Assembly (NCBI GenBank): GCA_019090455.1
Contig: JAHRWA010000015.1
Location: forward strand, 62,001-126,000
Reading direction: 5' to 3'
Length of the DNA: 64,000 bases
Source: Pseudomonadales bacterium
Lineage (GTDB): Bacteria; Pseudomonadota; Gammaproteobacteria; Pseudomonadales; DC-out160
Part shown: one piece after another, positions 1 to 64,000 of the stretch
Numbering within the stretch: position 1 is the first letter of the stretch
How the letters are laid out: each line of letters begins with the position of its first letter
The notes under the pieces: generated by a model
Databases searched by the model: none
The model's input: the letters and a program-made list of their open reading frames with translations, nothing else
Told to the model about the DNA's origin: nothing
Made by a program: the position numbers and the translations under genes

Positions 1-245
1 ATGTGGGAGGCCTTAGATCTGTTATGGATACGAAAAGCGAACTACGATCTCGGGCAGTATCTGGATACTTTATTTTTGGATATTTAGGACTTGGTCTTCC
101 CTGTGTTGGTATCGGATATTTAGGAGATACCGTAGGAATTTTGGAGGCGATTTTTCTTTATGGAGTAGTTTCTGGAACGTTAGTTGTTTGTGGATATATA
201 TATGGTATTAGAGAGAAAGGTAGACGTATTAAAATTAGAGTGTGA
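1..245 (+). CDS. MFS transporter, C-terminal fragment (cut by window start)
   Basis: Reading frame open from the window edge to a TGA at 243-245. About 80 residues are visible, with two hydrophobic segments (about residues 18-41 and 45-67) separated by a short polar loop and followed by a basic cytoplasmic tail ending RRIKIRV. The sequence GYLGLGLPCVGIGYL resembles the conserved eleventh helix of drug/metabolite major facilitator permeases. Such proteins have about 400 residues, so most of the gene lies upstream. It is followed after 45 bp by a class II aldolase gene on the same strand and may be the transporter of that catabolic cluster. The family assignment rests on one short motif, so the substrate is unknown. 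Confidence 0.6.
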   Translation, partial: VGGLRSVMDTKSELRSRAVSGYFIFGYLGLGLPCVGIGYLGDTVGILEAIFLYGVVSGTLVVCGYIYGIREKGRRIKIRV

Positions 246-290
246 CTACTTGTAATTTATTATACTGATATGTTGGATATTAGGTGACGT

Positions 291-1070
291 ATGTTTGAAT
301 TAAGTGAAATTAATGAAGATGTTATTAGAAATATTAAAATGTATAAAACTGAACATTTGCTAAAGCACGATAATTGGGATACCAAGCAAAAGATCGCGTT
401 AGCGTGTCGGATGCTATTCAAAGCAGGTCACGATTCTGGCTTATCCGGTCAGATAACGGCTAGGTTAGAAAATAACGTATATATCACTCAAGCACTGGGC
501 TTGGGGTTCGACGAAATATGCGTTTCCAATTTACTGACGATAGATAGTGATCTGCAAGTGGTGGAAGGCGTAGGGTCCCCCAACCCAGCAAATAGATTTC
601 ATAGTTGGATTTATGATGCTCGGCCGGATGTCGCCAGCATCTTACATACACACTCTCAATATACTTCGGCGTTGTCTATGTTGGGGGTTCCGTTAAACAT
701 AGCGCATACAGATTGTTGTGCTCTATATGATGACGTTGCCTATTTAGATAAATGGCCAGGAGTACCATTAGGCAATTCAGAAGGGTTGATTATTTCTGAG
801 GCGCTTGGGGACAAGAGTGCTCTTCTTATGTCCCATCATGGGCTGGTTACTGTTGGTAAAAATGTCGAGGAGGCATTCTATCTTGCCCTAATTGTCGAAA
901 AAGCTGCGAAATTACAGTTGCTGGCAATGGGTGCAGGTGAAATTAAAAATATTCAATTCGATCTTGGTTTAGAGGCTAAGCAGTGGTTACGGTTGGATGC
1001 CAGAATATGGGCTACATTTTCTTACCATGCTCGAAAAATACTGAAGGATAGTGAGCTTTGCTTAACGTGA
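291..1070 (+). CDS. class II aldolase/adducin family protein
   Basis: A 259-residue cytoplasmic enzyme of the metal-dependent class II aldolase fold, the family of L-fuculose-phosphate aldolase and related lyases or epimerases. The metal-binding HTH motif is at residues 119-121 (in LHTHS) and the third histidine is in SHHG around residue 183. The segment RFHSWIYDARPDV just before the HTH is also typical. Length is normal for the family. ATG at 291 is preceded by AGGTGA at 282-287. The gene lies between the end of an MFS permease and an orphan periplasmic binding protein, suggesting a role in breaking down an imported small hydroxylated or keto compound. The substrate cannot be told from sequence; members also include decarboxylases and dehydratase-like enzymes. 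Confidence 0.85.
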   Translation: MFELSEINEDVIRNIKMYKTEHLLKHDNWDTKQKIALACRMLFKAGHDSGLSGQITARLENNVYITQALGLGFDEICVSNLLTIDSDLQVVEGVGSPNPANRFHSWIYDARPDVASILHTHSQYTSALSMLGVPLNIAHTDCCALYDDVAYLDKWPGVPLGNSEGLIISEALGDKSALLMSHHGLVTVGKNVEEAFYLALIVEKAAKLQLLAMGAGEIKNIQFDLGLEAKQWLRLDARIWATFSYHARKILKDSELCLT

Positions 1071-1156
1071 ATATGATCTATAAAGAAAATCAACAATGGT
1101 TTAAGAAAATAAAATTTGAAATCGCCTAAGTGTTACAATTATATAAGGAAATATTT

Positions 1157-2449
1157 ATGAAAAATATCCGACTAGTTTCGGTAAATTTAATTTTTTCAGC
1201 ACTATTTGTTTTTTCGCTGTCAGAAAAATTGATGGCGGTTGAAATTGGTTATACAAACTTTTCTAATTTGGAGGCGATTGGTCCGCCAGCAGAAATGTTT
1301 TCCACTAATCTTAAAGCTATGTCCACTGCAGTTCTAGGAGAGGAGGAGGCTATTGTTTTTTCGAAGCTGTCTTCTGATTCTGGTGTAGCCTCAAACTTCG
1401 AAAATATAGTTGAGGCTGTTAGTGCCGGTTCAAATAATGGTGGATTAGATGCTGCGTATGTTCCCGCACTTTCTATAAATCCTGCGTGGGGTTTTATATA
1501 TACTTCAGGTGTTCCCTTTGGCCCAAAATTCGATGAATTTATGGGGTTTCTCTACGGTAAAAGTGTAGACAATGGAACAATGACCGGGCTTGAGTTGTTC
1601 AACGAAATAATATCCGAATCAGGGAAAAATATTATCGTGTTACCTATAGTGGGTGGAAGTGAACAGGGATCCGGTTATTTTATGAAACCAATTGGTAAGG
1701 TTGTTCCTAACAGATGTCTGAATAAGTTGGATAGAAAAAAATGTAAATTACTCGGTAGACCAGGCATAGGCCTTAAAGGTCTCTGTGTGAAAAAATGGAA
1801 AATACGTTACATTCCGATTGCTCGTGATGTTCTTGACTTGGCGTGCGATAACCTTCTAGAAAAAGGAAAAATTCCAGAGAAAAATATTAGTTTTATCGAT
1901 CCAACTCCGGGAGCCGGAGTGTATGAAAGTATGATATCCGGGGAAATTCAAGCTTTTGAAGTATCCACACCCTTAGATGATATAGGGGGTCTATTTCAGA
2001 AATCAGAAGTTAATCCTGGCACCATTGGAGCTAGATATCTTCATTACCCAGGGTGGCATCAGCCCTTCCTTATTACATACATGATGATAAACAAAGGAAT
2101 ATGGAATCAATTGTCGGTAAAACAAAAGCTACTGTTAACTCAAGTTTCTCGAGAAAATGTGATGCGCTCTTACAGTGAAAGTTTGTCGAAACAAGGTGAA
2201 AAACTTCACGATATATTGAACTACAACGACAATACAGCGACCAAAATGGATGATATTCGTTTGGTTCTGTGGCGAGAAAGAGACCTACGATTGCTTAAGA
2301 ATGCAACTGATCAATACTTAATAAATTTGGAGAGCGAGCAAGGATTTTCAGAGATGGATCGAGAAAATTATATAAGAATAGTCAGCGCGCTAAAAAAATA
2401 TATAGCTACCAACAAATTATACTGGGAAGTAAGGTCCACCAAGAGCTAG
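1157..2449 (+). CDS. TRAP-type (DctP-like) periplasmic substrate-binding protein
   Basis: About 430 residues. I chose ATG 1157 because AAGGA lies at 1146-1150 and the product then begins with a clean signal peptide (MKN, hydrophobic core, cleavage after KLMA before VEIGY); the frame is open from a GTG at 1130. The body looks like a TRAP-transporter solute receptor of the DctP fold: an early YTNF strand, a central LKGLCVKKWKIRYIP-like segment where DctP proteins have 'LKGLKIRVPG', a VYESMISGEIQAFE segment and a long C-terminal helical part. A basic, cysteine-containing insert (Cys in NRCLNKLDRKKCK and GLCVKK) precedes the core segment. No TRAP membrane subunits (DctQ/DctM) are adjacent, so it is an orphan receptor here. 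Family assignment is moderate; the ligand is unknown. Confidence 0.6.
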   Translation: MKNIRLVSVNLIFSALFVFSLSEKLMAVEIGYTNFSNLEAIGPPAEMFSTNLKAMSTAVLGEEEAIVFSKLSSDSGVASNFENIVEAVSAGSNNGGLDAAYVPALSINPAWGFIYTSGVPFGPKFDEFMGFLYGKSVDNGTMTGLELFNEIISESGKNIIVLPIVGGSEQGSGYFMKPIGKVVPNRCLNKLDRKKCKLLGRPGIGLKGLCVKKWKIRYIPIARDVLDLACDNLLEKGKIPEKNISFIDPTPGAGVYESMISGEIQAFEVSTPLDDIGGLFQKSEVNPGTIGARYLHYPGWHQPFLITYMMINKGIWNQLSVKQKLLLTQVSRENVMRSYSESLSKQGEKLHDILNYNDNTATKMDDIRLVLWRERDLRLLKNATDQYLINLESEQGFSEMDRENYIRIVSALKKYIATNKLYWEVRSTKS

Positions 2450-2491
2450 GTAATATTCAAAAAAATCATCACAGAGCTATGGAGAATAGAT

Positions 2492-3526
2492 GTGAACTTA
2501 ATAAAGAAATCAATATGCAGTTGTGTTAAAAATGTTGTGTTGGCCCTAGGTGTAGTCGGCGCCCTAATTACCCAATCTATGGGGGTTTCTGTAGATATAG
2601 GTCAACGGCATAACCCTATTAGCATTCAAAAGAAATCTATCTTTCCCGAGTCCATTTGGCTAAACGAGAGTAATGGTCGATTTATTGTAGGTTCATTTTT
2701 CGATGGTAAGGTTTATGAAATTGACGAAAAGGGTTCTACTAGTGTGCTGGTGGACGATGTGCGTCTAAATTCCGTATTAGGAATAGCAGTTGATCAAAAA
2801 AGACGGCGACTATATGTTGCCAACTCCGACATAGGTGTGAGTATGCGTTCTAATTTTCAGCATCCTAAAAAACTTGCAGCGCTAGGGGTTTATGAATTGG
2901 ATACGGGGAAAGTAATAGATTATGTTGATTTGGGAGGATTGTTACCAGAAACGAGTCATCTTGCTAACGGAGTAGCAATCGATGATATGGGGAATGCCTA
3001 TATTACGGATAGTTTTTCTCCAGTTATATATAAAGTTGATTTGGAGGGAAAGGCTAGCATATTTTCAAGAAGCAGAGAATTTGAGGGGACAGGTATCAAT
3101 CTAAATGGAATTGCTTTTCATCCTGATGGATATCTATTGGTTATTAAGAAGAGTGATGGGGTTTTATTTAAAGTTTCAATCAAAAACCCTAAATTAATTC
3201 AGCGTGTGAATCTGTCTACAAAAATGGTGGGCGGTGATGGCGTGTTGTTGGTGGACAATAATCATATGCTAGTGGTCGCGAATAGCGCATCAGGTATAAA
3301 ATCAAATTCCGTTTTTTCTATTACGACCGATAATAGTTGGGATTCCGCTAAAATCGTAAAGATTCATAAGCTGGATGATGTTTACCCGACAACAGCGGTC
3401 ATTAAAGGCGACGATATATATGTTATCCATACTAGTCTAAATAGGTTGATAGGTTCTAAAAAGAAAGATCGAGCTTCGCTTAATTATAGTGGGAGTATTT
3501 TAAAAATAGGTTCCGTGGAATATTGA
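2492..3526 (+). CDS. secreted SMP-30/NHL-type beta-propeller protein
   Basis: A 344-residue protein with an N-terminal signal segment (basic MNLIKK, hydrophobic stretch around residues 14-30) followed by repeated beta-blade signatures: GRFIVGSFFDGKVYEID, GIAVDQKRRRLYVANS, GVAIDDMGNAYITDS and GIAFHPDGYLLVI. These are typical of SMP-30/gluconolactonase-like and NHL six-bladed propellers. GTG 2492 has GGAG at 2481-2484. Such proteins hydrolyse lactones or bind ligands in the periplasm; I cannot identify a lactonase metal site with confidence. The gene follows the orphan DctP-like receptor by 42 bp and precedes another propeller gene by 41 bp, so the set is probably one transcript. Enzyme or scaffold function is undecided. 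Confidence 0.65.
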   Translation: MNLIKKSICSCVKNVVLALGVVGALITQSMGVSVDIGQRHNPISIQKKSIFPESIWLNESNGRFIVGSFFDGKVYEIDEKGSTSVLVDDVRLNSVLGIAVDQKRRRLYVANSDIGVSMRSNFQHPKKLAALGVYELDTGKVIDYVDLGGLLPETSHLANGVAIDDMGNAYITDSFSPVIYKVDLEGKASIFSRSREFEGTGINLNGIAFHPDGYLLVIKKSDGVLFKVSIKNPKLIQRVNLSTKMVGGDGVLLVDNNHMLVVANSASGIKSNSVFSITTDNSWDSAKIVKIHKLDDVYPTTAVIKGDDIYVIHTSLNRLIGSKKKDRASLNYSGSILKIGSVEY

Positions 3527-3567
3527 AAAAAATATTAGTCATAGAATATATGAAGGAGAAATGTTGA

Positions 3568-4764
3568 ATGAAAGAGATATTATTTATTATCCTAAAATTG
3601 CCCGTTTTGATGTCCACGATTTTGTATGGGGGGGTATCATATGCGTCCGGCCAACTGATGGCTATTGGTGTTGATAATAAATTCACCTATAGCGAAAAAA
3701 CTAATAGCTATGAATGGTTAGAACCGGGTAATGACAGTGTGCTTTTTTATGACTTAGAGAATCCTGGTTTTCCAAAATTCATTGGCTCGGTCGCGGTTGA
3801 AAACTCTATAATTGGCCCGCCCACGAACATTGCTATTACTCCTGATCAAAGGCTGGGGCTAATCGCTAACGCTGTATCGACTGAACCTGATGAGTTCACT
3901 GCCTCAGGATACAAAATGAAGCCTTCGAATTTTATTTCAGTTGTAGATCTTAGTCTTAGGCCTATACGCGTGATTGATAGAGTGGTTGTCGGAACCATGC
4001 CGTCTGGAATATCTATCGATAAGGTAGGTAAGTTTGGGGTTGTTGCAAATCGAAAGGATTCAACGGTATCAATATTAAGTATAAATGGAACATCAGTTGT
4101 CGTCACCGATACTGTTAATGTTGGGGGGGGAGTTACGGCTGTTGCTATATCTCCTGATGGTAGAAAAGCATTCGCAGTCAAGAATGCAGAGCATAAAGTT
4201 GCAGTATTGAAAATAGGTGTATCTGGTAAGGCGACTTACGAGGGCAGTGATATCCCGGTTGGTCTATACCCATGGGCGATTACTCTATCTCAAGACGGTA
4301 ATAGAGCCATAGTAACAAATATTGGATATAACAGTGCCTCTGATGGAAATGAGGATACGGTTAGCATATTGGATCTCTCGGTTTCTCCACCAAGAGTGGT
4401 CCAACACCTTTCTGTTGGTGATGCACCTGAAGGCGTGGTAATAAGTCCAAACGGGAGATTTGCTGCGGTCTCGTTACTAGCTGGAAGTTTTGCTGTGCCT
4501 AAGGGCGCATGGTACCGAAAGGAAGTAGGGCGTTTCAGTGTACTCCAGCTAGATGGTCCTCGGGCGTCGGTTATATCGACCATTGATGTTGGGAGTTTTC
4601 CGGAGGGCGTAGCATTTTCAGAAGATAATACTCACATTTACGTGGGGAATTTTGCAAGTGAAACACTGTCAATTATCAGTTTGAACCCTGTTGGAGAAAT
4701 CACGAAAGTAAGTGATCTCAAACTACCTGGCCCACCAGGGTCTATCAGAGTAGCAAATCAATAA
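3568..4764 (+). CDS. YVTN-family beta-propeller repeat protein, exported
   Basis: A 398-residue protein with a signal peptide (MKEILFIIL core, cleavage probably after SYA). The rest is a propeller of YVTN/surface-antigen type, with repeated units such as SGISIDKVGKFGVVANRKD, TAVAISPDGRKAFAV, WAITLSQDGNRAIVTNIG, EGVVISPNGRFAAVSLL and EGVAFSEDNTHIYVGNF, about seven blades. AAGGAG precedes ATG 3568. It is the last gene of the 1-4.8 kb cluster. Related propellers accompany secreted oxidoreductases and cell-surface complexes in other bacteria, but no partner oxidoreductase is visible here. The function is unknown; a periplasmic or surface location is well supported by the leader. Confidence 0.7.
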   Translation: MKEILFIILKLPVLMSTILYGGVSYASGQLMAIGVDNKFTYSEKTNSYEWLEPGNDSVLFYDLENPGFPKFIGSVAVENSIIGPPTNIAITPDQRLGLIANAVSTEPDEFTASGYKMKPSNFISVVDLSLRPIRVIDRVVVGTMPSGISIDKVGKFGVVANRKDSTVSILSINGTSVVVTDTVNVGGGVTAVAISPDGRKAFAVKNAEHKVAVLKIGVSGKATYEGSDIPVGLYPWAITLSQDGNRAIVTNIGYNSASDGNEDTVSILDLSVSPPRVVQHLSVGDAPEGVVISPNGRFAAVSLLAGSFAVPKGAWYRKEVGRFSVLQLDGPRASVISTIDVGSFPEGVAFSEDNTHIYVGNFASETLSIISLNPVGEITKVSDLKLPGPPGSIRVANQ

Positions 4765-4862
4765 CTATCGCTATTATTGGTATCGTCGCGTCGGACTTAA
4801 CTTCAATACTGAACGGTGATTATAGAAAGAATCTCGACGGGCTAATTCGTTATATAAATCAT

Positions 4863-4900
4863 GCCAAAATAGCGGAAAGGAATTTTTGGCTTTAAGCTTT
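4863..4900 (+). terminator. possible weak terminator of the 0-4.8 kb cluster
   Basis: GCCAAAA at 4863-4869 pairs with TTTTGGC at 4884-4890 across a 14-nt loop, followed by a T-rich tail. The position, between convergent genes, suits a terminator, but the stem is short and AT-rich. Confidence 0.3.
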
Positions 4901-4939
4901 TCACCTTTCAATCAGTTTGCCTCGTAAAAACTTAACTCA

Positions 4940-5197
4940 TTACTGCGGAACCGGGTCAAGGCTCAGGAAAACCTCATCCCCTTTTATCAACGAGCTTGTG
5001 GCTGCTATGTGATAGGGATTCCATTGTGGGTAACTTTGAAGGTCGGTGATGACGTCCCATACTTGATTGGGCGTGGCGACAATTTTGATTTCCGTGTTGA
5101 TGGTTACAGAATGATGGGGTGTGTAAAAAAATAGGATGAGACTTACAATAGAAGCGAAAATACCTATACCTATAAAGATAAATATTTTTGGCATCAT
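4940..5197 (-). CDS. short SRPBCC-family (polyketide cyclase-like) protein, probably truncated
   Basis: An 85-residue product beginning with a membrane anchor (residues 3-27, FIFIGIGIFASIVSLILFFY) followed by the start of an SRPBCC/START-like lipid-binding fold: INTEIKIVATPNQVWDVITDLQSYPQWNPY is the characteristic N-terminal strand and helix of this family. Full-length relatives have about 140-180 residues; here the frame stops at TAA after DPVPQ, soon after the first helix-grip elements. No continuation was seen in the adjacent frame. It is therefore either a decayed gene or a truncated remnant. It is convergent with the propeller gene cluster and divergent from the RND adaptor gene. Confidence 0.5.
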   Translation of the reverse strand: MMPKIFIFIGIGIFASIVSLILFFYTPHHSVTINTEIKIVATPNQVWDVITDLQSYPQWNPYHIAATSSLIKGDEVFLSLDPVPQ

Positions 5198-5483
5198 CGA
5201 TTATCCTGAATTGAGATATTGAAAACCCTATTGATTTCAAATATACCTTTGTTAAATTAAATTGTCTTTTTTTTCGTCTTCGCTATTCAAAGTAAAAGAT
5301 CACCATTCTTTGTTCTAGTCTATCGTTTAAGTTATTGGGAAGTATTATTAGTAGCCAAGCTGCGTAGTCTCTGTTGGTGGCCAAGTCGCCAAATTTAATT
5401 AACAGGGTACGCGCTATCTAAATTCCTCACTCGAACAAAATAGTCAAAACTTGTAAGCAAAAAAATAACTGAAGGATTTCAAT

Positions 5484-6569
5484 ATGAAATTTAGACAGGT
5501 TGTTATTCAGCTTTTAATCGGTTTAGTGCTTGTCTCGTGCGGTGAAAGTGAAGCACCACCTGTTGTAGCCGAAAGAAAAATATGGTCTCTACCCATTGAT
5601 GTGGTCAAGCTGGAAAAATTGCCAGTGACTTATATGTCAACTGGCACCGTGGTGTCGGATCAGCGTATTGAAGTATCGTCTAGGTCCACGGGTTATATTC
5701 GTGAGATCTTGGTGCATGAGGGCGAGGAGGTTAAGCGAGGGCAAATTTTAATTAAATTGGATGGTGCCGATGTTGAAGGAGCCATCAGTCAAGCGGAAGC
5801 TGTCCATAAGACAGCGACGCTGTCATTGAAAGATGCCAACATCGACTTTCAGCGGTTTAAAGATTTGTATGTGAAAGGCAACGTCTCTGAGAGTCAAATG
5901 CGTAAGATTCGTCTGTTTAGAGACAGCTCGCAGGAGGCACTTCTTAAATCTAAGACTGCTCTAAAAACTGCGTTATCACGCCGTGAATATATTGATATAT
6001 CGAGTCAAATACGGGGTGTGGTGGTTGCTCGTCATCATCGTGAGGGGGATTTGGCGACACCCGGTAAATCCATTTTAACGGTAGAGGCTAGCCAGGGTTT
6101 ATTATTTGATACGTTTGTCGCAGAAAGCCAAATAAGCAAGATTAAGCGTGGCGACTCGGTGCAGGTGCGAATCGATGCGCTAGGCTTGTCTCTCGTCGCC
6201 GTCGTGGCGCGGGTAGTCCCAGTTGGTGATCCAATAACACGTCGTTATAAAGTGAAGGTGGCATTGCCTGAGCAAGAGGGACTCTTGTCGGGCATGTTTG
6301 GGCGAGTGCATTTTGTTCTTGAATCAAAAGAGTCACCGGTTGTCCCCGCTACGGCCATCATTGAGAGGGGTGGCTTGCAGGGGGTGTTTGTCATAAATCA
6401 AACGAATCGTGCCCATTTTCGTTGGTTGCAGTTAGGGGTCACTACCGCAGGGACTGTTGAAGTGAGGTCGGGTTTGGAGGGTGGAGAGCGTATTATTATC
6501 GCGGTTAATCCAGCCATTGGCGAAGGCGATATTATTAAGAGTTCAACGCCGAGTGTGAAGGATGAATAA
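5484..6569 (+). CDS. RND efflux periplasmic adaptor (membrane fusion protein), lipoprotein
   Basis: A 361-residue HlyD/AcrA-type adaptor that links an inner-membrane RND pump to an outer-membrane channel. The N-terminus is a lipoprotein signal (hydrophobic core, VLVSC with Cys19). The biotinyl-lipoyl half-motif RSTGYIREILVHEGEEVKRG is near residues 68-87, then a coiled-coil hairpin (about 95-160), then the second lipoyl half SSQIRGVVVARHHREGD and a beta-barrel domain. GAAGGA at 5471-5476 supports ATG 5484. The stop codon overlaps the start of the permease gene by 8 bp (ATGAATAA), so the two are translationally coupled. No TolC-like gene follows, so the outer-membrane partner must be encoded elsewhere. 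Confidence 0.9.
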   Translation: MKFRQVVIQLLIGLVLVSCGESEAPPVVAERKIWSLPIDVVKLEKLPVTYMSTGTVVSDQRIEVSSRSTGYIREILVHEGEEVKRGQILIKLDGADVEGAISQAEAVHKTATLSLKDANIDFQRFKDLYVKGNVSESQMRKIRLFRDSSQEALLKSKTALKTALSRREYIDISSQIRGVVVARHHREGDLATPGKSILTVEASQGLLFDTFVAESQISKIKRGDSVQVRIDALGLSLVAVVARVVPVGDPITRRYKVKVALPEQEGLLSGMFGRVHFVLESKESPVVPATAIIERGGLQGVFVINQTNRAHFRWLQLGVTTAGTVEVRSGLEGGERIIIAVNPAIGEGDIIKSSTPSVKDE

Positions 6570-9500
6570 TCCAAAGCTCAATGCGGCAGGCTGGTTGGCG
6601 AGTACTTTTATTACCTCCAAGCTCACTATTCTGGTGATGCTCTCTTGCACCCTGTTGGGAGTGCTGGCGATCTTGATGACGTCCAGGGAAGAGAATCCGC
6701 AAATTGTGGTGCCAGGGGCCGAGATCATGGTTAGTCTTCCGGGTGCCAGTGCCGAAGAGGTTGAGCAATTACTGGTGTATCCCTTAGAAGCGATTGTGCG
6801 AGAAATTCCGGGTGTCGATCACACCTATGCAGTGGCATACAATTCTTTAGCGGTGGTCTCTGTACAATTTGAGGTGGGCCAGGATAAAGAAAGATCCTTG
6901 GTAAAATTGTACGATCGCATTCTGGGTAAGAGAGGCCAGCTGCCACTAGAAGCTAGCACGCCATTGCTACGCAGTGTGGATGTGGATGACGTGCCAGTGG
7001 TGACTGTGACTTTGTCATCTTCCAAGTATGATGATTTTGCCATGAAGCGTATCGCAGATCGCATGGTGGAACGCTTGCATACCTTGGAGTCGGTTTCAAT
7101 CGTCAAGGTGAGAGGGGGGAGAGACCTTGAGGTGCGGGTGGAGCTGGACCCAGAGCGTCTTTTGGCTTTCGGTATTACCTTAAATCAAATCAGTAGCAGC
7201 CTAAAATGGGCGAATGTATCGGTCCCCATGCGCAATCAGGTGCGCGAGGGTAAAAACAGTCGAATCCATTTAGATTCCCACTTAACCTCGGTGGAAGATG
7301 TTAAACGGCTGATAGTCGGGGTGCATAATTCCAGGCCCATATACCTAGCCGATGTTGCCGATGTGAAACGTGCGCCGCAAGATGACCGCGACGCCCTATC
7401 TCGTTTCGCATTTGGACCCGCCGACTCACGCTTTGGAATGGTGAATGATCCCGAAATGCCCGCCGTGACGATATCGGTGGCGAAGAAGACTGGCACCAAT
7501 GCGGTGACAGTGTCTGAAAAAATACTCGAACGCATAGGCCGGCTGCAAAAAAATATGGTACCGGATGATGTCCATGTGGTTATCACCCGTAATGACGGTG
7601 CGCGGGCAAATCACTCGGTTAACAATCTCATCGAGCATATGGGCATTGCGGTGCTTTCCGTATTTGTAGTGGTGGTTTTATTTCTGGGAATCAAGGAGGC
7701 GCTTATCGTCGGCATTACCGTGCCATTGATCTTGGGTTTAACGCTAGGCATTGCTTATTTGTGTGGTTTAACGATTAATCGTATTAGCTTGTTCGGCTTG
7801 ATATTGTCCTTGGGCTTGCTCGTGGATTCCGCCATTGTGGTGATAGAAAACATACATCGCCATTATAAAACACTGAACAACCAAGATAAGCGCATGGCTA
7901 CCATCGAAGCCACCAATGAAATAGGAAGTCCGACGAACCTGGCGACCTTTGCCATCATGTTAGTTTTTTTATCGCTATTGCTGGTCACAGGAATGATGGG
8001 CCAATATTTTTACCCCATCGCCTTTAACGTACCGGTGGCAATGTTAGCGTCTTTGGTCGTGGCATACATAGTGACGCCATGGGCGGCGCATCGTTTTTTA
8101 AAGCCCGCAGAGGGTCATGGCGTCGAGAGTGAAAATATAGAGAATCAAAATGTAGAGAATCAAGATTCAAGTGAACACCACAAGGCCGACCGTTTGCATC
8201 AATTTTATCATTGGGTCATTGGTCCTTTGTTATCGCGGCGGTCTTATCGCTACTTCGCGATGTTGTTTGTTATTGTTTTAATCTTATTATCCTTATTGCA
8301 GCCTGCTTGGCAGTTTATGCGTAGCAGCGGTGTGACGGGACCGCTTTCTGCTGGAGGGGTGGCCTTAGCGTTGTTGCCAAAAGATAATAAAAATACTTTT
8401 AATGTAACGATCACCTTACCGGAAACGGCCCCTATAGAGTTGACCGATCAACTTTGTCGTGAGGTGGGCAGTCTCTTGCGCAACAACTCTCTTGTGACCA
8501 ATTATCAAGTGTGGCTGGGACAGACGGGGGTTATTGATTTTAATGGACTGTTACGCGGTTCTTCCAACAAGCGTGGGCCTAATATTGCCGAGATTCGGGT
8601 TAATCTGGTGCCGAAGAACACGCGTGATGAGACTTCCATCGTGGTGGTACAAAACTTACGAACAGCCATTGAAGAAATCGAAAAACGCTATGCAGGCAGT
8701 ACTATTCAATTGGTGGAAGACCCGCCTGGGCCACCGGTTCGGGCTACCGTGCTGGCCGAAATATATGGCGTAAACCTAGAAAAAATGCGCGAGCTTTCTG
8801 GTGAGGTTCGCAAGGCATTCGAGGAAACCTATGACATGGTGGAAGTCACTGATAGCGAAGTGGAAGACGTGCGTCAGTATCGTTTGTTGGTTGATCGAGA
8901 GAAAGCGGCACTGTCAGGGGTATCCGCTTATGACGTGGCCAATGCCATTCGTCGTTTAGTGAATGGTGAAAATCTTGGCAGACTTCATGTGGCGGGAGAA
9001 AAGCAAATTATCCCGATACGTTTGCATATCCCGAGAAAATATCAAATTGATCCCATCATGTTGTCGCGCGTGTTTGTCACTAATCGTGATAATCAGAAAA
9101 TCCCGTTATCTGAGTTAACGCGCTCAGTACTGTCTTGGGAGGATCGCCCGATACAACATAAAGATTTTGAACGGGTGACCTATGTAGGAGGTGAATTGAG
9201 GCAATCGGCCTCAGCCTATGCGGTGATAGATCTCGATCGTCGCTTGGATAATTTGGATATGGGTGATGGTACTAAACTGACTACCGCCAATCTGCAATTA
9301 AACTCCGCGATACCGGATACCATCGATGGTTATCACTTACTATGGGATGGTGAAATGCGCCTTACATTGGATACCTTTGGAGATATGTTAGTCGCTTTAG
9401 GTATCGCGCTTATTTTTATTTATTTGATGTTGGTTGGGTACTACCGCTCCTTCCTCATTCCCCTCGTGGCCATGTCAGCCATACCGTTAGGATTGGTTGG

Positions 9501-9876
9501 CGTCTTTCCCGGTCATTGGATCATGGGGCAATCGTTTAGTGCCGCTTCGATGATTGGAGTGATTGCCCTGTCTGGGGTCGTGGTGCGAAATTCATTGCTG
9601 ATTATCGATTTTATTTTAGATTACCTAAAATTAGGAATGCCCTTGCGGGAAGCGGTAAGCGAAGCCGGTGCCGTGCGTATGCGTCCCATTATACTTACAG
9701 CGCTTGCTATTATTCTGGGTTCTGCTGTCATGCTAACTGATCCGATGTTTAGCGGCCTAGCGATATCGCTGATCTTTGGCACATTGGCTTCTACGGTACT
9801 GACATTAATAGTGGTGCCTTTGATATTGTATTCACTGGTACGTCGAACCCAAAATAAGGGCACCTATTCAGGCTAG
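6562..9876 (+). CDS. RND family efflux permease
   Basis: A 1104-residue AcrB-type inner-membrane proton-driven pump. It shows the duplicated architecture: TM1 (around 18-38), a first periplasmic porter domain, the TM2-TM6 cluster (about 350-520), TM7 near residue 560, a second porter domain and the C-terminal TM8-TM12 (about 950-1095). TM4 has the family motif GLLVDSAIVVIENIH with the proton-relay Asp. The porter region MVSLPGASAEEVEQLLVYPLE and the late GVVVRNSLLIIDFI segment are typical. It is somewhat longer than the usual 1020-1050 residues, partly because of a hydrophilic insert near residues 515-545 with repeats of the type N(I/V)ENQ. Substrate unknown; the sequence resembles hydrophobe/multidrug exporters rather than the heavy-metal (CusA) class. 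Confidence 0.9.
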   Translation: MNNPKLNAAGWLASTFITSKLTILVMLSCTLLGVLAILMTSREENPQIVVPGAEIMVSLPGASAEEVEQLLVYPLEAIVREIPGVDHTYAVAYNSLAVVSVQFEVGQDKERSLVKLYDRILGKRGQLPLEASTPLLRSVDVDDVPVVTVTLSSSKYDDFAMKRIADRMVERLHTLESVSIVKVRGGRDLEVRVELDPERLLAFGITLNQISSSLKWANVSVPMRNQVREGKNSRIHLDSHLTSVEDVKRLIVGVHNSRPIYLADVADVKRAPQDDRDALSRFAFGPADSRFGMVNDPEMPAVTISVAKKTGTNAVTVSEKILERIGRLQKNMVPDDVHVVITRNDGARANHSVNNLIEHMGIAVLSVFVVVVLFLGIKEALIVGITVPLILGLTLGIAYLCGLTINRISLFGLILSLGLLVDSAIVVIENIHRHYKTLNNQDKRMATIEATNEIGSPTNLATFAIMLVFLSLLLVTGMMGQYFYPIAFNVPVAMLASLVVAYIVTPWAAHRFLKPAEGHGVESENIENQNVENQDSSEHHKADRLHQFYHWVIGPLLSRRSYRYFAMLFVIVLILLSLLQPAWQFMRSSGVTGPLSAGGVALALLPKDNKNTFNVTITLPETAPIELTDQLCREVGSLLRNNSLVTNYQVWLGQTGVIDFNGLLRGSSNKRGPNIAEIRVNLVPKNTRDETSIVVVQNLRTAIEEIEKRYAGSTIQLVEDPPGPPVRATVLAEIYGVNLEKMRELSGEVRKAFEETYDMVEVTDSEVEDVRQYRLLVDREKAALSGVSAYDVANAIRRLVNGENLGRLHVAGEKQIIPIRLHIPRKYQIDPIMLSRVFVTNRDNQKIPLSELTRSVLSWEDRPIQHKDFERVTYVGGELRQSASAYAVIDLDRRLDNLDMGDGTKLTTANLQLNSAIPDTIDGYHLLWDGEMRLTLDTFGDMLVALGIALIFIYLMLVGYYRSFLIPLVAMSAIPLGLVGVFPGHWIMGQSFSAASMIGVIALSGVVVRNSLLIIDFILDYLKLGMPLREAVSEAGAVRMRPIILTALAIILGSAVMLTDPMFSGLAISLIFGTLASTVLTLIVVPLILYSLVRRTQNKGTYSG

Positions 9877-10068
9877 TTGCGTCGTGTTTTCTCGTTTTTT
9901 TAAGTTTGTATAGAGACTTCCTTCATTGGGATTTGCGTTTTAACTGCTACATACCATTGTTCGCCGTCTCCGGTTAATAATTTATCGGTAATTCTTAAAG
10001 TCCATCGTGTGTGATCTCATTTCTAGATTGTTTGTCCATTGGATGGGATAGGCTATAGAGATCTACTC

Positions 10069-11394
10069 TTAAAAATTTTGATGAAGTTTAAAAATGACTG
10101 TCGCATCTAGGCGGTCCAGAATTTGATGCAGACCTTGAATTGATCTCATGAAGTAAACGTCTTCTTCCCCCATGGTTTTGATAAAAGGAAAAATATTTTT
10201 AAATAGTTCCATTCCCATTTTCCAATGACCGGTAGTCGTTTCGCTGGTGGAGTAATCAAGGTTTTTTCCGCTAGAAAGTAAATTATTCCATCGAACCCAT
10301 AATGTTAACGCCTCATTAAATTCAGGGTCGTCAAATGGGCGATTAAAGACAATTCCAGAATGGCCGTATAACTTTTCTAAGAAAAGGGGATCTGAAAAAT
10401 CGTCAGTTTCTTTTGCCCCGTATAATTGCATCATTAGATTGGATTCATCGAGTTTTATCGTTTTAGTGCAGCCAAAATCAATGAGACCAAGCTTTCCATC
10501 GGCGCGGAAGAGATAATTTCCGATATTAGGATCAGCTTGTAACCTCAGGTTTTGACAAAGCGACTCTTCGTAGAAATCGACTAGCCGTTGGCCGTAGTGA
10601 TTTTTAGTTTTTTGGTCGGGGTTCTTCGATAGCCAAACGTCCAAGTGTTCTCCGGCTATCATGGATGTTGTGATCACTTTACTAGTAGATAATTCGGCAT
10701 AGACACGAGGAATGATGAATTTGGAGCCAGAGCTGTTATTGTAAAACCAATTGGTATTTTCCGCTTCAATTTCATAATCTAATTCCTCCTTCAGCACTCG
10801 CTCTAATTCTTTGAATACCTCGCTGAACATCTTTGAAAGTTGGGTAGGTTTCAACAGTATTTTTACTAAATCAATGTCTGACTTGATACTGGTCGCAATG
10901 CCGGGGTATTGCACCTTAACAGCCACTTCCTCATTGTCAAAAGTGACCGCTCTATGAACTTGGCCTAAGCTTGCGGCGGCAAAAGGTGTGTTTTCGAAAT
11001 GTTTAAATAGTGCTTCGGGTGGGCTACCCAGTTGCGCGGTGATTGTTTTTCGAATGAGCGCTTTATTGAGCCCGGGTGCTTTACTGGCTGACTTTTCAAG
11101 CTCTTGCCGAATTTCTTCAGGGAGAAAGTCCAGTTGCATTGACAACATTTGGGCGAGTTTTAACGCTGTCCCTTTCATCTGTCCAATACACTTAAATAAC
11201 AGCGCTGCTATTTCTTCATTGTTTTCCAGTTCAGCAGTTATCAGTTTCGTTTTCGAGATAAAGGGTTTTTTGCTGAGAAAAACCGCTTTTTTAATACCTA
11301 CTTTTGCCGTTGTGACTCCGGCGACTCGCGTGCGAGAGAATTTTGATTCTGGTAGGCTGTTTTTTGAAGTTTCCATATCCTTTTCTCGCTCCAT
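10069..11394 (-). CDS. ABC1/AarF/UbiB-family atypical kinase
   Basis: A 441-residue protein of the ABC1 (ADCK/UbiB) kinase-like family, which supports quinone or lipid metabolism and binds nucleotide in an unusual way. Visible motifs in order: MKGTALKLAQMLS (KxGQ-type motif, but with Ala in place of the Gly) near residue 96, the alanine-rich loop AAASLGQVHRA, the lysine motif EVAVKVQYPG, the ELDYEIEAEN helix, the catalytic QADPNIGNYL and the metal-binding IDFGCTK. ATG 11394 overlaps the stop of the upstream TetR gene (TAATG), so it is translationally coupled. There is no C-terminal membrane helix pair like that of UbiB, so this is more like the soluble ADCK type. Its expression is presumably controlled by the neighbouring TetR protein. 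Confidence 0.85.
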   Translation of the reverse strand: MEREKDMETSKNSLPESKFSRTRVAGVTTAKVGIKKAVFLSKKPFISKTKLITAELENNEEIAALLFKCIGQMKGTALKLAQMLSMQLDFLPEEIRQELEKSASKAPGLNKALIRKTITAQLGSPPEALFKHFENTPFAAASLGQVHRAVTFDNEEVAVKVQYPGIATSIKSDIDLVKILLKPTQLSKMFSEVFKELERVLKEELDYEIEAENTNWFYNNSSGSKFIIPRVYAELSTSKVITTSMIAGEHLDVWLSKNPDQKTKNHYGQRLVDFYEESLCQNLRLQADPNIGNYLFRADGKLGLIDFGCTKTIKLDESNLMMQLYGAKETDDFSDPLFLEKLYGHSGIVFNRPFDDPEFNEALTLWVRWNNLLSSGKNLDYSTSETTTGHWKMGMELFKNIFPFIKTMGEEDVYFMRSIQGLHQILDRLDATVIFKLHQNF

Positions 11395-12116
11395 TAACTC
11401 AATTTATTTTTAATCGCGCTAAAAGATTCAAATAGCGATTCGATGGATTTAGCGCTGTTGTGTAACTGACTTTTGAAAAAGAATGAAAAGATATCGGCGG
11501 TCTTTCCGATCATGTTGGAATGCAGTAATTCAACGATCAAATTCAAACAGAGATCGATTAACTCACTTGTTTTCTCAAAGTTTTCAGATTCATCGCTTAA
11601 CCAATATTTCACAATGAGAACAACGAAATCGGAATAAAGATTAATGGCAATGGCGCTAAAGGGTAGAGCTTGTATCTCCCCATTCTCGACTGCAGCATCT
11701 AAAAAATCCTGAACACTCTGCCGATATAAAGTCCCTACGGGGTTGAATTGCGCATAAGATTTAGCAGGAGATTGAAAAACGGATTCGTAAACGGTTTCGA
11801 CAAACTCTCTCTCCTCTAGATACAAATCCAATATCATTTCTAATTGAGTTTGCAGTTTTTCTTTCAAGGAGTATTCGTTGAAGTCTGAGATACCCTCTAA
11901 GGCTTCAACTAGTCGAATATGTCTCTCTTCAAAAAAACCTAAGTACAGTGCCTCTTTATTCGGAAAATAGTTATAGATAGTGGCAGTACCAATACCGGCT
12001 CTTTTTGAAATTTCCCTCATGGTTGCCGCTTTCAATCCCTTCTCAAGAAATACTTCAATGGCAGAGTCGATCAATTGTTGCCGTATTTCTTTTTGCCTTT
12101 CTTTGCTCACTTTCAT
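11394..12116 (-). CDS. TetR/AcrR family transcriptional regulator
   Basis: The N-terminal helix-turn-helix is clear: IDSAIEVFLEKGLKAATMREISKRAGIGTATIYNYFPNK, with the canonical 'TxYxYFxxKE' end. The C-terminal ligand-binding region (about 70-235) is all helical and not recognisable as to ligand. I place the start at ATG 12116 (MKVSKERQKE, 240 residues); the frame is open to TTG 12128, and neither has a strong ribosome-binding site. The gene overlaps the ABC1 kinase gene by 1 bp and a 24 bp palindrome lies just upstream, which suggests autorepression of the two-gene operon. The inducing ligand is unknown; a lipid or quinone-related molecule is only a guess from the partner gene. Confidence 0.85.
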   Translation of the reverse strand: MKVSKERQKEIRQQLIDSAIEVFLEKGLKAATMREISKRAGIGTATIYNYFPNKEALYLGFFEERHIRLVEALEGISDFNEYSLKEKLQTQLEMILDLYLEEREFVETVYESVFQSPAKSYAQFNPVGTLYRQSVQDFLDAAVENGEIQALPFSAIAINLYSDFVVLIVKYWLSDESENFEKTSELIDLCLNLIVELLHSNMIGKTADIFSFFFKSQLHNSAKSIESLFESFSAIKNKLS

Positions 12117-12147
12117 AGATTCGACCAATTAGCTGCTTTAATATGAA

Positions 12148-12171
12148 TAATTCTATATTAAGATAGAATTA
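12148..12171. promoter_or_regulatory. palindromic operator candidate for the TetR regulator
   Basis: TAATTCTAT (12148-12156) and ATAGAATTA (12163-12171) form perfect 9 bp arms around the 6 bp spacer ATTAAG. The site is 31 bp upstream of ATG 12116 (19 bp from TTG 12128). Size, symmetry and position match TetR-family operators. Binding is inferred. Confidence 0.6.
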
Positions 12172-12612
12172 AAGCCATTATAATGCGAACAAATATCTAT
12201 TAAATATCTTAAAGGATAGTGTATAGAGCTATTAGTGAGAGCTGATCCGAAATAATATGAGTGGTATGAATCAGATATGGATAGTGCTGGGTGAATAGGT
12301 CGTTAGCGATTTATAAAAATGGTTTTTTGTGTCTAGTGATACTTCGTTAATCGTGAGGCCGTTTATCATATAATCGTTTTTTAAGAGCAAACACATCATC
12401 GCAGGGAAACGGTTTTTAGATTTTACTTCCAGTCTTGTACATCCACTTTTTATCACTTGAACTTCTTGGAATTTGAGAAGCTTTTCTGTAATACATTGGC
12501 TCTCATTAATGTCGCATTGCGTGAGTTAGTCTCAATTTATGTCAATACTTTGCTGCTTGCATTAGAATAGGTCGGATGTCGTGTTTACCTTGATTATACT
12601 TGGAGTCAGTCA
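12172..12612. other. non-coding region upstream of the TetR operon and the LRR gene
   Basis: Divergent intergenic region that must hold the promoters of the TetR/ABC1 operon and of the LRR lipoprotein. A 61-codon minus-strand frame at 12271-12456 has no recognisable product and no good ribosome-binding site. No convincing -35/-10 pair or further repeat was found. Confidence 0.4.
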
Positions 12613-14538
12613 ATGGTTGTTGTATCCCGCTTTAAACGAACTGCGCAGATCTGCGCAGTTGTGGTTTTTTCAATGCTCGCTGCCTGTAATAATTCTGATA
12701 CAACAGTTTTCAAGGATCTCGAACTCAGTAATGATTTAGCCTTTTGTATTGAGGAAGAGATGAGATCTTCAGGAGTGACGACGCTCGCTGAGGTGACCTA
12801 TTTAGATTGTTCTTATTCTTTGTCCTCTCTAACGGGTATCGAGGCTTTGACTGAACTTGTTTCACTCGAGGTATTACTACAAACAGACTCGCCTTTTTCT
12901 GAGACAACGGAAGCGACGCTGGAAAACTTAGATCGATTAGATATTGAGTGTCGTAGATGTGAGGATTTTACGGGGTTCAATCATCTACACATGCCAAATT
13001 TAACGTCTCTGCGAATACGCGGTGAGATTGATAACATTGATTGGGGCGAATTTCAAAATCTACCTCTACTTGAATACCTTACTATCGATTTACACTTTGC
13101 CTCCTATCATACGTTAGACAGCAATCTTAGTTTTCCTAGTTTACAGGCTCTCGAATTGGCACAATTCGCGACGATTGATATGAGTTTTTTGGAATTCACT
13201 TCCGCGCCAAAATTGAAATCGCTCTATCTGCGGGCGACAACAATCACTGGCATGCCTACTATTGCAAATACGGATTGGCTAGATTTAACTGCTATCGAGG
13301 TGAGATCTAGTCAACTCGAATCTCTCGATTGGCTGAATTCCGCAACTCTAATGAATTTGAGCGAGTTGAATCTCGAGGATAATAAATTGACCAGTATGGC
13401 TGTATTTTTAACGACAACGTTACCTTCGCTTTCACGCTTAGAACTGGCAGGAAATCTACTGACCGACACCAATGGGGTGCAGGGGCTGGACACCACTGTT
13501 CTAACACGTCTTGAGTTATATGATAATCAAATAAACGGAGTGACTGGGTTTCAAGATCAGCAGTTTCCATCATTGTCTTACTTAATTTTTTATAATAATA
13601 AAATAAGTTCATTAGAAAACTTTTCCGGAATGCAGCTTTCCTCCTCTGGCTATAGCTTAGATTTTTCATCAAACCAATTGGTCAATGTTGACGGTTTATC
13701 TAGTTTAGATACTAATGGTCTTGACGTACTAGACCTGTCCTATAATCAAATTGCCGACGTGTCCGGGTTGTCCGGTGTTGTGTTGCCGGACCTTCGCTAT
13801 CTAAGATTAGATAATAACAGTTTGACTTCTTTCGTTGGCCTATCGGGAGTAGAAATGCCAGAGCTTCTTTCGTTTTCTTTGGAGGAGAATGATTTACTGT
13901 CACTGGTAGGGTTGGGTGGCTTTACTATCCCAAAGCTGACGACACTCGATCTGGGTGACAATGAATTAACTTCATTGGAAGGGTTAAATCAGGTTAATAC
14001 TCCAATGATGATGACTCTAGAAGTTAACAATAACCCTTTAACGACACTACAGGGATTGAATGGAGTCAATTGGACTGAGTTTGAAGTGTTGGATGTTGTC
14101 AATACCCAACTTAATTCAATTGAGAGTCTAAGTGATATGCGGGCGCCAAAACTTCGGGAAGTTCGATTAATCACAGGTCTGCTCTCCGTTGTTGATATGC
14201 AGCTCTTTGCCAATTTTCCATTGCTAGAGCGACTGGATTTCCACGAGAACCAAATTGTAGAGATTCAAAATCTAGAGGGTATTTATACGCCTCAGTTGGA
14301 TAGTTTTGATTTGAGTGACAATCAGCTAGCAGACCTTTCTGGTTTCGAAAATCTAGCCCACACAAAATTGAGAAGTTTAGATCTGGATAGAAACCTTTTG
14401 ACAGACATTAGCCCTTTAGAAAGCTTGATATTTCTCGACTACCTTCGTTTAGGTGAACTGTTTGAAAGTACTTGCTTACAAATTTCTGCGCTTGAGAATG
14501 CACTCTATGCGACGGATATATATCGTTATTGTCCTTAA
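12613..14538 (+). CDS. leucine-rich-repeat lipoprotein
   Basis: A 641-residue exported protein. The N-terminus is basic and hydrophobic and ends in a lipobox MLAAC (Cys25), so it is probably anchored to the outer membrane. After an N-terminal part with paired cysteines (IECRRC near residue 114), most of the protein is made of leucine-rich repeats of about 24 residues with the pattern LxxLxLxxNxLtsxxGLxgvxxP, at least ten units between about residues 230 and 620, resembling SDS22/internalin-type repeats. A Cys near the end (FESTCLQ) and YRYCP at the C-terminus may form a capping disulfide. TGGAG at 12601-12605 supports ATG 12613. A binding or adhesion role is inferred; the ligand is unknown. 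A beta-barrel gene follows after 82 bp. Confidence 0.75.
   Translation: MVVVSRFKRTAQICAVVVFSMLAACNNSDTTVFKDLELSNDLAFCIEEEMRSSGVTTLAEVTYLDCSYSLSSLTGIEALTELVSLEVLLQTDSPFSETTEATLENLDRLDIECRRCEDFTGFNHLHMPNLTSLRIRGEIDNIDWGEFQNLPLLEYLTIDLHFASYHTLDSNLSFPSLQALELAQFATIDMSFLEFTSAPKLKSLYLRATTITGMPTIANTDWLDLTAIEVRSSQLESLDWLNSATLMNLSELNLEDNKLTSMAVFLTTTLPSLSRLELAGNLLTDTNGVQGLDTTVLTRLELYDNQINGVTGFQDQQFPSLSYLIFYNNKISSLENFSGMQLSSSGYSLDFSSNQLVNVDGLSSLDTNGLDVLDLSYNQIADVSGLSGVVLPDLRYLRLDNNSLTSFVGLSGVEMPELLSFSLEENDLLSLVGLGGFTIPKLTTLDLGDNELTSLEGLNQVNTPMMMTLEVNNNPLTTLQGLNGVNWTEFEVLDVVNTQLNSIESLSDMRAPKLREVRLITGLLSVVDMQLFANFPLLERLDFHENQIVEIQNLEGIYTPQLDSFDLSDNQLADLSGFENLAHTKLRSLDLDRNLLTDISPLESLIFLDYLRLGELFESTCLQISALENALYATDIYRYCP
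12639..12660. repeat. 22 bp perfect palindrome inside the LRR lipoprotein signal-peptide codons
   Basis: Half-site AACTGCGCAGA followed directly by its reverse complement, with no spacer, covering codons for about R9 to V16. It contains a central BglII-like AGATCT. It could form a hairpin at the start of the message or be a protein-binding site. Confidence 0.8.
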
Positions 14539-14620
14539 TATACTAGATGATTTTTTTCTCCCTTATTCGATCAGTATGAGGTACTATCTTCGAAAATTAA
14601 CTAATAATATGAGGGAAAAT

Positions 14621-15154
14621 ATGAAAAGATTAGTTGCGGCTTCGTTATTATGTGTTTCATCTGGATTGGTGTCAGCTGAGGATTTTTACGGAAGTGTGGC
14701 CCACTCAATGGCGGATACTGAATTTTCTTTTGACGGAACATCGTTGGATTCTAAACCTACTGCTCTGAATCTTATTGGTGGTGTAACAATATCTGAAAAT
14801 ATGTCTCTTGAAGGTGTTTTAGGGTTCGGGCTATCTGATGATGATGTCGGTCCGGTTGATCTTCAATTTGAATTGAAACAACTTATTGGTGTTTATGGAG
14901 TTGGGATTCTACCTGTAACAGATACTTTTAACTTATACGGTAAGCTTGGTTTGGTTAGCATTGAGTTTGATGATGTAGACTCTGACAAGGCAGATGGTAG
15001 TGGGGTTTCATATGCCATAGGTGCCGAGATACGGATTAATGAGCAATTCGGAGTCGCTATGGAGTATGGGGTATATCCCGATGCCGAATATGAGGACTTT
15101 GAAGTTGACATTGAAACAACGACTTTAGATTTAAGAGCTAATATGTACTTTTAG
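14621..15154 (+). CDS. small outer-membrane beta-barrel protein
   Basis: A 177-residue protein. ATG 14621 is chosen over upstream in-frame starts because AGGGA lies 4-5 bp before it and a perfect signal peptide follows (MKRLVAASLLCVSSGLVSA, cleavage before EDFYG). The frame is open upstream into the LRR gene, but that part has no protein-like character. The mature part alternates hydrophobic and polar residues in short strands (TALNLIGGVTI, LQFELKQLIGVYGVG, FNLYGKLGLVSIEFD, GVSYAIGAEIRI, GVAMEYGVY) and ends in TLDLRANMYF with a terminal Phe, as in eight-stranded OmpA/OmpX-like barrels. Very acidic loops (DDVGPVD, DDVDSDKADG). It may be co-transcribed with the LRR lipoprotein; a terminator follows. 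Confidence 0.75.
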   Translation: MKRLVAASLLCVSSGLVSAEDFYGSVAHSMADTEFSFDGTSLDSKPTALNLIGGVTISENMSLEGVLGFGLSDDDVGPVDLQFELKQLIGVYGVGILPVTDTFNLYGKLGLVSIEFDDVDSDKADGSGVSYAIGAEIRINEQFGVAMEYGVYPDAEYEDFEVDIETTTLDLRANMYF

Positions 15155-15163
15155 ACGTAAAGT

Positions 15164-15218
15164 TGTGTCTAATTACGCAGTAGACACAGTAAGGCTGTTG
15201 AGAGGCGGCCTTTTTTTT
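15164..15218 (+). terminator. terminator after the beta-barrel gene
   Basis: An 8 bp hairpin TGTGTCTA (15164-15171)/TAGACACA (15181-15188) is followed by AAGGC (15191-15195)/GCCTT (15208-15212) running into a run of eight T at 15211-15218. The second stem plus T-run is the intrinsic terminator; the first stem may strengthen it. Confidence 0.6.
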
Positions 15219-15371
15219 GCGCTAAGCGTAGCACTTCCCGTATCCATCAATGCAGAGCCAAGCGTAGGTTGTTCTTGGATTCTAGATCCTGATTCCGAGC
15301 ACTATAATTAAAGCGTTGTTGTTTGCTATTACAGGCAATGAACTTGCTCAAAGGGCTTCTTTCAAACTCCT

Positions 15372-16409
15372 CTAGCAGCCAATTATCATTCGGCTTCTTC
15401 GTCCTAACAGCCTTCTTCCCACCAAAGCAAAAGCCACACATAAAGCTAAAACTCCCAAGAACAATAGACTCACATAAATAATACTCCCCTCAAAGACTTC
15501 CCACCTGCAAATTAATTTGAATGCAAATAGAAAATAGCCATGCAGGAAAAAGAGCGTAAAACTCATATCTGCTAGAGGAGCTAACGGCGTAGAAATGCTG
15601 TCGGTAAACTTTAAGCCTAAACCTAGCAACACAAAACAGAGAAGAATTTTTTGCAAATACAACCAGTCAATGAACCCGCTTTGAAAACTAAAAAGGGATG
15701 TCGTCGTAAGATTTCCGTGAACGGATAGATAATTAAATTGACAGATAACGGCGATGACAAATAACAATAATAATGGATAGAAATATCGAAGGCAGAATTT
15801 ATCTACCTGCCTTCGATATTGGCAAGCACACATGCCGATAAGATAGGCCGGCAGATAATAGAGCGCTAAATGTAGTGTGTTGAGATTGGGGTGGGGTGGG
15901 CGGTGTAGGAGCAGCGATAAGGGAAGTAGAAGACCGATAATAAAGTATAGCTTCGGATGCCTGTTGAACAGAAAGAAAACGGGAGCGAACAAGAAAAATA
16001 AACTTATCATTGGAATAAACCACAAAGGGTAATTTATATGCGCTCCACCTGTGACTAGAAACCACAGGAGTTGGTAAACAGTGGAATGCCCCGTCAATTG
16101 TGGATACTGAAGAGTCGGGTCATTTTTCAATACACTGTAAAAGAGGGCGGGAATCGAGATGACCATAAAAGGCAAAATAACATTTTTCAATTTTTTAACG
16201 AGATAGGATCGATATTGATAGCTGGCAGATAAATATTGAAAAAGGTAGCCAGAAATAAACACAAAAAGAACGGTACCGTTCTCTAGCAAGTCAGCCAAAC
16301 TATTTTTCGTGGTTGGACTGCTTTCCCAGCTAAATGCCCAAATACAGTGGCCGGCAATAATGACGAGTATGGCAATCGCTCTAAAGCTGTCTATATGAGG
16401 TAAATACAA
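15372..16409 (-). CDS. acyltransferase 3 family membrane protein
   Basis: A 345-residue integral membrane protein of the OafA/acyltransferase 3 family, which O-acylates sugars of surface polysaccharides or other envelope molecules. The diagnostic N-terminus is present: IDSFRAIAILVIIAGHCIWAF, with the conserved His, then FVFISGYLFQY and a VSIPALFY segment. About ten hydrophobic segments are visible, and the protein ends in a basic tail (GRRLLGRRSRM). The start is TTG 16409, supported by GGAG 5-6 bp upstream. It lies alone on the minus strand between two outer-membrane protein genes, with no adjacent polysaccharide gene cluster, so the acceptor is unknown. Confidence 0.85.
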   Translation of the reverse strand: MYLPHIDSFRAIAILVIIAGHCIWAFSWESSPTTKNSLADLLENGTVLFVFISGYLFQYLSASYQYRSYLVKKLKNVILPFMVISIPALFYSVLKNDPTLQYPQLTGHSTVYQLLWFLVTGGAHINYPLWFIPMISLFFLFAPVFFLFNRHPKLYFIIGLLLPLSLLLHRPPHPNLNTLHLALYYLPAYLIGMCACQYRRQVDKFCLRYFYPLLLLFVIAVICQFNYLSVHGNLTTTSLFSFQSGFIDWLYLQKILLCFVLLGLGLKFTDSISTPLAPLADMSFTLFFLHGYFLFAFKLICRWEVFEGSIIYVSLLFLGVLALCVAFALVGRRLLGRRSRMIIGC

Positions 16410-16663
16410 TTGAGCTCCGTTTGATGTGTGGCGTTACGCTATAAGTGTGTCGATAAAAATAGAGTATGGTATGTTCAGTTTTAATATAAAAGGATGAATT
16501 TGTTAAGAAATTGGATGCAAATGATGTCGTGAACTACGCTTTAACCTGATTATTGACCGATTGTTTTGTAGTGCTTTTTTGAGTTCCAGAAGTATTCCCT
16601 TTATTTGGGAAATTCCCGTTTAAAAGTAGGCAATTAAATTTCTTTTTCTTGCAGGGATAAATT

Positions 16664-17767
16664 ATGACAGCTCCTGGTTTCTATAAATTTTTATTTTTGA
16701 TGACTATTTTAATTCAATTCCTTCTTCTTCCCTTGCAAGCTTTTGCGATTCCTCTAAATATTGGTGGTTTTTTCTCTACCGGTATTAGTGATGCCAATAC
16801 TAATAATCCTATCTTGATGGCGAATCAAATTGAGGAAAAAACAAATTATGTCGCGGATACCCTCTTCGGGTTGCAGATAGATACAGAAGTTTCCATGGAT
16901 ACTCGGTTTTCCGTGCAACTCATTGCCAAGGAGCGCGACAATAGCTTTGATCTAGAAGCTGAATGGCTATTTGTTTCTCATCAGCTTTCCAATAATTCAT
17001 CGCTGAGAGCAGGAAGATTACGTATTCCGCTTTTTCTCATGTCAGAAACTATTTGGGTTGGGCAATCTTATGATTGGGTACGACCTCCTCTGGAGGTTTA
17101 TAGTCTGACCGTAGGTTTAACTCAATATAATGGGGTTAGTTATCTTTATTCGCATAATGTTGGGGATACCTACTTTGAGTTTTTTAATGATGCATATGTC
17201 GAATTTGAATTGTTTACAGGACAGAGTAAGGGCTCATATGAATTGCTAGGCTTATCGGGGAAGCTGGATACCAAAGAAATGTACGGAGGGCAATTTAATT
17301 TTAGGACAGACAATTTAGATATTCGTATTTCTACTTTTCAACTTCGCTTTCAGCTTATAGTTCCACCAATTCTTGATCGACCCGCATCTGCCCAGATCTA
17401 TGTGTTAGGGGCACATTACTCCGCATCGAAGTGGGGTGTAATGTCGGAGTATGGATATATGGATGGCAGTTCTCCTGGATCAAATACCGATGGCTTATAT
17501 GTCTCTGTATATGTTGCGATGGATCAATGGGTGCCAATAATGACCTATGCTGTTAGCAATACGGAATCCGGCACTCTGGAAACGAAATACAAGGGGGAGT
17601 CTATTACGTTGGGCGTTCGATATGATTTTAGTGAATCTTTGTCCTGTAAGGTGCAAGTTTTTAACGGTGAGTTGTTTGATGGGGTGTCACTCTTAGTTCA
17701 GGCTCCTCCGGCTGGGTTTGACGATACCGTAACGATGTACAGTATGTCTCTTAGCCTTATTTTTTAG
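16664..17767 (+). CDS. outer-membrane porin-like protein
   Basis: A 367-residue protein with a signal peptide (hydrophobic residues 8-27, cleavage after AFA28 before IPLNIGG) and a mature sequence rich in amphipathic strands: FGLQIDTEVS, FSVQLIAKER, EAEWLFVSHQL, SLRAGRLRIPLF, GVMSEYGYMDG, ITLGVRYDF. It ends MSLSLIF with a C-terminal Phe required for barrel insertion. RLRIPLFLMSE resembles the 'GRxxxPFG' strand of phosphate/DcaP-like and general porins. AGGGA precedes ATG 16664. A terminator follows. No substrate can be assigned; the gene is isolated from transport genes. Confidence 0.7.
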   Translation: MTAPGFYKFLFLMTILIQFLLLPLQAFAIPLNIGGFFSTGISDANTNNPILMANQIEEKTNYVADTLFGLQIDTEVSMDTRFSVQLIAKERDNSFDLEAEWLFVSHQLSNNSSLRAGRLRIPLFLMSETIWVGQSYDWVRPPLEVYSLTVGLTQYNGVSYLYSHNVGDTYFEFFNDAYVEFELFTGQSKGSYELLGLSGKLDTKEMYGGQFNFRTDNLDIRISTFQLRFQLIVPPILDRPASAQIYVLGAHYSASKWGVMSEYGYMDGSSPGSNTDGLYVSVYVAMDQWVPIMTYAVSNTESGTLETKYKGESITLGVRYDFSESLSCKVQVFNGELFDGVSLLVQAPPAGFDDTVTMYSMSLSLIF

Positions 17768-17779
17768 AGCTTAAAATGT

Positions 17780-17816
17780 GGGGCAAAAATCAGTTAATGC
17801 CCCGTTTATTCTTTTT
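17780..17816 (+). terminator. terminator after the porin gene
   Basis: GGGGCA (17780-17785) pairs with TGCCCC (17798-17803) across a 12-nt loop, followed by GTTTATTCTTTTT. Position is directly after the porin stop codon. Confidence 0.65.
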
Positions 17817-17852
17817 ACTTTCTTAAAAAGCGACTTTCTCATTTTCAGTTTC

Positions 17853-17903
17853 TTGGTATAGCCACAATTTTGGTATAGCTAAATTTTTGGTATCGCCATT
17901 TTC
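17853..17903. repeat. degenerate tandem repeat, 3 x 17 bp
   Basis: Three consecutive 17 bp units starting TTGGTAT at 17853, 17870 and 17887; the units agree in the first 7 bases and diverge towards the end. It lies in the convergent gap between the porin gene and the enoyl-CoA hydratase gene, 27 bp beyond the stop of the latter. Confidence 0.75.
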
Positions 17904-17930
17904 TTGCATCACTTCTTTATACGATAATAT

Positions 17931-18752
17931 CTATTCGAGCCAGTTAGGCTTACGTTTTTCGAAAAAAGCGGCAATTCCCTCTTGCGCATCACCTTCTTCA
18001 ATTGTTCTTGCTAGCATCTCGGCTAAATAGGGGAGGGCATCAGCAAAGCTCTGAGACTCTTGCTTATTGTAGGCCTCCAGCCCCAACTTCATTGTGTTGG
18101 GGGGTAGCTGGGTAAGATCGCTCGCGATTTTTTCTACCGCAGAGTCTAAGTCTTCGGTGTTGACCGCTTCATTGATTAGCCCCCAGCTTTGCGCTGTATT
18201 GGCATCAACTTCGTATCCTCTCATTATCCAATCTAAACCTACCCGTTTCGGAATCACTCGAAACAAGCCAGCCATTACCATGTAGGGCCATAAACCACGT
18301 TTGATTTCCGGAGCGCTAAAGGTGGCGTGTTTGACTGCGACGACGTGCGATGCATTAGCTACTAGTAGTAGTGCACCGGCAAATACGGAACCTTGTACCT
18401 TGACGATAAAGGGTTTGCATAAATCTCGTATGCGTAGCGCAAGATCGTTGAGTTCTCCCAGTTTAGGGACCGTGCTTGTGGTCTGCTGAGTTTTACCACC
18501 CATTGAAGCGAGATCGCCGCCAGCGCAAAAAATATTGCCTGCTGCGCCGAGTACCACCACCCGAATGTTTGACGCTTGTTTAGCAAAATCGAGAGCATAA
18601 ACCAGTTCAATACCCATGACGGCATTGAGCGCATTTTTCTTTTCGGGACGGTTCAATGTGATTTCCAATACATGACCTTTGATCTCCCACAATATGGCTT
18701 CGAAGGTGTGGTCTGAGAGGGATAGTTTTACTGCAGTTTCAGATTGACTCAT
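17931..18752 (-). CDS. enoyl-CoA hydratase/isomerase family protein
   Basis: A 273-residue crotonase-fold enzyme of acyl-CoA degradation. Start ATG 18752 (MSQSETAVKL) is preferred; the frame is open further to 18842, but that extension is made of a 15 bp tandem repeat. Motifs: EITLNRPEKKNALN, the oxyanion-hole segment GNIFCAGGDLASMGG near residues 76-90, and KVQGSVFAGALLLVANASHVVAV with the second oxyanion-hole glycine. The second catalytic Glu position is occupied by FSAPEIKRGLWPY. The enzyme could be a hydratase or an isomerase; the motif differs from strict EchA hydratases at one catalytic glutamate (LLLVANASH, where many have a 'GGGFELALACD' pattern). It is the last gene of the 21.3-17.9 kb minus-strand set. 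Confidence 0.85.
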   Translation of the reverse strand: MSQSETAVKLSLSDHTFEAILWEIKGHVLEITLNRPEKKNALNAVMGIELVYALDFAKQASNIRVVVLGAAGNIFCAGGDLASMGGKTQQTTSTVPKLGELNDLALRIRDLCKPFIVKVQGSVFAGALLLVANASHVVAVKHATFSAPEIKRGLWPYMVMAGLFRVIPKRVGLDWIMRGYEVDANTAQSWGLINEAVNTEDLDSAVEKIASDLTQLPPNTMKLGLEAYNKQESQSFADALPYLAEMLARTIEEGDAQEGIAAFFEKRKPNWLE

Positions 18753-18782
18753 AATAAAGATTCTTCTTGCTGTATGGCTCGT

Positions 18783-18840
18783 GTGAATTTGGCTTGCGTG
18801 AATTGGACTTAGGTAAATTGTGCTTAGGTGAATCAGATTC
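18783..18840. repeat. degenerate tandem repeat, about 4 x 15 bp
   Basis: Units begin GTGAATT at 18783, GTGAATT at 18798, GTAAATT at 18813 and GTGAATC at 18828 (last unit 13 bp). It ends 31 bp upstream of the enoyl-CoA hydratase ATG. Read in the minus-strand frame of that gene it would encode a period-5 peptide (S-x-I-H/Y-x), which argues against the longer start. Confidence 0.8.
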
Positions 18841-18926
18841 AAAATAAAAGTGTGTTGAGCTTAATTTGAACCTGATCGTTCGGGCTTGCCTTTAGTTGTG
18901 TTTAGTGGCGTCTAGTTTTGCCCAAA

Positions 18927-20045
18927 TTATAAAAGTAAGTCTGCGAGCTTCTTACGGTGATGTTGTGCATCGCCAAAAGCAAATTCACACCAACGTGCTC
19001 GGCGTAAAAATAACTGCGCATCACAGTCATAAGTAAAACCAAAACCGCCATGAAATTGAATCGCGCGATCCGAGGCATAGGTAAAGGTTTCGCTGGCTAG
19101 ACTAATTGCCATGCGTGCTGCGATTTCAGCAGTTTCGCTTTCCGGGCCGTCACTGACGACAGAAGCAGCATGATAACAATGGGATCGAGAGGACTCTAAA
19201 TCAACTAAAATGTTAGCCATGGGGTGTTTGAGTCCTTGATATGAGCCTATAGGCTGGCCAAACTGTTTGCGCAGTTTAAGGTACTCAACGGTGACATCCA
19301 TTACGCCGTTGATTCCGCCAGCCATTTCTGCACTCAGTAGTAACCATGCTGTACGTGACATCTGCGCAATTGCATCATTCACGTTGCCGCTATTTAATAA
19401 TTGAGATTGAGCGACTTGAATACCGTCTAAATTTAGCCGAAAGCTGCGACGGGTTTCGTCTATTGCTGTCTCTCGTTGCATTTTTCCGGCGACGGCGCTT
19501 TTTTCTAGCAGTGCCAATTGGAGTTGACCGTCAGTCTCTTTGACCACAGAGATAATGAGATCAGCGTCTGTCCCGTTGAGTACGGATGTTTTAGTGCCAG
19601 TTAAAGTGCCGTTGGAATGACTTGCTTCTATATCTGCAGAATTCCAAGAGCCGTTCATTTCCGTCATGGCGATAGAGGCGATGATGGAGCCGTCGGCAAT
19701 TTTCGGTAACCATTGAGATTTCTGCTCAGGACTACCCGCCGCAAGAAGAAGCTGGCTTGCTAAAATCTGAGTGAATAATGGGGCGCTGACTAGGTGGCGA
19801 CCCATTCCTTCAAATACCGGTACTAAATCACCGACATTGAGTCCGCTACCACCGAACTCTTCTGGGATGGCGATGCCGGCCCATCCCAATTGAATCATCT
19901 CTTGCCAAACTTTTTGATCAAATCCTTTTTCGGTTTCGATTAGCTCGCGTACTTTATCTAGGCTGCTATTGTCTCGGCTAAATTTTTGCGCCGTATTCAT
20001 TAGCATGGCTTGTTCTTCACTGAAATTGATATCCAGGTTTTCCAT
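18927..20045 (-). CDS. acyl-CoA dehydrogenase, probable subunit of a heteromeric enzyme
   Basis: A 372-residue flavoprotein of the acyl-CoA dehydrogenase family. N-terminal helical domain (MENLDINFSEEQAMLMNTAQKF), GWAGIAIPEEFGGSG, the middle beta domain with SIAMTEMNG, the C-terminal helices with YLKLRKQFGQPIGSYQGLKH and the FAD-contacting AIQFHGGFGFTYDCDAQLFLRRA. It resembles the smaller, divergent subunits (FadE/ChsE type) that pair with a second dehydrogenase subunit to form alpha2beta2 enzymes acting on steroid or other bulky acyl-CoAs. The partner is probably the next gene upstream (20130-21335), 84 bp away. AAAGGACA precedes ATG 20045. Pairing is inferred from adjacency and family precedent. 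Confidence 0.85.
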   Translation of the reverse strand: MENLDINFSEEQAMLMNTAQKFSRDNSSLDKVRELIETEKGFDQKVWQEMIQLGWAGIAIPEEFGGSGLNVGDLVPVFEGMGRHLVSAPLFTQILASQLLLAAGSPEQKSQWLPKIADGSIIASIAMTEMNGSWNSADIEASHSNGTLTGTKTSVLNGTDADLIISVVKETDGQLQLALLEKSAVAGKMQRETAIDETRRSFRLNLDGIQVAQSQLLNSGNVNDAIAQMSRTAWLLLSAEMAGGINGVMDVTVEYLKLRKQFGQPIGSYQGLKHPMANILVDLESSRSHCYHAASVVSDGPESETAEIAARMAISLASETFTYASDRAIQFHGGFGFTYDCDAQLFLRRARWCEFAFGDAQHHRKKLADLLL

Positions 20046-20129
20046 GGTGTTGTCCTTTCTTTACATTCTGTTGCGAAAATTCGGTGTTGGAAAATACTGT
20101 TTAGATGCTAATAGGAGTTGTTGGTCGAG

Positions 20130-21335
20130 TTAGCCTTTTGGCAACCCTAGTACTCGTTCTCCCAGTATGTTTCGTTGTATCTCGCTGGTGCCCCCACCGA
20201 TGGTTGCAGAAAAAGCATTGAAGTATGCGCGCTGCCAAAAACCGCTATCAATAGCTTGCTCATCTCCGTAGTAGAGAGTGGCTTCGCTGCCTTGTAGGGA
20301 TACGGCGAATTGGCATAGTTCTCGTCGGAATTCGGAATACTGCAATTTTGATGCGAGAGGAATCGCGAAGGGCCGCTCAGCATTTAGTGCGCCAACAGAC
20401 CGGCGTTTTTCATTCAGTAGTAGTGCTCTTTCGGTAATGAGAAATTGAACTATTTTATCTCTAACGATGGGGTCTTCGATCGCTGGCTTGCCGTCGCGTT
20501 TAGCGCGTCGTGCAAGATCGACAACTTGACTCGCTTCAAGCATCACCATACTTTGGCCGCCCGCTTGTCCTGTTGAGGCGCCTCGTTCAAAAGCGAGAGT
20601 GGCCATTGCCACTTGCCATCCCATGCCTTCTGCGCCAACCATGCAGCTAGCGGGAATACGAGCATCGGTGAAAAAGGTTTCAGTGAAACCGTATTCCCCT
20701 GTGATTTTTCTCAGGGGGACAGGCTTGACGCCGTCTATTTTCATAGGGGAAAGAAAGAAGCTGAGACCCGCATATTTGTTAGTAGCTTCAGGGTTTGTTC
20801 TGGCTAGGAGAATCATGTGATCTGCATGAGAACCCAAGCTAGTCCAAATTTTTGCACCATTGAGTACGTAATCATCTCCGTCTTTTACGGCTTTCAGTTG
20901 TGCGTTGCCGAGATCCGATCCGTTGTCGGGTTCTGAAAAACCTTGGCACCAGATATCTTCAGCACTGAGAATTCGTTTAATATATTTCTGTTTTTGCTCT
21001 TCGCTTCCCATTTGCATGATCATCGGACCGGCCCAGCATAGGCCGATGGTATTCATCATAAAGGGCACTTTTCTTTTTGCCATGACGGCGTCAGTGATGT
21101 TTTGGAATGCTGGGTCCATTCCTCGTCCACCCAGTTCTTTAGGCCATGCGATGCCAAGGTAGCCGGCTTCGTATACTTTGTTTTGCCAATCTCTGAGAAA
21201 ATTAAATTGCTCATCAGTACCCACCTCCATAAAACTATCGGGCAGAGCAAAGCTGGGTTGTGCAGGCGTATTGGTATCAAACCAGGATTCGGCCTCCAGT
21301 TTGAATTCATCTAGTTCTTTTTGAGATGGAGCCAT
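20130..21335 (-). CDS. acyl-CoA dehydrogenase, probable partner subunit
   Basis: A 401-residue acyl-CoA dehydrogenase with the N-terminal domain (YLGIAWPKELGGRGMDP), the FAD/substrate segment CQGFSEPDNGSDLGNAQLKAVKDGDDYVLNGAKIWTS around residues 130-167 (in pieces), and a C-terminal helical domain ending SATIGGGTSEIQRNILGERVLG. AGGGAATATC precedes ATG 21335. It is the first gene of a three-gene minus-strand set with the second dehydrogenase and the enoyl-CoA hydratase. The five-copy 17 bp repeat lies just upstream of its ribosome-binding site. Substrate unknown; the set would carry out dehydrogenation and hydration steps of a beta-oxidation-like spiral. Confidence 0.88.
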   Translation of the reverse strand: MAPSQKELDEFKLEAESWFDTNTPAQPSFALPDSFMEVGTDEQFNFLRDWQNKVYEAGYLGIAWPKELGGRGMDPAFQNITDAVMAKRKVPFMMNTIGLCWAGPMIMQMGSEEQKQKYIKRILSAEDIWCQGFSEPDNGSDLGNAQLKAVKDGDDYVLNGAKIWTSLGSHADHMILLARTNPEATNKYAGLSFFLSPMKIDGVKPVPLRKITGEYGFTETFFTDARIPASCMVGAEGMGWQVAMATLAFERGASTGQAGGQSMVMLEASQVVDLARRAKRDGKPAIEDPIVRDKIVQFLITERALLLNEKRRSVGALNAERPFAIPLASKLQYSEFRRELCQFAVSLQGSEATLYYGDEQAIDSGFWQRAYFNAFSATIGGGTSEIQRNILGERVLGLPKG

Positions 21336-21361
21336 GATATTCCCTCGAATTGCTATCGTTG

Positions 21362-21446
21362 TTGGTAAATGATTAATGTTGGTAAGTGACTGGTGTCGGT
21401 AAGTGACACTGGTTGATAAGTGAATGTTGTTGATAAGTGATTATTG
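21362..21446. repeat. degenerate tandem repeat, 5 x 17 bp
   Basis: Five consecutive 17 bp units starting at 21362, 21379, 21396, 21413 and 21430, consensus TTGGTAAGTGAnTnnTG, with a partial sixth (TCGG). It begins 27 bp upstream of the start codon of the acyl-CoA dehydrogenase gene at 21335 and probably lies in its promoter or 5' leader. Confidence 0.9.
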
Positions 21447-21732
21447 TCGGAAACGGCCGCGTAATAAATCGTGACGCGAGAATTGGAGCTCTTGAGTTGA
21501 AAATTTTCATACTAGAGAGCCGAGTTCCTTGGCGCATGATACAAGGGCTTATCCGCCAAGGTGTTAACCGACGAAAAGAGCGTATTGTCCAATTTACATT
21601 TACGTTGGGAGCGCTTTTTTTGAAGAGAATATTAGCTATAAAAGTGGTTGGAGCCAAGCTTAATTGTATAATCGGCTGGCTGCCAAGGAGTGAGGGCTTT
21701 AAAATAGGTTATACGAGTATCGAGGTTTAATT

Positions 21733-22017
21733 GTGTCGCGAAGTGAAAGTAAGAATACCGAAATGATGCAGTGTCGAGCAGGGTGTGGAGCTTGTTGTAT
21801 TGCTCCGTCAATTACGAGTTCGATTCCGGGAATGCCCGCTGGTAAGTTGGCAGGAGTGCATTGCGTGCAGTTAGACGATTCCTATAACTGTAAAATTTTT
21901 GATGCACCGGATCGCCCAGCAGTTTGCGCTGCATTTCAGGCAAATCTTGATGTTTGTGGTACTAGCAAAGAACAAGCGATGGTGCTGATTGCTCGACTGG
22001 AAATGTTGACGAACTAG
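21733..22017 (+). CDS. YkgJ-family cysteine-cluster protein
   Basis: A 94-residue protein with the YkgJ (UPF0153) pattern of cysteines: CRAGCGACC near residues 14-22, CVQLDDSYNC and CAAF, then a late VCG. The family is thought to bind a zinc ion or iron-sulfur cluster; its role is unknown. GTG 21733 (MSRSESKNTEMMQC) is the likely start, though ATG at codon 11-12 is also possible. It is divergent from the acyl-CoA dehydrogenase gene and precedes the MoxR gene by about 300 bp. The assignment is secure but functionally uninformative. Confidence 0.8.
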   Translation: MSRSESKNTEMMQCRAGCGACCIAPSITSSIPGMPAGKLAGVHCVQLDDSYNCKIFDAPDRPAVCAAFQANLDVCGTSKEQAMVLIARLEMLTN

Positions 22018-22314
22018 GCCCGTCTTCGCTGCGTCATTCAGCTTATTAAATTAGTATGGTTTGTCTAATAGCGATATTGTGTAACCTTGTGCGATACGTA
22101 TCGTTATGAAGTGTATAACCAACCAAACGGTAAGTTCCTGATCTGTGAGGATTCCTTCTGATTACTGCGGTGCACGCTGTCATTGTGAACAAAAGAGTTT
22201 CTAATCCTAGGCCCTTGCTCTATTATCGACAACCGAGAAAACGCTTCAACGCAGCTAAGTGACTGAAGGGTTTCCCTTTTCTTCCTTCGATCCATTTTTG
22301 AAAAGAGTTTTTTG
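22018..22314. other. non-coding gap before the MoxR gene
   Basis: About 297 bp between the YkgJ gene and the MoxR gene. A 12 bp palindrome CGATACGTATCG lies near 22093-22104. No convincing gene or promoter was identified; a short minus-strand frame there has no recognisable product. Confidence 0.35.
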
Positions 22315-23265
22315 ATGAATAGTAAACAAGAGCTCTCAGCTCAAGATCAGATTAAAGCAATCACCGATAATTTTGAAAATGTGGGATATATCTGTAACAA
22401 GGATATATCCACCGCATTATTTCTTTCTACAAGTCTTCAAAAACCGATTCTGGTGGAGGGTCCTCCGGGAGTCGGTAAAACCGAATTAGCTAAGGCCACA
22501 GCCGAGATTCTCGGTTGTGAGATGATTCGATTGCAGTGTTATGAAGGCTTGGATGAGTCCAAAGCATTGTACGAATGGAAGTACGGTAAGCAATTGCTGT
22601 ACACCCAGGTATTGAAAGAAACCCTTGGAGATATTCTGGAGGGAGCTAAGGGGCTTGATGAGTCGGTTAAGCGTTTACATGAATTTGGTGATATTTTTTA
22701 TTCGGAAGAATTTCTTGAACCCCGACCGCTCTTAAAAACCTTAAATGCGGAAAACCGTGTTGTCTTACTAATCGATGAAATTGATAAAGCCGATCAGGAG
22801 TTTGAATCGTTCTTGTTAGAGATGTTGTCGGATTACCAAATTTCTATTCCAGAAATTGGCACAGTAAAAGCTCGCTCAACCCCCATCGTATTTTTAACCA
22901 GTAATAATACCCGTGAATTAAGCGATGCGCTGAAACGACGTTGCTTACATTTGTATATTCCTTTTCCTGATGTTCATTTAGAGCGGCGCATTATTCAGTC
23001 TCGAGTTCCCGATGTTGCTGAAAGCTTACGTAATCGTTTGGTGTCTTTTGTTCAGCATCTTAGAGAAATGGATTTGAAGAAAATTCCTGCCATAAGCGAG
23101 ACGATTGATTGGGCTAGAACGATGTTGCTAATGCATACGGACACGCTTGATCCTGAGCTCGTCAAGGATACCTTGAATGTGCTGTTGAAGCATGAGGAAG
23201 ATATCAGTGCTGTGGGCAGTGAGGTTCATAAAATTATGCGTGAGTTGGAAAAGGAAGAAAGGTAA
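22315..23265 (+). CDS. MoxR-family AAA+ ATPase
   Basis: A 316-residue AAA+ ATPase. Walker A is GPPGVGKTELAKA (about residue 50), Walker B VVLLIDEIDKAD (about 145-156), sensor 1 VFLTSNNTREL and an arginine-finger region DALKRRCLHLYIPFP. MoxR ATPases act as chaperones that insert metals or activate partner proteins containing von Willebrand factor A domains. ATG 22315 is preferred over TTG 22312, with AAAGAG about 8 bp upstream. The adjacent downstream gene encodes such a VWA protein, so the two probably work as a pair. Target unknown; no carbon monoxide dehydrogenase or methanol dehydrogenase gene is nearby. Confidence 0.9.
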   Translation: MNSKQELSAQDQIKAITDNFENVGYICNKDISTALFLSTSLQKPILVEGPPGVGKTELAKATAEILGCEMIRLQCYEGLDESKALYEWKYGKQLLYTQVLKETLGDILEGAKGLDESVKRLHEFGDIFYSEEFLEPRPLLKTLNAENRVVLLIDEIDKADQEFESFLLEMLSDYQISIPEIGTVKARSTPIVFLTSNNTRELSDALKRRCLHLYIPFPDVHLERRIIQSRVPDVAESLRNRLVSFVQHLREMDLKKIPAISETIDWARTMLLMHTDTLDPELVKDTLNVLLKHEEDISAVGSEVHKIMRELEKEER

Positions 23266-23272
23266 TCGCAAT

Positions 23273-24709
23273 ATGGCTGACAAAACCTTAGTGCATTTTT
23301 TTAAGGCCCTGCGTGGTGCTGATGTTTCTGTCTCGACGGCGGAAGCAATTGAAGCGGTTAGCGCCGTCAATATGGTAGGTTATCAGGATCGCGCATTGCT
23401 CAAAATCACTTTGGGTTTGGTGCTACCAAAAACAGTGGATGAAAAAGCCTATTATGGAAGATGCTTTGATCAGTTTTTCTCATTTAGTGCCTATGACAAT
23501 GATAATGAGGCGTTAGAAGGAGAGCTAGCCGATTTGGATCTGTCTCAACTTGAAAACAACGATCCATCCAGCGCTGGCGAAGGTCAAGGCAAGTGCCCTG
23601 GCTCCGGAGGCGGTTCTGGTGAGGGCGAATCATCAGGGAATCAAAGCGGGTCGGAGAGTGCAACTGAGCTAGGTAAGATGTTGCTCGAAGATGATCAAGT
23701 TGCATTGTCCATGGCAATTGCTAAAGCAGCTAACAAAATAGGCATGACAAAAATCACGACCTTAACTCAAAAAGGCTTGTATGGGCGCCGAATAATGGAA
23801 GCCATGGGTTTGGATGAGATGGAAAAAGAGATGTGGGCTGCGGAGAAGCAAGACAATGACGCAGGCGATAAACTCGCGAAGAAATTGAGGAGCGGTCGAG
23901 ATAATTTACGCGAACAAATTAAAGATTATGTCGAGCAGCAATATGTGTTGCAGGCAGCGCAAACGGGCAAGGAATTGCGAGAAGAAGTGATGCGTTCCGT
24001 TAAGCTGGAGCACTTGCGCGAATTTCAAGACGTACAGCGCTTAGTGCGGAAGATGGCGAAGAAGTTAATTGCTGTTCACTCTAGACGAAGAAGGGTGACA
24101 CAAAGAGGCTTGTTAGATGTAAGGTCCACCTTGCGAAACAATGCCGCTTACGATGGTGTTTTGTTTGATACTCGCTGGAAGGCCACTCGAGTGGATAGAC
24201 CTAAAGTCATTGCCATTTGTGATGTGAGTGGGTCCGTGAGTGCGGTGGCTCGCTTCTTGTTGATGTTCTTGTATAGCCTGAGTGAAGTAATTCCGAAAGT
24301 ACGCTCTTTTGCATTCTCAAACAGTACGGGGGAAGTTACCGATTTGTTTGAACGAATGGACATGGAAAAGGCGATTGAAGAAACGATTACTCGTCATATG
24401 GGATCTACGGATTATGCGCAATCGTTAGTGGATTTTAAGGAGTTGTGCCTTGATGCTGTCGATAGCAAGACAACGGTAATTATACTCGGTGATGCTCGTA
24501 ATAATGACGGCGAATCACGATCTGATATTTTGAAGGAATTTTATGATCGTAGTAAACAAGTGATTTGGCTAAATCCAGAAACACGAAGTCGGTGGAATAC
24601 GGGAGATGCGATTATGAAGTCCTATCTGCCCTATACCAATAAAGCGGAAGTGTGTAATTCACTGAATCACTTAGAGCGCATCATAGGTAAGCTGTTAAAA
24701 AATAGTTAG
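23273..24709 (+). CDS. VWA-domain (CoxE-like) protein, partner of MoxR
   Basis: A 478-residue protein. Start ATG 23273 (MADKTLVHFF) sits 7 bp after the MoxR stop with AAGAAAGG upstream; the frame is open further back into the MoxR gene. The N-terminal half contains an acidic/glycine-serine-rich linker (about residues 75-130, GSGGGSGEGES) and a long charged helical region. The C-terminal half is a VWA/CoxE domain with the MIDAS motif CDVSGSVS near residue 317 and later VIILGDARNND. It pairs with the preceding ATPase, as in CoxD/CoxE and MoxR/VWA systems. The client protein is unknown. A strong terminator follows. Confidence 0.85.
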   Translation: MADKTLVHFFKALRGADVSVSTAEAIEAVSAVNMVGYQDRALLKITLGLVLPKTVDEKAYYGRCFDQFFSFSAYDNDNEALEGELADLDLSQLENNDPSSAGEGQGKCPGSGGGSGEGESSGNQSGSESATELGKMLLEDDQVALSMAIAKAANKIGMTKITTLTQKGLYGRRIMEAMGLDEMEKEMWAAEKQDNDAGDKLAKKLRSGRDNLREQIKDYVEQQYVLQAAQTGKELREEVMRSVKLEHLREFQDVQRLVRKMAKKLIAVHSRRRRVTQRGLLDVRSTLRNNAAYDGVLFDTRWKATRVDRPKVIAICDVSGSVSAVARFLLMFLYSLSEVIPKVRSFAFSNSTGEVTDLFERMDMEKAIEETITRHMGSTDYAQSLVDFKELCLDAVDSKTTVIILGDARNNDGESRSDILKEFYDRSKQVIWLNPETRSRWNTGDAIMKSYLPYTNKAEVCNSLNHLERIIGKLLKNS

Positions 24710-24802
24710 CTCTTGATGGGTTTGGTTTAATAGTTTTTCTGGATTGATAGGTTTCAGTTTTGTTAGTTAAATAAATAGCAAGTAGGTGTGGTCGAAAAAT
24801 AG

Positions 24803-24836
24803 GGCTGTCTGGCAAAGGGTTAGACAGCCTTTTTTT
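24803..24836 (+). terminator. terminator after the MoxR/VWA operon
   Basis: GGCTGTCT (24803-24810) and AGACAGCC (24822-24829) form a perfect 8 bp stem with an 11-nt loop followed by seven T. It overlaps the final codons of the convergent response-regulator gene. Confidence 0.85.
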
Positions 24837-25809
24837 CTCTTTGGTCGAAATTCATCTCTTCTGATCCGTAAACAATAAATCGATTACGACCTGTATCTTT
24901 TGCAATATAAAGTGCTTCGTCAGCACGTTTCATTAAAATTGATTTATCTTCTGTGCTATTACTTTCCAGTAGCTGTTCAGTAGAATAAATTCCCATGCTA
25001 ATGGTGACTCTGTCGGATACAGAGCTTGCTGGATAGGCGATATTGGTTTTGTTTAGCGCCTTAAACATTCTTTCGGCAACATCCGTTGCACCAGCAAGAT
25101 CGGTGCAGGGTAAGAGTATCAAAAATTCCTCTCCTCCATAGCGAGAAATTAAGTCACCCGGACGTAACAGCTGGCTCTTCAGAGATTGAGCGACATTACG
25201 CAGACAATCATCTCCAGCAAGGTGGCCATAATTATCATTGAAACCTTTGAACTCATCTATATCTATCATCATGACGCAGAGAGGAGTGGACTCGCGATGG
25301 CTGCGACGCCATTCTACCTCGTATTGCCGGTCTAGTCCGCGACGATTGATGACTGAGGTGAGTCCGTCCAAACAGCTTAACTGTTGCAGCTCTTCATTTG
25401 CGAGGGCTAAGTTGTCGATTGCGACGGTGAGTTGATCCTGCATTTTGGCAATTCGAGCCATGGCATTTATTTTTGCTTTGAGCACCATAGGCTTAACAGG
25501 TTTAGATAGATAGTCGTCTCCACCGGCTTCGATGCCAGACGCTAAATAGGTGTCTTCTGTATTCGAGCTGAGAAAAATGATGGGAAACCAATTGTCACCG
25601 CACATTTTTCGAATGCGACGTGTAGTTTCATAACCATCTATGCCTGGCATTTCTACATCCATGAGAACCAAGTCAAAATTATCCCTTTCAAAAAGCGCTA
25701 CCGCTGTTTCTCCGTCTTCTGCTACATCAAAATGATGATCCATTCCCTTTATGATATGACACAAGACCATACGGATAGGTTTATTGTCTTCGACGACCAA
25801 CACTTTCAT
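24820..25809 (-). CDS. response regulator diguanylate cyclase (REC-GGDEF)
   Basis: A 329-residue PleD-like protein making the second messenger c-di-GMP. Receiver domain (1-120) with acidic pair ED7-8, phospho-acceptor Asp51 in LVLMDVEMPG and Lys103 in LSKPVKP. A short helical linker leads to a GGDEF domain with active site RYGGEEFLILL; the inhibitory site RPGD lies 5 residues before it, so product inhibition is likely. ATG 25809 (MKVLVVEDN). Its partner histidine kinase is not in the window. The gene is convergent with the MoxR/VWA operon and its last codons overlap that operon's terminator. Confidence 0.9.
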   Translation of the reverse strand: MKVLVVEDNKPIRMVLCHIIKGMDHHFDVAEDGETAVALFERDNFDLVLMDVEMPGIDGYETTRRIRKMCGDNWFPIIFLSSNTEDTYLASGIEAGGDDYLSKPVKPMVLKAKINAMARIAKMQDQLTVAIDNLALANEELQQLSCLDGLTSVINRRGLDRQYEVEWRRSHRESTPLCVMMIDIDEFKGFNDNYGHLAGDDCLRNVAQSLKSQLLRPGDLISRYGGEEFLILLPCTDLAGATDVAERMFKALNKTNIAYPASSVSDRVTISMGIYSTEQLLESNSTEDKSILMKRADEALYIAKDTGRNRFIVYGSEEMNFDQREKKAV

Positions 25810-25967
25810 TAGGTTCTACCGGCAATTACAGGAGTGACTATTTGATATCGGTTTAACCTAAAGTGTAGACCTATTCATTAGAGGTATTCAAAGGGCTGTT
25901 TAAGAATTGATACTTATTACCGGTTTTAAGCGTTGTTTAGCTAAATTAGTTAGATCGGTTTAGCTAG

Positions 25968-26390
25968 TTAATCAATGGCTGCAAATTCTAAGGTAGTTCC
26001 TACGAGGCTGAGAATACGGTTTCTCGTTTCTTCTACATTTTGATAGGGTACTGCTGCTAGTTTCCCCCAAATGGGTGATGGCCAGGATGGGTCAGTTTTA
26101 TAGCGAACAATGTGATGGATATGTAATTGGGCTACAACATTGCCCAGTGCTGCGACATTCATCTTGTCGGCTGTATATTCGCTTGCGAGAATTTTGCTGA
26201 GAAAAGAAGATTCTTTATTGAGTTGTTGTTGATCCTCATCGGAGAGTTCGTAAACCTCTCTAATGTTGTCTCTTCGCGGCACAAGGATAAACCAAGGGTA
26301 TTGGCTGTCGTTCATTAGTAGTAGCTGTGATAACGGAAAATTACCAAGCAAAAAACAATCATTCGCAAGCGTCGGATGCAGTGAATACAT
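25968..26390 (-). CDS. HIT-family hydrolase
   Basis: A 140-residue histidine-triad protein of the group acting on nucleotide conjugates such as Ap4A-like substrates. The triad region reads VAQLHIHHIVRYKTDPSWPSPIWG; the first His of the usual HxHxH is Gln, a variant found in this proteobacterial subgroup, and the tail 'DPSWPxPIWG' is typical of it. I favour ATG 26390 (MYSLHPTLANDCFLLGNFPL), which aligns with how relatives start and has GGAAA upstream; ATG 26405 is the alternative. It is a separate gene downstream of the thiolase terminator. Cytoplasmic; physiological substrate unknown. Confidence 0.85.
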   Translation of the reverse strand: MYSLHPTLANDCFLLGNFPLSQLLLMNDSQYPWFILVPRRDNIREVYELSDEDQQQLNKESSFLSKILASEYTADKMNVAALGNVVAQLHIHHIVRYKTDPSWPSPIWGKLAAVPYQNVEETRNRILSLVGTTLEFAAID

Positions 26391-26445
26391 GTGGGCTATT
26401 TCCATGGGGAGAGGTTGGGGTGTATTGGCAATAGTCGAACTCTAG

Positions 26446-26481
26446 ATAAAAACAAAGAGCCAAAAGGCCCTTTGTTTTTAT
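26446..26481 (-). terminator. terminator of the acyl-CoA dehydrogenase-SDR-thiolase operon
   Basis: Arms at 26446-26461 and 26466-26481 pair over 16 bp with one mismatch around an AAAA loop. The outer bases give U-rich tails on both strands, so it can act in either direction. It lies just beyond the thiolase stop. Confidence 0.75.
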
Positions 26482-26503
26482 GCGGAAATTATTAAAGCAA
26501 AAT

Positions 26504-27688
26504 TTACAGCGCATCTTTCCGGTACATGGTCACAACGCAAGAGCCACCTATTCCAAGGTTATGCTGAAGCGCAATTTTGGCATCTTTCACTTGGCGTTTA
26601 TCAGCTTGGCCGCGAAGCTGCCAAACTAATTCAGTACATTGGGCAAGACCCGTGGCCCCAAGAGGATGCCCTTTAGACAATAATCCGCCTGAAGGATTGG
26701 TTACAACTTTACCGCCGTAGGTGTTGTCGCCATTGCGAATAAACTCTTCTGCTTTGCCTTCTTCACAAAGACGTAGTGCTTCATAAGTTATTAGCTCATT
26801 GGAAGTAAAGCAGTCGTGTAGCTCAACAACGTCTACTTCACTTGCGCTGATGCCCGTCGCTTCATAGACGTCATCCGCAGCGCGTTGAGCCATATGATAG
26901 CCGACCATATCCATTCGGCTGTCTTCAAAACTGTCAGGCTGGTCTGTTTGCATCGCTTGACCTAAAATCTGCACAGCTTCTGTTAAGCCTTTTTTCTTAG
27001 CAAACTCATCTGTGCAAATAACGGCGGCCGCAGCGCCACAAGTTGGTGGGCAGCATTGCAATCTTGTTAAGGGTCCATACTGTGCAGGTGAGGCAAGAAC
27101 CTCTTCTACCGTGACGGCGTCAGTGAATAGAGCGAAAGGGTTGTTAGCAGCATGTTGACGCGCTTTAACGGAAACCATAGCAAAGACTTCATCAGGAGTT
27201 CCGTATTTTTCCTGATATTCAACACCGGCTCCACCAAACATCTGAGCGGCAGGTGGTGCGGGTTTGAAATCTTGTAGTCGCAACATAGTCTCACCGTGAA
27301 ACTGCATGGCGCTGGCTCTGTCCATGAATTTAGAGCCTAGAGCCCCTTTCTCCATTTTTTCAAATCCTACAACAAGAACGCACTCTGCAGCGCCGGATGA
27401 AACGGCTTGGCGTGCAAGGAATAGCGCGCTGGATCCAGTTGAACAGTTACTGTTAACGTTGAAAATGGGAATACCAGTCATGCCTGCTTCATAAACTACG
27501 CGATGACCAGAGCAGCTATCGCCATAAACCCAGCCAGTGTAGGCTTGTTCGATTTCATCGTAGTTAACGCCTGCGTCTTCTAGGGCGAGATTAATTGCAT
27601 CTTTTGCTAGTACGGGATAATCATCCCCGGCACCGGGCTTTTGAAATTTTGTCATGCCTACGCCGATAATATTTACGCGCTTGCTCAT
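26504..27688 (-). CDS. thiolase family protein (SCP2/lipid-transfer type)
   Basis: A 394-residue thiolase-fold protein. ATG 27688 (MSKRVNIIGVG) is chosen because AGGAG lies 8 bp upstream; the longer frame to 27778 is unlikely. The nucleophilic Cys is in NVNSNCSTGSSALF near residue 90, the first His region in VVELHDCFTSNELITYEAL and the second active-site motif in NPSGGLLSKGHPLGATGLAQ. This is the SCP2-thiolase group, whose members act on branched or sterol side-chain acyl-CoAs or are lipid-transfer-like proteins. It is last in an operon with an MFE-2-like dehydrogenase and an acyl-CoA dehydrogenase, so thiolytic cleavage of a 3-ketoacyl-CoA is the likely role. Confidence 0.88.
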   Translation of the reverse strand: MSKRVNIIGVGMTKFQKPGAGDDYPVLAKDAINLALEDAGVNYDEIEQAYTGWVYGDSCSGHRVVYEAGMTGIPIFNVNSNCSTGSSALFLARQAVSSGAAECVLVVGFEKMEKGALGSKFMDRASAMQFHGETMLRLQDFKPAPPAAQMFGGAGVEYQEKYGTPDEVFAMVSVKARQHAANNPFALFTDAVTVEEVLASPAQYGPLTRLQCCPPTCGAAAAVICTDEFAKKKGLTEAVQILGQAMQTDQPDSFEDSRMDMVGYHMAQRAADDVYEATGISASEVDVVELHDCFTSNELITYEALRLCEEGKAEEFIRNGDNTYGGKVVTNPSGGLLSKGHPLGATGLAQCTELVWQLRGQADKRQVKDAKIALQHNLGIGGSCVVTMYRKDAL

Positions 27689-27733
27689 GGTAGAGCTCCT
27701 TGATGTTAAATTATTGCGGGATATGAAAAGTGC

Positions 27734-27772
27734 CAGCAGCTGAGATCGTGAGTTTCTCGACCTCAGCTGCTG
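27734..27772. repeat. 11 bp inverted repeat between the SDR and thiolase genes
   Basis: CAGCAGCTGAG (27734-27744) and CTCAGCTGCTG (27762-27772) are perfect complements around a 17 bp loop, with three further pairs inside after one mismatch. It lies in the 113 bp gap between co-directional genes. It could be an RNA processing or stability element. Confidence 0.7.
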
Positions 27773-27801
27773 TAGCAATACTATTGTTTATCGAATACGT
27801 A

Positions 27802-28704
27802 CTATGTGTTTTGAAGATTGGCCATGATTGATGCCAATGCTTCAGAAGTTCCAGCAGGGTGATCCGCATCGGTAAAGTCCATGACCTTGTCGAAAACACT
27901 TTCAACATCATCACAGTTAAAGTCTTCGCCCAATTTGAATCCTACACCTTTGCTTCGCTCCCAGCGTAAAGCGCCAATCCAGCCAGCGCCGACTTCAAAT
28001 AACTTTCCGTTAACATCGCTATTTTCATTGGCGAGTTTTAAAACGAGAGGGCTAACATACTCAGGCTTAAGCTGATCGCAAATAGCAGGAGGCATGATGG
28101 TCTCTGTTAGACGTGAGCCAGCTATAGGTGCGATTGTATTTGAAAAGATGTTGCGCTTCTTGCCTTCAGCCGCCAACGTTTGAGATAGACCGTGTAGACC
28201 TAGTTTTGCCATGCTGTAGTTGGCTTGGCCAAAGTTGCCATAGATTCCGGCAGCGGATGCAGTAAAGATGAATCGACCGTATTCTTGCTCTCGCATATGA
28301 GGCCAAGCTGCATGAGAACATTTGTATGCGCCACGAACGTGAACGTTGTAAACAAGATCCCAATCTTCATCAGTCATTTTTTGGAAGCTTTTATCACGCA
28401 AGATACCGGCGTTGTTTACCAGTACGTCGATGCGGCCAAAGTTATCCAGTGCTGATTGAACGATCTTGTCGCCATCTTCAACTGAATCATAGTTAGCAAC
28501 GGCTTCGCCGCCTGCTGCTACGATTTCATCAACGACTTTGTCCGCCGCAGAAGTGCCAGATCCAGCGCCGAATGCGCTACCACCTAAATCATTAACTACG
28601 ACTTTTGCGCCACGTGAGGCAAATTGTAGTGCGTGACTGCGACCTAGTCCGTTACCTGCACCGGTAACGACGACGACTCGATCATCAAAACGTAATTCAG
28701 ACAT
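27802..28704 (-). CDS. short-chain dehydrogenase, MFE-2/17-beta-HSD4-like
   Basis: A 300-residue SDR enzyme. ATG 28704 ([10 protein letters not shown]) is supported by GGAGAAAG upstream. The NAD-binding motif is [29 protein letters not shown] (in the N-terminal third), then [11 protein letters not shown], the catalytic Ser in [12 protein letters not shown] and YSMAK. The '[13 protein letters not shown]' and '[18 protein letters not shown]' stretches are hallmarks of the (3R)-hydroxyacyl-CoA dehydrogenase part of peroxisomal multifunctional enzyme type 2. There is no fused hydratase or SCP2 domain, so the enzyme is stand-alone. It probably oxidises a 3-hydroxyacyl-CoA made by the neighbouring acyl-CoA dehydrogenase pathway. 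Confidence 0.9.
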
Positions 28705-28808
28705 ATTCTTTCTCCGTGCTCTATTTTTCAAGAGCGTTAGTGGGTTGTACTTTTGTTTGTTGGTGAATGTTTCTTGTTGTTAAGACTTAATGTTATCAAT
28801 TCTTAGGT

Positions 28809-29942
28809 TTATAAACCTAAGTCTCGACCAATAACTTCTTTCATTATTTCGTTAGTTCCAGCAAAAATAGTGGTAATTCTAGCGTCCGTGTAAGCACGGG
28901 CAATGGGGTATTCATTCATATACCCATATCCACCGTGGAACTGTACGCATTCGTAAACTACTTTGTTGAGCAAGTCAGTGGTCCAATACTTTGCCATGCA
29001 CGCTTCTTGTGGCGTAGCCTCGCCCTTTAAGTGTTTCATGGTGAGGTCATCGATGAAGGTTTGTCCGATGGTGATTTCGGTTTTCATTTCTGCCATTTTA
29101 AAACGAGTATTTTGGAATTTGCCGATGGGCTTACCAAATGCGTTCCGCTCTTTCACATAATCTAGCGTCAGATCAAATGCGTATTGAGCAGAAGCGATGG
29201 CAGCGATAGAGCAAGAGAGTCTTTCTTGAGCAAGCTTTTGCATGAGGTAAATAAAGCCTTGGCCTGGCTTGCCTAGAATATTTTCTTTGGGAATCTCAAC
29301 GTTCTCAAAAAACAGTTCGGCAGTATCCTGACCTTTCATTCCCATTTTATCGAGGTTGCGTCCGCGATTAAATCCTTCCATGCCACGCTCTACAATACAA
29401 AGGGTGATGCCTGCGCCTTCGAGTTGCGCAACAACAATGACGATGTCAGATAAAATACCATTGGTGATAAATGTTTTCGAACCATTCAAGACGTAGTGGC
29501 TGCCCTTATCTTCGAGTCGTGTTTTAACAGCTTGAAGATCTGATCCTGTACCGGGCTCTGTCATAGCAATGGCTAAAATAATTTCGCCAGATGCACATTT
29601 AGGTAGGTACTTACGTTTTTGCTCATCATTACCGATCGCGTCAATATAGGGAGCGATAATGTCATTGTGTAGGCTTAGCGCAAATCCGGTTTCACCCACT
29701 CTAGAGACTTCTTCTATCATGATGGCGGAGTAGCGGAAATCTCTTAGACCGAGTCCGCCGAATTCCTCATCGACGAAGGGGATTAGAAAACCATTTTCAC
29801 CGGCTTTACGCCACACGTCTCTAGAAACGATGCCGTCTTTCGCCCATTGCTCTGAATTGGGTTTGATTTCTTCTTCACAAAAACGACGGAAATTATCACG
29901 GAAAATAACGTGATCTTCTTCAAATAATGCGCGTTCTGCCAT
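28809..29942 (-). CDS. acyl-CoA dehydrogenase (long-chain/LCAD-like)
   Basis: A 377-residue homotetrameric-type acyl-CoA dehydrogenase. Motifs: FGGLGLRDFRYSAIMIEE, the FAD-binding segment AIAMTEPGTGSDLQAVKT, TRLEDKGSHYVLNGSKTFITNG, MGMKGQDTAELFFENV, YVKERNAFGKPIGKFQ and the C-terminal QFHGGYGYMNEYPIARAYTDARITTIFAGTNEIMKE (given in pieces). The last stretch closely matches long-chain enzymes. GGAG precedes ATG 29942. It leads a three-gene minus-strand operon with the MFE-2-like SDR and the SCP2-type thiolase. A 14 bp palindrome directly upstream may regulate it. Confidence 0.92.
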   Translation of the reverse strand: MAERALFEEDHVIFRDNFRRFCEEEIKPNSEQWAKDGIVSRDVWRKAGENGFLIPFVDEEFGGLGLRDFRYSAIMIEEVSRVGETGFALSLHNDIIAPYIDAIGNDEQKRKYLPKCASGEIILAIAMTEPGTGSDLQAVKTRLEDKGSHYVLNGSKTFITNGILSDIVIVVAQLEGAGITLCIVERGMEGFNRGRNLDKMGMKGQDTAELFFENVEIPKENILGKPGQGFIYLMQKLAQERLSCSIAAIASAQYAFDLTLDYVKERNAFGKPIGKFQNTRFKMAEMKTEITIGQTFIDDLTMKHLKGEATPQEACMAKYWTTDLLNKVVYECVQFHGGYGYMNEYPIARAYTDARITTIFAGTNEIMKEVIGRDLGL

Positions 29943-30292
29943 GTCGAGACTCCAGTAGCTTATTAAGGGTGGCCACCCTATTTTATGTGGCGTTATTATT
30001 AGATTAATGGGCTAAAGCCAACATGACGCAATGTGCCAAATTGATTGACAATATCTATCAGATACAGGGTCAGTGGTTATTATTTTGAATGAAAAGAGGG
30101 GTGAAATAACATCAAAAGACGTAATGTTACTTAATTGTCAAAATTTCAAGCATCAATTTCTAATAGGATTGCGGTGTAAAAAGGGTCGCTGGGGGAGGGT
30201 GTTGTCTTGCCATTACTGATAGAAGCCCCAATAGCCCTAAAGCAACAGCTAGATAATGTAAAAGCTGAATTCCTATTTAACGAACGCCAATT
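29943..30292. other. non-coding region carrying the acyl-CoA dehydrogenase promoter
   Basis: A 350 bp gap between the acyl-CoA dehydrogenase start and the GH172 stop, both genes on the minus strand. Besides the palindrome at 29966-29979 and AT-rich sequence, no gene or clear terminator was seen. Confidence 0.4.
29966..29979. promoter_or_regulatory. 14 bp perfect palindrome upstream of the acyl-CoA dehydrogenase operon
   Basis: AGGGTGGCCACCCT is fully self-complementary and lies 24-37 bp upstream of ATG 29942, in the promoter or leader. It is a good candidate operator for a repressor of the degradation operon. It does not match a binding site I recognise. Confidence 0.45.
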
Positions 30293-31987
30293 TCAGTCAG
30301 TGTAGTAGTAGGCCACTGTGCGATAACGTTTCAACGCTGCGGGTGTCATGGCTCCTATTTCAAGTCGAAAATTAATCGCTGTTTGATAGTCAATGGCGTC
30401 GTGAAAAAGGTGCCATCGACAGGCCGAGCTATTTTCCTCATCATTCTCTTCATCCACTGTTCGACCCCAGTTTTGAGCAAAGGGGGTGGAGTAGGGGGCA
30501 TCCTTAAAATAAAAAGAGGAGTTAAAGTAGTCTTCCGTGCCGGTGCCAACAATTCGTTCTTCACCATCAATGATGGCATGTTCATCTCCCTCTAGATAAC
30601 TGAAGCGTGTGCGGCCTCCGATACCGTCGCTGGATTGCCCTTGAAACTGGGCACAAATCCCCACCAGACGCCCTCGTCCCGTGTGTGTGAAAAACGGGTG
30701 ATAGCCGCCACTATCTGTTGATGCAAGGGTTTCATTATATTGCGTGGACAGATAACCCCATGGTTGTACCGGCGTGTCGTTGGTGCTGAGATAGGCCGTC
30801 AACTCCAATGGAATATTCACTGGATTCTCAGAGGATAAGGTAATAACCGCTTGTTGACTGAAGGGCATGGGTAAATCAATATTTAAGGTAATAGTCGAAT
30901 CATTGTCGTTGGCGCGGGTACTTAAGATGATGTTGCTGACGGTTGGTATTATTTGGGAGCCAGAAAATAAATCCATTAGCTTCAGATCAATACTCTCTGT
31001 TTGTTGCTGATCCCAACCTATGGTTAAGTGAAGTTTATTGAGCTCGTCCAAATCTTGTTCGTCAAAGGTCGCACTAAATCGCTGTACGGTCGCCGGTCCA
31101 GGGAGTGTCCATATAGTCTGTGCCGTACTACTCAAATCAACTGAATGGGACATCTTAACTAAATCACCGTGGGGCTCAAAGTTCAGTTGGCCGAGATAGT
31201 CGATAACCTCGTCTCTGAGTGGAGATTTGGTAGTAGCCACTGGCGTTTCTTGGGCTGTGTTGTTTAATACGGCGTTGATTTGATAGTAGTAGGCCTCGTC
31301 AAGAATGAGCATTCGATCTAAAGTTACAATCAACTTTGAGTTAAAGCTAATGGGATAATTCCAAGCGATGAAATTGTCACTGGCTGCGCCAAAGGGATAG
31401 GTGAGTTGATCGTTCACTTTTCCTTGGTACATTTCCAACAACTCCATCTGAAAGGCAGGGGTCGTCCGATTGTCTATATATAGGCGGATGGTGCCGGTGG
31501 GGACAAGGCCGATCAAACGAGTGATTTGAGTCAGCCACATTCGTGTCATGATGCCGGAACCCTCCCATCTCGCTAAAACGGCGCCTTGGATATAGTCTTC
31601 TTCACAGCTTGAATGATCGTAGCGGTGCGGAAGGGACGGAGAGTTAATCGCAATTAGTTTGGCAGGGCGACATTGAAAATGATTCGCATCATAATTCTCC
31701 GGCCAGCCGAAAAACCAAGGCATACCCTGTGTAAAAAACTGCTCTAACTTGCCGAGTACCGGTTGGGTTTCATTTGGCCTTTGAGAGCTGCTAGCTTGGA
31801 AATAAGATCGATCCTTGAAGACAGGCAACGACTCGAGATGGGTCATCTCCAAAAGGGACTCTTCAGTTGCACTTTCTTCGGGGAAAATATTACGACTGCA
31901 GCCAACCTGTAAAATGAGTATCAGACCAAAGGCCAGAGCAAAAATTTTATGAGGAAAGCGATAAGGTAAATTATTTCTTCTGATCAT
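30293..31987 (-). CDS. GH172/DUF2961-family lipoprotein
   Basis: A 564-residue exported protein. The signal peptide ends in a lipobox (ILQVGC near residue 29), so it is a probable periplasmic or outer-membrane lipoprotein. The DUF2961 core (now glycoside hydrolase family 172, whose characterised members cleave alpha-D-fructofuranosides and related linkages) is recognised by WFGWPENYDAN, VLARWEGSGIMTRMW, FTHTGRGRLVG and the hallmark GTGTEDYFNSSFYF near residue 487. Ends with a TPAALKRYRTVAYYY strand. No other carbohydrate gene lies nearby, which is unusual. The substrate is unknown; the fold assignment is strong. Confidence 0.8.
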   Translation of the reverse strand: MIRRNNLPYRFPHKIFALAFGLILILQVGCSRNIFPEESATEESLLEMTHLESLPVFKDRSYFQASSSQRPNETQPVLGKLEQFFTQGMPWFFGWPENYDANHFQCRPAKLIAINSPSLPHRYDHSSCEEDYIQGAVLARWEGSGIMTRMWLTQITRLIGLVPTGTIRLYIDNRTTPAFQMELLEMYQGKVNDQLTYPFGAASDNFIAWNYPISFNSKLIVTLDRMLILDEAYYYQINAVLNNTAQETPVATTKSPLRDEVIDYLGQLNFEPHGDLVKMSHSVDLSSTAQTIWTLPGPATVQRFSATFDEQDLDELNKLHLTIGWDQQQTESIDLKLMDLFSGSQIIPTVSNIILSTRANDNDSTITLNIDLPMPFSQQAVITLSSENPVNIPLELTAYLSTNDTPVQPWGYLSTQYNETLASTDSGGYHPFFTHTGRGRLVGICAQFQGQSSDGIGGRTRFSYLEGDEHAIIDGEERIVGTGTEDYFNSSFYFKDAPYSTPFAQNWGRTVDEENDEENSSACRWHLFHDAIDYQTAINFRLEIGAMTPAALKRYRTVAYYYTD

Positions 31988-32076
31988 GGGGTCTGTCCTT
32001 ATACACCGTTACTTTTATACCGAAAAGTGAGAATTCCTCATTATCACTCAGCTGTTTTTAATCTTCAATGTGACAC

Positions 32077-32496
32077 TCATTTCCTATCCAAACACTTTTT
32101 TAACACTAAGTAGGCGAGCATAAGCGGTTCACCGAAGAGGGCAAGAGCTACGGAAAAACCATTGCTGCTAATCATGGAGTCGAGTAAACCCTCTTTCATG
32201 AGTTGATCATTAATTAGGTATGTCCAGGTGGAGTAGGGTGCTTTTAGATTGTTATCCACTTTATCGAGGACTCCGTTTTTTAATTCAAGTGTTTTGAATT
32301 TCGCCAAGACGTGCTTGTCTATAACGGTGTCGATATTGTCAAATAGACGAATAACAATTTTCTTGAATTCATCAATAGGTTGCTTTCCCCCTAGGCGAAA
32401 AAGATGAATGCTTGCCTTGGCTTCGGCGATTTCATGCTGGTGCTCTGGCCATGCATCGTCGATGCATTTCAGTAGAATAATTTTACATGTTGCCAA
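32077..32496 (-). CDS. hypothetical protein
   Basis: A 139-codon frame with a TTG start at 32496 preceded by GAAGGT. The product has a leading stretch IILLKCIDDAWPEHQHEIAEAKASIH, a central charged helical part and a hydrophobic C-terminal segment (FSVALALFGEPLMLAYLVLKK) that could be a membrane or amphipathic helix. I do not recognise a family. Amino acid composition looks protein-like. It lies 89 bp upstream of the GH172 gene on the same strand and could be co-transcribed. It may be a small orphan gene or a decayed one. Confidence 0.45.
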   Translation of the reverse strand: MATCKIILLKCIDDAWPEHQHEIAEAKASIHLFRLGGKQPIDEFKKIVIRLFDNIDTVIDKHVLAKFKTLELKNGVLDKVDNNLKAPYSTWTYLINDQLMKEGLLDSMISSNGFSVALALFGEPLMLAYLVLKKCLDRK

Positions 32497-33061
32497 TTCT
32501 GACCTTCGGCAATCGCTTGCATTCGACCGACAATTTTTAGAATAAGGGGGTTGCTGACAGCGAGGCTGTGTTGGTAGAGATGTGAATAGTTATCGCGAGA
32601 GTGAGTTTAGTTTTGACAGCGATTGTTGTCTCGATTATTCGTTTTTTGTAATGATTTATAAGATCGGCAGTATTCAACTGAGAATGAGAACGTAAAGGCA
32701 AACTAAGTCGAGGCAAACTCTGTTGTTCGCTATCGGGTAAAGGCTCGATTATTTCAAATCTCTATGATGAGTGATATTTAATCTTCAACATCATAATTGA
32801 AGTGATATGGTTCTTTTGTCCTCCAGTATAAAGGCATCAGCGTAATAGGATTCCCGTTGCGTTGGATGCCTTGTGGAAGCCTCTGTGCTATCTATTAAAC
32901 TATTATTCTAGAAACTGTATACTGTGTATTGATAAAGTCATATACCATTCTGCTTGAGAAATGCATATGACTGTTAGGGTTCCTCTTGTCACTTTGTGTG
33001 ACGGGTGGTTAGAAACTATGCGTTAGTTGGGAAGATCTAGGACGACAAAAGTAGACAGCTT
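32497..33061. other. 565 bp non-coding region upstream of the AraC gene
   Basis: No gene with recognisable product on either strand. It contains GTCAC (32988-32992)/GTGAC (32998-33002) with a 5 bp spacer, and CTTCAA/TTGAAG around 32783-32802. It probably holds divergent promoters for the AraC gene and the unknown ORF. No small RNA could be recognised by eye. Confidence 0.4.
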
Positions 33062-34096
33062 ATGTATCAATCGAAAGAGCCCTTGAATAGTGTGCCGGTG
33101 AGACGTGCCATACAATTATTAGAGGGCGCGAAACGTAGCGGCGTTAAGGTAGAGGAATTATTGGAGGAGGTGGGTATTGATCCCGCTTCTGCGTATGAAC
33201 CCGACGCGAGAGTCGATAAGAAAAAATTCATACACCTTATGCTGACCATCATGAGACGAACAGAGGATGAGTTCATGGGGTTTGGGTTTGGCCGTAAGTC
33301 CAAGCCGGGTACGTTTAGTATGATGGCCCATGCCGTGATAAATTGCTCTACACTTGAGAAGGCGCTGCGGCGTAGTTTGAAGTTTTATGAGTTGTTTGAT
33401 CACCGAGGAAAATCGAAATTAGAGTTTACCGATAAGGACGCCATTTTTACCGTTCCATTGACTGAAGATTCTGAAATTGGTCCTTATTTAGTAGAAGCGA
33501 TTATTTTTCTCTCGATTCGATTTATGAGTTGGTTGATCGGCCAGCAAATTGTGCCGCGAAAAATTACCGTTGAATTTCCAGAACAAGAGGATGATCATGA
33601 ATATAAAGAGCTATTCAGTTGTCCTGTTCTCTTTAGCCAATCGGCCAATGAAATAGTCATAGATCGAAAATACTTTGAAATGCCTTTGGTTCAAAATCCT
33701 CTTTCACTTTCACGGTTTCTCAAGTCATCTCTGGCTGAGTTAATGGATGGCAATATTCAAAATGCGAGCTTGAATGCACAAATTCGAAATATTATTAGTA
33801 AGGAGTTTGGTAATAATTTTCCGGATTTTTCAGTTATCTGTGGCAAATTGAATATGACGCCGCAAACGTTGAGACGTCGTCTAAAGGAGGAGAATACGAG
33901 CTATCAAGCAATTAAGGATAGTATTCGTAAAGACGCATCCATTTTTTATTTGTCGAAGCATGAGCTTTCAATTGATGAGATTGCATTGTTGATGGGTTTT
34001 TCTGAAGCCAGCTCTTTTCACCGAGCATTTAAGAAATGGACGGGTAAAACCCCGTCGATATACCGCAGTGAGTTGCTCTATACTCAAAGTCAATGA
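33062..34096 (+). CDS. AraC family transcriptional regulator
   Basis: A 344-residue regulator of the type with an N-terminal 'arabinose-binding/OruR-like' domain (about 15-200; VKVEELLEEVGID, GTFSMMAHAVINCSTLEKAL) and a C-terminal double helix-turn-helix of the AraC family. The DNA-binding part is FSVICGKLNMTPQTLRRRLKEENTSYQAIKD and LSIDEIALLMGFSEASSFHRAFKKWTGKTPS (in pieces), both canonical. This architecture is common in regulators of acyl-CoA or fatty-acid-related genes, but the effector is unknown. ATG 33062 has only a weak ribosome-binding site. It is followed by purU on the same strand, 52 bp away, which is probably an independent gene. Confidence 0.88.
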   Translation: MYQSKEPLNSVPVRRAIQLLEGAKRSGVKVEELLEEVGIDPASAYEPDARVDKKKFIHLMLTIMRRTEDEFMGFGFGRKSKPGTFSMMAHAVINCSTLEKALRRSLKFYELFDHRGKSKLEFTDKDAIFTVPLTEDSEIGPYLVEAIIFLSIRFMSWLIGQQIVPRKITVEFPEQEDDHEYKELFSCPVLFSQSANEIVIDRKYFEMPLVQNPLSLSRFLKSSLAELMDGNIQNASLNAQIRNIISKEFGNNFPDFSVICGKLNMTPQTLRRRLKEENTSYQAIKDSIRKDASIFYLSKHELSIDEIALLMGFSEASSFHRAFKKWTGKTPSIYRSELLYTQSQ

Positions 34097-34148
34097 GCTG
34101 CATTTCGCTAAGAAACTACAGTTCGAACTAAACAATTAGGAATGAATA

Positions 34149-35030
34149 ATGTCTTCTGACGTCTCCGAGTCTCATGACACCACGGCTCGTTTGCTTATCA
34201 CCTGTCCGGATAAGCCGGGTATCGTTGCTGCAGTATCTACTTTTTTCTTTAATCATGGCGCGAATATTACGGCCTTGGACCAGTACTCGACTGATCCCGA
34301 GGGAGGTACGTTCTTCACGCGTTTAGAATTTCAGACGCCACATCTCAATATTGGGAAATCGGTTTTGATGAAAGCGTTTTCAGAAACCGTCGGGAAACGT
34401 TACGACATGGATTGGCGCATTACCTATGCAGCCGATGTAAAGAAAGTCGTTTTGCTAGTCTCCAAGCATGATCATGCTTTGTTGGAATTGTTGTGGCGCT
34501 GGTCTCGTGGAGAGTTGGCGGCTGATATATCCATGGTGATAAGCAATCATGAAGATTTAAGGGAGTCGGTGGAAGGCTTCGGGTTGCCCTTTCATCATGT
34601 GCCCGTTGCGAAAGATGATAAGCCAGCGGCAGAGCAACAAGTTTTGACATTAATCGAAGATCAAGCCGATCTCGTTGTTCTAGCGCGCTATATGCAAGTG
34701 CTGAGTGAGTCGTTTGTGTCACGGTTTGAAAATCAAATTATTAATATTCATCACTCCTTTTTACCGGCTTTTGTTGGAGCAGACCCTTATCAGCAAGCGT
34801 ACGATAAGGGCGTTAAAATTATTGGCGCTACCTCTCACTATGTGACGAGTGAATTGGATATGGGGCCTATTATCGACCAGAGTATTTTGCGTGTTTCACA
34901 CCGGGATACGGTGAAAACCTTGAGGGAAAAAGGGAAAGATATTGAACGTAACGTATTGGCCAGGGCCGTACGTTGTCATTTAGAAGATCGTATTATTGTT
35001 CACGGAAATAAAACAATAGTATTTGATTAG
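34149..35030 (+). CDS. purU: formyltetrahydrofolate deformylase PurU
   Basis: A 293-residue enzyme that hydrolyses 10-formyltetrahydrofolate to formate and tetrahydrofolate, balancing one-carbon pools for purine synthesis. An N-terminal ACT domain (ITCPDKPGIVAAVSTFFFNHGANITALDQYS) is followed by the formyltransferase fold with the catalytic IHHSFLPAFVGADPYQQAYDKGVKIIGATSHYVTSELDMGPIIDQ (in pieces), containing the His and Asp of the active site. Length matches the family. TAGGAATGAATA precedes ATG 34149. A standard housekeeping gene. Confidence 0.95.
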   Translation: MSSDVSESHDTTARLLITCPDKPGIVAAVSTFFFNHGANITALDQYSTDPEGGTFFTRLEFQTPHLNIGKSVLMKAFSETVGKRYDMDWRITYAADVKKVVLLVSKHDHALLELLWRWSRGELAADISMVISNHEDLRESVEGFGLPFHHVPVAKDDKPAAEQQVLTLIEDQADLVVLARYMQVLSESFVSRFENQIINIHHSFLPAFVGADPYQQAYDKGVKIIGATSHYVTSELDMGPIIDQSILRVSHRDTVKTLREKGKDIERNVLARAVRCHLEDRIIVHGNKTIVFD

Positions 35031-35077
35031 GTTGGAAAAAAATTGCGGAAGAAAAAGAGGTAGTTGTAAAAAATAGA

Positions 35078-36733
35078 TTATTGCAGGGTATAGGTGACAG
35101 CGACACTCCTTCCTTTATCACTGAATTCTAACCCTTGGCAAAGAGATTGGATCAGTGGAATGCCGCGTCCGTAGCTATCATCATCGGTGGCGGGTTCTAT
35201 GTGTTCATAGTCGAAGCCTTTCCCACTATTGGTAACGGTGATGATAATGAATTTTCTCTCGTTTTGGGGGTGCTCTATTTGTATGGTTACATTTGCCGAT
35301 TCTAAACCTTTTAGGCGCGTCTCTCTTTCTAAATAATATTCGAGATATCCATCCTCAGTTTGCTTTTGTTTTGAATCTAATTCAAGAATCCCATGTTCCA
35401 ACGCATTATTAAAAAGCTCAGATAGAATCGTATGTAAGTAATCACGATGTTCGGATAAATTGTTATAACCAGCCATCATTTCAATGAGCTCGTCCACCGG
35501 ATTAGACATTTGTAGAGCGTTAGCGTCCAGGTGAGAGCTTATTTTCCAGGGTATATTAAAGGCGCCTAATTGATAAGATTCAGTGGTTTCAAATTCGGGT
35601 AATGGCTGAGAAATGATACGTACAAGTGTGACATCATCATCGGGTTGTTCTTCCCCCATAAATTGAGTGTGAGTGTCGATGATGCGACTGATATTCCACT
35701 CTGGTTTGGTGAGAAGTGTTTCGAGTTTTTCTTCACCAAACATGGTGCCTTCCTTATTGATAGCTTCAGTCAGGCCATCGGTATAGATGAACAGAGAGGA
35801 GGTCTCCTCTATTCTTAAAATCTGTACATCGATCTCAAACTCATCCTCCTCTAAAACTCCCAAAGGCATATGATCGGAGCGTACTGTATGACAAATGTCA
35901 CCCTTTTCGCTGACGATGTAAGCGTCGGGTAAACCTCCTGCCCAAATGGTAAAGTCTCTACCATTTGATTTTTGCTCCACCAGTGTGGCAGCGCAAAACA
36001 TGGTATCCGGTAATATTTCTAGTAGGGATAGATTAATTGCTTTTGCCATGCCGCTAATACTTCTACCCCATTCCGCTAATTCAAAAAACCGTTGAGATAG
36101 AGGGACGGCTCCGATGGCGGCGGGTAGGCCATGTCCGGTAAAGTCGGCCATAAGATAGTACATGCTACCCGTTGGTCCGGGTGCAGCGAGTAGTAAATCC
36201 CCACTAAATGTCGTAGCGGGAGATTGATAGTATTCTATGTGCTCGTAATCAGTTCGGTTTCTTCTTAGAGCCGATTGAAATACGTGTTCCGCAACCTGAT
36301 GTTCATGCTCAATAATATTCTTGTAGTTGGTGAGTTCTTTATTCTTAGTGGTGACCAAATTGTTGAGCTCTAGAATCCGCGAATGGGCTTTTATTTTGGC
36401 TTTGAGAATAATTTCATTGAACGGTTTTAACATGAAGTCGTCACCGCCGACGGCCAGGCCTTTAGCGAGTGCTTCGTCATCGGTTACTGCGGTGAGAAAA
36501 ATGATGGGCATGTAACGCCCTTGAGATTTGGATTTTATGATCTCAGCGGCTTCGAAACCATCCATGATAGGCATCATGATGTCTAATAATATTAATTCTG
36601 GATTGTGGTTGTCGAAGCTATTAACAGCTTCTTGACCGTCGCAAGCGAAAAATAGGGTGTGTTCTTCACCCTCAAGGACCCAGCCTAATAGCTCTCTGTT
36701 AGCTTCCGAGTCATCTACAATCAGTATTCTCAT
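35078..36733 (-). CDS. three-domain response regulator: REC - PP2C (SpoIIE) phosphatase - HATPase kinase
   Basis: A 551-residue protein with a receiver domain (1-120; phospho-acceptor Asp51 in LILLDIMMP), a SpoIIE-like PP2C serine phosphatase (about 160-385; MADFTGHGLPAAIG, FIYTDGLTEA, DDDVTLV supply the metal-binding aspartates) and a C-terminal RsbW-like kinase (about 415-551; N-box LSELFNNALEHG, GKGFDYEH, GRGIPLIQSL). The same domain order is found in HsbR of Pseudomonas and CrsR of Shewanella, which switch between dephosphorylating and phosphorylating a STAS antagonist to control a sigma factor or anti-sigma factor. The STAS gene lies 21 bp upstream in the operon, so the module is complete here. 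Confidence 0.88.
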   Translation of the reverse strand: MRILIVDDSEANRELLGWVLEGEEHTLFFACDGQEAVNSFDNHNPELILLDIMMPIMDGFEAAEIIKSKSQGRYMPIIFLTAVTDDEALAKGLAVGGDDFMLKPFNEIILKAKIKAHSRILELNNLVTTKNKELTNYKNIIEHEHQVAEHVFQSALRRNRTDYEHIEYYQSPATTFSGDLLLAAPGPTGSMYYLMADFTGHGLPAAIGAVPLSQRFFELAEWGRSISGMAKAINLSLLEILPDTMFCAATLVEQKSNGRDFTIWAGGLPDAYIVSEKGDICHTVRSDHMPLGVLEEDEFEIDVQILRIEETSSLFIYTDGLTEAINKEGTMFGEEKLETLLTKPEWNISRIIDTHTQFMGEEQPDDDVTLVRIISQPLPEFETTESYQLGAFNIPWKISSHLDANALQMSNPVDELIEMMAGYNNLSEHRDYLHTILSELFNNALEHGILELDSKQKQTEDGYLEYYLERETRLKGLESANVTIQIEHPQNERKFIIITVTNSGKGFDYEHIEPATDDDSYGRGIPLIQSLCQGLEFSDKGRSVAVTYTLQ

Positions 36734-36754
36734 AGACCGCCCAATTTGTCTGTA

Positions 36755-37075
36755 TTACTGAACCGAAAACTTTTTATCAAATCGTGAAATGGTCAGGATT
36801 TTTTTGATTTGTGGTCTCGTGTTGGTAATGCTTATTTTAACGCTATCACCGAGGTGTTTTCGCATGTTGAGCAACATACCTAATGCAGAGCTGTCCATAT
36901 GCTCTGTTTCTTGTAGGTCAACTACATATTGCATATCGTCGCTAGTGTCGTTACTACTGTCGAGATTGCTGGTGTATGCATCTCTGAAACTTTTGACCTG
37001 AGTGAAATCAAATTTACCACTAACACTGATAACAAGTTCGTTGTTATCTTGAGAGAGATTGGAGGATACGGTCAT
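36755..37075 (-). CDS. STAS-domain anti-sigma factor antagonist
   Basis: A 106-residue single STAS domain. The conserved phosphorylation loop is VVDLQETEHMDSSALGMLLNMR, with the target Ser in DSSALGML around residues 66-67. It is the probable phosphorylation target of the kinase and phosphatase domains of the downstream regulator, as HsbA/CrsA are for HsbR/CrsR. ATG 37075 and the 21 bp gap to the next gene indicate one operon. Which sigma or anti-sigma protein it binds cannot be deduced from the window. Confidence 0.88.
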   Translation of the reverse strand: MTVSSNLSQDNNELVISVSGKFDFTQVKSFRDAYTSNLDSSNDTSDDMQYVVDLQETEHMDSSALGMLLNMRKHLGDSVKISITNTRPQIKKILTISRFDKKFSVQ

Positions 37076-37107
37076 GTTTATTTACCTCAATGTATACTGG
37101 AGTGTAT

Positions 37108-37142
37108 CTTTATCTAAATAGTGACAATCTATCTAGATAAAG
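37108..37142. repeat. 9 bp inverted repeat upstream of the STAS gene
   Basis: CTTTATCTA (37108-37116) and TAGATAAAG (37134-37142) around a 17 bp loop, about 33 bp before the STAS start. AT-rich; it could be an operator or leader hairpin. Confidence 0.4.
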
Positions 37143-37300
37143 GATAGTTCCTGATGAAGTATATTTCCTGGTAAAGCCTAAATATTGATGATTAGGAGAT
37201 ATCTTGAAAATGCTTTAACCAAATTACATTGAATTAGCTAGTAATGGGATAACTGTATCCTACGATGATTAATCACAGGATCTAAGCTGGATTTTTAAAC

Positions 37301-39211
37301 TCACTCTTCTAGTGCTTCCCAACGACTATAGGCTTCTTCTAACTCCTTGTTTATTAGAGACAGATTGTTCGTGATCTCAGTGATCGTAGATTGGTCTTGT
37401 TGATAAAAACTGGAATCAGCCATAGCGTTTTGAATGTCTTCGACTTTTGATTCTAACGTTTCAATTTTTTTGGTGAGGTTGTCCAATTCCCGCTTATCTT
37501 TGTAGCTCAATTTTTTGTTATTTTGGACTGGCGGCTTATTATTGGCAGTGGCCGCCGCGTTGATAGTAGGGTCTTTAGTTCTGGCTTGGGAATGGGTGTT
37601 TGTTTTTACTGCGTTATTTTGGATTTGATGCTGCCAATCGTCATAACCTCCTACGAATTCTGAAATTTTTCCTTCGCCCTCAAATACGATGGTACTGGTG
37701 ACGACATTGTTGAGAAAGGTTCGATCATGACTGACCAACAATAACGTGCCTTTATAGTTAGTGAGTAATTCTTCGAGTAAATCTAAGGTCTCTGCATCTA
37801 AGTCGTTAGTAGGTTCGTCCAGAATGAATAGATTAGCCGGTTGAGTAAATAGCTTCGCCAGTAGTAGTCTGTTTTTCTCTCCGCCCGATAAAGAGGAAAC
37901 AGGTTGTTGTGCTCGAGCAGGTGTAAATAGAAAGTCTTGTAGATACCCAATGACGTGTTTTGGCTGACCATTGACTATGACCTGGTCGCTACCCTCTCCA
38001 ATATTTTCGCGCACGCTCATGGATTCGTCTAATTGATCGCGTAATTGATCAAAGTAAGCAACGTCTAATTTCGTGCCTTGAGTGACCTTGCCTTTCTGGG
38101 GCGTTAATTTGTTAAGAAACGTTTTGAGTAGCGTTGATTTACCGCATCCATTGGGGCCGATAATTCCAATCTTATCCCCTCGCCAAATACGAGTGGAAAA
38201 ATCATTGATAATCGTTTTTCCGCCTAATTCAACGTGGATTGATTCGGCTTCTATTACTAACTTTCCTGACTTTTCACTTTCATTGGATTGGAGTTTTGCT
38301 TTGCCTAATCGATTTCTTCTATCACTATGTTCTGCTCTCAAAGATTTTAATGCCCTGACTCTCCCTTCATTTCGAGTGCGTCGAGCTTTGATACCTTGGC
38401 GAATCCAAACTTCTTCAGCGGCTAATTTCTTGTCGAATTTAGCATTGTCAATTTCTTCAACTTCTAACGCATGCTGTTTTTGTTCAAGATAAAGGTCGTA
38501 TTGTCCTGGCCATTCTGTGAGTTGGCCTCGGTCGAGTTCAACGATACGAGTAGCGATGTTGCCTAAAAAAGAACGATCGTGAGTGATAAAGATGAGGCAG
38601 CCTTGGTAGTCTTTAAGGAATTCCTCCAGCCAAATGATGGCTTCTATGTCGAGGTGATTGGTAGGCTCATCCAATAATAATATATCGGGAGAGCTCACCA
38701 ATGCTTGGGCGATGAGAACGCGCCTTTTCATCCCGCCGGAGAGCCCTTTAAACTCCATGTGGCCGTCGAGATCCATGCGGGAGAGAATCGACTCCACTTG
38801 TTGGTATAGGGACCAGCCTTGTTGCGCTTCTAACTCATGTTGTACTTTTTCAAGTTGTAGCATGAGGTCGTCGGTGTAATTGTCGGCCATTTCGTGAGTT
38901 AGGTTTTCATATCGTATTAAGAGCTCGCTAATCTCCCCTAGACCTTGAGTGACCAAGCTGAAAATGGTGCCTTCTGAGCCCATGGGGACTTCTTGAGGTA
39001 GCTGCTTAATGACGAGGTTTTGGCGACGAATGATTTCACCGCTATCGGGTAATTGCTCTCCGAGTATGACCTTCAGAAGGGTGGACTTTCCAGTGCCGTT
39101 GCGTCCAATTAAGCTTATTCGATCGCCGGTATTTACCTGCAGTTGGGCATTGTCTAACAGAGGTTTGTGGCCATAAGCCAAAGTCACATTTTTTACTTGA
39201 AGTAATTCCAT
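37301..39211 (-). CDS. uup: ABC-F family ATPase Uup
   Basis: A 636-residue cytoplasmic protein with two ABC ATPase domains and no membrane segments, the ABC-F arrangement of ribosome-associated translation factors. Walker A motifs are GRNGTGKST and GPNGCGKST, signatures LSGGMKRR and LSGGEKNR, Walker B segments LLLDEPTNHLD and FILDEPTNDLD. A C-terminal coiled-coil DNA/RNA-binding extension (about 560-636, KLSYKDKRELDNLTKKIE) identifies Uup rather than EttA or YheS. It lies at the downstream end of a minus-strand set with the SH3 protein. Confidence 0.92.
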   Translation of the reverse strand: MELLQVKNVTLAYGHKPLLDNAQLQVNTGDRISLIGRNGTGKSTLLKVILGEQLPDSGEIIRRQNLVIKQLPQEVPMGSEGTIFSLVTQGLGEISELLIRYENLTHEMADNYTDDLMLQLEKVQHELEAQQGWSLYQQVESILSRMDLDGHMEFKGLSGGMKRRVLIAQALVSSPDILLLDEPTNHLDIEAIIWLEEFLKDYQGCLIFITHDRSFLGNIATRIVELDRGQLTEWPGQYDLYLEQKQHALEVEEIDNAKFDKKLAAEEVWIRQGIKARRTRNEGRVRALKSLRAEHSDRRNRLGKAKLQSNESEKSGKLVIEAESIHVELGGKTIINDFSTRIWRGDKIGIIGPNGCGKSTLLKTFLNKLTPQKGKVTQGTKLDVAYFDQLRDQLDESMSVRENIGEGSDQVIVNGQPKHVIGYLQDFLFTPARAQQPVSSLSGGEKNRLLLAKLFTQPANLFILDEPTNDLDAETLDLLEELLTNYKGTLLLVSHDRTFLNNVVTSTIVFEGEGKISEFVGGYDDWQHQIQNNAVKTNTHSQARTKDPTINAAATANNKPPVQNNKKLSYKDKRELDNLTKKIETLESKVEDIQNAMADSSFYQQDQSTITEITNNLSLINKELEEAYSRWEALEE

Positions 39212-39252
39212 AAAGCCAGGAGCCTAGTATTAATAAGGGGCTAAAATAAAAC

Positions 39253-39954
39253 TCAGTCCCAACCGCTTGATTGGCGCTTCCTGCGACCTAGTTGCATGAA
39301 AGAAAACGCCATGATGCCACCTAAGGCGACAGCCAGCATTCCTGTTGTAATCCCTTCTACATTACGGTCGTGTTTGAGACGTTCATTGTCTGCTACCAGT
39401 TCTTCAACCTTAATTTTAAAAAGTTCGTTCTTTTTACGAAGGTCTCTGTTGGATCTGTCTGCTTGTACTGCATTTTTTGATATTTTTTTCAGGCTGTCAT
39501 ATTCGCTATTTAACGTTGAATTGGTGTTTGCGAGCGCAGAATGAGAATTGTTAATTTGGCTGAGTTCGTCCTGGAGTTGGGTAATGATCGTATCTTGTTT
39601 CATTTTTTCAGATTCAAGATTCAAGATATTATTTTTGGCTATATCGAGAAGTTCTTTTGATGAGCGTCTATTCGATAAATGCTGTTTGCGCACCCAACCG
39701 TCTGTCCCCTTCATCGTGATGACTTTGATCCAGTCGCCGTCAGTGCTGGTTTCTTTGATTTCAAGCATGGTGCCTGGCTTGGGCCAAGCTTTAATTCGAT
39801 ATCCATTAGATGGCCCGCTGCGCATTTCCACTGGGACAGCATCCGAGATGTATTGAATGTCTTTGGCCTGTGCTGGTGCGATGGTTAAATCGGTGGTGAT
39901 ACTAAATACGATAGTGATTAGGCCAAGTGATATGGCTTTTATGATTTGGCTCAT
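39253..39954 (-). CDS. YgiM-like SH3-domain protein (TIGR04211 type)
   Basis: A 233-residue exported protein. Signal peptide with cleavage after APAQA (residue 30), a bacterial SH3 domain (about 35-95; VEMRSGPSNGYRIKAWPKPGTMLEI, GWVRKQHL), a long coiled coil (about 100-200) and a C-terminal membrane helix (MLAVALGGIMAFSFMQLG) followed by a basic tail. This arrangement is that of YgiM/TIGR04211 proteins, linked to envelope or signal functions in gammaproteobacteria; the exact role is unclear. A 17 bp degenerate repeat lies just upstream of its start. Confidence 0.85.
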   Translation of the reverse strand: MSQIIKAISLGLITIVFSITTDLTIAPAQAKDIQYISDAVPVEMRSGPSNGYRIKAWPKPGTMLEIKETSTDGDWIKVITMKGTDGWVRKQHLSNRRSSKELLDIAKNNILNLESEKMKQDTIITQLQDELSQINNSHSALANTNSTLNSEYDSLKKISKNAVQADRSNRDLRKKNELFKIKVEELVADNERLKHDRNVEGITTGMLAVALGGIMAFSFMQLGRRKRQSSGWD

Positions 39955-39990
39955 AAATAAATTCCTTGTTGCCTCATGGCGAGTCCCTAG

Positions 39991-40040
39991 TTTTTAGTCT
40001 TCTGAATTTTTAGTTATCTGTCATATTTAACTATCTAGGG
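39991..40040. repeat. degenerate tandem repeat, about 3 x 16-17 bp
   Basis: Units beginning TTTTTAGT at 39991, TTTTTAGT at 40007 and TATTTAAC at 40024. The array fills the gap between the YciI stop and the YgiM-like start and ends inside the last YciI codons. Third unit is divergent. Confidence 0.55.
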
Positions 40041-40334
40041 TAGTACCTTTTTAAAAGGTTTTACGGTAACTCGCTCATATACTCCTGATTTAATATAGGG
40101 GTCGTCATCGGCCCACTGCTGCGCTTCTTTTAGAGAGTTAAATTCAGCAATGACCAAGCTTCCAGTAAAGCCGGCTTCACCGGGTGTTTCACTGTCTATG
40201 GCTGGGTGGGGCCCAGCGACAAACAGTCGTCCTTGTGTCGCTAGCGTTTTTAATCGGCCAACGTGATCTGGCCTCGCCAAGGTTCTTTTTTCTAAGCTAT
40301 TCTCGATGTCTTGGCTGATGATGGCGTATAACAT
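40035..40334 (-). CDS. yciI: YciI family protein
   Basis: A 99-residue protein with the YciI (dimeric alpha-beta barrel) fold: [31 protein letters not shown], then [15 protein letters not shown] and the [22 protein letters not shown] segment (in pieces). The family has a His-Asp pair suggestive of hydrolase activity but no established reaction. ATG 40334 directly follows the TAA of yciB (TAAATG), so the two are co-translated. Small conserved partner of YciB in many gammaproteobacteria. Confidence 0.9.
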
Positions 40335-40928
40335 TTAATCGGAGTCCTTGTTGTCGTTAACACTCTCACTTTCATTTTGCTTCATGTAGCGGAATAGGTA
40401 TGAAAATAGAGCGATCATTCCCGCAAGATTGAGTCCTGTTAACCCCACAAGTTTGAAGGTGACCCAGGTATCGGTATCGTAATTGAACGCCACATGAAGA
40501 TTGATGAAGCCTGCAAGAATAAAAAAAAGGCTGGCATAGACATTTAAGAAACCCCATGATTTTTGAGGTACGTTGAGAGTTACTTCTCCCGTGTTCTTCA
40601 GCATTCCTTCAATTATTCGTTGCAAAAAATTACGTTTAGCAAATATTTGACTGCCGAGTAGTGCCGCAGCAAATAACCAGTTAACGATGGTGGGTTTCCA
40701 TTTTAAGAAGCGCTCGTCGTCAAATGCTAAGGTCAGGCCGCCTAACACCACCAGTATTAAAAAGGTGATCCAATGCATGCGTTCTACTTTCTTCCAAATT
40801 GACCAGGAAATAGCAATTTGAATTGCCGAGGCACCGATAATTACCATGGTGGCTAACTTGAAATCACGTGTGGAGAAGTAGGCAATGACAAAGGCGATAA
40901 CGGGTGAAAAATCGAGAAGCTGTTTCAT
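40335..40928 (-). CDS. yciB: septation protein A family membrane protein YciB
   Basis: A 197-residue inner-membrane protein with five hydrophobic segments. The N-terminus MKQLLDFSPVIAFVIAYFSTRD and the motif LFDDERFLKWKPTIVNWLFA-like stretch (LAFDDERFLKWKPTIVNW) are typical of the YciB/IspZ intracellular septation family, implicated in cell-envelope synthesis and division. It is followed without a gap by yciI. ATG 40928. Confidence 0.92.
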   Translation of the reverse strand: MKQLLDFSPVIAFVIAYFSTRDFKLATMVIIGASAIQIAISWSIWKKVERMHWITFLILVVLGGLTLAFDDERFLKWKPTIVNWLFAAALLGSQIFAKRNFLQRIIEGMLKNTGEVTLNVPQKSWGFLNVYASLFFILAGFINLHVAFNYDTDTWVTFKLVGLTGLNLAGMIALFSYLFRYMKQNESESVNDNKDSD

Positions 40929-41202
40929 AACTACACTTTAATTTAGTTCGCGCGAAGGGTAAGTCTATCTTTATATGTCTAGTGTGCTCATTGTCCTATA
41001 TTATAGATCTATTATGTAATTTTTATTGAATTACTAATATTGATTTACGCATTCTTGAACAATGTGCCGATCTGCCGTGATTAGCGAGCTGCAGAATAGT
41101 ATACAACTTTAGAAGAAAACTAAATTGTTTTCAGAGCCCGAATCAGTGCCTGAAGGGATAGATTAAATAGATCTAATCCTCAGCTTAAGAAAAGAGATTC
41201 CA

Positions 41203-42057
41203 TTGATAGTTGACTTACATTGCCATACCACAGCTTCTGATGGTGCCCTGGCTCCTGCGGAGCTTGTTTCTCGTGCCGTGGAGAAAGGGGTGGGTCTACT
41301 GGCTATTACTGATCACGATACGGTGAAAGGGTTTGAAGAAGCACAGCTTTCTGCGCTTAAGCATTGTTCAGATGAACACCCTATCAAGTTAATATCCGGG
41401 ATTGAAATATCGACTCGTTGGGACAATAAAGTGGATATACACGTGGTGGGTCTGGGTTTTGACCCGAAAGATGCCCGTTTATTAGAAAGGCTGGAGACTC
41501 AGGAGCATACCCGGCGAGAAAGAGCGGAAGAGATTGTGCAGCGACTCAGTAAGCTGGGATATAGCGGCGCTGACGATTGGTTAGATGAGCAGGGAGTTGT
41601 GACACCGGGGCGACCGCATTTTGCCAAATTTTTGGTACAAAAGGGTGCGGTGAAAGACGTAGCATCGGCTTTTAAAAAATATTTAGCCATGGGCAAGCCT
41701 GCCTATGTTGCCACTAACTGGTGTTCAGTCGAAGATTCCATTCAATGGATTGCCGATGCCGGTGGAGTTTCGGTATTAGCGCACCCCGGGAAATATAAAA
41801 TGACCCATACTAAGTTGCGCCGCTTAGCCAGTTGTTTCGCTTCTGCGGGAGGGGATGCGCTTGAGGTAGTGAGTGGGTTACGTCATCGTGACGAAGTGAA
41901 TCGATTGGCAAAGTTGACTGAAGATTTGGACTTAAAGGCTTCAGTTGGGAGTGATTTTCATCGGCCTGGCGAGGCTTGGCAGGAGTTGGGGAAAATGTCC
42001 GTTTTACCGAAAACCTGCCATACCTTGTGGGATCACGCAGGTTTTTTGGAAGAGTGA
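41203..42057 (+). CDS. PHP-domain phosphoesterase, probable nucleoside 3',5'-bisphosphate phosphatase / RNase AM
   Basis: A 284-residue PHP-domain metal enzyme like E. coli YciV, which removes phosphate from 3',5'-bisphosphonucleosides and trims 5' ends of rRNA. The metal-binding motif DLHCHTTASDG (residues 4-14), ITDHDTVKGF, ISGIEIS and late GSDFHRPGE are all present. TTG 41203 is the most likely start (MIVDLHCH), with AAGAG upstream. The gene precedes yciO, trpS and the scp genes, an order common in Pseudomonas relatives. Gene symbol varies (rnm/yciV), so it is left open. Confidence 0.9.
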   Translation: MIVDLHCHTTASDGALAPAELVSRAVEKGVGLLAITDHDTVKGFEEAQLSALKHCSDEHPIKLISGIEISTRWDNKVDIHVVGLGFDPKDARLLERLETQEHTRRERAEEIVQRLSKLGYSGADDWLDEQGVVTPGRPHFAKFLVQKGAVKDVASAFKKYLAMGKPAYVATNWCSVEDSIQWIADAGGVSVLAHPGKYKMTHTKLRRLASCFASAGGDALEVVSGLRHRDEVNRLAKLTEDLDLKASVGSDFHRPGEAWQELGKMSVLPKTCHTLWDHAGFLEE

Positions 42058-42194
42058 ATTTCAAGGTTTCTCGTTTCGGGGTTAGATTAATTCAGGTTCT
42101 ATTCATTTCAGATTCAGGGGTTATAAGGTACTATGCCCGGCACTTCACGAGTCGAGAGATCCACTTTTGTACTCCTTATTAAGCATTGGTTGAT

Positions 42195-42815
42195 ATGAGT
42201 CAATATTTTAGAATTCACCCTGAAAACCCCCAACCTCGTCTTATTAAGCAAGCTGTGGAGTTGATACGAAAAGGCGGGGTAATTATTTACCCTACCGATG
42301 CGGCCTATGCAATCGGTTGTCAAATGGGTGAAAAAAATGCGTTGGACCGAATTAAAACAATTCGACAGTTGGGGGATAAGCATAACTTCACTATTATCTG
42401 TCGTGATCTGTCGGAATTGGCCACTTACGCGATTGTGGACAATAGTTCTTACCGCCTTTTGAAATCCTTTCTTCCGGGAGCGTATACTTTCTTGCTGAAA
42501 GCATCGAAGGATGTTCCGCGGCGGTTGTTGCATCCAAAACGTAAAACGATTGGTATACGCGTGCCCGATTGTAGGATTGCTCTTGCTTTATTAGAGGAGC
42601 TAAACGCACCCTTGATTACGTCAACTTTGCATTTGCCGGGAGATGAGTATCCGCTGTCCGACCCTGAAGACATAAAAACGTTTATGGAGCCCAAGGTGGA
42701 TCTGATTGTTGATGGCGGCTACGGGGGGCTCGAGTTGACAACTGTTGTGGATTTGGTCGAAGGCTACCCCGAAATATTACGCGTAGGCCTAGGCGATCCT
42801 AATATGTTGACATGA
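42195..42815 (+). CDS. yciO: L-threonylcarbamoyladenylate synthase-family protein YciO
   Basis: A 206-residue protein of the Sua5/YrdC/YciO family. ATG 42195 (MSQYFRIHPENPQPRLIKQA) matches the usual YciO start; TTG 42186 in frame is less likely. The YrdC-fold core shows GGVIIYPTDAAYAIGC and PLITSTLHLPG, DEYPLSDPEDI. YciO is related to the enzyme making the t6A precursor, but the Sua5/YrdC role is usually carried by another gene. Part of a plus-strand set with the PHP gene upstream and trpS 240 bp downstream. Confidence 0.9.
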   Translation: MSQYFRIHPENPQPRLIKQAVELIRKGGVIIYPTDAAYAIGCQMGEKNALDRIKTIRQLGDKHNFTIICRDLSELATYAIVDNSSYRLLKSFLPGAYTFLLKASKDVPRRLLHPKRKTIGIRVPDCRIALALLEELNAPLITSTLHLPGDEYPLSDPEDIKTFMEPKVDLIVDGGYGGLELTTVVDLVEGYPEILRVGLGDPNMLT

Positions 42816-43006
42816 CTTACTGGCGTTTCTTCGCCGGCATCATTTGGAATAATCCGTAACTCAGTATCCTCATGTCGATGGCATGGTTCCTAGATTTAGA
42901 TCGAGATACGATTCCTGAATACTGCTGTAGGATCTATTTGAGAGGTGGGCATTAGGGGGCCGGATAACCATAAGGGGAGTTCTGGATTCTACCCGGGATA
43001 AATCGC

Positions 43007-43012
43007 TATAAT
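43007..43012 (+). promoter_or_regulatory. possible -10 element of the trpS promoter
   Basis: TATAAT at 43007-43012, 44 bp before the trpS start, in the context CGCTATAATAACGCC. No good -35 box at 17 bp spacing was found, so the assignment is weak. Confidence 0.35.
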
Positions 43013-43055
43013 AACGCCTTAAACAAATATACTATTTAATCCTTAGGAGACAATT

Positions 43056-44270
43056 TTGAGTTCAGTCGTATCGCATCAGCGGGTACTTTCAGGTATGCGC
43101 CCAACTGGCAAATTACACCTAGGTCACTACCACGGTGTCATTAAAAATTGGATTAAATTGCAACATGAGTACGAGTGTTTCTTGTTTGCTGCAGATTGGC
43201 ATGCACTGACTACGCATTATGATGACCCTTCCCTAATAGAGCAGGCCACCTGGGATATGGTGATAGATTGGTTGGCTGCGGGAATCAACCCGGGTTCCGC
43301 TACTCTTTTTATCCAATCTAAAGTACCTGAACACGCCGAATTACATCTATTGCTTTCGATGATGACACCGCTAGGGTGGCTAGAGCGAGTGCCAAGCTAT
43401 AAAGATCAGCAAGAGAAGTTAAAAGAAAAAGACTTGGCGACCTATGGTTTTCTGGGTTATCCCTTGCTGCAAAGTGCTGATATTTTAATTTATCGAGCTG
43501 GATTGGTGCCTGTGGGTGCGGATCAAGTTGCTCACGTGGAGATGACTCGAGAGTTGGCGCGACGATTCAATCACCTATACGGGCGGGAGCCTGGATATGA
43601 AGAGGCCATTGATGCTGCTATAAAAAAGATGGGTAAAAAAGCGGCAAAGCTGTATACTAGTTTGCGTAAAAAATACCAAGAAAAGGGAGATGACGAGGCA
43701 CTTGAAACGGCAAAAGCGCTAGTCGGCGATCAACAAAATATCCCTCTGAGTGATAAAGAGCGATTATTTGGTAGCCTTGAAGGTGGCGGTAAGGTGATTT
43801 TACCTGAGCCTCAAGCGCTATTAACTGAGTCGGCTAAGATGCCAGGTTTAGATGGGGCAAAGATGTCTAAATCTTATAACAATACCATTTCGTTGCGAGA
43901 AGAGCCTGAAGAAGTCGAGCGTAAAATTAGGACTATGCCAACAGATCCTGCGCGAGTTAGGTTGACTGATCCTGGTGACCCACAAAAATGCCCCGTTTGG
44001 CAATTGCATCAAGTTTATAGTGATGAAAAAACCCGTGTTTGGATTCAGGAAGGGTGTAAGAGTGCGGGCATTGGCTGTCTTGAGTGTAAGAAGCCCGTGA
44101 TTAATGCCATTCAAGAAGAGTTAGCTCCTATTCGACAACGCGCGGTAGAGTATGAAAAAGACCCTGAATTGGTGAAGTCTATTGTATTGGAAGGCTGCGA
44201 CCAAGCTAGAGAAGAGGCTAAACATACTCTAGAGGAAGTGAAATCCGCTATGGGTCTTTCATATCGTTAA
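43056..44270 (+). CDS. trpS: tryptophan--tRNA ligase TrpS
   Basis: A 404-residue class I aminoacyl-tRNA synthetase that charges tRNA-Trp. HIGH-like motif GKLHLGHYHG (about residues 17-26) and KMSKS motif AKMSKSYNN. The start is TTG 43056 with AGGAG at 43044-43048. It is longer than the 330-residue E. coli enzyme because of an insert with AIKKMGKKAAKLYTSLRKKYQEKG in the middle, a feature of the longer TrpS form found in Pseudomonas and others. Followed 91 bp later by scpA. Confidence 0.95.
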   Translation: MSSVVSHQRVLSGMRPTGKLHLGHYHGVIKNWIKLQHEYECFLFAADWHALTTHYDDPSLIEQATWDMVIDWLAAGINPGSATLFIQSKVPEHAELHLLLSMMTPLGWLERVPSYKDQQEKLKEKDLATYGFLGYPLLQSADILIYRAGLVPVGADQVAHVEMTRELARRFNHLYGREPGYEEAIDAAIKKMGKKAAKLYTSLRKKYQEKGDDEALETAKALVGDQQNIPLSDKERLFGSLEGGGKVILPEPQALLTESAKMPGLDGAKMSKSYNNTISLREEPEEVERKIRTMPTDPARVRLTDPGDPQKCPVWQLHQVYSDEKTRVWIQEGCKSAGIGCLECKKPVINAIQEELAPIRQRAVEYEKDPELVKSIVLEGCDQAREEAKHTLEEVKSAMGLSYR

Positions 44271-44361
44271 GTTTTAGCTATTCTAGTGTTGGTATAGATA
44301 GACGGATGTGACGTGTGTGTTTGGGATATCACTTGAATTGTAACCGAGAGAATACGACCGG

Positions 44362-45498
44362 ATGGTAGAAGCGGAAGACTTGGCAATTGATGAAGTGACT
44401 TCTCAAGAGGGGGGCGGTCAGGTGGCGGATAATAGTGAAAGTGAAGCCGTTGCTAGGAGTGATTCGCCTCAACAAGAAGAGATGCCCTTCGCTATTGTCT
44501 ATGGTGAAGCGGTTACTGCGGTACCGCAGGATTTATATATACCACCCGATGCATTAGAGGTTTTTTTAGAGGCATTTGAAGGACCTTTAGACCTGTTATT
44601 ATATTTAATCAAAAGACAGAATCTAGACATACTCGATGTCCAAGTTTCCGAAATTACGAAGCAATACGTTGAATATGTAGAATTGATGCGCGCAGCCAAT
44701 TTTGACTTGGCTGCGGAATACTTGGTTATGGCGGCGTTGCTGGGAGAAATTAAATCTCGCTCCTTATTACCTCGTCCAAAACATGATGAAGGAGAAGAAT
44801 CAGATCCTCGAGCGGAATTGATTCGACGATTACAAGAGTACGAACGATACAAGCAAGCAGCGGAAGATATTGAAATCATCCCGCGAATAGGGAGGGACTT
44901 GTTTCTCGGTACGGCACAAGCGCCCTCGGTTCAAGCTGAGAAACCATTGCCTGATGTCGATTTACGGGAAGTGTTGTTGGCGTTACAGGAAGTTTTGTTA
45001 CGGGCTGATATGTTTGAGCACCATAAGATAGCGAGAGAAACACTCTCTACTCGTGAAAGGATGTCTCAAGTTTTAGATCAAATTCGTCATCGTCGCTTTG
45101 TTCCTTTTGGTGCGCTATTTACCGTGGAAGAGGGTCGTTTAGGCGTAGTCGTTACTTTTTTAGCGATTTTAGAATTAGTGAAAGAGTCATTGATCGAATT
45201 AATTCAGACAGAGGCGTACGCCCCTATACATGTTCGTGCGAGAGAGGATGCCCTTTCTGAGTCCGAGTCGGCTGTTGCGATGGAGGAGGAGTTGTCTGGC
45301 ATCGTTGAGGATGACGATACTTACGAGCTGAGTGAACTGCAACAAGAAGAAGTTCGAGCGCAAAAAGAGTTGGAAGACTTGTCGATACCGGATGACTTTT
45401 CTATTTTAAGTGAGCGTGATGATGCCGCTAATACCGAAGAAGATGAAGTGGCGGTTGAATTGCTCGAAAACCGAAATAAAGATGCTTTCAAACCTTAA
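44362..45498 (+). CDS. scpA: segregation and condensation protein A (ScpA)
   Basis: A 378-residue kleisin that bridges SMC-type condensin with ScpB for chromosome segregation. The core LEVFLEAFEGPLDLLLYLIKRQNLDILDV (in pieces) lies around residues 66-95, with the SRSLLPRP segment after it, and the winged-helix C-part FVPFGALFTVEEGRLGVVVTFLAILELVKE. It has an N-terminal acidic extension of about 65 residues and a C-terminal acidic tail of about 75 residues (LQQEEVRAQKELEDLS), longer than the usual 250-300 residues. scpB follows immediately. Confidence 0.92.
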   Translation: MVEAEDLAIDEVTSQEGGGQVADNSESEAVARSDSPQQEEMPFAIVYGEAVTAVPQDLYIPPDALEVFLEAFEGPLDLLLYLIKRQNLDILDVQVSEITKQYVEYVELMRAANFDLAAEYLVMAALLGEIKSRSLLPRPKHDEGEESDPRAELIRRLQEYERYKQAAEDIEIIPRIGRDLFLGTAQAPSVQAEKPLPDVDLREVLLALQEVLLRADMFEHHKIARETLSTRERMSQVLDQIRHRRFVPFGALFTVEEGRLGVVVTFLAILELVKESLIELIQTEAYAPIHVRAREDALSESESAVAMEEELSGIVEDDDTYELSELQQEEVRAQKELEDLSIPDDFSILSERDDAANTEEDEVAVELLENRNKDAFKP

Positions 45499-45520
45499 CT
45501 AGAGATGTGTGTTGAGTGCT

Positions 45521-46339
45521 ATGGCTGTTGAAAAAGAGCAACTTAAAAAAATAGTAGAAGGCGCCTTATTTGCGTCGGATAAACCGCTTACTGTTGATAA
45601 CCTGGCGCGGCTTTTTTTTGAAGGTGATCTTGATTCTAAAAAGGATATAAGTGAAGCGATAGAGGAATTGCAAGGCGAGTACGACAGTCGTGGAGTTGAG
45701 TTGAAGGAGGTGTCTTCGGGGTTTCGTTTTCAAGTGCGAACAGAAGTCGGTGAATGGGTGAGTCGTCTTTGGGATGAGAAGCCACCGCGATATTCTAGAG
45801 CATTGCTCGAAACGCTAGCATTGGTTGCCTACAGACAACCTATTACGCGAGGTGAAATCGAAGGGATTAGGGGAGTGAGTGTCAGTTCTCATATCATGCG
45901 GTCTTTGCTGGAGCGGGATTGGGTACGTGTAGTGGGGCATCGAGATGTGCCGGGGCGACCTGCAATGTACGCAACAACTCGAGGCTTTCTTGATTATTTT
46001 AATCTTACCAATTTAAATGAGCTTCCGTCCCTCGCTGAAATTCGAGATTTCGATAAGATTAATGAAGAATTGGAATTGTTAGATCATGGTAGTAGTCAAG
46101 CTGTATCAACCCATAAAGCGGATGGCGATGTTGCCGATACGACTGATTTAGACGCTAAAGTGAATGATCAAGAAAACGAAATTATAGAAGAAATCAGCGA
46201 TTCCCTGTCAGAGGATCGTGATAGTAGTAGTTTAGGCTTAACTTTCAAAGAGTTAGCCGATAGGATACCGAATAAGGAACATTCGGAAGAAGATGTGGAT
46301 ACTGTTTCGGAGGAAGCAGAAATACCTACTGATGTCTAG
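45521..46339 (+). CDS. scpB: segregation and condensation protein B (ScpB)
   Basis: A 272-residue partner of ScpA in the SMC complex, with two winged-helix domains: KKIVEGALFASDKPLTVDNLA, SSGFRFQVRTEVGEWV, LLETLALVAYRQPITRGEIEGIRGVS (in pieces) and GRPAMYATTRGFLDYFNL. ATG 45521 (MAVEKEQLKK) is the chosen start; a GTG at 45509 in frame is possible but lies too close to its AGAG. The C-terminal 90 residues are acidic and low-complexity, beyond the usual length. scpA lies 22 bp upstream and rluB follows. Confidence 0.9.
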   Translation: MAVEKEQLKKIVEGALFASDKPLTVDNLARLFFEGDLDSKKDISEAIEELQGEYDSRGVELKEVSSGFRFQVRTEVGEWVSRLWDEKPPRYSRALLETLALVAYRQPITRGEIEGIRGVSVSSHIMRSLLERDWVRVVGHRDVPGRPAMYATTRGFLDYFNLTNLNELPSLAEIRDFDKINEELELLDHGSSQAVSTHKADGDVADTTDLDAKVNDQENEIIEEISDSLSEDRDSSSLGLTFKELADRIPNKEHSEEDVDTVSEEAEIPTDV

Positions 46340-46400
46340 ACTGATAGATATAAGACAAAATCTATCTGCTAAGCATCTCAACCTGGATTTAACTGAGTTA

Positions 46401-47237
46401 ATGTCTGAGAAAATACAAAAAGTGCTAGCTCGATGTGGATTGGGTTCCCGACGATCTCTGGAAGAGTGGATCGTTGCTGGCCGAGTTAGTGTTAATGGTA
46501 CGGTTGCAACTTTAGGTGATCGGGTTAGTCCGGATGATGTACTTCGTGTGGATGGCCGTATTGTGTCATTTAAAGAGGAAAGTGAAATGCGCCGCCGCGT
46601 TATTATGTATAACAAAGTGGAAGGAGAGGTTTGTACTCGTACAGATCCTGAGGGTCGCAGCACTGTGTTTGATCACCTGCCGAAATTAAATGGTGAGAGA
46701 TGGGTTGCTGTCGGTCGGTTGGATATTAATACAACTGGATTGATGCTTTTTACCACTGATGGTGATTTGGCAAACCGAATGATGCATCCTTCCTCGCAGA
46801 TCGAGCGGGAGTATGCGGTACGAGTTCGAGGTCAGGTAACTGAACAAATGCTTCAAAACCTCACTACAGGTGTTGAGCTAGAAGACGGCAATGTGAAGTT
46901 TGACAGCATATTTGATTCCGGTGGCGAAGGCAGTAATCACTGGTATCACGTTGTATTGCGAGAAGGGAAAAAGCGTGAAGTACGTCGTTTGTGGGAATCG
47001 CAAGACGTGCAAGTGAGTCGGTTGATTCGAGTGCGGTTTGCTCACGTCGAATTGCCCCGTTCATTGAAGCAAGGGAAGTGGGCTGAACTGGATAGCAAGG
47101 ATGTAGACAAGATATCAGAATCGGTAGGCGTACCATTAAAAAAACGAACCGGTTTATATGGGCGACAGAAGATGCGCACGGTTAGGCAGGAAGAAAAAGA
47201 AAAACGTAGCGGATATCTGCGCCGTCGTCGAAACTGA
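46401..47237 (+). CDS. rluB: 23S rRNA pseudouridine synthase RluB
   Basis: A 278-residue pseudouridine synthase of the RsuA/RluB/RluE/RluF family that modifies U2605 of 23S rRNA. N-terminal S4 RNA-binding domain (EKIQKVLARCGLGSRRSLEEWI, VSVNG), then the catalytic GRLDINTTGLMLFTTDGDLANR with the nucleophilic Asp, and a late basic tail (RQEEKEKRSGYLRRRRN). ATG 46401 (MSEKIQKV) is the start; the frame is open upstream into scpB, but the homology begins here. Always beside scpB in Pseudomonas relatives. Confidence 0.93.
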   Translation: MSEKIQKVLARCGLGSRRSLEEWIVAGRVSVNGTVATLGDRVSPDDVLRVDGRIVSFKEESEMRRRVIMYNKVEGEVCTRTDPEGRSTVFDHLPKLNGERWVAVGRLDINTTGLMLFTTDGDLANRMMHPSSQIEREYAVRVRGQVTEQMLQNLTTGVELEDGNVKFDSIFDSGGEGSNHWYHVVLREGKKREVRRLWESQDVQVSRLIRVRFAHVELPRSLKQGKWAELDSKDVDKISESVGVPLKKRTGLYGRQKMRTVRQEEKEKRSGYLRRRRN

Positions 47238-47288
47238 ACGTACCCACGTTAAAGCTAAAACTAAATTCAGCATGTAATGCAGAGAAAA

Positions 47289-47325
47289 GTCGTAATCTAA
47301 TCGGCGTAGCAGACTAGATTACGAC
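47289..47325 (-). terminator. terminator of the minus-strand diguanylate cyclase gene
   Basis: GTCGTAATCTA (47289-47299) and TAGATTACGAC (47315-47325) form a perfect 11 bp stem. Read on the minus strand it is followed by TTTTCTC, so it terminates the cyclase transcript; the stem overlaps the cyclase stop codon (47297). Confidence 0.7.
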
Positions 47326-48262
47326 CATTCGATTTGGCTGTATAAAGTGCTTCGTCAGCTTTTTCAAGTAGTTCTTCAGCATTGTTATTGGATAGCGTGG
47401 CACAGCCAATACTGACGGTTACCGGTATTGGCCTCTGGCCAGTTTCCTGTACGCAAGATAGCTTTTCTATCGCAGCTCTAATTCGCTCAGAGATAACTTT
47501 AGCGCCTTTTTTATCAGTTTTACTCAATAACACGACAAACTCTTCACCGCCATATCGAAAGGTCATATCCGCACAGCGGCTTCTATTTTGAATTTCCTTT
47601 GCAACCTGCTTTAGTACCCTGTCTCCAGTAGTGTGGCCGTATTGATCGTTAACGTTTTTGAAATGATCCAAATCGATGATCAACAATGATAGCGGTTGGT
47701 CGTAGCGTCTCGATAATTCAACTTCTCTGTCCAGTGATGTGTTTAGCGATAATCTATTGCCCGCGCCAGTCAACGCATCCGTGAGAGCGGAGTTCATCGC
47801 TTCGCGATATTTGAGTGCATTTCGAATTGGGTAAATCGCTGTGCACATTAGCAATTCTAGGGTATCAATTTCAGCATCAGTAAAGCGAGTTCTGCGAGTA
47901 AAGACTAATTCACCTAAGTGGTCATCTTGCGTGCGTAGGCGATAGGTGCAATTGTGTCGTTTCCTTTCCCCTAGATTGATCTGCACATCGGAAGCTGTGT
48001 TCTGATAGTGACAACTTCCTATTTCAATTATGGATGAGACTTCTTTTCTAAAAAGAGAGAGTAATTCATTTAGGTCTAAGGAAGTTTGCAAAAGGGCGTA
48101 AAGGTGATTTCTAGTGTCTTCGACCGTTCTTGTCGTCCCCTTTTCGAATTGAGGTTGGTTGAATGTCGATGCGGCGCTCAAGTGAGGCATATGACCTGTG
48201 ATTGATTTATTTTTTGAAGCAGAGCGATTTTTTTGTTGTACAGCAATATTTGAAGCCATCAT
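47297..48262 (-). CDS. diguanylate cyclase (sensor domain plus GGDEF)
   Basis: A 321-residue protein. The N-terminal part (about 45-160; HNCTYRLRTQDDHLGELVFTRRTRF, FTDAEIDTLELLMC) resembles a GAF-type sensor; no transmembrane helix is seen, so it is cytoplasmic. The C-terminal GGDEF domain has LTDALTGAGNRLSL, DLDHFKNVNDQYGH and the active site RYGGEEFVVLL; the inhibitory RCAD lies 5 residues before. It makes c-di-GMP. Its position beside rluB and near mupP/ubiG is like that of a GGDEF gene in Pseudomonas. Its input signal is unknown. Confidence 0.88.
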   Translation of the reverse strand: MMASNIAVQQKNRSASKNKSITGHMPHLSAASTFNQPQFEKGTTRTVEDTRNHLYALLQTSLDLNELLSLFRKEVSSIIEIGSCHYQNTASDVQINLGERKRHNCTYRLRTQDDHLGELVFTRRTRFTDAEIDTLELLMCTAIYPIRNALKYREAMNSALTDALTGAGNRLSLNTSLDREVELSRRYDQPLSLLIIDLDHFKNVNDQYGHTTGDRVLKQVAKEIQNRSRCADMTFRYGGEEFVVLLSKTDKKGAKVISERIRAAIEKLSCVQETGQRPIPVTVSIGCATLSNNNAEELLEKADEALYTAKSNGRNLVCYAD

Positions 48263-48535
48263 GCAATCCCTAGAATATCAAAACTCACAAGAAACCTAGC
48301 GATTATCATGCCAAAGTAATAGCTGAAGGGGGCGATACAAAATAAGTATAGATGTTTCAATGACTTATTATCGGGTGAAAACTCTATGAGTCTAGATGGT
48401 CGAGGGGATGTATACCTTTATCCCCTATTTATGACAGAAAATTGGCTTTTTAATAAGCGCTGGAGAGGTGATAGCGGAAGATGTTGTTGGTTTCTGTAAT
48501 GCGGTTAATTTTGTCCTTTTGTTCAAATTAGCCAT

Positions 48536-49252
48536 TCAATAACGTAATTTCGAAATCGATGGAAATAGGAGAGGTAGTATTTCTAAAATTGAATTAATGG
48601 AGAAATCTGCCTCCCAAGAACTAGGGTCTTCATTGTCTTCAATGTACCCGTAGAGTGCGGCAACAGTTTGCATTCCCGCATTTCTGCCTGATTCGATGTC
48701 TCGAAGGTGGTCGCCTACATACAGGCACTTGTCGCTTTTCACTTGAAGTTCTGAAGCTGCAAGATAGAGAGGTTCGGGGTGGGGTTTGGGGTGAGAGACA
48801 TGGTCGGGGCAGATTAGGGTACCGCACTTTAACCCTAAATCTCGTATAAGAGGTATGGCATAAAGGCTGGGTTTATTGGTCACAATTCCCCAAGGTAATT
48901 GCTTTTCCTCTATAGTCGCAATGAGTTTGTCACCGCCTGGGAATAGGCGGGATTTCACAGAGAGATTGTCGGCATAGATGGTAAGAAGACGATCTCGTAG
49001 TAAAGCAAAACTCTCGTCGTTCTCATTCAAACCAAAAGCTAAGGTAACCAATGCCCGCGCGCCGTGGGAAACTGTTTTTCGAATGACATCGTCTGCCAGT
49101 GGCGCTTTATTTTCTTCTGCTAACAAAAGATTAAGTGATGAAATAAAATCAGGCGCGGTATCAATTAACGTGCCATCCAAATCAAATAAAACCGCATCAA
49201 AAAGGGATTTGTCGGTGTTCTTTTGTTGTAACTGGTTTTCATTTATTGGCAT
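48536..49252 (-). CDS. mupP: HAD phosphatase MupP/Gph-like
   Basis: A 238-residue HAD-superfamily phosphatase. Motif I FDAVLFDLDGTLIDTAPD (nucleophilic Asp), motif II GIVTNKP, the Lys HPKPHPEPL and motif IV VGDHLRDIESGRNAG are all visible. The family covers phosphoglycolate phosphatase and MupP, which dephosphorylates MurNAc-6-phosphate in Pseudomonas peptidoglycan recycling. The position next to ubiG is that of mupP in Pseudomonas, so MupP is favoured; Gph activity cannot be excluded from sequence. It begins 34 bp from the ubiG stop. Confidence 0.85.
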   Translation of the reverse strand: MPINENQLQQKNTDKSLFDAVLFDLDGTLIDTAPDFISSLNLLLAEENKAPLADDVIRKTVSHGARALVTLAFGLNENDESFALLRDRLLTIYADNLSVKSRLFPGGDKLIATIEEKQLPWGIVTNKPSLYAIPLIRDLGLKCGTLICPDHVSHPKPHPEPLYLAASELQVKSDKCLYVGDHLRDIESGRNAGMQTVAALYGYIEDNEDPSSWEADFSINSILEILPLLFPSISKLRY

Positions 49253-49286
49253 AGCTGGTGATACTTCCGCTAAAGGTGAATGATGA

Positions 49287-50024
49287 TTAGATGGGTTTTG
49301 TCGCCCAGAGCATATAATTGACGTCTACATCCTTAGACAGTTTGTAAACTTGAGTCAGAGGATTGAAGGTGAGCCCTATCATTTCTTGCAAGTCTAAATC
49401 CGCTTCTCGTAACCAGCCAGAAAGTTCCGATGGTCTGATGAAACGTGCATATTCGTGTGTTCCTCTGGGAAGCATATTCAACACATACTCCGCACCAACG
49501 ATGGCCAGTAAAAACGATTTGGGATTGCGATTGATGGTTGAGAAAAAAAGATTACCGCCCGGCTTTGCTAAATCGTAACAGGCTTTGATAACGGATAATG
49601 GATCAGGAACATGTTCGAGCATTTCCAAGCAGGTAACGACATCGAATTCACCAGGGCGCTTTTCGGCGAGCGCCTCTACGGTGGATCGCTCATAGTTTAC
49701 ATTGACTCCGCTTTCGGCCTGATGGATTCGCGCAACAGATAATGGTGCTTCTCCCATATCAATCCCTAGTACCTGCGCTCCACGTTGAGCCATGGCTTCC
49801 GATAGGATGCCGCCGCCACAACCCACATCGATGGCTTTTTTCCCTGCAAGTACCGCTCGTTGATCAATGAAATTAGTGCGCAATGGATTGATCTCGTGTA
49901 GTGGTTTGAAGTCACCCTTTTTATCCCACCATTGCGAGGCCAAGGCTTCGAACTTAGCAATCTCTGCAGGGTCTACGTTTTGATTTGAATCTGATGAATG
50001 GGTGTTATCTGTTTTAGTGCTCAT
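49287..50024 (-). CDS. ubiG: ubiquinone biosynthesis O-methyltransferase UbiG
   Basis: A 245-residue SAM-dependent methyltransferase performing the two O-methylation steps of ubiquinone synthesis. The SAM motif is [26 protein letters not shown] (in pieces), followed by [13 protein letters not shown] and [15 protein letters not shown], and the membrane-contact region [18 protein letters not shown] is a UbiG hallmark ([16 protein letters not shown]). ATG 50024 (MSTKTDNTH). The 14-15 bp tandem repeat lies 16 bp upstream of its start. Sits between mtaD and mupP as in Pseudomonas. Confidence 0.95.
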
Positions 50025-50039
50025 GGCTTTAAACTCTAT

Positions 50040-50107
50040 ATTTTTAGACCCAGTATTTTAGACCCTGTATTACAGGTTCAGTATTTCAGGTTCTGTATTA
50101 TTGACAT
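50040..50107. repeat. degenerate tandem repeat, about 4.7 x 14-15 bp
   Basis: Units begin at 50040, 50055, 50069 and 50083, each starting ATT and ending in GT (ATTTTTAGACCCAGT, ATTTTAGACCCTGT, ATTACAGGTTCAGT, ATTTCAGGTTCTGT), then a partial unit. It fills the gap between the mtaD stop and the ubiG ribosome-binding region. Confidence 0.85.
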
Positions 50108-51475
50108 CTAATCATGCTGGGCGATCTTATCTGCCCAATCTCTTGCGGCTTTTAGTATGCTGCTTTCATCCAAAGTCGTGAGGTGTTGATTGTCGAGCAT
50201 TCTGCGACCAGCGATCCAGACATCGGTGACTTTGTCGGAATTACATGCGTATACCAATTGCGAAATCACGTGATATACCGGTTGGCACTCTGGTGAGTTC
50301 GTAGTGACTGCCACAATATCCGCTTCTTTGCCTACTTCCAAACTCCCCACATGATCATCGATACCCAGTGCTTTGGCTCCATTAAGCGTCGCCATCTTTA
50401 ATGCTTGTGCTGCGGGTAGTGCCGAGGCATCGCCTGCAACGGCTTTCGCGAGTAACGCAGCGGTGCGCATTTCACTAAACATATCTAAGTCATTGTTGCT
50501 GGCAGCACCGTCGGTGCCAAGAGCGACATTGATTCCAGCTTCCATTAGTTTAGCCGTGGGGCAAAACCCGCTCGCCAATTTTAGGTTTGATTCGGGGCAA
50601 TGAATAACATGAGATCCACTGTCTCTTAATAGTGCCAGATCATTGTCATCGACTTGCGTCATATGGACCGCTTGGAGTCTCGGTGTTAACAGTCCGAGAT
50701 CGTGGAGTCGTTGGATTGGTCGCTTGCCTGTTGCGTTTTTGGCGTCTTCTACTTCATCCTGTGTTTCGTGTAAATGTATTTGAATAGTGCCGTCCATTTC
50801 TTCCGCCAAGGTTTGAATTCGGCTAAGGGGTTGGTCGGATACGGTGTAAGGAGCGTGCGGGCCGAAATTCACATTGATTAAAGGATGGTTACGATAGTCG
50901 TCGTGTAGCTGGATGCCCTTATGTATGTACTCATCGGCATTCTGTGCCCAAGCGGAGGGAAAATCTAAAATGGGAACGGAGATGTTAGCTCTGATTCCCG
51001 ATTCTTGAGCTGCCTTGCCGACGATGTTAGGGAAAAAGTACATGTCGCTAAAACAAGTAGTGCCGCCGCGCAGCATTTCGGCGAAAGCCAGCATGCTGCC
51101 ATCCCAGACAAACTGTTCGTTTACCCACTTTTCTTCCGCTGGCCAAATATGATGACTCAACCAATCCTTTAGAGTAAGGTCATCCGCCATACCGCGGAAT
51201 AAAGACATTGCCGCATGAGTATGGGCGTTTATCAGTCCGGGAATGAGGATGTGCTCGCTTAGTTCAGTCACATCCGTGGCGCGGTAGCGTTTTCTGGCAA
51301 GTTCTGAATCGAGAATATCGACAATTTTGCCGTCAATAATCGCGATAGAATGGTGCGTCAGTATTCGTTCACTATTCGAATCTTCCACGGGGACGATCCA
51401 TCGGGCGTGAATTAACGAGTCCACGGTTTCTACTGCTGAATTTCCTACAGAATTTATCTCAGTCATAACCAACAT
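50108..51475 (-). CDS. mtaD: TRZ/ATZ amidohydrolase, probable methylthioadenosine/S-adenosylhomocysteine deaminase
   Basis: A 455-residue metal-dependent hydrolase that deaminates 5'-methylthioadenosine and related adenosines. Zinc ligands appear in GLINAHTHAAMS, TIQIHLHETQDE and GTDGAASNNDLDMFSEM; HLHE and GTDGAAS are strong markers. ATG 51475 is the first in-frame ATG; ATG 51466 is an alternative, and neither has a strong ribosome-binding site. It diverges from mtnA, which works in the same methionine-salvage pathway, with 116 bp between the start codons. This pairing is conserved in Pseudomonas. Confidence 0.9.
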   Translation of the reverse strand: MLVMTEINSVGNSAVETVDSLIHARWIVPVEDSNSERILTHHSIAIIDGKIVDILDSELARKRYRATDVTELSEHILIPGLINAHTHAAMSLFRGMADDLTLKDWLSHHIWPAEEKWVNEQFVWDGSMLAFAEMLRGGTTCFSDMYFFPNIVGKAAQESGIRANISVPILDFPSAWAQNADEYIHKGIQLHDDYRNHPLINVNFGPHAPYTVSDQPLSRIQTLAEEMDGTIQIHLHETQDEVEDAKNATGKRPIQRLHDLGLLTPRLQAVHMTQVDDNDLALLRDSGSHVIHCPESNLKLASGFCPTAKLMEAGINVALGTDGAASNNDLDMFSEMRTAALLAKAVAGDASALPAAQALKMATLNGAKALGIDDHVGSLEVGKEADIVAVTTNSPECQPVYHVISQLVYACNSDKVTDVWIAGRRMLDNQHLTTLDESSILKAARDWADKIAQHD

Positions 51476-51591
51476 TTTCAGTTAAATAAAGATTCGCAGT
51501 ATAACGGATCAATGGCCTATGGGTATATTGCCCTATGGTGACCTATAACAATCTATAAAAGTCTTTGAATTCGAACCCTGGGAGATATGCC

Positions 51592-52656
51592 TTGATCAAT
51601 ACCCGAGTGAAAGCCATTGAGTGGGAGGGGGGGCGTCTTAAACTGCTGGATCAGCGTCTTTTGCCGCAACAAGAAATATACCTGCACATCGATGATGTTC
51701 AATCTGTTTTTGATGCCATCCGAGATATGGTGGTGCGGGGTGCGCCGGCTATCGGTATCGTTGCGGCCTATGGGGTGGTCTTGTCTGCTAGAGCGCATTG
51801 TTCCGATCAGAGGCAAGATAGTGAAGATGCTAGCTGGTCTGAGAAGATAGGAAAAGATATCGAGTTTCTTCGGCAATCACGTCCTACCGCGATTAATTTA
51901 TTTTGGGCGTTAGATTGCATGTCAGGCTTGCTATCAAAACTGCATAGAGAAAATGCCGAGAGACAGTTGCTGACGATGGCCAGTCAAATTCATCAAGACG
52001 ATTGGGATGCAAATAGAGTGATGGGTGGATTGGGGGCGGAGTTAATCGCGAATTCCGATACTCGTCGAACCGCCGTTTTAACGCATTGCAATGCAGGTGC
52101 TTTAGCAACGGGAGGATATGGCACGGCTCTCGGTGTGATACGTAGTGGAGTTGAGCAAGGTGTTATTACTAAAGTTTACGCGGATGAGACGCGGCCGTGG
52201 TTGCAGGGCGCGAGATTAACCGCTTGGGAGTTGAGTCAGGATAACATCCCCTGCTACTTGTTGGCTGACTCGGCTGCCTCACATATGATGAAACAGGGAG
52301 AGATAGGTTGGGTTATCGTAGGTTCAGATCGAATTGCGGCTAACGGAGATGTAGCTAATAAAATAGGGACCTACCAGCTTGCCATTGCTGCTCGGTATCA
52401 TGGTATTAAATTCATGGTGGTGGCGCCCACTTCTACGATCGATTTAGCTGTTGCAAGTGGCGTGCAGATTCCAATAGAGCAGCGACATTCAGATGAAATA
52501 GTGACTTTTTCAGGTGCTAATATTGCACCACCTGAGGTCTCTGCTGTGAACCCAGTATTTGATGTGACCCCTGCAGAATTAGTGGATGCAATTGTGACCG
52601 AAAAAGGGGTGGTTGAGTCTCCGTGTTTCGAAGGGATTGCTGCGTTATTTTCATAA
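51592..52656 (+). CDS. mtnA: methylthioribose-1-phosphate isomerase MtnA
   Basis: A 354-residue eIF2B-like isomerase that converts methylthioribose-1-phosphate to methylthioribulose-1-phosphate in methionine salvage. Motifs RGAPAIGIVAAYG, CNAGALATGGYGTALG, ADETRPWLQGARLTAWEL and GSDRIAANGDVANKIGTY are characteristic. I place the start at TTG 51592 (MINTRVKAIEW), preceded by GGGAGA at 51580-51585; the frame is open to TTG 51565. A divergent partner to mtaD and first in the plus-strand block leading to gyrA. Confidence 0.93.
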   Translation: MINTRVKAIEWEGGRLKLLDQRLLPQQEIYLHIDDVQSVFDAIRDMVVRGAPAIGIVAAYGVVLSARAHCSDQRQDSEDASWSEKIGKDIEFLRQSRPTAINLFWALDCMSGLLSKLHRENAERQLLTMASQIHQDDWDANRVMGGLGAELIANSDTRRTAVLTHCNAGALATGGYGTALGVIRSGVEQGVITKVYADETRPWLQGARLTAWELSQDNIPCYLLADSAASHMMKQGEIGWVIVGSDRIAANGDVANKIGTYQLAIAARYHGIKFMVVAPTSTIDLAVASGVQIPIEQRHSDEIVTFSGANIAPPEVSAVNPVFDVTPAELVDAIVTEKGVVESPCFEGIAALFS

Positions 52657-52995
52657 ATATTGGGGTTTTAGAAGGCTGATTTATGGTAGAATTTCAGGTT
52701 TTAATCAGACGTGATTTTGGGATTGTTTCAAACCTAAGAGTCTAGCTGTACGAGAATGTATTTTGTTCACTATAGGCTCCAGTTAGCTCGTTAATTCAAT
52801 CAATAAATGGGCTGAACCCCATTTATTGATTGAAAAGTAGGCTCGGTATAATTGAGCTGAACTTTTTGAGGTTAATGGTCTACGTTTATTGGGTTTGAAC
52901 AGGATCGTGAGGTTTGTTGTGAGCTGTATTAAAGAAGTTTATATGGGTCACTGCAGAATATTTTTAGGCATTAGAAGTCCTAAGGTAGATTACAC
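52657..52995. other. gyrA upstream region
   Basis: Non-coding region between mtnA and gyrA. It holds the 17 bp inverted repeat at 52795-52834 and a TATAAT at 52847-52852. The best -35 candidate (TTGATT at 52826-52831) would overlap the right arm of the inverted repeat, with a short 15 bp spacing. About 145 bp of leader follows before gyrA. Confidence 0.45.
52795..52834. repeat. 17 bp perfect inverted repeat in the gyrA upstream region
   Basis: TTCAATCAATAAATGGG (52795-52811) and its exact complement at 52818-52834 around CTGAAC. No T-run follows on either strand, so it is not a canonical terminator. Confidence 0.85.
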
Positions 52996-55689
52996 ATGGT
53001 AGATATCGCCAAAGAAATTGTACCAATCAATATCGAAGATGAATTAAAAGATTCTTATCTGGATTACGCTATGAGCGTGATCGTGGGTAGAGCACTCCCC
53101 GATGTTCGTGATGGATTAAAGCCAGTACACCGCCGAGTTTTATATGCGATGGAAGTGCTGGGTAACGATTGGAATAAACCTTACAAGAAGTCCGCTCGTG
53201 TTGTTGGTGATGTTATTGGTAAGTACCACCCTCATGGTGATACTGCGGTTTATGACACCATTGTACGTATGGCACAGAAATTTTCTTTGCGCTACATGCT
53301 GGTTGACGGCCAAGGGAATTTTGGTTCGATCGATGGTGATAACGCAGCCGCGATGCGGTATACCGAAGTGAGAATGTCCAAGATTGCTCACGAGCTATTG
53401 TCTGATCTAGATAAAGAGACCGTTGACTTTGTACCCAATTATGATGGTACAGAGCATATGCCCAGCGTGATGCCGGCTCGTGTTCCCAATTTATTAGTTA
53501 ACGGCTCTTCGGGTATTGCTGTTGGCATGGCCACCAATATTCCACCGCATAATTTAACGGAAGTCGTGAGCGGGTGTTTGGCGTTGATGGAAAATCCTGA
53601 GCTCACCATTGATGATTTGATGCAGTACGTGACGGGGCCAGACTTTCCCACCGCCGCAATAATCAATGGCCGTGCGGGTATCGTTCAAGCGTATCAAACG
53701 GGCAGAGGTCGCATTTATATTCGCGCTAGAACGCATATTGAAACAAACGAGAAGAACAAGCGTGAATCGATTATTGTTACCGAAGTGCCTTATCAGCTAA
53801 ATAAAGCACGCTTGATTGAGAAAATTGCCGAGTTGGTGAAAGACAAAAAGATAGAAGGCATTTCCGAGTTACGAGATGAATCCGATAAAGATGGGATTCG
53901 CGTTGTTATTGATTTGCGCAGAGGCGAAGTCGCCGATGTTGTACTGAATAACCTGTATTCCCAGACCCAACTAGAAAGTGTGTTCGGCATCAATATGGTT
54001 GCCCTGGTGGATGGGCAGCCGAGACTACTTAATCTCAAAGAAATTCTAGCGGCATTTATCCGCCATCGTCGCGAAGTCGTGACACGTCGAACAGTCTATT
54101 TGTTAAGGAAGGCGCGTGAGCGTGGCCATTTGTTGGAAGGCCTTGCCATTGCTTTAAATAATATTGATCCTGTTATTGCTCTCATTAAAGCAAGCCCCAC
54201 CGCTACAGAAGCGCGAGAACGTTTAATCGATCAGGCTTGGGAGCCGGGTGATGTTTTGCAAATGTTGGAGCGCGCTGGGGGTGGAGACGTATGCAAACCT
54301 GATGATCTTCCTGCTCAATTTGGACTGAATGACGGTAAATACTTTTTGTCGCCACAGCAAGCTCAAGCGATTCTCGATTTGCGGCTGCAAAAACTAACCG
54401 GCATGGAGCACGATAAGCTCCTGGAAGAATATCAGGAAAAATTAGATGTCATCAAAGAGCTTGGGGTTATCTTGTCTATTCCCGCGCGGTTGATGGAAGT
54501 GATACGAGAAGAGTTAGAAGAGATTCGAGATAATTACGGAGACGATCGACGAACTGAAATAACCACCTCCAAACGTGATTTGACTGTAGAAGATCTTATA
54601 ACTGAAGAGACCATGGTGTTAACTATTTCCCATGGTGGCTATGCCAAGACACAGCCTATCGATACCTATCGTGCTCAAAAGCGAGGAGGTAAGGGGAAGG
54701 CTGCCACATCTGTGAAAGATGAAGATTATGTTTCACACCTTATTGTCGCTAGCACCCATGACACCATTCTTTGTTTCACCGATCGCGGAAAAGTGTATTG
54801 GTTAAAGGTCTATCAAATACCGCAAGCTGGTCGAACAGCTCGCGGAAAACCCATGGTTAACGTTTTGGCTTTGGATGAGGATGAGCGGATTACGGCTATT
54901 TTACCTTATCGTGATTTTGCTGAAGGTAGCTTTATTTTCATGGCGACTTCAAGCGGTACGGTTAAGAAAGTGGCTATCGAAGCCTTCGCAAGACCGCGCA
55001 CCAGTGGTTTGATCGCTTTGGAATTGGATGGAGATGATTGTCTGGTTGGCGTTGCGATTACTGATGGTGAACAGAATGTAATGTTGTTTACCTCAGAAGG
55101 GAAAGGTATTCGTTTTAAAGAATCGGATGTTCGTGCAATGGGACGAACTGCTCGTGGTGTTAGAGGTATTAAAGTCGGCCCAGATTATCGTGTTATCTCT
55201 CTTATCATAGAGGAAGAGGGCCGCCAGGTGCTTTCAGCCAGTAGCAATGGTTATGGTAAGCGGACTAGTATTAGTGATTTCTCTGTGCAAGGACGCGGAG
55301 GACAAGGCGTTATTGCCATGGTCACTAATGAGCGTAATGGTAAATTGGTAGGCGCTGTTCAAGTTAGTGATACCGATGAAATTATGTTGATTAGCGATCA
55401 AGGAACTTTGGTACGAACCAAAGTGGATGACGTGTCAGTCTTGGGCCGAAATACGCAGGGCGTGACGCTAATTCGAGTATCCGAAGATGAGCATCTGGTG
55501 GGAGTAGAGCGAATTGAAGAGCCGGAACCTGATGAATTGGCTGCGCTAGATGATTCAGAGCAACCAGATGAAGCGAGTGATGCCGCTAGTGTAACGTCGG
55601 AAACGCAGGCGTCATCTGCTGATTCGGTTAATGAGGGAAAACCCGAAGACGAGACGGATGATGATGTAGAGCCTGATAGCGACTCGTAA
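52996..55689 (+). CDS. gyrA: DNA gyrase subunit A
   Basis: An 897-residue type II topoisomerase subunit. Catalytic Tyr122 is in [11 protein letters not shown]. The quinolone-resistance region reads [17 protein letters not shown] with Thr83 and Asp87, the wild-type residues of Pseudomonas-like gyrases, so no classical resistance change is seen. The C-terminal wrapping domain contains the GyrA box QKRGGKG (about residue 569), confirming gyrase rather than topoisomerase IV. The last 60 residues form an acidic, Ser/Asp/Glu-rich tail, longer than usual. Followed after 83 bp by serC, part of the conserved block. Confidence 0.97.
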
Positions 55690-55772
55690 TACGCTAGATA
55701 AGGTGATTTATTTTTATTGTTTTGTCCCAATGATTATTTTTGTATTGATATTTTGTATAGGTGATTTAGCCG

Positions 55773-56855
55773 ATGGCTCGAGTTCATAATTTTTGCGCAG
55801 GACCCGCTGCGCTTCCCGAAGCAGTATTAAAGCAAGCCCAAGAGGATCTGTTGGATTTTCAGGGGCATGGTCTTTCCGTTATGGAAATGAGCCATCGCAG
55901 CAAAGAGATTGTGACTATAGCGGAGCAAGCAGAGCAGGATTTGCGTGATTTGATGGGGATTCCCGACACGTATAAAGTCTTATTCTTACAGGGTGGGGCC
56001 AGTTCGCAGTTTTCCATGATTCCTATGAATCTTTTGCGAGGCAAAACTAGCGCTGATTATATCAATACGGGGCAGTGGTCGAAAAAAGCGATTAAGGAAG
56101 CGCAACGCTTTTGCAAAGTAAACGTGGTGGCGTCCAGTGAGGAGCAAAGTTTCTCCACCGTGCCTGCTAGGAGTGAATGGAAGTTGAATTCGGATGCGGC
56201 CTATTTTCATTACACTCATAATGAAACTATCGGTGGAGTTGAGTTTGATAAAATTCCAAAAGTGGATGTACCGCTGGTAACAGACTTGTCTTCTACTATT
56301 CTGTCACGGCCGTTTGATGTGTCTCGATTTGGTTTGATTTACGCTGGTGCACAGAAAAATATCGGGCCTGCTGGTATTACCGTTGTCATTGTTCGAGAAG
56401 ATTTAATGGGTGCTGCTGCGACTAACAGTGTGCCGAGTATGTTTGATTATAAGACCCATGCAGATAGTGATTCTATGTATAACACTCCACCCACTTTCGC
56501 TTGGTATTTAGCTGGATTAGTCTTTAAATGGTTGAAAGCGCAAGGCGGTGTTGAAGCCATGGCGAAGATCAATCAGCGTAAGGCTGACAAACTTTATGGC
56601 ATGATTGATGGCAGCGGTTTTTACGCGAATCCGGTGGAGCCAATATATCGATCTTGGATGAATGTCCCTTTTACATTAGGGGACGCTTCATTAGATAGCG
56701 AGTTTCTGAAGCAAGCGGATTCAAATGGATTTCTCAATTTGAAAGGCCATCGGTCGGTGGGTGGCATGCGGGCCAGTATTTATAATGCGGTACCTGAATC
56801 TTCGGTTGATGCGTTAATCGGATTCATGAAAGATTTTGAGCAAAATCATGGATAA
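55773..56855 (+). CDS. serC: phosphoserine aminotransferase SerC
   Basis: A 360-residue PLP enzyme of serine and pyridoxal phosphate synthesis. The N-terminus RVHNFCAGPAALPEAVL, the LLFLQGGASSQFSMIPMNLL-type segment (VLFLQGGASSQFSMIPMN), NETIGGVEF and the PLP-lysine region YAGAQKNIGPAGITVVIVRE are all standard. RBS AGGTGA is upstream of ATG 55773. The stop overlaps the start of pheA by 8 bp (ATGGATAA), so translation is coupled. Confidence 0.95.
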   Translation: MARVHNFCAGPAALPEAVLKQAQEDLLDFQGHGLSVMEMSHRSKEIVTIAEQAEQDLRDLMGIPDTYKVLFLQGGASSQFSMIPMNLLRGKTSADYINTGQWSKKAIKEAQRFCKVNVVASSEEQSFSTVPARSEWKLNSDAAYFHYTHNETIGGVEFDKIPKVDVPLVTDLSSTILSRPFDVSRFGLIYAGAQKNIGPAGITVVIVREDLMGAAATNSVPSMFDYKTHADSDSMYNTPPTFAWYLAGLVFKWLKAQGGVEAMAKINQRKADKLYGMIDGSGFYANPVEPIYRSWMNVPFTLGDASLDSEFLKQADSNGFLNLKGHRSVGGMRASIYNAVPESSVDALIGFMKDFEQNHG

Positions 56856-57942
56856 AACGAAACAACTCCTATCTCTGCGAACTGAAATTGATGATGTCGA
56901 TTTACAGATTCACGCGCTACTCAACAAGAGAGCTTCTTTGGCGATCAGTGTTGCTGAAGCCAAAAAACAGGGCAATGAGAATTCAGAGATTGTCTATTAC
57001 CGGCCTGAGCGAGAAGCGCAAGTTCTCAGGAAAGTCATGGAGCGTAATGAAGGGCCTCTTGACGGAGAAGTGGTAGCTCGTCTATTTCGAGAAATAATGT
57101 CGAGTTGTTTGGCCGTTGAACAAAGAATGAAAATTGCCTATTTGGGTCCAGAAGGTACTTTTACCCAAACGGCAGCCTTAAAACATTTTGGTCATTCTGT
57201 TGAAGTGGTTGCCTTTAACACCATCGATGAAGTGTTCAGAGAGGTAGAAGCTGGCTCTGCGAATTACGGTGTAGTGCCAGTGGAAAATTCCAGTGAGGGT
57301 ATGGTGAATCATACTTTGGATTCATTTATGAATTCACCTTTACGGATTTGCGGAGAAGTTGCATTAAGAATTCATCAACATTTTTTGATGAGTGAAAACG
57401 GAAAGCCAGAAAATATTACTCGCGTTTATTCTCATCAACAATCTTTAGCGCAATGTAGGAAATGGTTGGATTCCCACTGGCCCAGTGTAGAACGTATTTC
57501 TGTGAGTAGTAATGCAGAAGCGGCTAAGCGCACAAAAGGCGAATGGCACTCTGCGGCAATAGCGGGTGATACAGCGGCAGAATTGTACGGCTTGACTAAA
57601 TTTGCTGAAAATATAGAAGACAGCCCTGATAATACTACGCGTTTTTTGATTATTGGCCAGGAAGAAGTGCCAGCAAGTGATGAGGATAAAACGTCCGTCA
57701 TCGTTTCTACTAGAAATAGACCGGGAGCCTTGTATCGATTGTTGGCGCCTTTTCAAGAGCTAGATATTAGTTTAACTCGCATCGAAACACGCCCTGATAA
57801 AACGGGTACCTGGGCCTATGTCTTTTTCATTGATTTTGAGGGGCATGAGTCAGAGGAGAATATACAAAAAGTGATGGAAAAAATTGCGGAAGAATCTGTG
57901 CAGTTAAAGTTGTTGGGGTCTTATCCTAAAGCTGTCCTATAG
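56848..57942 (+). CDS. pheA: bifunctional chorismate mutase / prephenate dehydratase PheA
   Basis: A 364-residue P-protein of phenylalanine synthesis. Chorismate mutase domain (about 1-90; LRTEIDDVDLQIHALLNKRASLA, REAQVLRKVM), prephenate dehydratase domain (IAYLGPEGTFTQTAALKHFG, VPVENSSEGMVNHTLD, DNTTRFLIIG with the catalytic TTRF) and a C-terminal ACT regulatory domain ([26 protein letters not shown]) that binds phenylalanine for feedback control. ATG 56848 overlaps serC; a TTG at 56836 is less likely. In the order serC-pheA-hisC-tyrA/aroA. Confidence 0.96.
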   Translation: MDKTKQLLSLRTEIDDVDLQIHALLNKRASLAISVAEAKKQGNENSEIVYYRPEREAQVLRKVMERNEGPLDGEVVARLFREIMSSCLAVEQRMKIAYLGPEGTFTQTAALKHFGHSVEVVAFNTIDEVFREVEAGSANYGVVPVENSSEGMVNHTLDSFMNSPLRICGEVALRIHQHFLMSENGKPENITRVYSHQQSLAQCRKWLDSHWPSVERISVSSNAEAAKRTKGEWHSAAIAGDTAAELYGLTKFAENIEDSPDNTTRFLIIGQEEVPASDEDKTSVIVSTRNRPGALYRLLAPFQELDISLTRIETRPDKTGTWAYVFFIDFEGHESEENIQKVMEKIAEESVQLKLLGSYPKAVL

Positions 57943-57993
57943 CCTCCTGATTTAAAAAGTTAGGCTTATTACTATTTATACAGGAGTACCTTC

Positions 57994-59127
57994 GTGACTT
58001 GTGATTATATCTCATTGGCAAACAAGGGTGTCCAGAGTTTAAGCCCCTATCAACCGGGAAAACCCATTGAGGAGTTGGAGCGGGAGTTGGGCATTAGCCA
58101 TATCGTTAAGCTGGCAAGTAATGAAAACCCCTTAGGGCTAGGTGAAAAAGTACAACAGGCTATCCAAGCAAGCCTTGCCGATATTGGGCGTTATCCCGAT
58201 GGAAATGGATTTACACTCAAAGAAGCATTAGCGACACATCTGTCATCGGCGTCTCAAAGCATAAGCCTGGATAATATTACACTGGGTAATGGATCTAATG
58301 ATGTATTAGAGCTGATTGCAAGGGCCTATGTATCGGTCGGTGATGAAGTTATTTTTTCAGAATATACCTTCGCAGTCTATCCCATCGTTACTCAAGCAAT
58401 TGGTGCAACAGCCGTGGTTATCAAAGCGAAGGATTGGGGTCATGATCTTAAGGCTATAGCTAACGCGATTACTGATAAGACGAAACTCATTTTCATCGCT
58501 AATCCTAATAATCCTACGGGAACCTCCTTTGGCGTGGCTGAGTGGGAGAGCTTCATTCAGCAGGTACCTGAAAATGTTATCGTGGTTTTGGACGAAGCTT
58601 ATTTTGAGTATGTCTCTGGTGGAATAGGTACGGATGGGTTAGATGGAACGGCGTATTTAAAGCAATATAAGAATCTAGTCATTACTCGGACATTTTCTAA
58701 AGCCTATGGCTTAGCCTCTTTACGTGTGGGCTATTCCGTGTCAGATCCATCCATCGCCAATGTTCTCAATCGGGTTCGGCAACCCTTTAATGTTAATTCC
58801 ATGGCTTTAGTAGCGGCAACAGCAGCGCTCAGTGATGGCGATTATTTAGAAAAAAGTCGTCAAGTTAACCGAGAGGGGATGCAGCAATTAACACAAGGTT
58901 TCGCTCGGCTAGGTTTGGAATTTATCCCCTCTTCTGGCAATTTCGTGACAGTGAATTTTAAAAAGGAAGCGATGCCCATTTTTGAGTCGTTGTTGAAGCA
59001 GGGCGTTATTGTGAGGCCCGTAGCCAATTATGGCATGCCGACATTTTTGCGGGTGAGTATTGGGTTGGCTGAAGGAAATGCTAAATTTTTAGAAGCATTA
59101 AGTGCAGTGTTAGCGAATGGTGGATAG
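57994..59127 (+). CDS. hisC: histidinol-phosphate/aromatic aminotransferase HisC-like
   Basis: A 377-residue class I/II PLP aminotransferase of the HisC family. Substrate and PLP segments: KLASNENPLGLG, GRYPDGNGFTLKEAL, NGSNDVLELIARA, IANPNNPTGT, DEAYFEYVS and the PLP-lysine motif TFSKAYGLASLRVGYS. Its place in an aromatic amino acid operon next to tyrA suggests the hisC2 type, which may use aromatic 2-oxoacids as well as histidinol phosphate. GTG 57994 with AGGAG at 57982-57986. The last 11 bp overlap the next gene. Confidence 0.93.
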   Translation: MTCDYISLANKGVQSLSPYQPGKPIEELERELGISHIVKLASNENPLGLGEKVQQAIQASLADIGRYPDGNGFTLKEALATHLSSASQSISLDNITLGNGSNDVLELIARAYVSVGDEVIFSEYTFAVYPIVTQAIGATAVVIKAKDWGHDLKAIANAITDKTKLIFIANPNNPTGTSFGVAEWESFIQQVPENVIVVLDEAYFEYVSGGIGTDGLDGTAYLKQYKNLVITRTFSKAYGLASLRVGYSVSDPSIANVLNRVRQPFNVNSMALVAATAALSDGDYLEKSRQVNREGMQQLTQGFARLGLEFIPSSGNFVTVNFKKEAMPIFESLLKQGVIVRPVANYGMPTFLRVSIGLAEGNAKFLEALSAVLANGG

Positions 59128-61375
59128 ACAGGATAAGAATAATGCAAAGGAGCCAAAGATAAAAAAGCTGGTTATCATTGGTTTGGGTTTGATTGGCGGC
59201 TCCTTGGCATTGGCTTTGAGGCGCGCGGATTATGTGGGAACGATTGTCGGTTGTAGCCGAAGTCAAAGCACATTAGATAAAGCGCTGCAAATGGGGATGA
59301 TTGATCAAGGCGAGCTTGATGTGGCAGTGGCTGTGCGTAATGCCGATATGGTAGTGCTTGCGGCGCCAATACTGAGTACCCAAGCACTGTTTGAAAGCAT
59401 GAAGAATGAACTGTCCGATCACACTATTATTACGGATGCAGGCAGTGTGAAACGGTATGTAGTCGAAGCGGCAAAAAATGTTTTTGGTCACATTCCTCCT
59501 CAGCTTGTTCCTGGCCATCCTATTGCGGGTTCTGAAAAAAGTGGTGTGACCGCCGCAGATGTGGGTTTGTATCGGCATCATAATGTGATCTTAACGCCAA
59601 TGAGCGAAACCGATGAGCAGGCAGTAACAACGGTTAGATTAATGTGGGAATCCGTAGGTGCTAATGTTATTCAAATGGATGTGGATCACCATGATGAAGT
59701 GCTAGCAGCGACCAGTCATTTACCTCATTTACTCGCTTTTTCACTTGTGGATACACTAGCCGGCAAGCCTGACAATAAAGAAATTTTCAAATATGCCGCC
59801 GGAGGGTTTCGCGATTTTACGCGTATTGCCGCTAGTGACCCTACTATGTGGCACAATATTTTTGTTGCCAATCAAAATGCAACGTTAAAGGTGCTGGATC
59901 AATTCAGTACTGGGTTAGCGGAATTAAGAACAGCAATTCAATACAATGATGGTGAGAAAGTGTTGGGAGTTTTTACGAGAGCGAAAGTGGCTCGAGAACA
60001 TTTCTCCTTGATTTTAGAACATCGAGCCTACGAGAAGCAGCAACAAATTATGAATACGAAAAAAATATCTTTTGTGGTGAAAAACGGCGGATGCTTGAAA
60101 GGTGAGATACGGGTTCCTGGCGATAAATCGATTTCTCATCGCTCCATTATGCTGGGTTCCTTGGCTGAAGGTGTGACTGAAGTAGAAGGGTTTCTTGAAG
60201 GTGAAGATAGTCTAGCAACGCTGCAAGCTTTTCGTGATATGGGCGTTGTAATTGAGGGCCCTGTGAATGGTCATGTGAAAATATTCGGTGTTGGTTTGCT
60301 GGGTTTGCAGCCCCCCCGAGGCCCGCTTTATTTGGGCAATTCCGGTACGTCTATGCGACTTCTGTCGGGATTGTTAGCGCCCCAATCTTTTGATGTGGAG
60401 TTATCTGGCGATGAATCCTTGACGAAACGGCCTATGGGGAGAGTCTCCAATCCACTGACGTCGATGGGAGCGAATATCGAAGCGGCTGCCAAAGGCACTC
60501 CACCGCTTAAAATAAAAGGCGGGCAAGTATTAAAGGGTATTGACTATGATATGCCCATGGCGAGTGCGCAGGTGAAGTCTTGTGTTTTGCTGGCAGGATT
60601 ATTTGCCGAAGGAAAGACCTCCGTGACGGAACCTGCGCCTACTCGGGATCATACAGAGCGAATGCTGCGAGGGTTTGGATATCAGGTAGAAACACAGGGC
60701 AGTAAAGTCAGTTTGACGGGCGGGGGTACATTGACTGGCACTAGTATAGAAGTCCCTGCCGATATTTCTTCGGCTGCATTTTTTATGGTGGCGGCAAGTA
60801 TCGCTGAGAATTCTGACATCACCTTAAAGCATGTTGGCATTAATCCCACACGCATTGGAGTCGTGAATATTCTTAAAGCCATGGGGGCGGATATTGAGAT
60901 CAACAATACCCGTGAAGTGGGCGGGGAGCCGGTAGCTGATATTCGTGTTCGTTCAGCGGCATTAAAAGGTATCCGCATTCCCGAAGATCAAGTACCCCTG
61001 GCGATCGATGAGTTTCCCGCATTGTTTATTGCTGCCGCGTGTGCAGAAGGCGAAACAGTATTAACGGGTGCGGAGGAGCTTCGAGTCAAAGAGAGTGACC
61101 GGATACAAGTGATGGCAGACGGTCTGGTTGCGCTAGGAGTGGATGCTAAATCCACATTGGATGGTATCGTGATTCAAGGCGGAAAAATTAATGGTGGTGA
61201 GGTAGATAGTTACGACGATCACCGCATTGCGATGTCGTTTTCCATTGCTGCTTTAAAATCAGATGGACCTATTCGCATCAATGATTGTGCAAACGTAGCC
61301 ACGTCATTCCCCAACTTTGTGGAATTGTTGACGACTGCAGGTATGTCTCTAGAGGTTACGGAAATGAATTCCTAG
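59117..61375 (+). CDS. tyrA-aroA: fused prephenate dehydrogenase TyrA - EPSP synthase AroA
   Basis: A 752-residue single frame covering two enzymes. TyrA part (about 1-300): IIGLGLIGGSLALALRRADY NAD motif, VPGHPIAGSEKSGV and TSHLPHLLAFSLVD. AroA part (about 315-752): KGEIRVPGDKSISHRSIML, LGNSGTSMRLLSGLLA, SGDESLTKRPMGR, SAQVKSCVLLAGLFA, and DDHRIAMSFSIAAL. The same fusion is known in Pseudomonas. An in-frame ATG exists at 60050 (MNTKKI) just before the AroA part, with no good ribosome-binding site; a separate AroA could in principle be made from it. ATG 59117 overlaps hisC by 11 bp. Confidence 0.95.
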   Translation: MVDRQDKNNAKEPKIKKLVIIGLGLIGGSLALALRRADYVGTIVGCSRSQSTLDKALQMGMIDQGELDVAVAVRNADMVVLAAPILSTQALFESMKNELSDHTIITDAGSVKRYVVEAAKNVFGHIPPQLVPGHPIAGSEKSGVTAADVGLYRHHNVILTPMSETDEQAVTTVRLMWESVGANVIQMDVDHHDEVLAATSHLPHLLAFSLVDTLAGKPDNKEIFKYAAGGFRDFTRIAASDPTMWHNIFVANQNATLKVLDQFSTGLAELRTAIQYNDGEKVLGVFTRAKVAREHFSLILEHRAYEKQQQIMNTKKISFVVKNGGCLKGEIRVPGDKSISHRSIMLGSLAEGVTEVEGFLEGEDSLATLQAFRDMGVVIEGPVNGHVKIFGVGLLGLQPPRGPLYLGNSGTSMRLLSGLLAPQSFDVELSGDESLTKRPMGRVSNPLTSMGANIEAAAKGTPPLKIKGGQVLKGIDYDMPMASAQVKSCVLLAGLFAEGKTSVTEPAPTRDHTERMLRGFGYQVETQGSKVSLTGGGTLTGTSIEVPADISSAAFFMVAASIAENSDITLKHVGINPTRIGVVNILKAMGADIEINNTREVGGEPVADIRVRSAALKGIRIPEDQVPLAIDEFPALFIAAACAEGETVLTGAEELRVKESDRIQVMADGLVALGVDAKSTLDGIVIQGGKINGGEVDSYDDHRIAMSFSIAALKSDGPIRINDCANVATSFPNFVELLTTAGMSLEVTEMNS

Positions 61376-61391
61376 CTTGGTGATAAAAAAC

Positions 61392-61439
61392 GTTAGTAAT
61401 GAATAAAGTTAGTGATGGATAAAGCTAAAGCTAGCGAAA
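61392..61439. repeat. degenerate tandem repeat, about 3 x 16 bp
   Basis: GTTAGTAATGAATAAA (61392-61407), GTTAGTGATGGATAAA (61408-61423) and a diverged third unit GCTAAAGCTAGCGAAA (61424-61439), in the gap between tyrA-aroA and cmk, ending 28 bp before the cmk start. Confidence 0.7.
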
Positions 61440-61467
61440 AGAAAAAAGCAGTATTAAGGAAATAATA

Positions 61468-62160
61468 ATGGCGAAAAGTATAGAGCCTGTCCCCGTCATC
61501 ACCATCGACGGGCCGAGCGGATCGGGAAAGGGAACGATTGCACAGCTATTGGCAAATAAGCTGGGATGGAATTTATTGGATAGTGGTGCTCTTTACCGGT
61601 TGTTAGCGCAATGTTCCATTAACCATGGCGTGGCGCTGGACAACGAAGCATCATTAAAAGTGCTCGCTGAGCACATGGACGTACAATTTATTAGTTCAGA
61701 TGATGGCCTAAAGATAATTCTGGAAGGTGATGATGTCTCTCGGGATATTCGTACGGAAGAAGTGGGTAAAGCGGCCTCTCAAGTAGCGGCATTACCGCTG
61801 GTTCGTGAAGGGTTGCTCAGTCGACAACATGCATTTCAAGAGGCACCCGGATTGGTCGCCGATGGCCGTGATATGGGAACGGTCGTCTTCCCTGAAGCGC
61901 CATTGAAAGTGTTCTTGACTGCGAGCGTTGAAGAAAGGGCTCAACGAAGGTATAACCAGTTGAAGGAAAAGGGCTTTAATGATAGCCTTAGCCGCCTTTT
62001 GGATGAGATACGTGCCAGGGATGAGCGTGACACTAATCGTAGTGTTGCACCTTTAATTCCTGCTGAAGATGCTATCGTTATTGATAGTACGAAAATGGGC
62101 ATAGAAGCGGTATTCAACTCAGTGTTGAATAAGAGTATTGAAAGAAAGCTCTACCGTTAA
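61468..62160 (+). CDS. cmk: cytidylate kinase Cmk
   Basis: A 230-residue kinase that phosphorylates CMP and dCMP. The P-loop region [25 protein letters not shown], the [10 protein letters not shown] motif, [15 protein letters not shown] with the phosphate-binding GRDMGT, and [13 protein letters not shown] are typical. AAGGAAATAATA precedes ATG 61468. Standard position before rpsA, as in most gammaproteobacteria. Confidence 0.96.
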
Positions 62161-62457
62161 AGTTGTAGCCATCACTTCAGTTGCCTTAGGGTTTTAAGCC
62201 TATTAAATTCAATGGGTTATATGATTTTTTATTCTTGCATTCTGTTAGTCAGATGTTAATTCTGACTAACAGAATGCTTTTGTCGTTCGGTAAAGATAAA
62301 GGACCAGGTTGTTTTTATCGAACATTTATAGCAATGACCCCATCCCTCTAACCTGGAAGAGGATGGCGAAAAAAGCGTGATCATGCAGTACCGACTCCTA
62401 ATTGAAGTCATTTAATTAAAGTCAAACGCATAGCGCTTTCACAGAGTGGTAAAACTA
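62161..62457. other. cmk-rpsA intergenic region
   Basis: About 297 bp. It holds the terminator hairpin 62237-62281 and then roughly 175 bp of promoter and leader for rpsA. No protein gene was found. Confidence 0.5.
62237..62281 (+). terminator. strong hairpin, probable terminator after cmk
   Basis: GCATTCTGTTAGTCAGA (62237-62253) pairs perfectly over 17 bp with 62261-62277 around a 7-nt loop, followed by TTTTG. Stem length is exceptional; the U-tract is short. Confidence 0.7.
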
Positions 62458-64000
62458 ATGAGCGAAAGCTTCGCAGATCTCTTTGAAGAGAGTTTAAAAG
62501 AACTTGATATGACCCCCGGTTCCATCGTTTCTGGTGTTGTTGTCAACATCGATGATGACTGGGTAACTGTCCATGCTGGTCTAAAATCGGAAGGCGTTAT
62601 TCCCCGCGAACAATTCCTTAGCGATAGTGGCGAGTTGGAAGTGGCTGTCGGTGATGATATCGACGTAGCCTTAGAAGCAATGGAAGACGGTTGGGGTGAA
62701 ACCCGTCTTTCTCGTGAAAAAGCGAAGCGAGCAGAAGCTTGGAAGCGATTGGATGCCGCATTTGAAGCCAGCGAAGTGGTCAAAGGTGTGATTAACGGTA
62801 AGGTAAAAGGTGGATTCACTGTTGATGTTGAATCTATTCGTGCTTTCTTACCGGGTTCATTAGTTGATATCCGCCCTGTACGAGATACAGCGCATCTAGA
62901 AGGTAAAGAGCTTGAATTTAAAGTCATTAAGCTAGATGCCAAGCGTAACAATGTGGTTGTTTCTCGCCGGTCTGTGTTAGAAGCCGAGAACAGCGCTGAA
63001 CGTGATGCGTTGCTAGAGAATTTACAAGAAGGTATGGAAGTTAAGGGTATCGTTAAGAACTTGACTGACTACGGTGCCTTTGTTGATTTGGGTGGAATCG
63101 ATGGCCTATTGCATATCACAGATATGGCCTGGAAACGAATTAAGCATCCAAGTGAAATCGTTAATGTTGGTGACGAAATCAGCGTTAAAGTCCTTAAGTT
63201 TGATCGTGAACGTAATCGTGTTTCTCTCGGATTGAAGCAATTGGGTGAAGATCCTTGGTTAGAAATCACTAAGCGTTACCCTGAAGGGGCTAAGACTACA
63301 GCGACTGTGACTAATCTTACAGATTATGGTTGTTTCGCAGAGATAGAAGAAGGTGTTGAAGGTTTGGTTCACGTTTCTGAAATGGACTGGACTAACAAGA
63401 ACATTCATCCTTCTAAAGTCGTTAGTATTGGCGAAGAAGTGCCTGTCGTTGTACTTGATATAGATGAAGAACGTCGTCGTATTTCTCTTGGTATCAAGCA
63501 ATGTAAGACTAATCCTTGGGATGACTTTGCAGAGAAATTCATTAAAGGCGATAAGATTGCAGGAAAAATCAAGTCGATTACTGATTTTGGTGTCTTTATC
63601 GGTCTTGACGGTGGCATCGATGGCCTAGTGCATCTATCTGACCTTTCCTGGGATGAGTCTGGCGAAGATGCTGTTCGCGAATATAAGAAAGGTGACGAGC
63701 TAGAAACCGTTATTTTGTCTGTTGACCCTGACAGAGAGCGTATCTCCTTAGGTGTTAAGCAATTACAGAATGATCCTTTCTCTAACTATGTCACTGTTAA
63801 CGAAAAAGGTGCAATCGTCACTGGTAAAGTCAAAGAAGTTGATGCTAAAGCCGCCGTCATCATATTAGATGAAGGTGTTGAAGGTGTTCTTAAAGCTTCT
63901 GAGATTAGTCGCGATCGAGTTGAAGATGCGCGTACTCATTTCAAAGATGGCGATGACGTTGAGGCGAAAATTGTCGGTGTTGATCGTAAGAGTCGTATTA
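62458..64000 (+). CDS. rpsA: 30S ribosomal protein S1 RpsA (partial, runs off the window)
   Basis: ATG 62458 begins [29 protein letters not shown], the standard S1 start; 514 codons are visible, out of about 555-560 in relatives. Repeated S1/OB-fold domains follow one another: [121 protein letters not shown] and the start of the sixth. Domains 3-6 have the typical RNA-binding surface. There is no strong ribosome-binding site upstream (CACAGAGTGG), as is known for rpsA in other bacteria, where leader structure guides translation and feedback by S1 itself. The 3' end is outside. Confidence 0.97.

Follow-up and report, generated by a model that had tools for sequence, protein, structure and literature searches.

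Short private tandem arrays in the intergenic spacers of a Pseudomonadales bacterium, and a five-copy 17-bp example beside an acyl-CoA dehydrogenase gene

Bacterial minisatellites, or VNTRs, consist of imperfect head-to-tail copies in intergenic spacers, are lineage-specific and differ between relatives. In Escherichia coli, minisatellites apart from palindromic units account for 2–4% of variable loci, only units of at least 20 bp having been sought (PMC2884548). The Beggiatoaceae carry many small sets of direct repeats of variable copy number in the spacers of these marine bacteria; a single heptamer, TAACTGA, is favoured and lies mostly right upstream of start codons, and an RNA-binding-protein reading was proposed for it (PMC4679880). 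Short heptameric tandem repeats are also described for Nostoc and Xanthomonas (PMC4692102).

Here we analyze a five-copy tandem array of a 17-bp unit in a Pseudomonadales bacterium, within a 64,000-nucleotide stretch of one contig (the window). The class to which the array belongs resembles minisatellites in the traits listed above, but it is unusually abundant, its units are about 12–22 bp long and their sequences are not shared. It is similar to the TAACTGA repeats in forming many small direct-repeat sets with variable copy number, whereas the unit of the array is 17 bp, the 12–22 bp units of the class are unrelated, and proximity to gene starts is at the level expected (21 vs 20.7). As for the heptameric repeats, the genome has ten period-7 spacer arrays, but its main unit is at least twice as long and the sequences are private. 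In searches of open-access literature, we recognized no report of abundant private 12–22 bp arrays in a gammaproteobacterium.

The array and its neighborhood

The five units lie in exact 17-bp register, as the first-pass annotation had described, and this regularity is real: the best lag-17 score over four unit lengths reaches 51 of 68, whereas first-order Markov shuffling of the window, repeated 30 times, never gave more than 35. The core is TTGRTAAGTGA, the 85 positions include 14 mismatches to the column majority, and neighboring units are identical at 13, 12, 11 and 15 of 17 positions (65–88%), with no clean drop of identity with copy distance in this array alone. The flanking 17-mers match the consensus at 8 and 7 of 17 positions (random mean 4.9, s.d. 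1.9), so that any extra decayed copies are indistinguishable from chance. Within the window, the array also deserves its description as the cleanest one, its two Tandem Repeats Finder rows (scores 97 and 80) ranking at the top of 24. Weaker arrays are present at 37136–37176 (17 bp), 50042–50100 (two of 14 bp) and 61392–61424 (16 bp).

The pair of acyl-CoA dehydrogenase genes recognized earlier was confirmed and is followed by an enoyl-CoA hydratase gene, all three on the minus strand (Table 1). As written, the array is thus antisense to the first dehydrogenase gene. The distance to the start codon (ATG at 21335) is 26 bases, close to the 27 previously noted; alignments of the orthologous products begin at residue 1 or 2 in two of seven cases and at residues 3 to 7 in the rest. 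The other neighbor of the array is a gene encoding a CxxCxxCC motif.

Table 1. Features of the window around the five-copy array (window coordinates)
Feature	Position	Strand	Description
Five-copy 17-bp tandem array	21362–21446	+	Unit of TTGRTAAGTGA plus 6 variable bases
Second 17-bp array, same class	17850–17898	+	TTGGTATAGC core, three copies
Acyl-CoA dehydrogenase	20130–21335	-	Pfam PF00441, PF02770, PF02771; ATG 26 bases from the array
Second acyl-CoA dehydrogenase	18927–20045	-	
Enoyl-CoA hydratase/isomerase	17931–18842	-	
CxxCxxCC gene	21733–22017		Other neighbor of the five-copy array

The second 17-bp array is located in a convergent spacer beyond the end of the acyl-CoA dehydrogenase gene set. 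When the genome is searched for three TTGGTA words spaced 17 bp apart, the two arrays are the top matches. We take this likeness as chance, because the pattern was derived from both arrays and because, of 29 pairs of neighboring arrays, 4 have a 6-mer in common, the background rate being 17%.

A genome-wide class of short tandem arrays

Arrays were sought in the window's own genome (G000) and in comparison genomes from a set of 56 representing the order, one per species, of which two belong to the genus: G000 and its sister species, G001. The detector required an 11-mer to match the next copy with at most two mismatches, over three consecutive copies. In 824 kb of G000 including 96 kb of spacer, with genes called as long open frames only and some spacer borders therefore wrong, we identified 51 intergenic arrays of period 7–22 bp. 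By period, these comprise ten of 7, two of 8, two of 9, one of 10, three of 12, three of 13, six of 14, three of 15, seven of 16, four of 17, five of 18, one of 19, three of 20 and one of 22 bp. The 25 arrays of period 14–18 compare with 0.10 expected from shuffled spacers, and 46 arrays, 21 of them of period 14–18, remain in 740 kb once the window is set aside together with two stretches that had been retrieved on account of their arrays. Similarly, 272 kb of G001 contain 31 intergenic arrays of period 7–22, with 15 of period 14–18 against 0.05 expected (29 and 13, respectively, minus one contig fetched for its array). The same detector found one array in G006, seven in 160 kb of G028, and none in the intergenic DNA of G004, G039 and G036; sampling was thin, with 2–14 kb of spacer in each of these five comparison genomes, at a spacer G+C content of 0.48–0.52 vs 0.38.

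The preferred unit length is also apparent from pairs of copies. The two-copy lag spectrum is in excess at lags 12–22 (62 vs 12.0 at lag 14 and 54 vs 12.4 at lag 16), is close to expectation at 23–27 and rises again at 28–30, 32, 36 and 44, with a further excess at lag 7 in G000. Pooling both species yields 100 arrays of period 12–22 in 1.34 Mb, which suggests about 400 arrays per genome, an extrapolation from a sample that includes the stretches fetched for arrays and many G001 contigs chosen because they had appeared as motif or protein hits.

Arrays of the same periods also occur inside genes, where 29 of 30 in G000, with a peak at 15, and all nine in G001 have a period divisible by three, compared with 11 of 36 in G000 spacers. 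This is as expected if duplication is general and the reading frame weeds out most other periods; repeats kept for the sake of the protein itself would show the same multiples of three. Four period-7 arrays lie inside G000 genes, and the reading-frame filter is therefore incomplete at short periods. Among 16 arrays of at least four copies, identity declines with copy distance (0.845, 0.796, 0.736, 0.711 and 0.690, the last two values resting on six and three comparisons), a drop that is partly built in because the detector requires adjacent copies to be alike. One 14-bp array of G001 (L077, 2374–2470; CTTAAATCGTAGTT) has about seven copies with graded decay and would suit a study of array growth.

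The units are private to each array. An 8-mer is common to 78 of the 4950 pairs formed by the 100 arrays, compared with 70 after letter shuffling and 123 after first-order shuffling, and sharing of 6-, 7- and 9-mers likewise falls between or near the two shuffles, so that word sharing is no greater than shuffles allow. Nor does the class prefer gene starts: of the 87 array ends that face a start, 21 are no more than 30 bp away from it (20.7 expected), and for stops the corresponding count is 23 of 59 (20.0 expected). The density of 73 arrays is 0.55 per kb in tandem spacers, 0.41 in divergent and 0.34 in convergent ones, the class thus being present in convergent spacers too, at a somewhat lower density.

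The arrays turn over between the sister species. In 28 orthologous spacers of up to 1.2 kb, seven arrays were found in G001 and two in G000, and none of these nine is common to both; two or three of them were judged coding-like or simple sequence, and neither 17-bp array of the window is included. The earlier suggestion that the five-copy array could be expansion-prone is supported for its class between species, whereas the array itself has no counterpart spacer in G001, which lacks the gene set at the syntenic position. There, the gene preceding the CxxCxxCC gene is another one, encoding an acyl-CoA dehydrogenase middle domain; its G000 counterpart is found on the same contig at a distance of about 45 kb, and the dehydrogenase gene set of the window therefore belongs to a segment missing from this place in G001. 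The closest match to the first dehydrogenase in the whole G001 assembly, which is 87% complete, is 43% identical.

The missing segment of about 45 kb corresponds to roughly 38.2–83.7 kb of the G000 contig (G000:C9), with the dehydrogenase set at its edge. Its junction falls at about 21450–21740 of the window, and both species have an array at this junction, the two being unrelated in sequence; the G001 array, between the two genes, has a period of 14 and overruns the start of the CxxCxxCC gene. Additionally, G001 contig C363 begins with a period-7 array of 13 TAGTTAA copies (L280, 1–91), and a short TAGTTAA array lies 118 bases from the end of contig C494 (L247, 11791–11818). These two contigs map to adjoining parts of the window, and the TAGTTAA array may have broken the assembly.

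Tandem duplication and functional readings of the array

We consider it likely that the five-copy array is a decaying minisatellite that originated by local tandem duplication. Spacer DNA beside the gene start would have been duplicated in tandem several times, most likely by slippage during replication, in units of about 12–22 bases, and the copies would have diverged afterwards. The same process, operating genome-wide and in the sister species, could account for several hundred short arrays of unrelated sequence that would be gained and lost quickly. Slippage is the cause to which this pattern points, and the array itself would have no dedicated function.

The first-pass annotation had raised the possibility of a stacked binding site for a regulator. 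On such a reading, a regulator of the dehydrogenase genes would recognize the 11-bp core in each of the five units, at 17-bp intervals, and control transcription. The array does lie 26 bases from the start codon, and 10 of its 14 mismatches fall within six neighboring columns of 17 (row-permutation p = 0.037), a pattern expected of a conserved binding core, although this value is optimistic because the array was chosen for its regular look. Closeness to the start codon and this clustering are the sole positive signs of function. Against them stands the comparison with relatives: orthologs of the first dehydrogenase with 57–63% identity were identified among the 56 genomes in G039, G004, G040, G047, G022 and G005, together with a second copy in G022 (56%), and none of the 420-bp regions upstream of these seven genes contains an array by the same detector. 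Furthermore, a pair of motifs at strict spacing with no more than one mismatch occurs in G000 only at the array itself. Looser spacer letters add single-mismatch pairs, two at other places in G000 and three in G001, which does not exceed the level of the reversed control, and the control pattern outnumbers the motif pattern (39 and 56 vs 20 and 21 hits). Since matches to the looser pattern are at control level, no regulon is seen. Likewise, when up to two mismatches are allowed, the core is not more common in the window than in shuffles (35 vs 40.3), and the unit, judged from its sequence, is non-palindromic. A 17-bp period does not correspond to an integral number of helical turns, which also counts against an operator, as does the lack of a sigma-70-like promoter in 21300–21800 (none vs 1.1 in shuffles); terminator-like sites in the same interval likewise number zero (0.4 in shuffles). 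With private units, indifference of the class to gene starts, arrays not shared with G001 and orthologous upstream regions free of arrays, the proposal is left unsupported, and we regard it as very improbable.

We attach a similarly low probability to a phase-variable or tunable leader, in which the number of units would alter promoter or leader spacing and hence gene expression. Such arrays do come and go between sister species, and this one is near a start codon, but adjacent copies are only 65–88% alike, and imperfect copies are expected to slip at a lower rate than perfect repeats. The lack of preference for gene starts in the class argues against this reading too. That the array is a repeated unpaired leader motif bound by an RNA-binding protein is highly improbable: its sense strand is predicted to be mostly unpaired and a start codon is nearby, but leader folding is no better than in shuffles (z-score -0.95), a search of 21000–22000 yielded no Rfam match up to an E value of 1, and with every array having its own sequence there is little to suggest one reader protein for all. 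We view the array as a commonplace outcome of an unusual tendency that extends across the genome, and an operator is unlikely.

Candidate causes and implications

Ku-mediated end joining cannot be the cause in this genus, because Ku (PF02735) was not found in the array-rich genomes G000, G001 and G028; across the order, it was detected in 3 of 56 genomes, including the borderline G020. Three exonucleases were tested in seven genomes. RecJ matched in all seven (in G036 slightly under the family cut-off), as did the large exonuclease VII subunit (in G039 as a short match under the cut-off). Exonuclease I (PF08411) was missing in the first three array-rich genomes, whereas all four array-poor ones have it. 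However, loss of exonuclease I is not supported as a general cause: a prediction set beforehand from array counts, namely that the array-bearing G007, G008 and G012 should lack the enzyme, was wrong in all three cases, with G008 and G012 being array-positive on only 1.0 and 0.4 kb of spacer. The borderline G020 also has exonuclease I; G019 and G025, both without it, showed no array in 1.6 and 1.2 kb of spacer, respectively. In total, the enzyme is missing in three of seven array-positive genomes vs 1 of 17 array-negative ones with at least 1.4 kb of sampled spacer, a limit of our own choosing that excludes G025 and other small samples. The C-terminal domain of exonuclease I (PF08411) was found in 44 of the 56 genomes and not in the other 12, G000, G001 and G028 among the latter; its absence is less sure in G001, given the 87% completeness of that assembly.

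Regular arrays by gene starts are easily mistaken for operator arrays, and the large-scale count in this genome points to a background product instead. More tentatively, and with slightly less than even confidence, we propose that tandem duplications of about 12–22 bases arise in some lineages of the order through a distinct mutational process, which continually rewrites spacers and acts also in genes, where almost only multiples of three survive, and that the array beside the dehydrogenase gene is one of its products. If the 12–22 bp range reflects a specific trait of replication or repair, the arrays could serve as strain markers, and the genus and its array-poor relatives would provide a natural comparison in which to find that trait.
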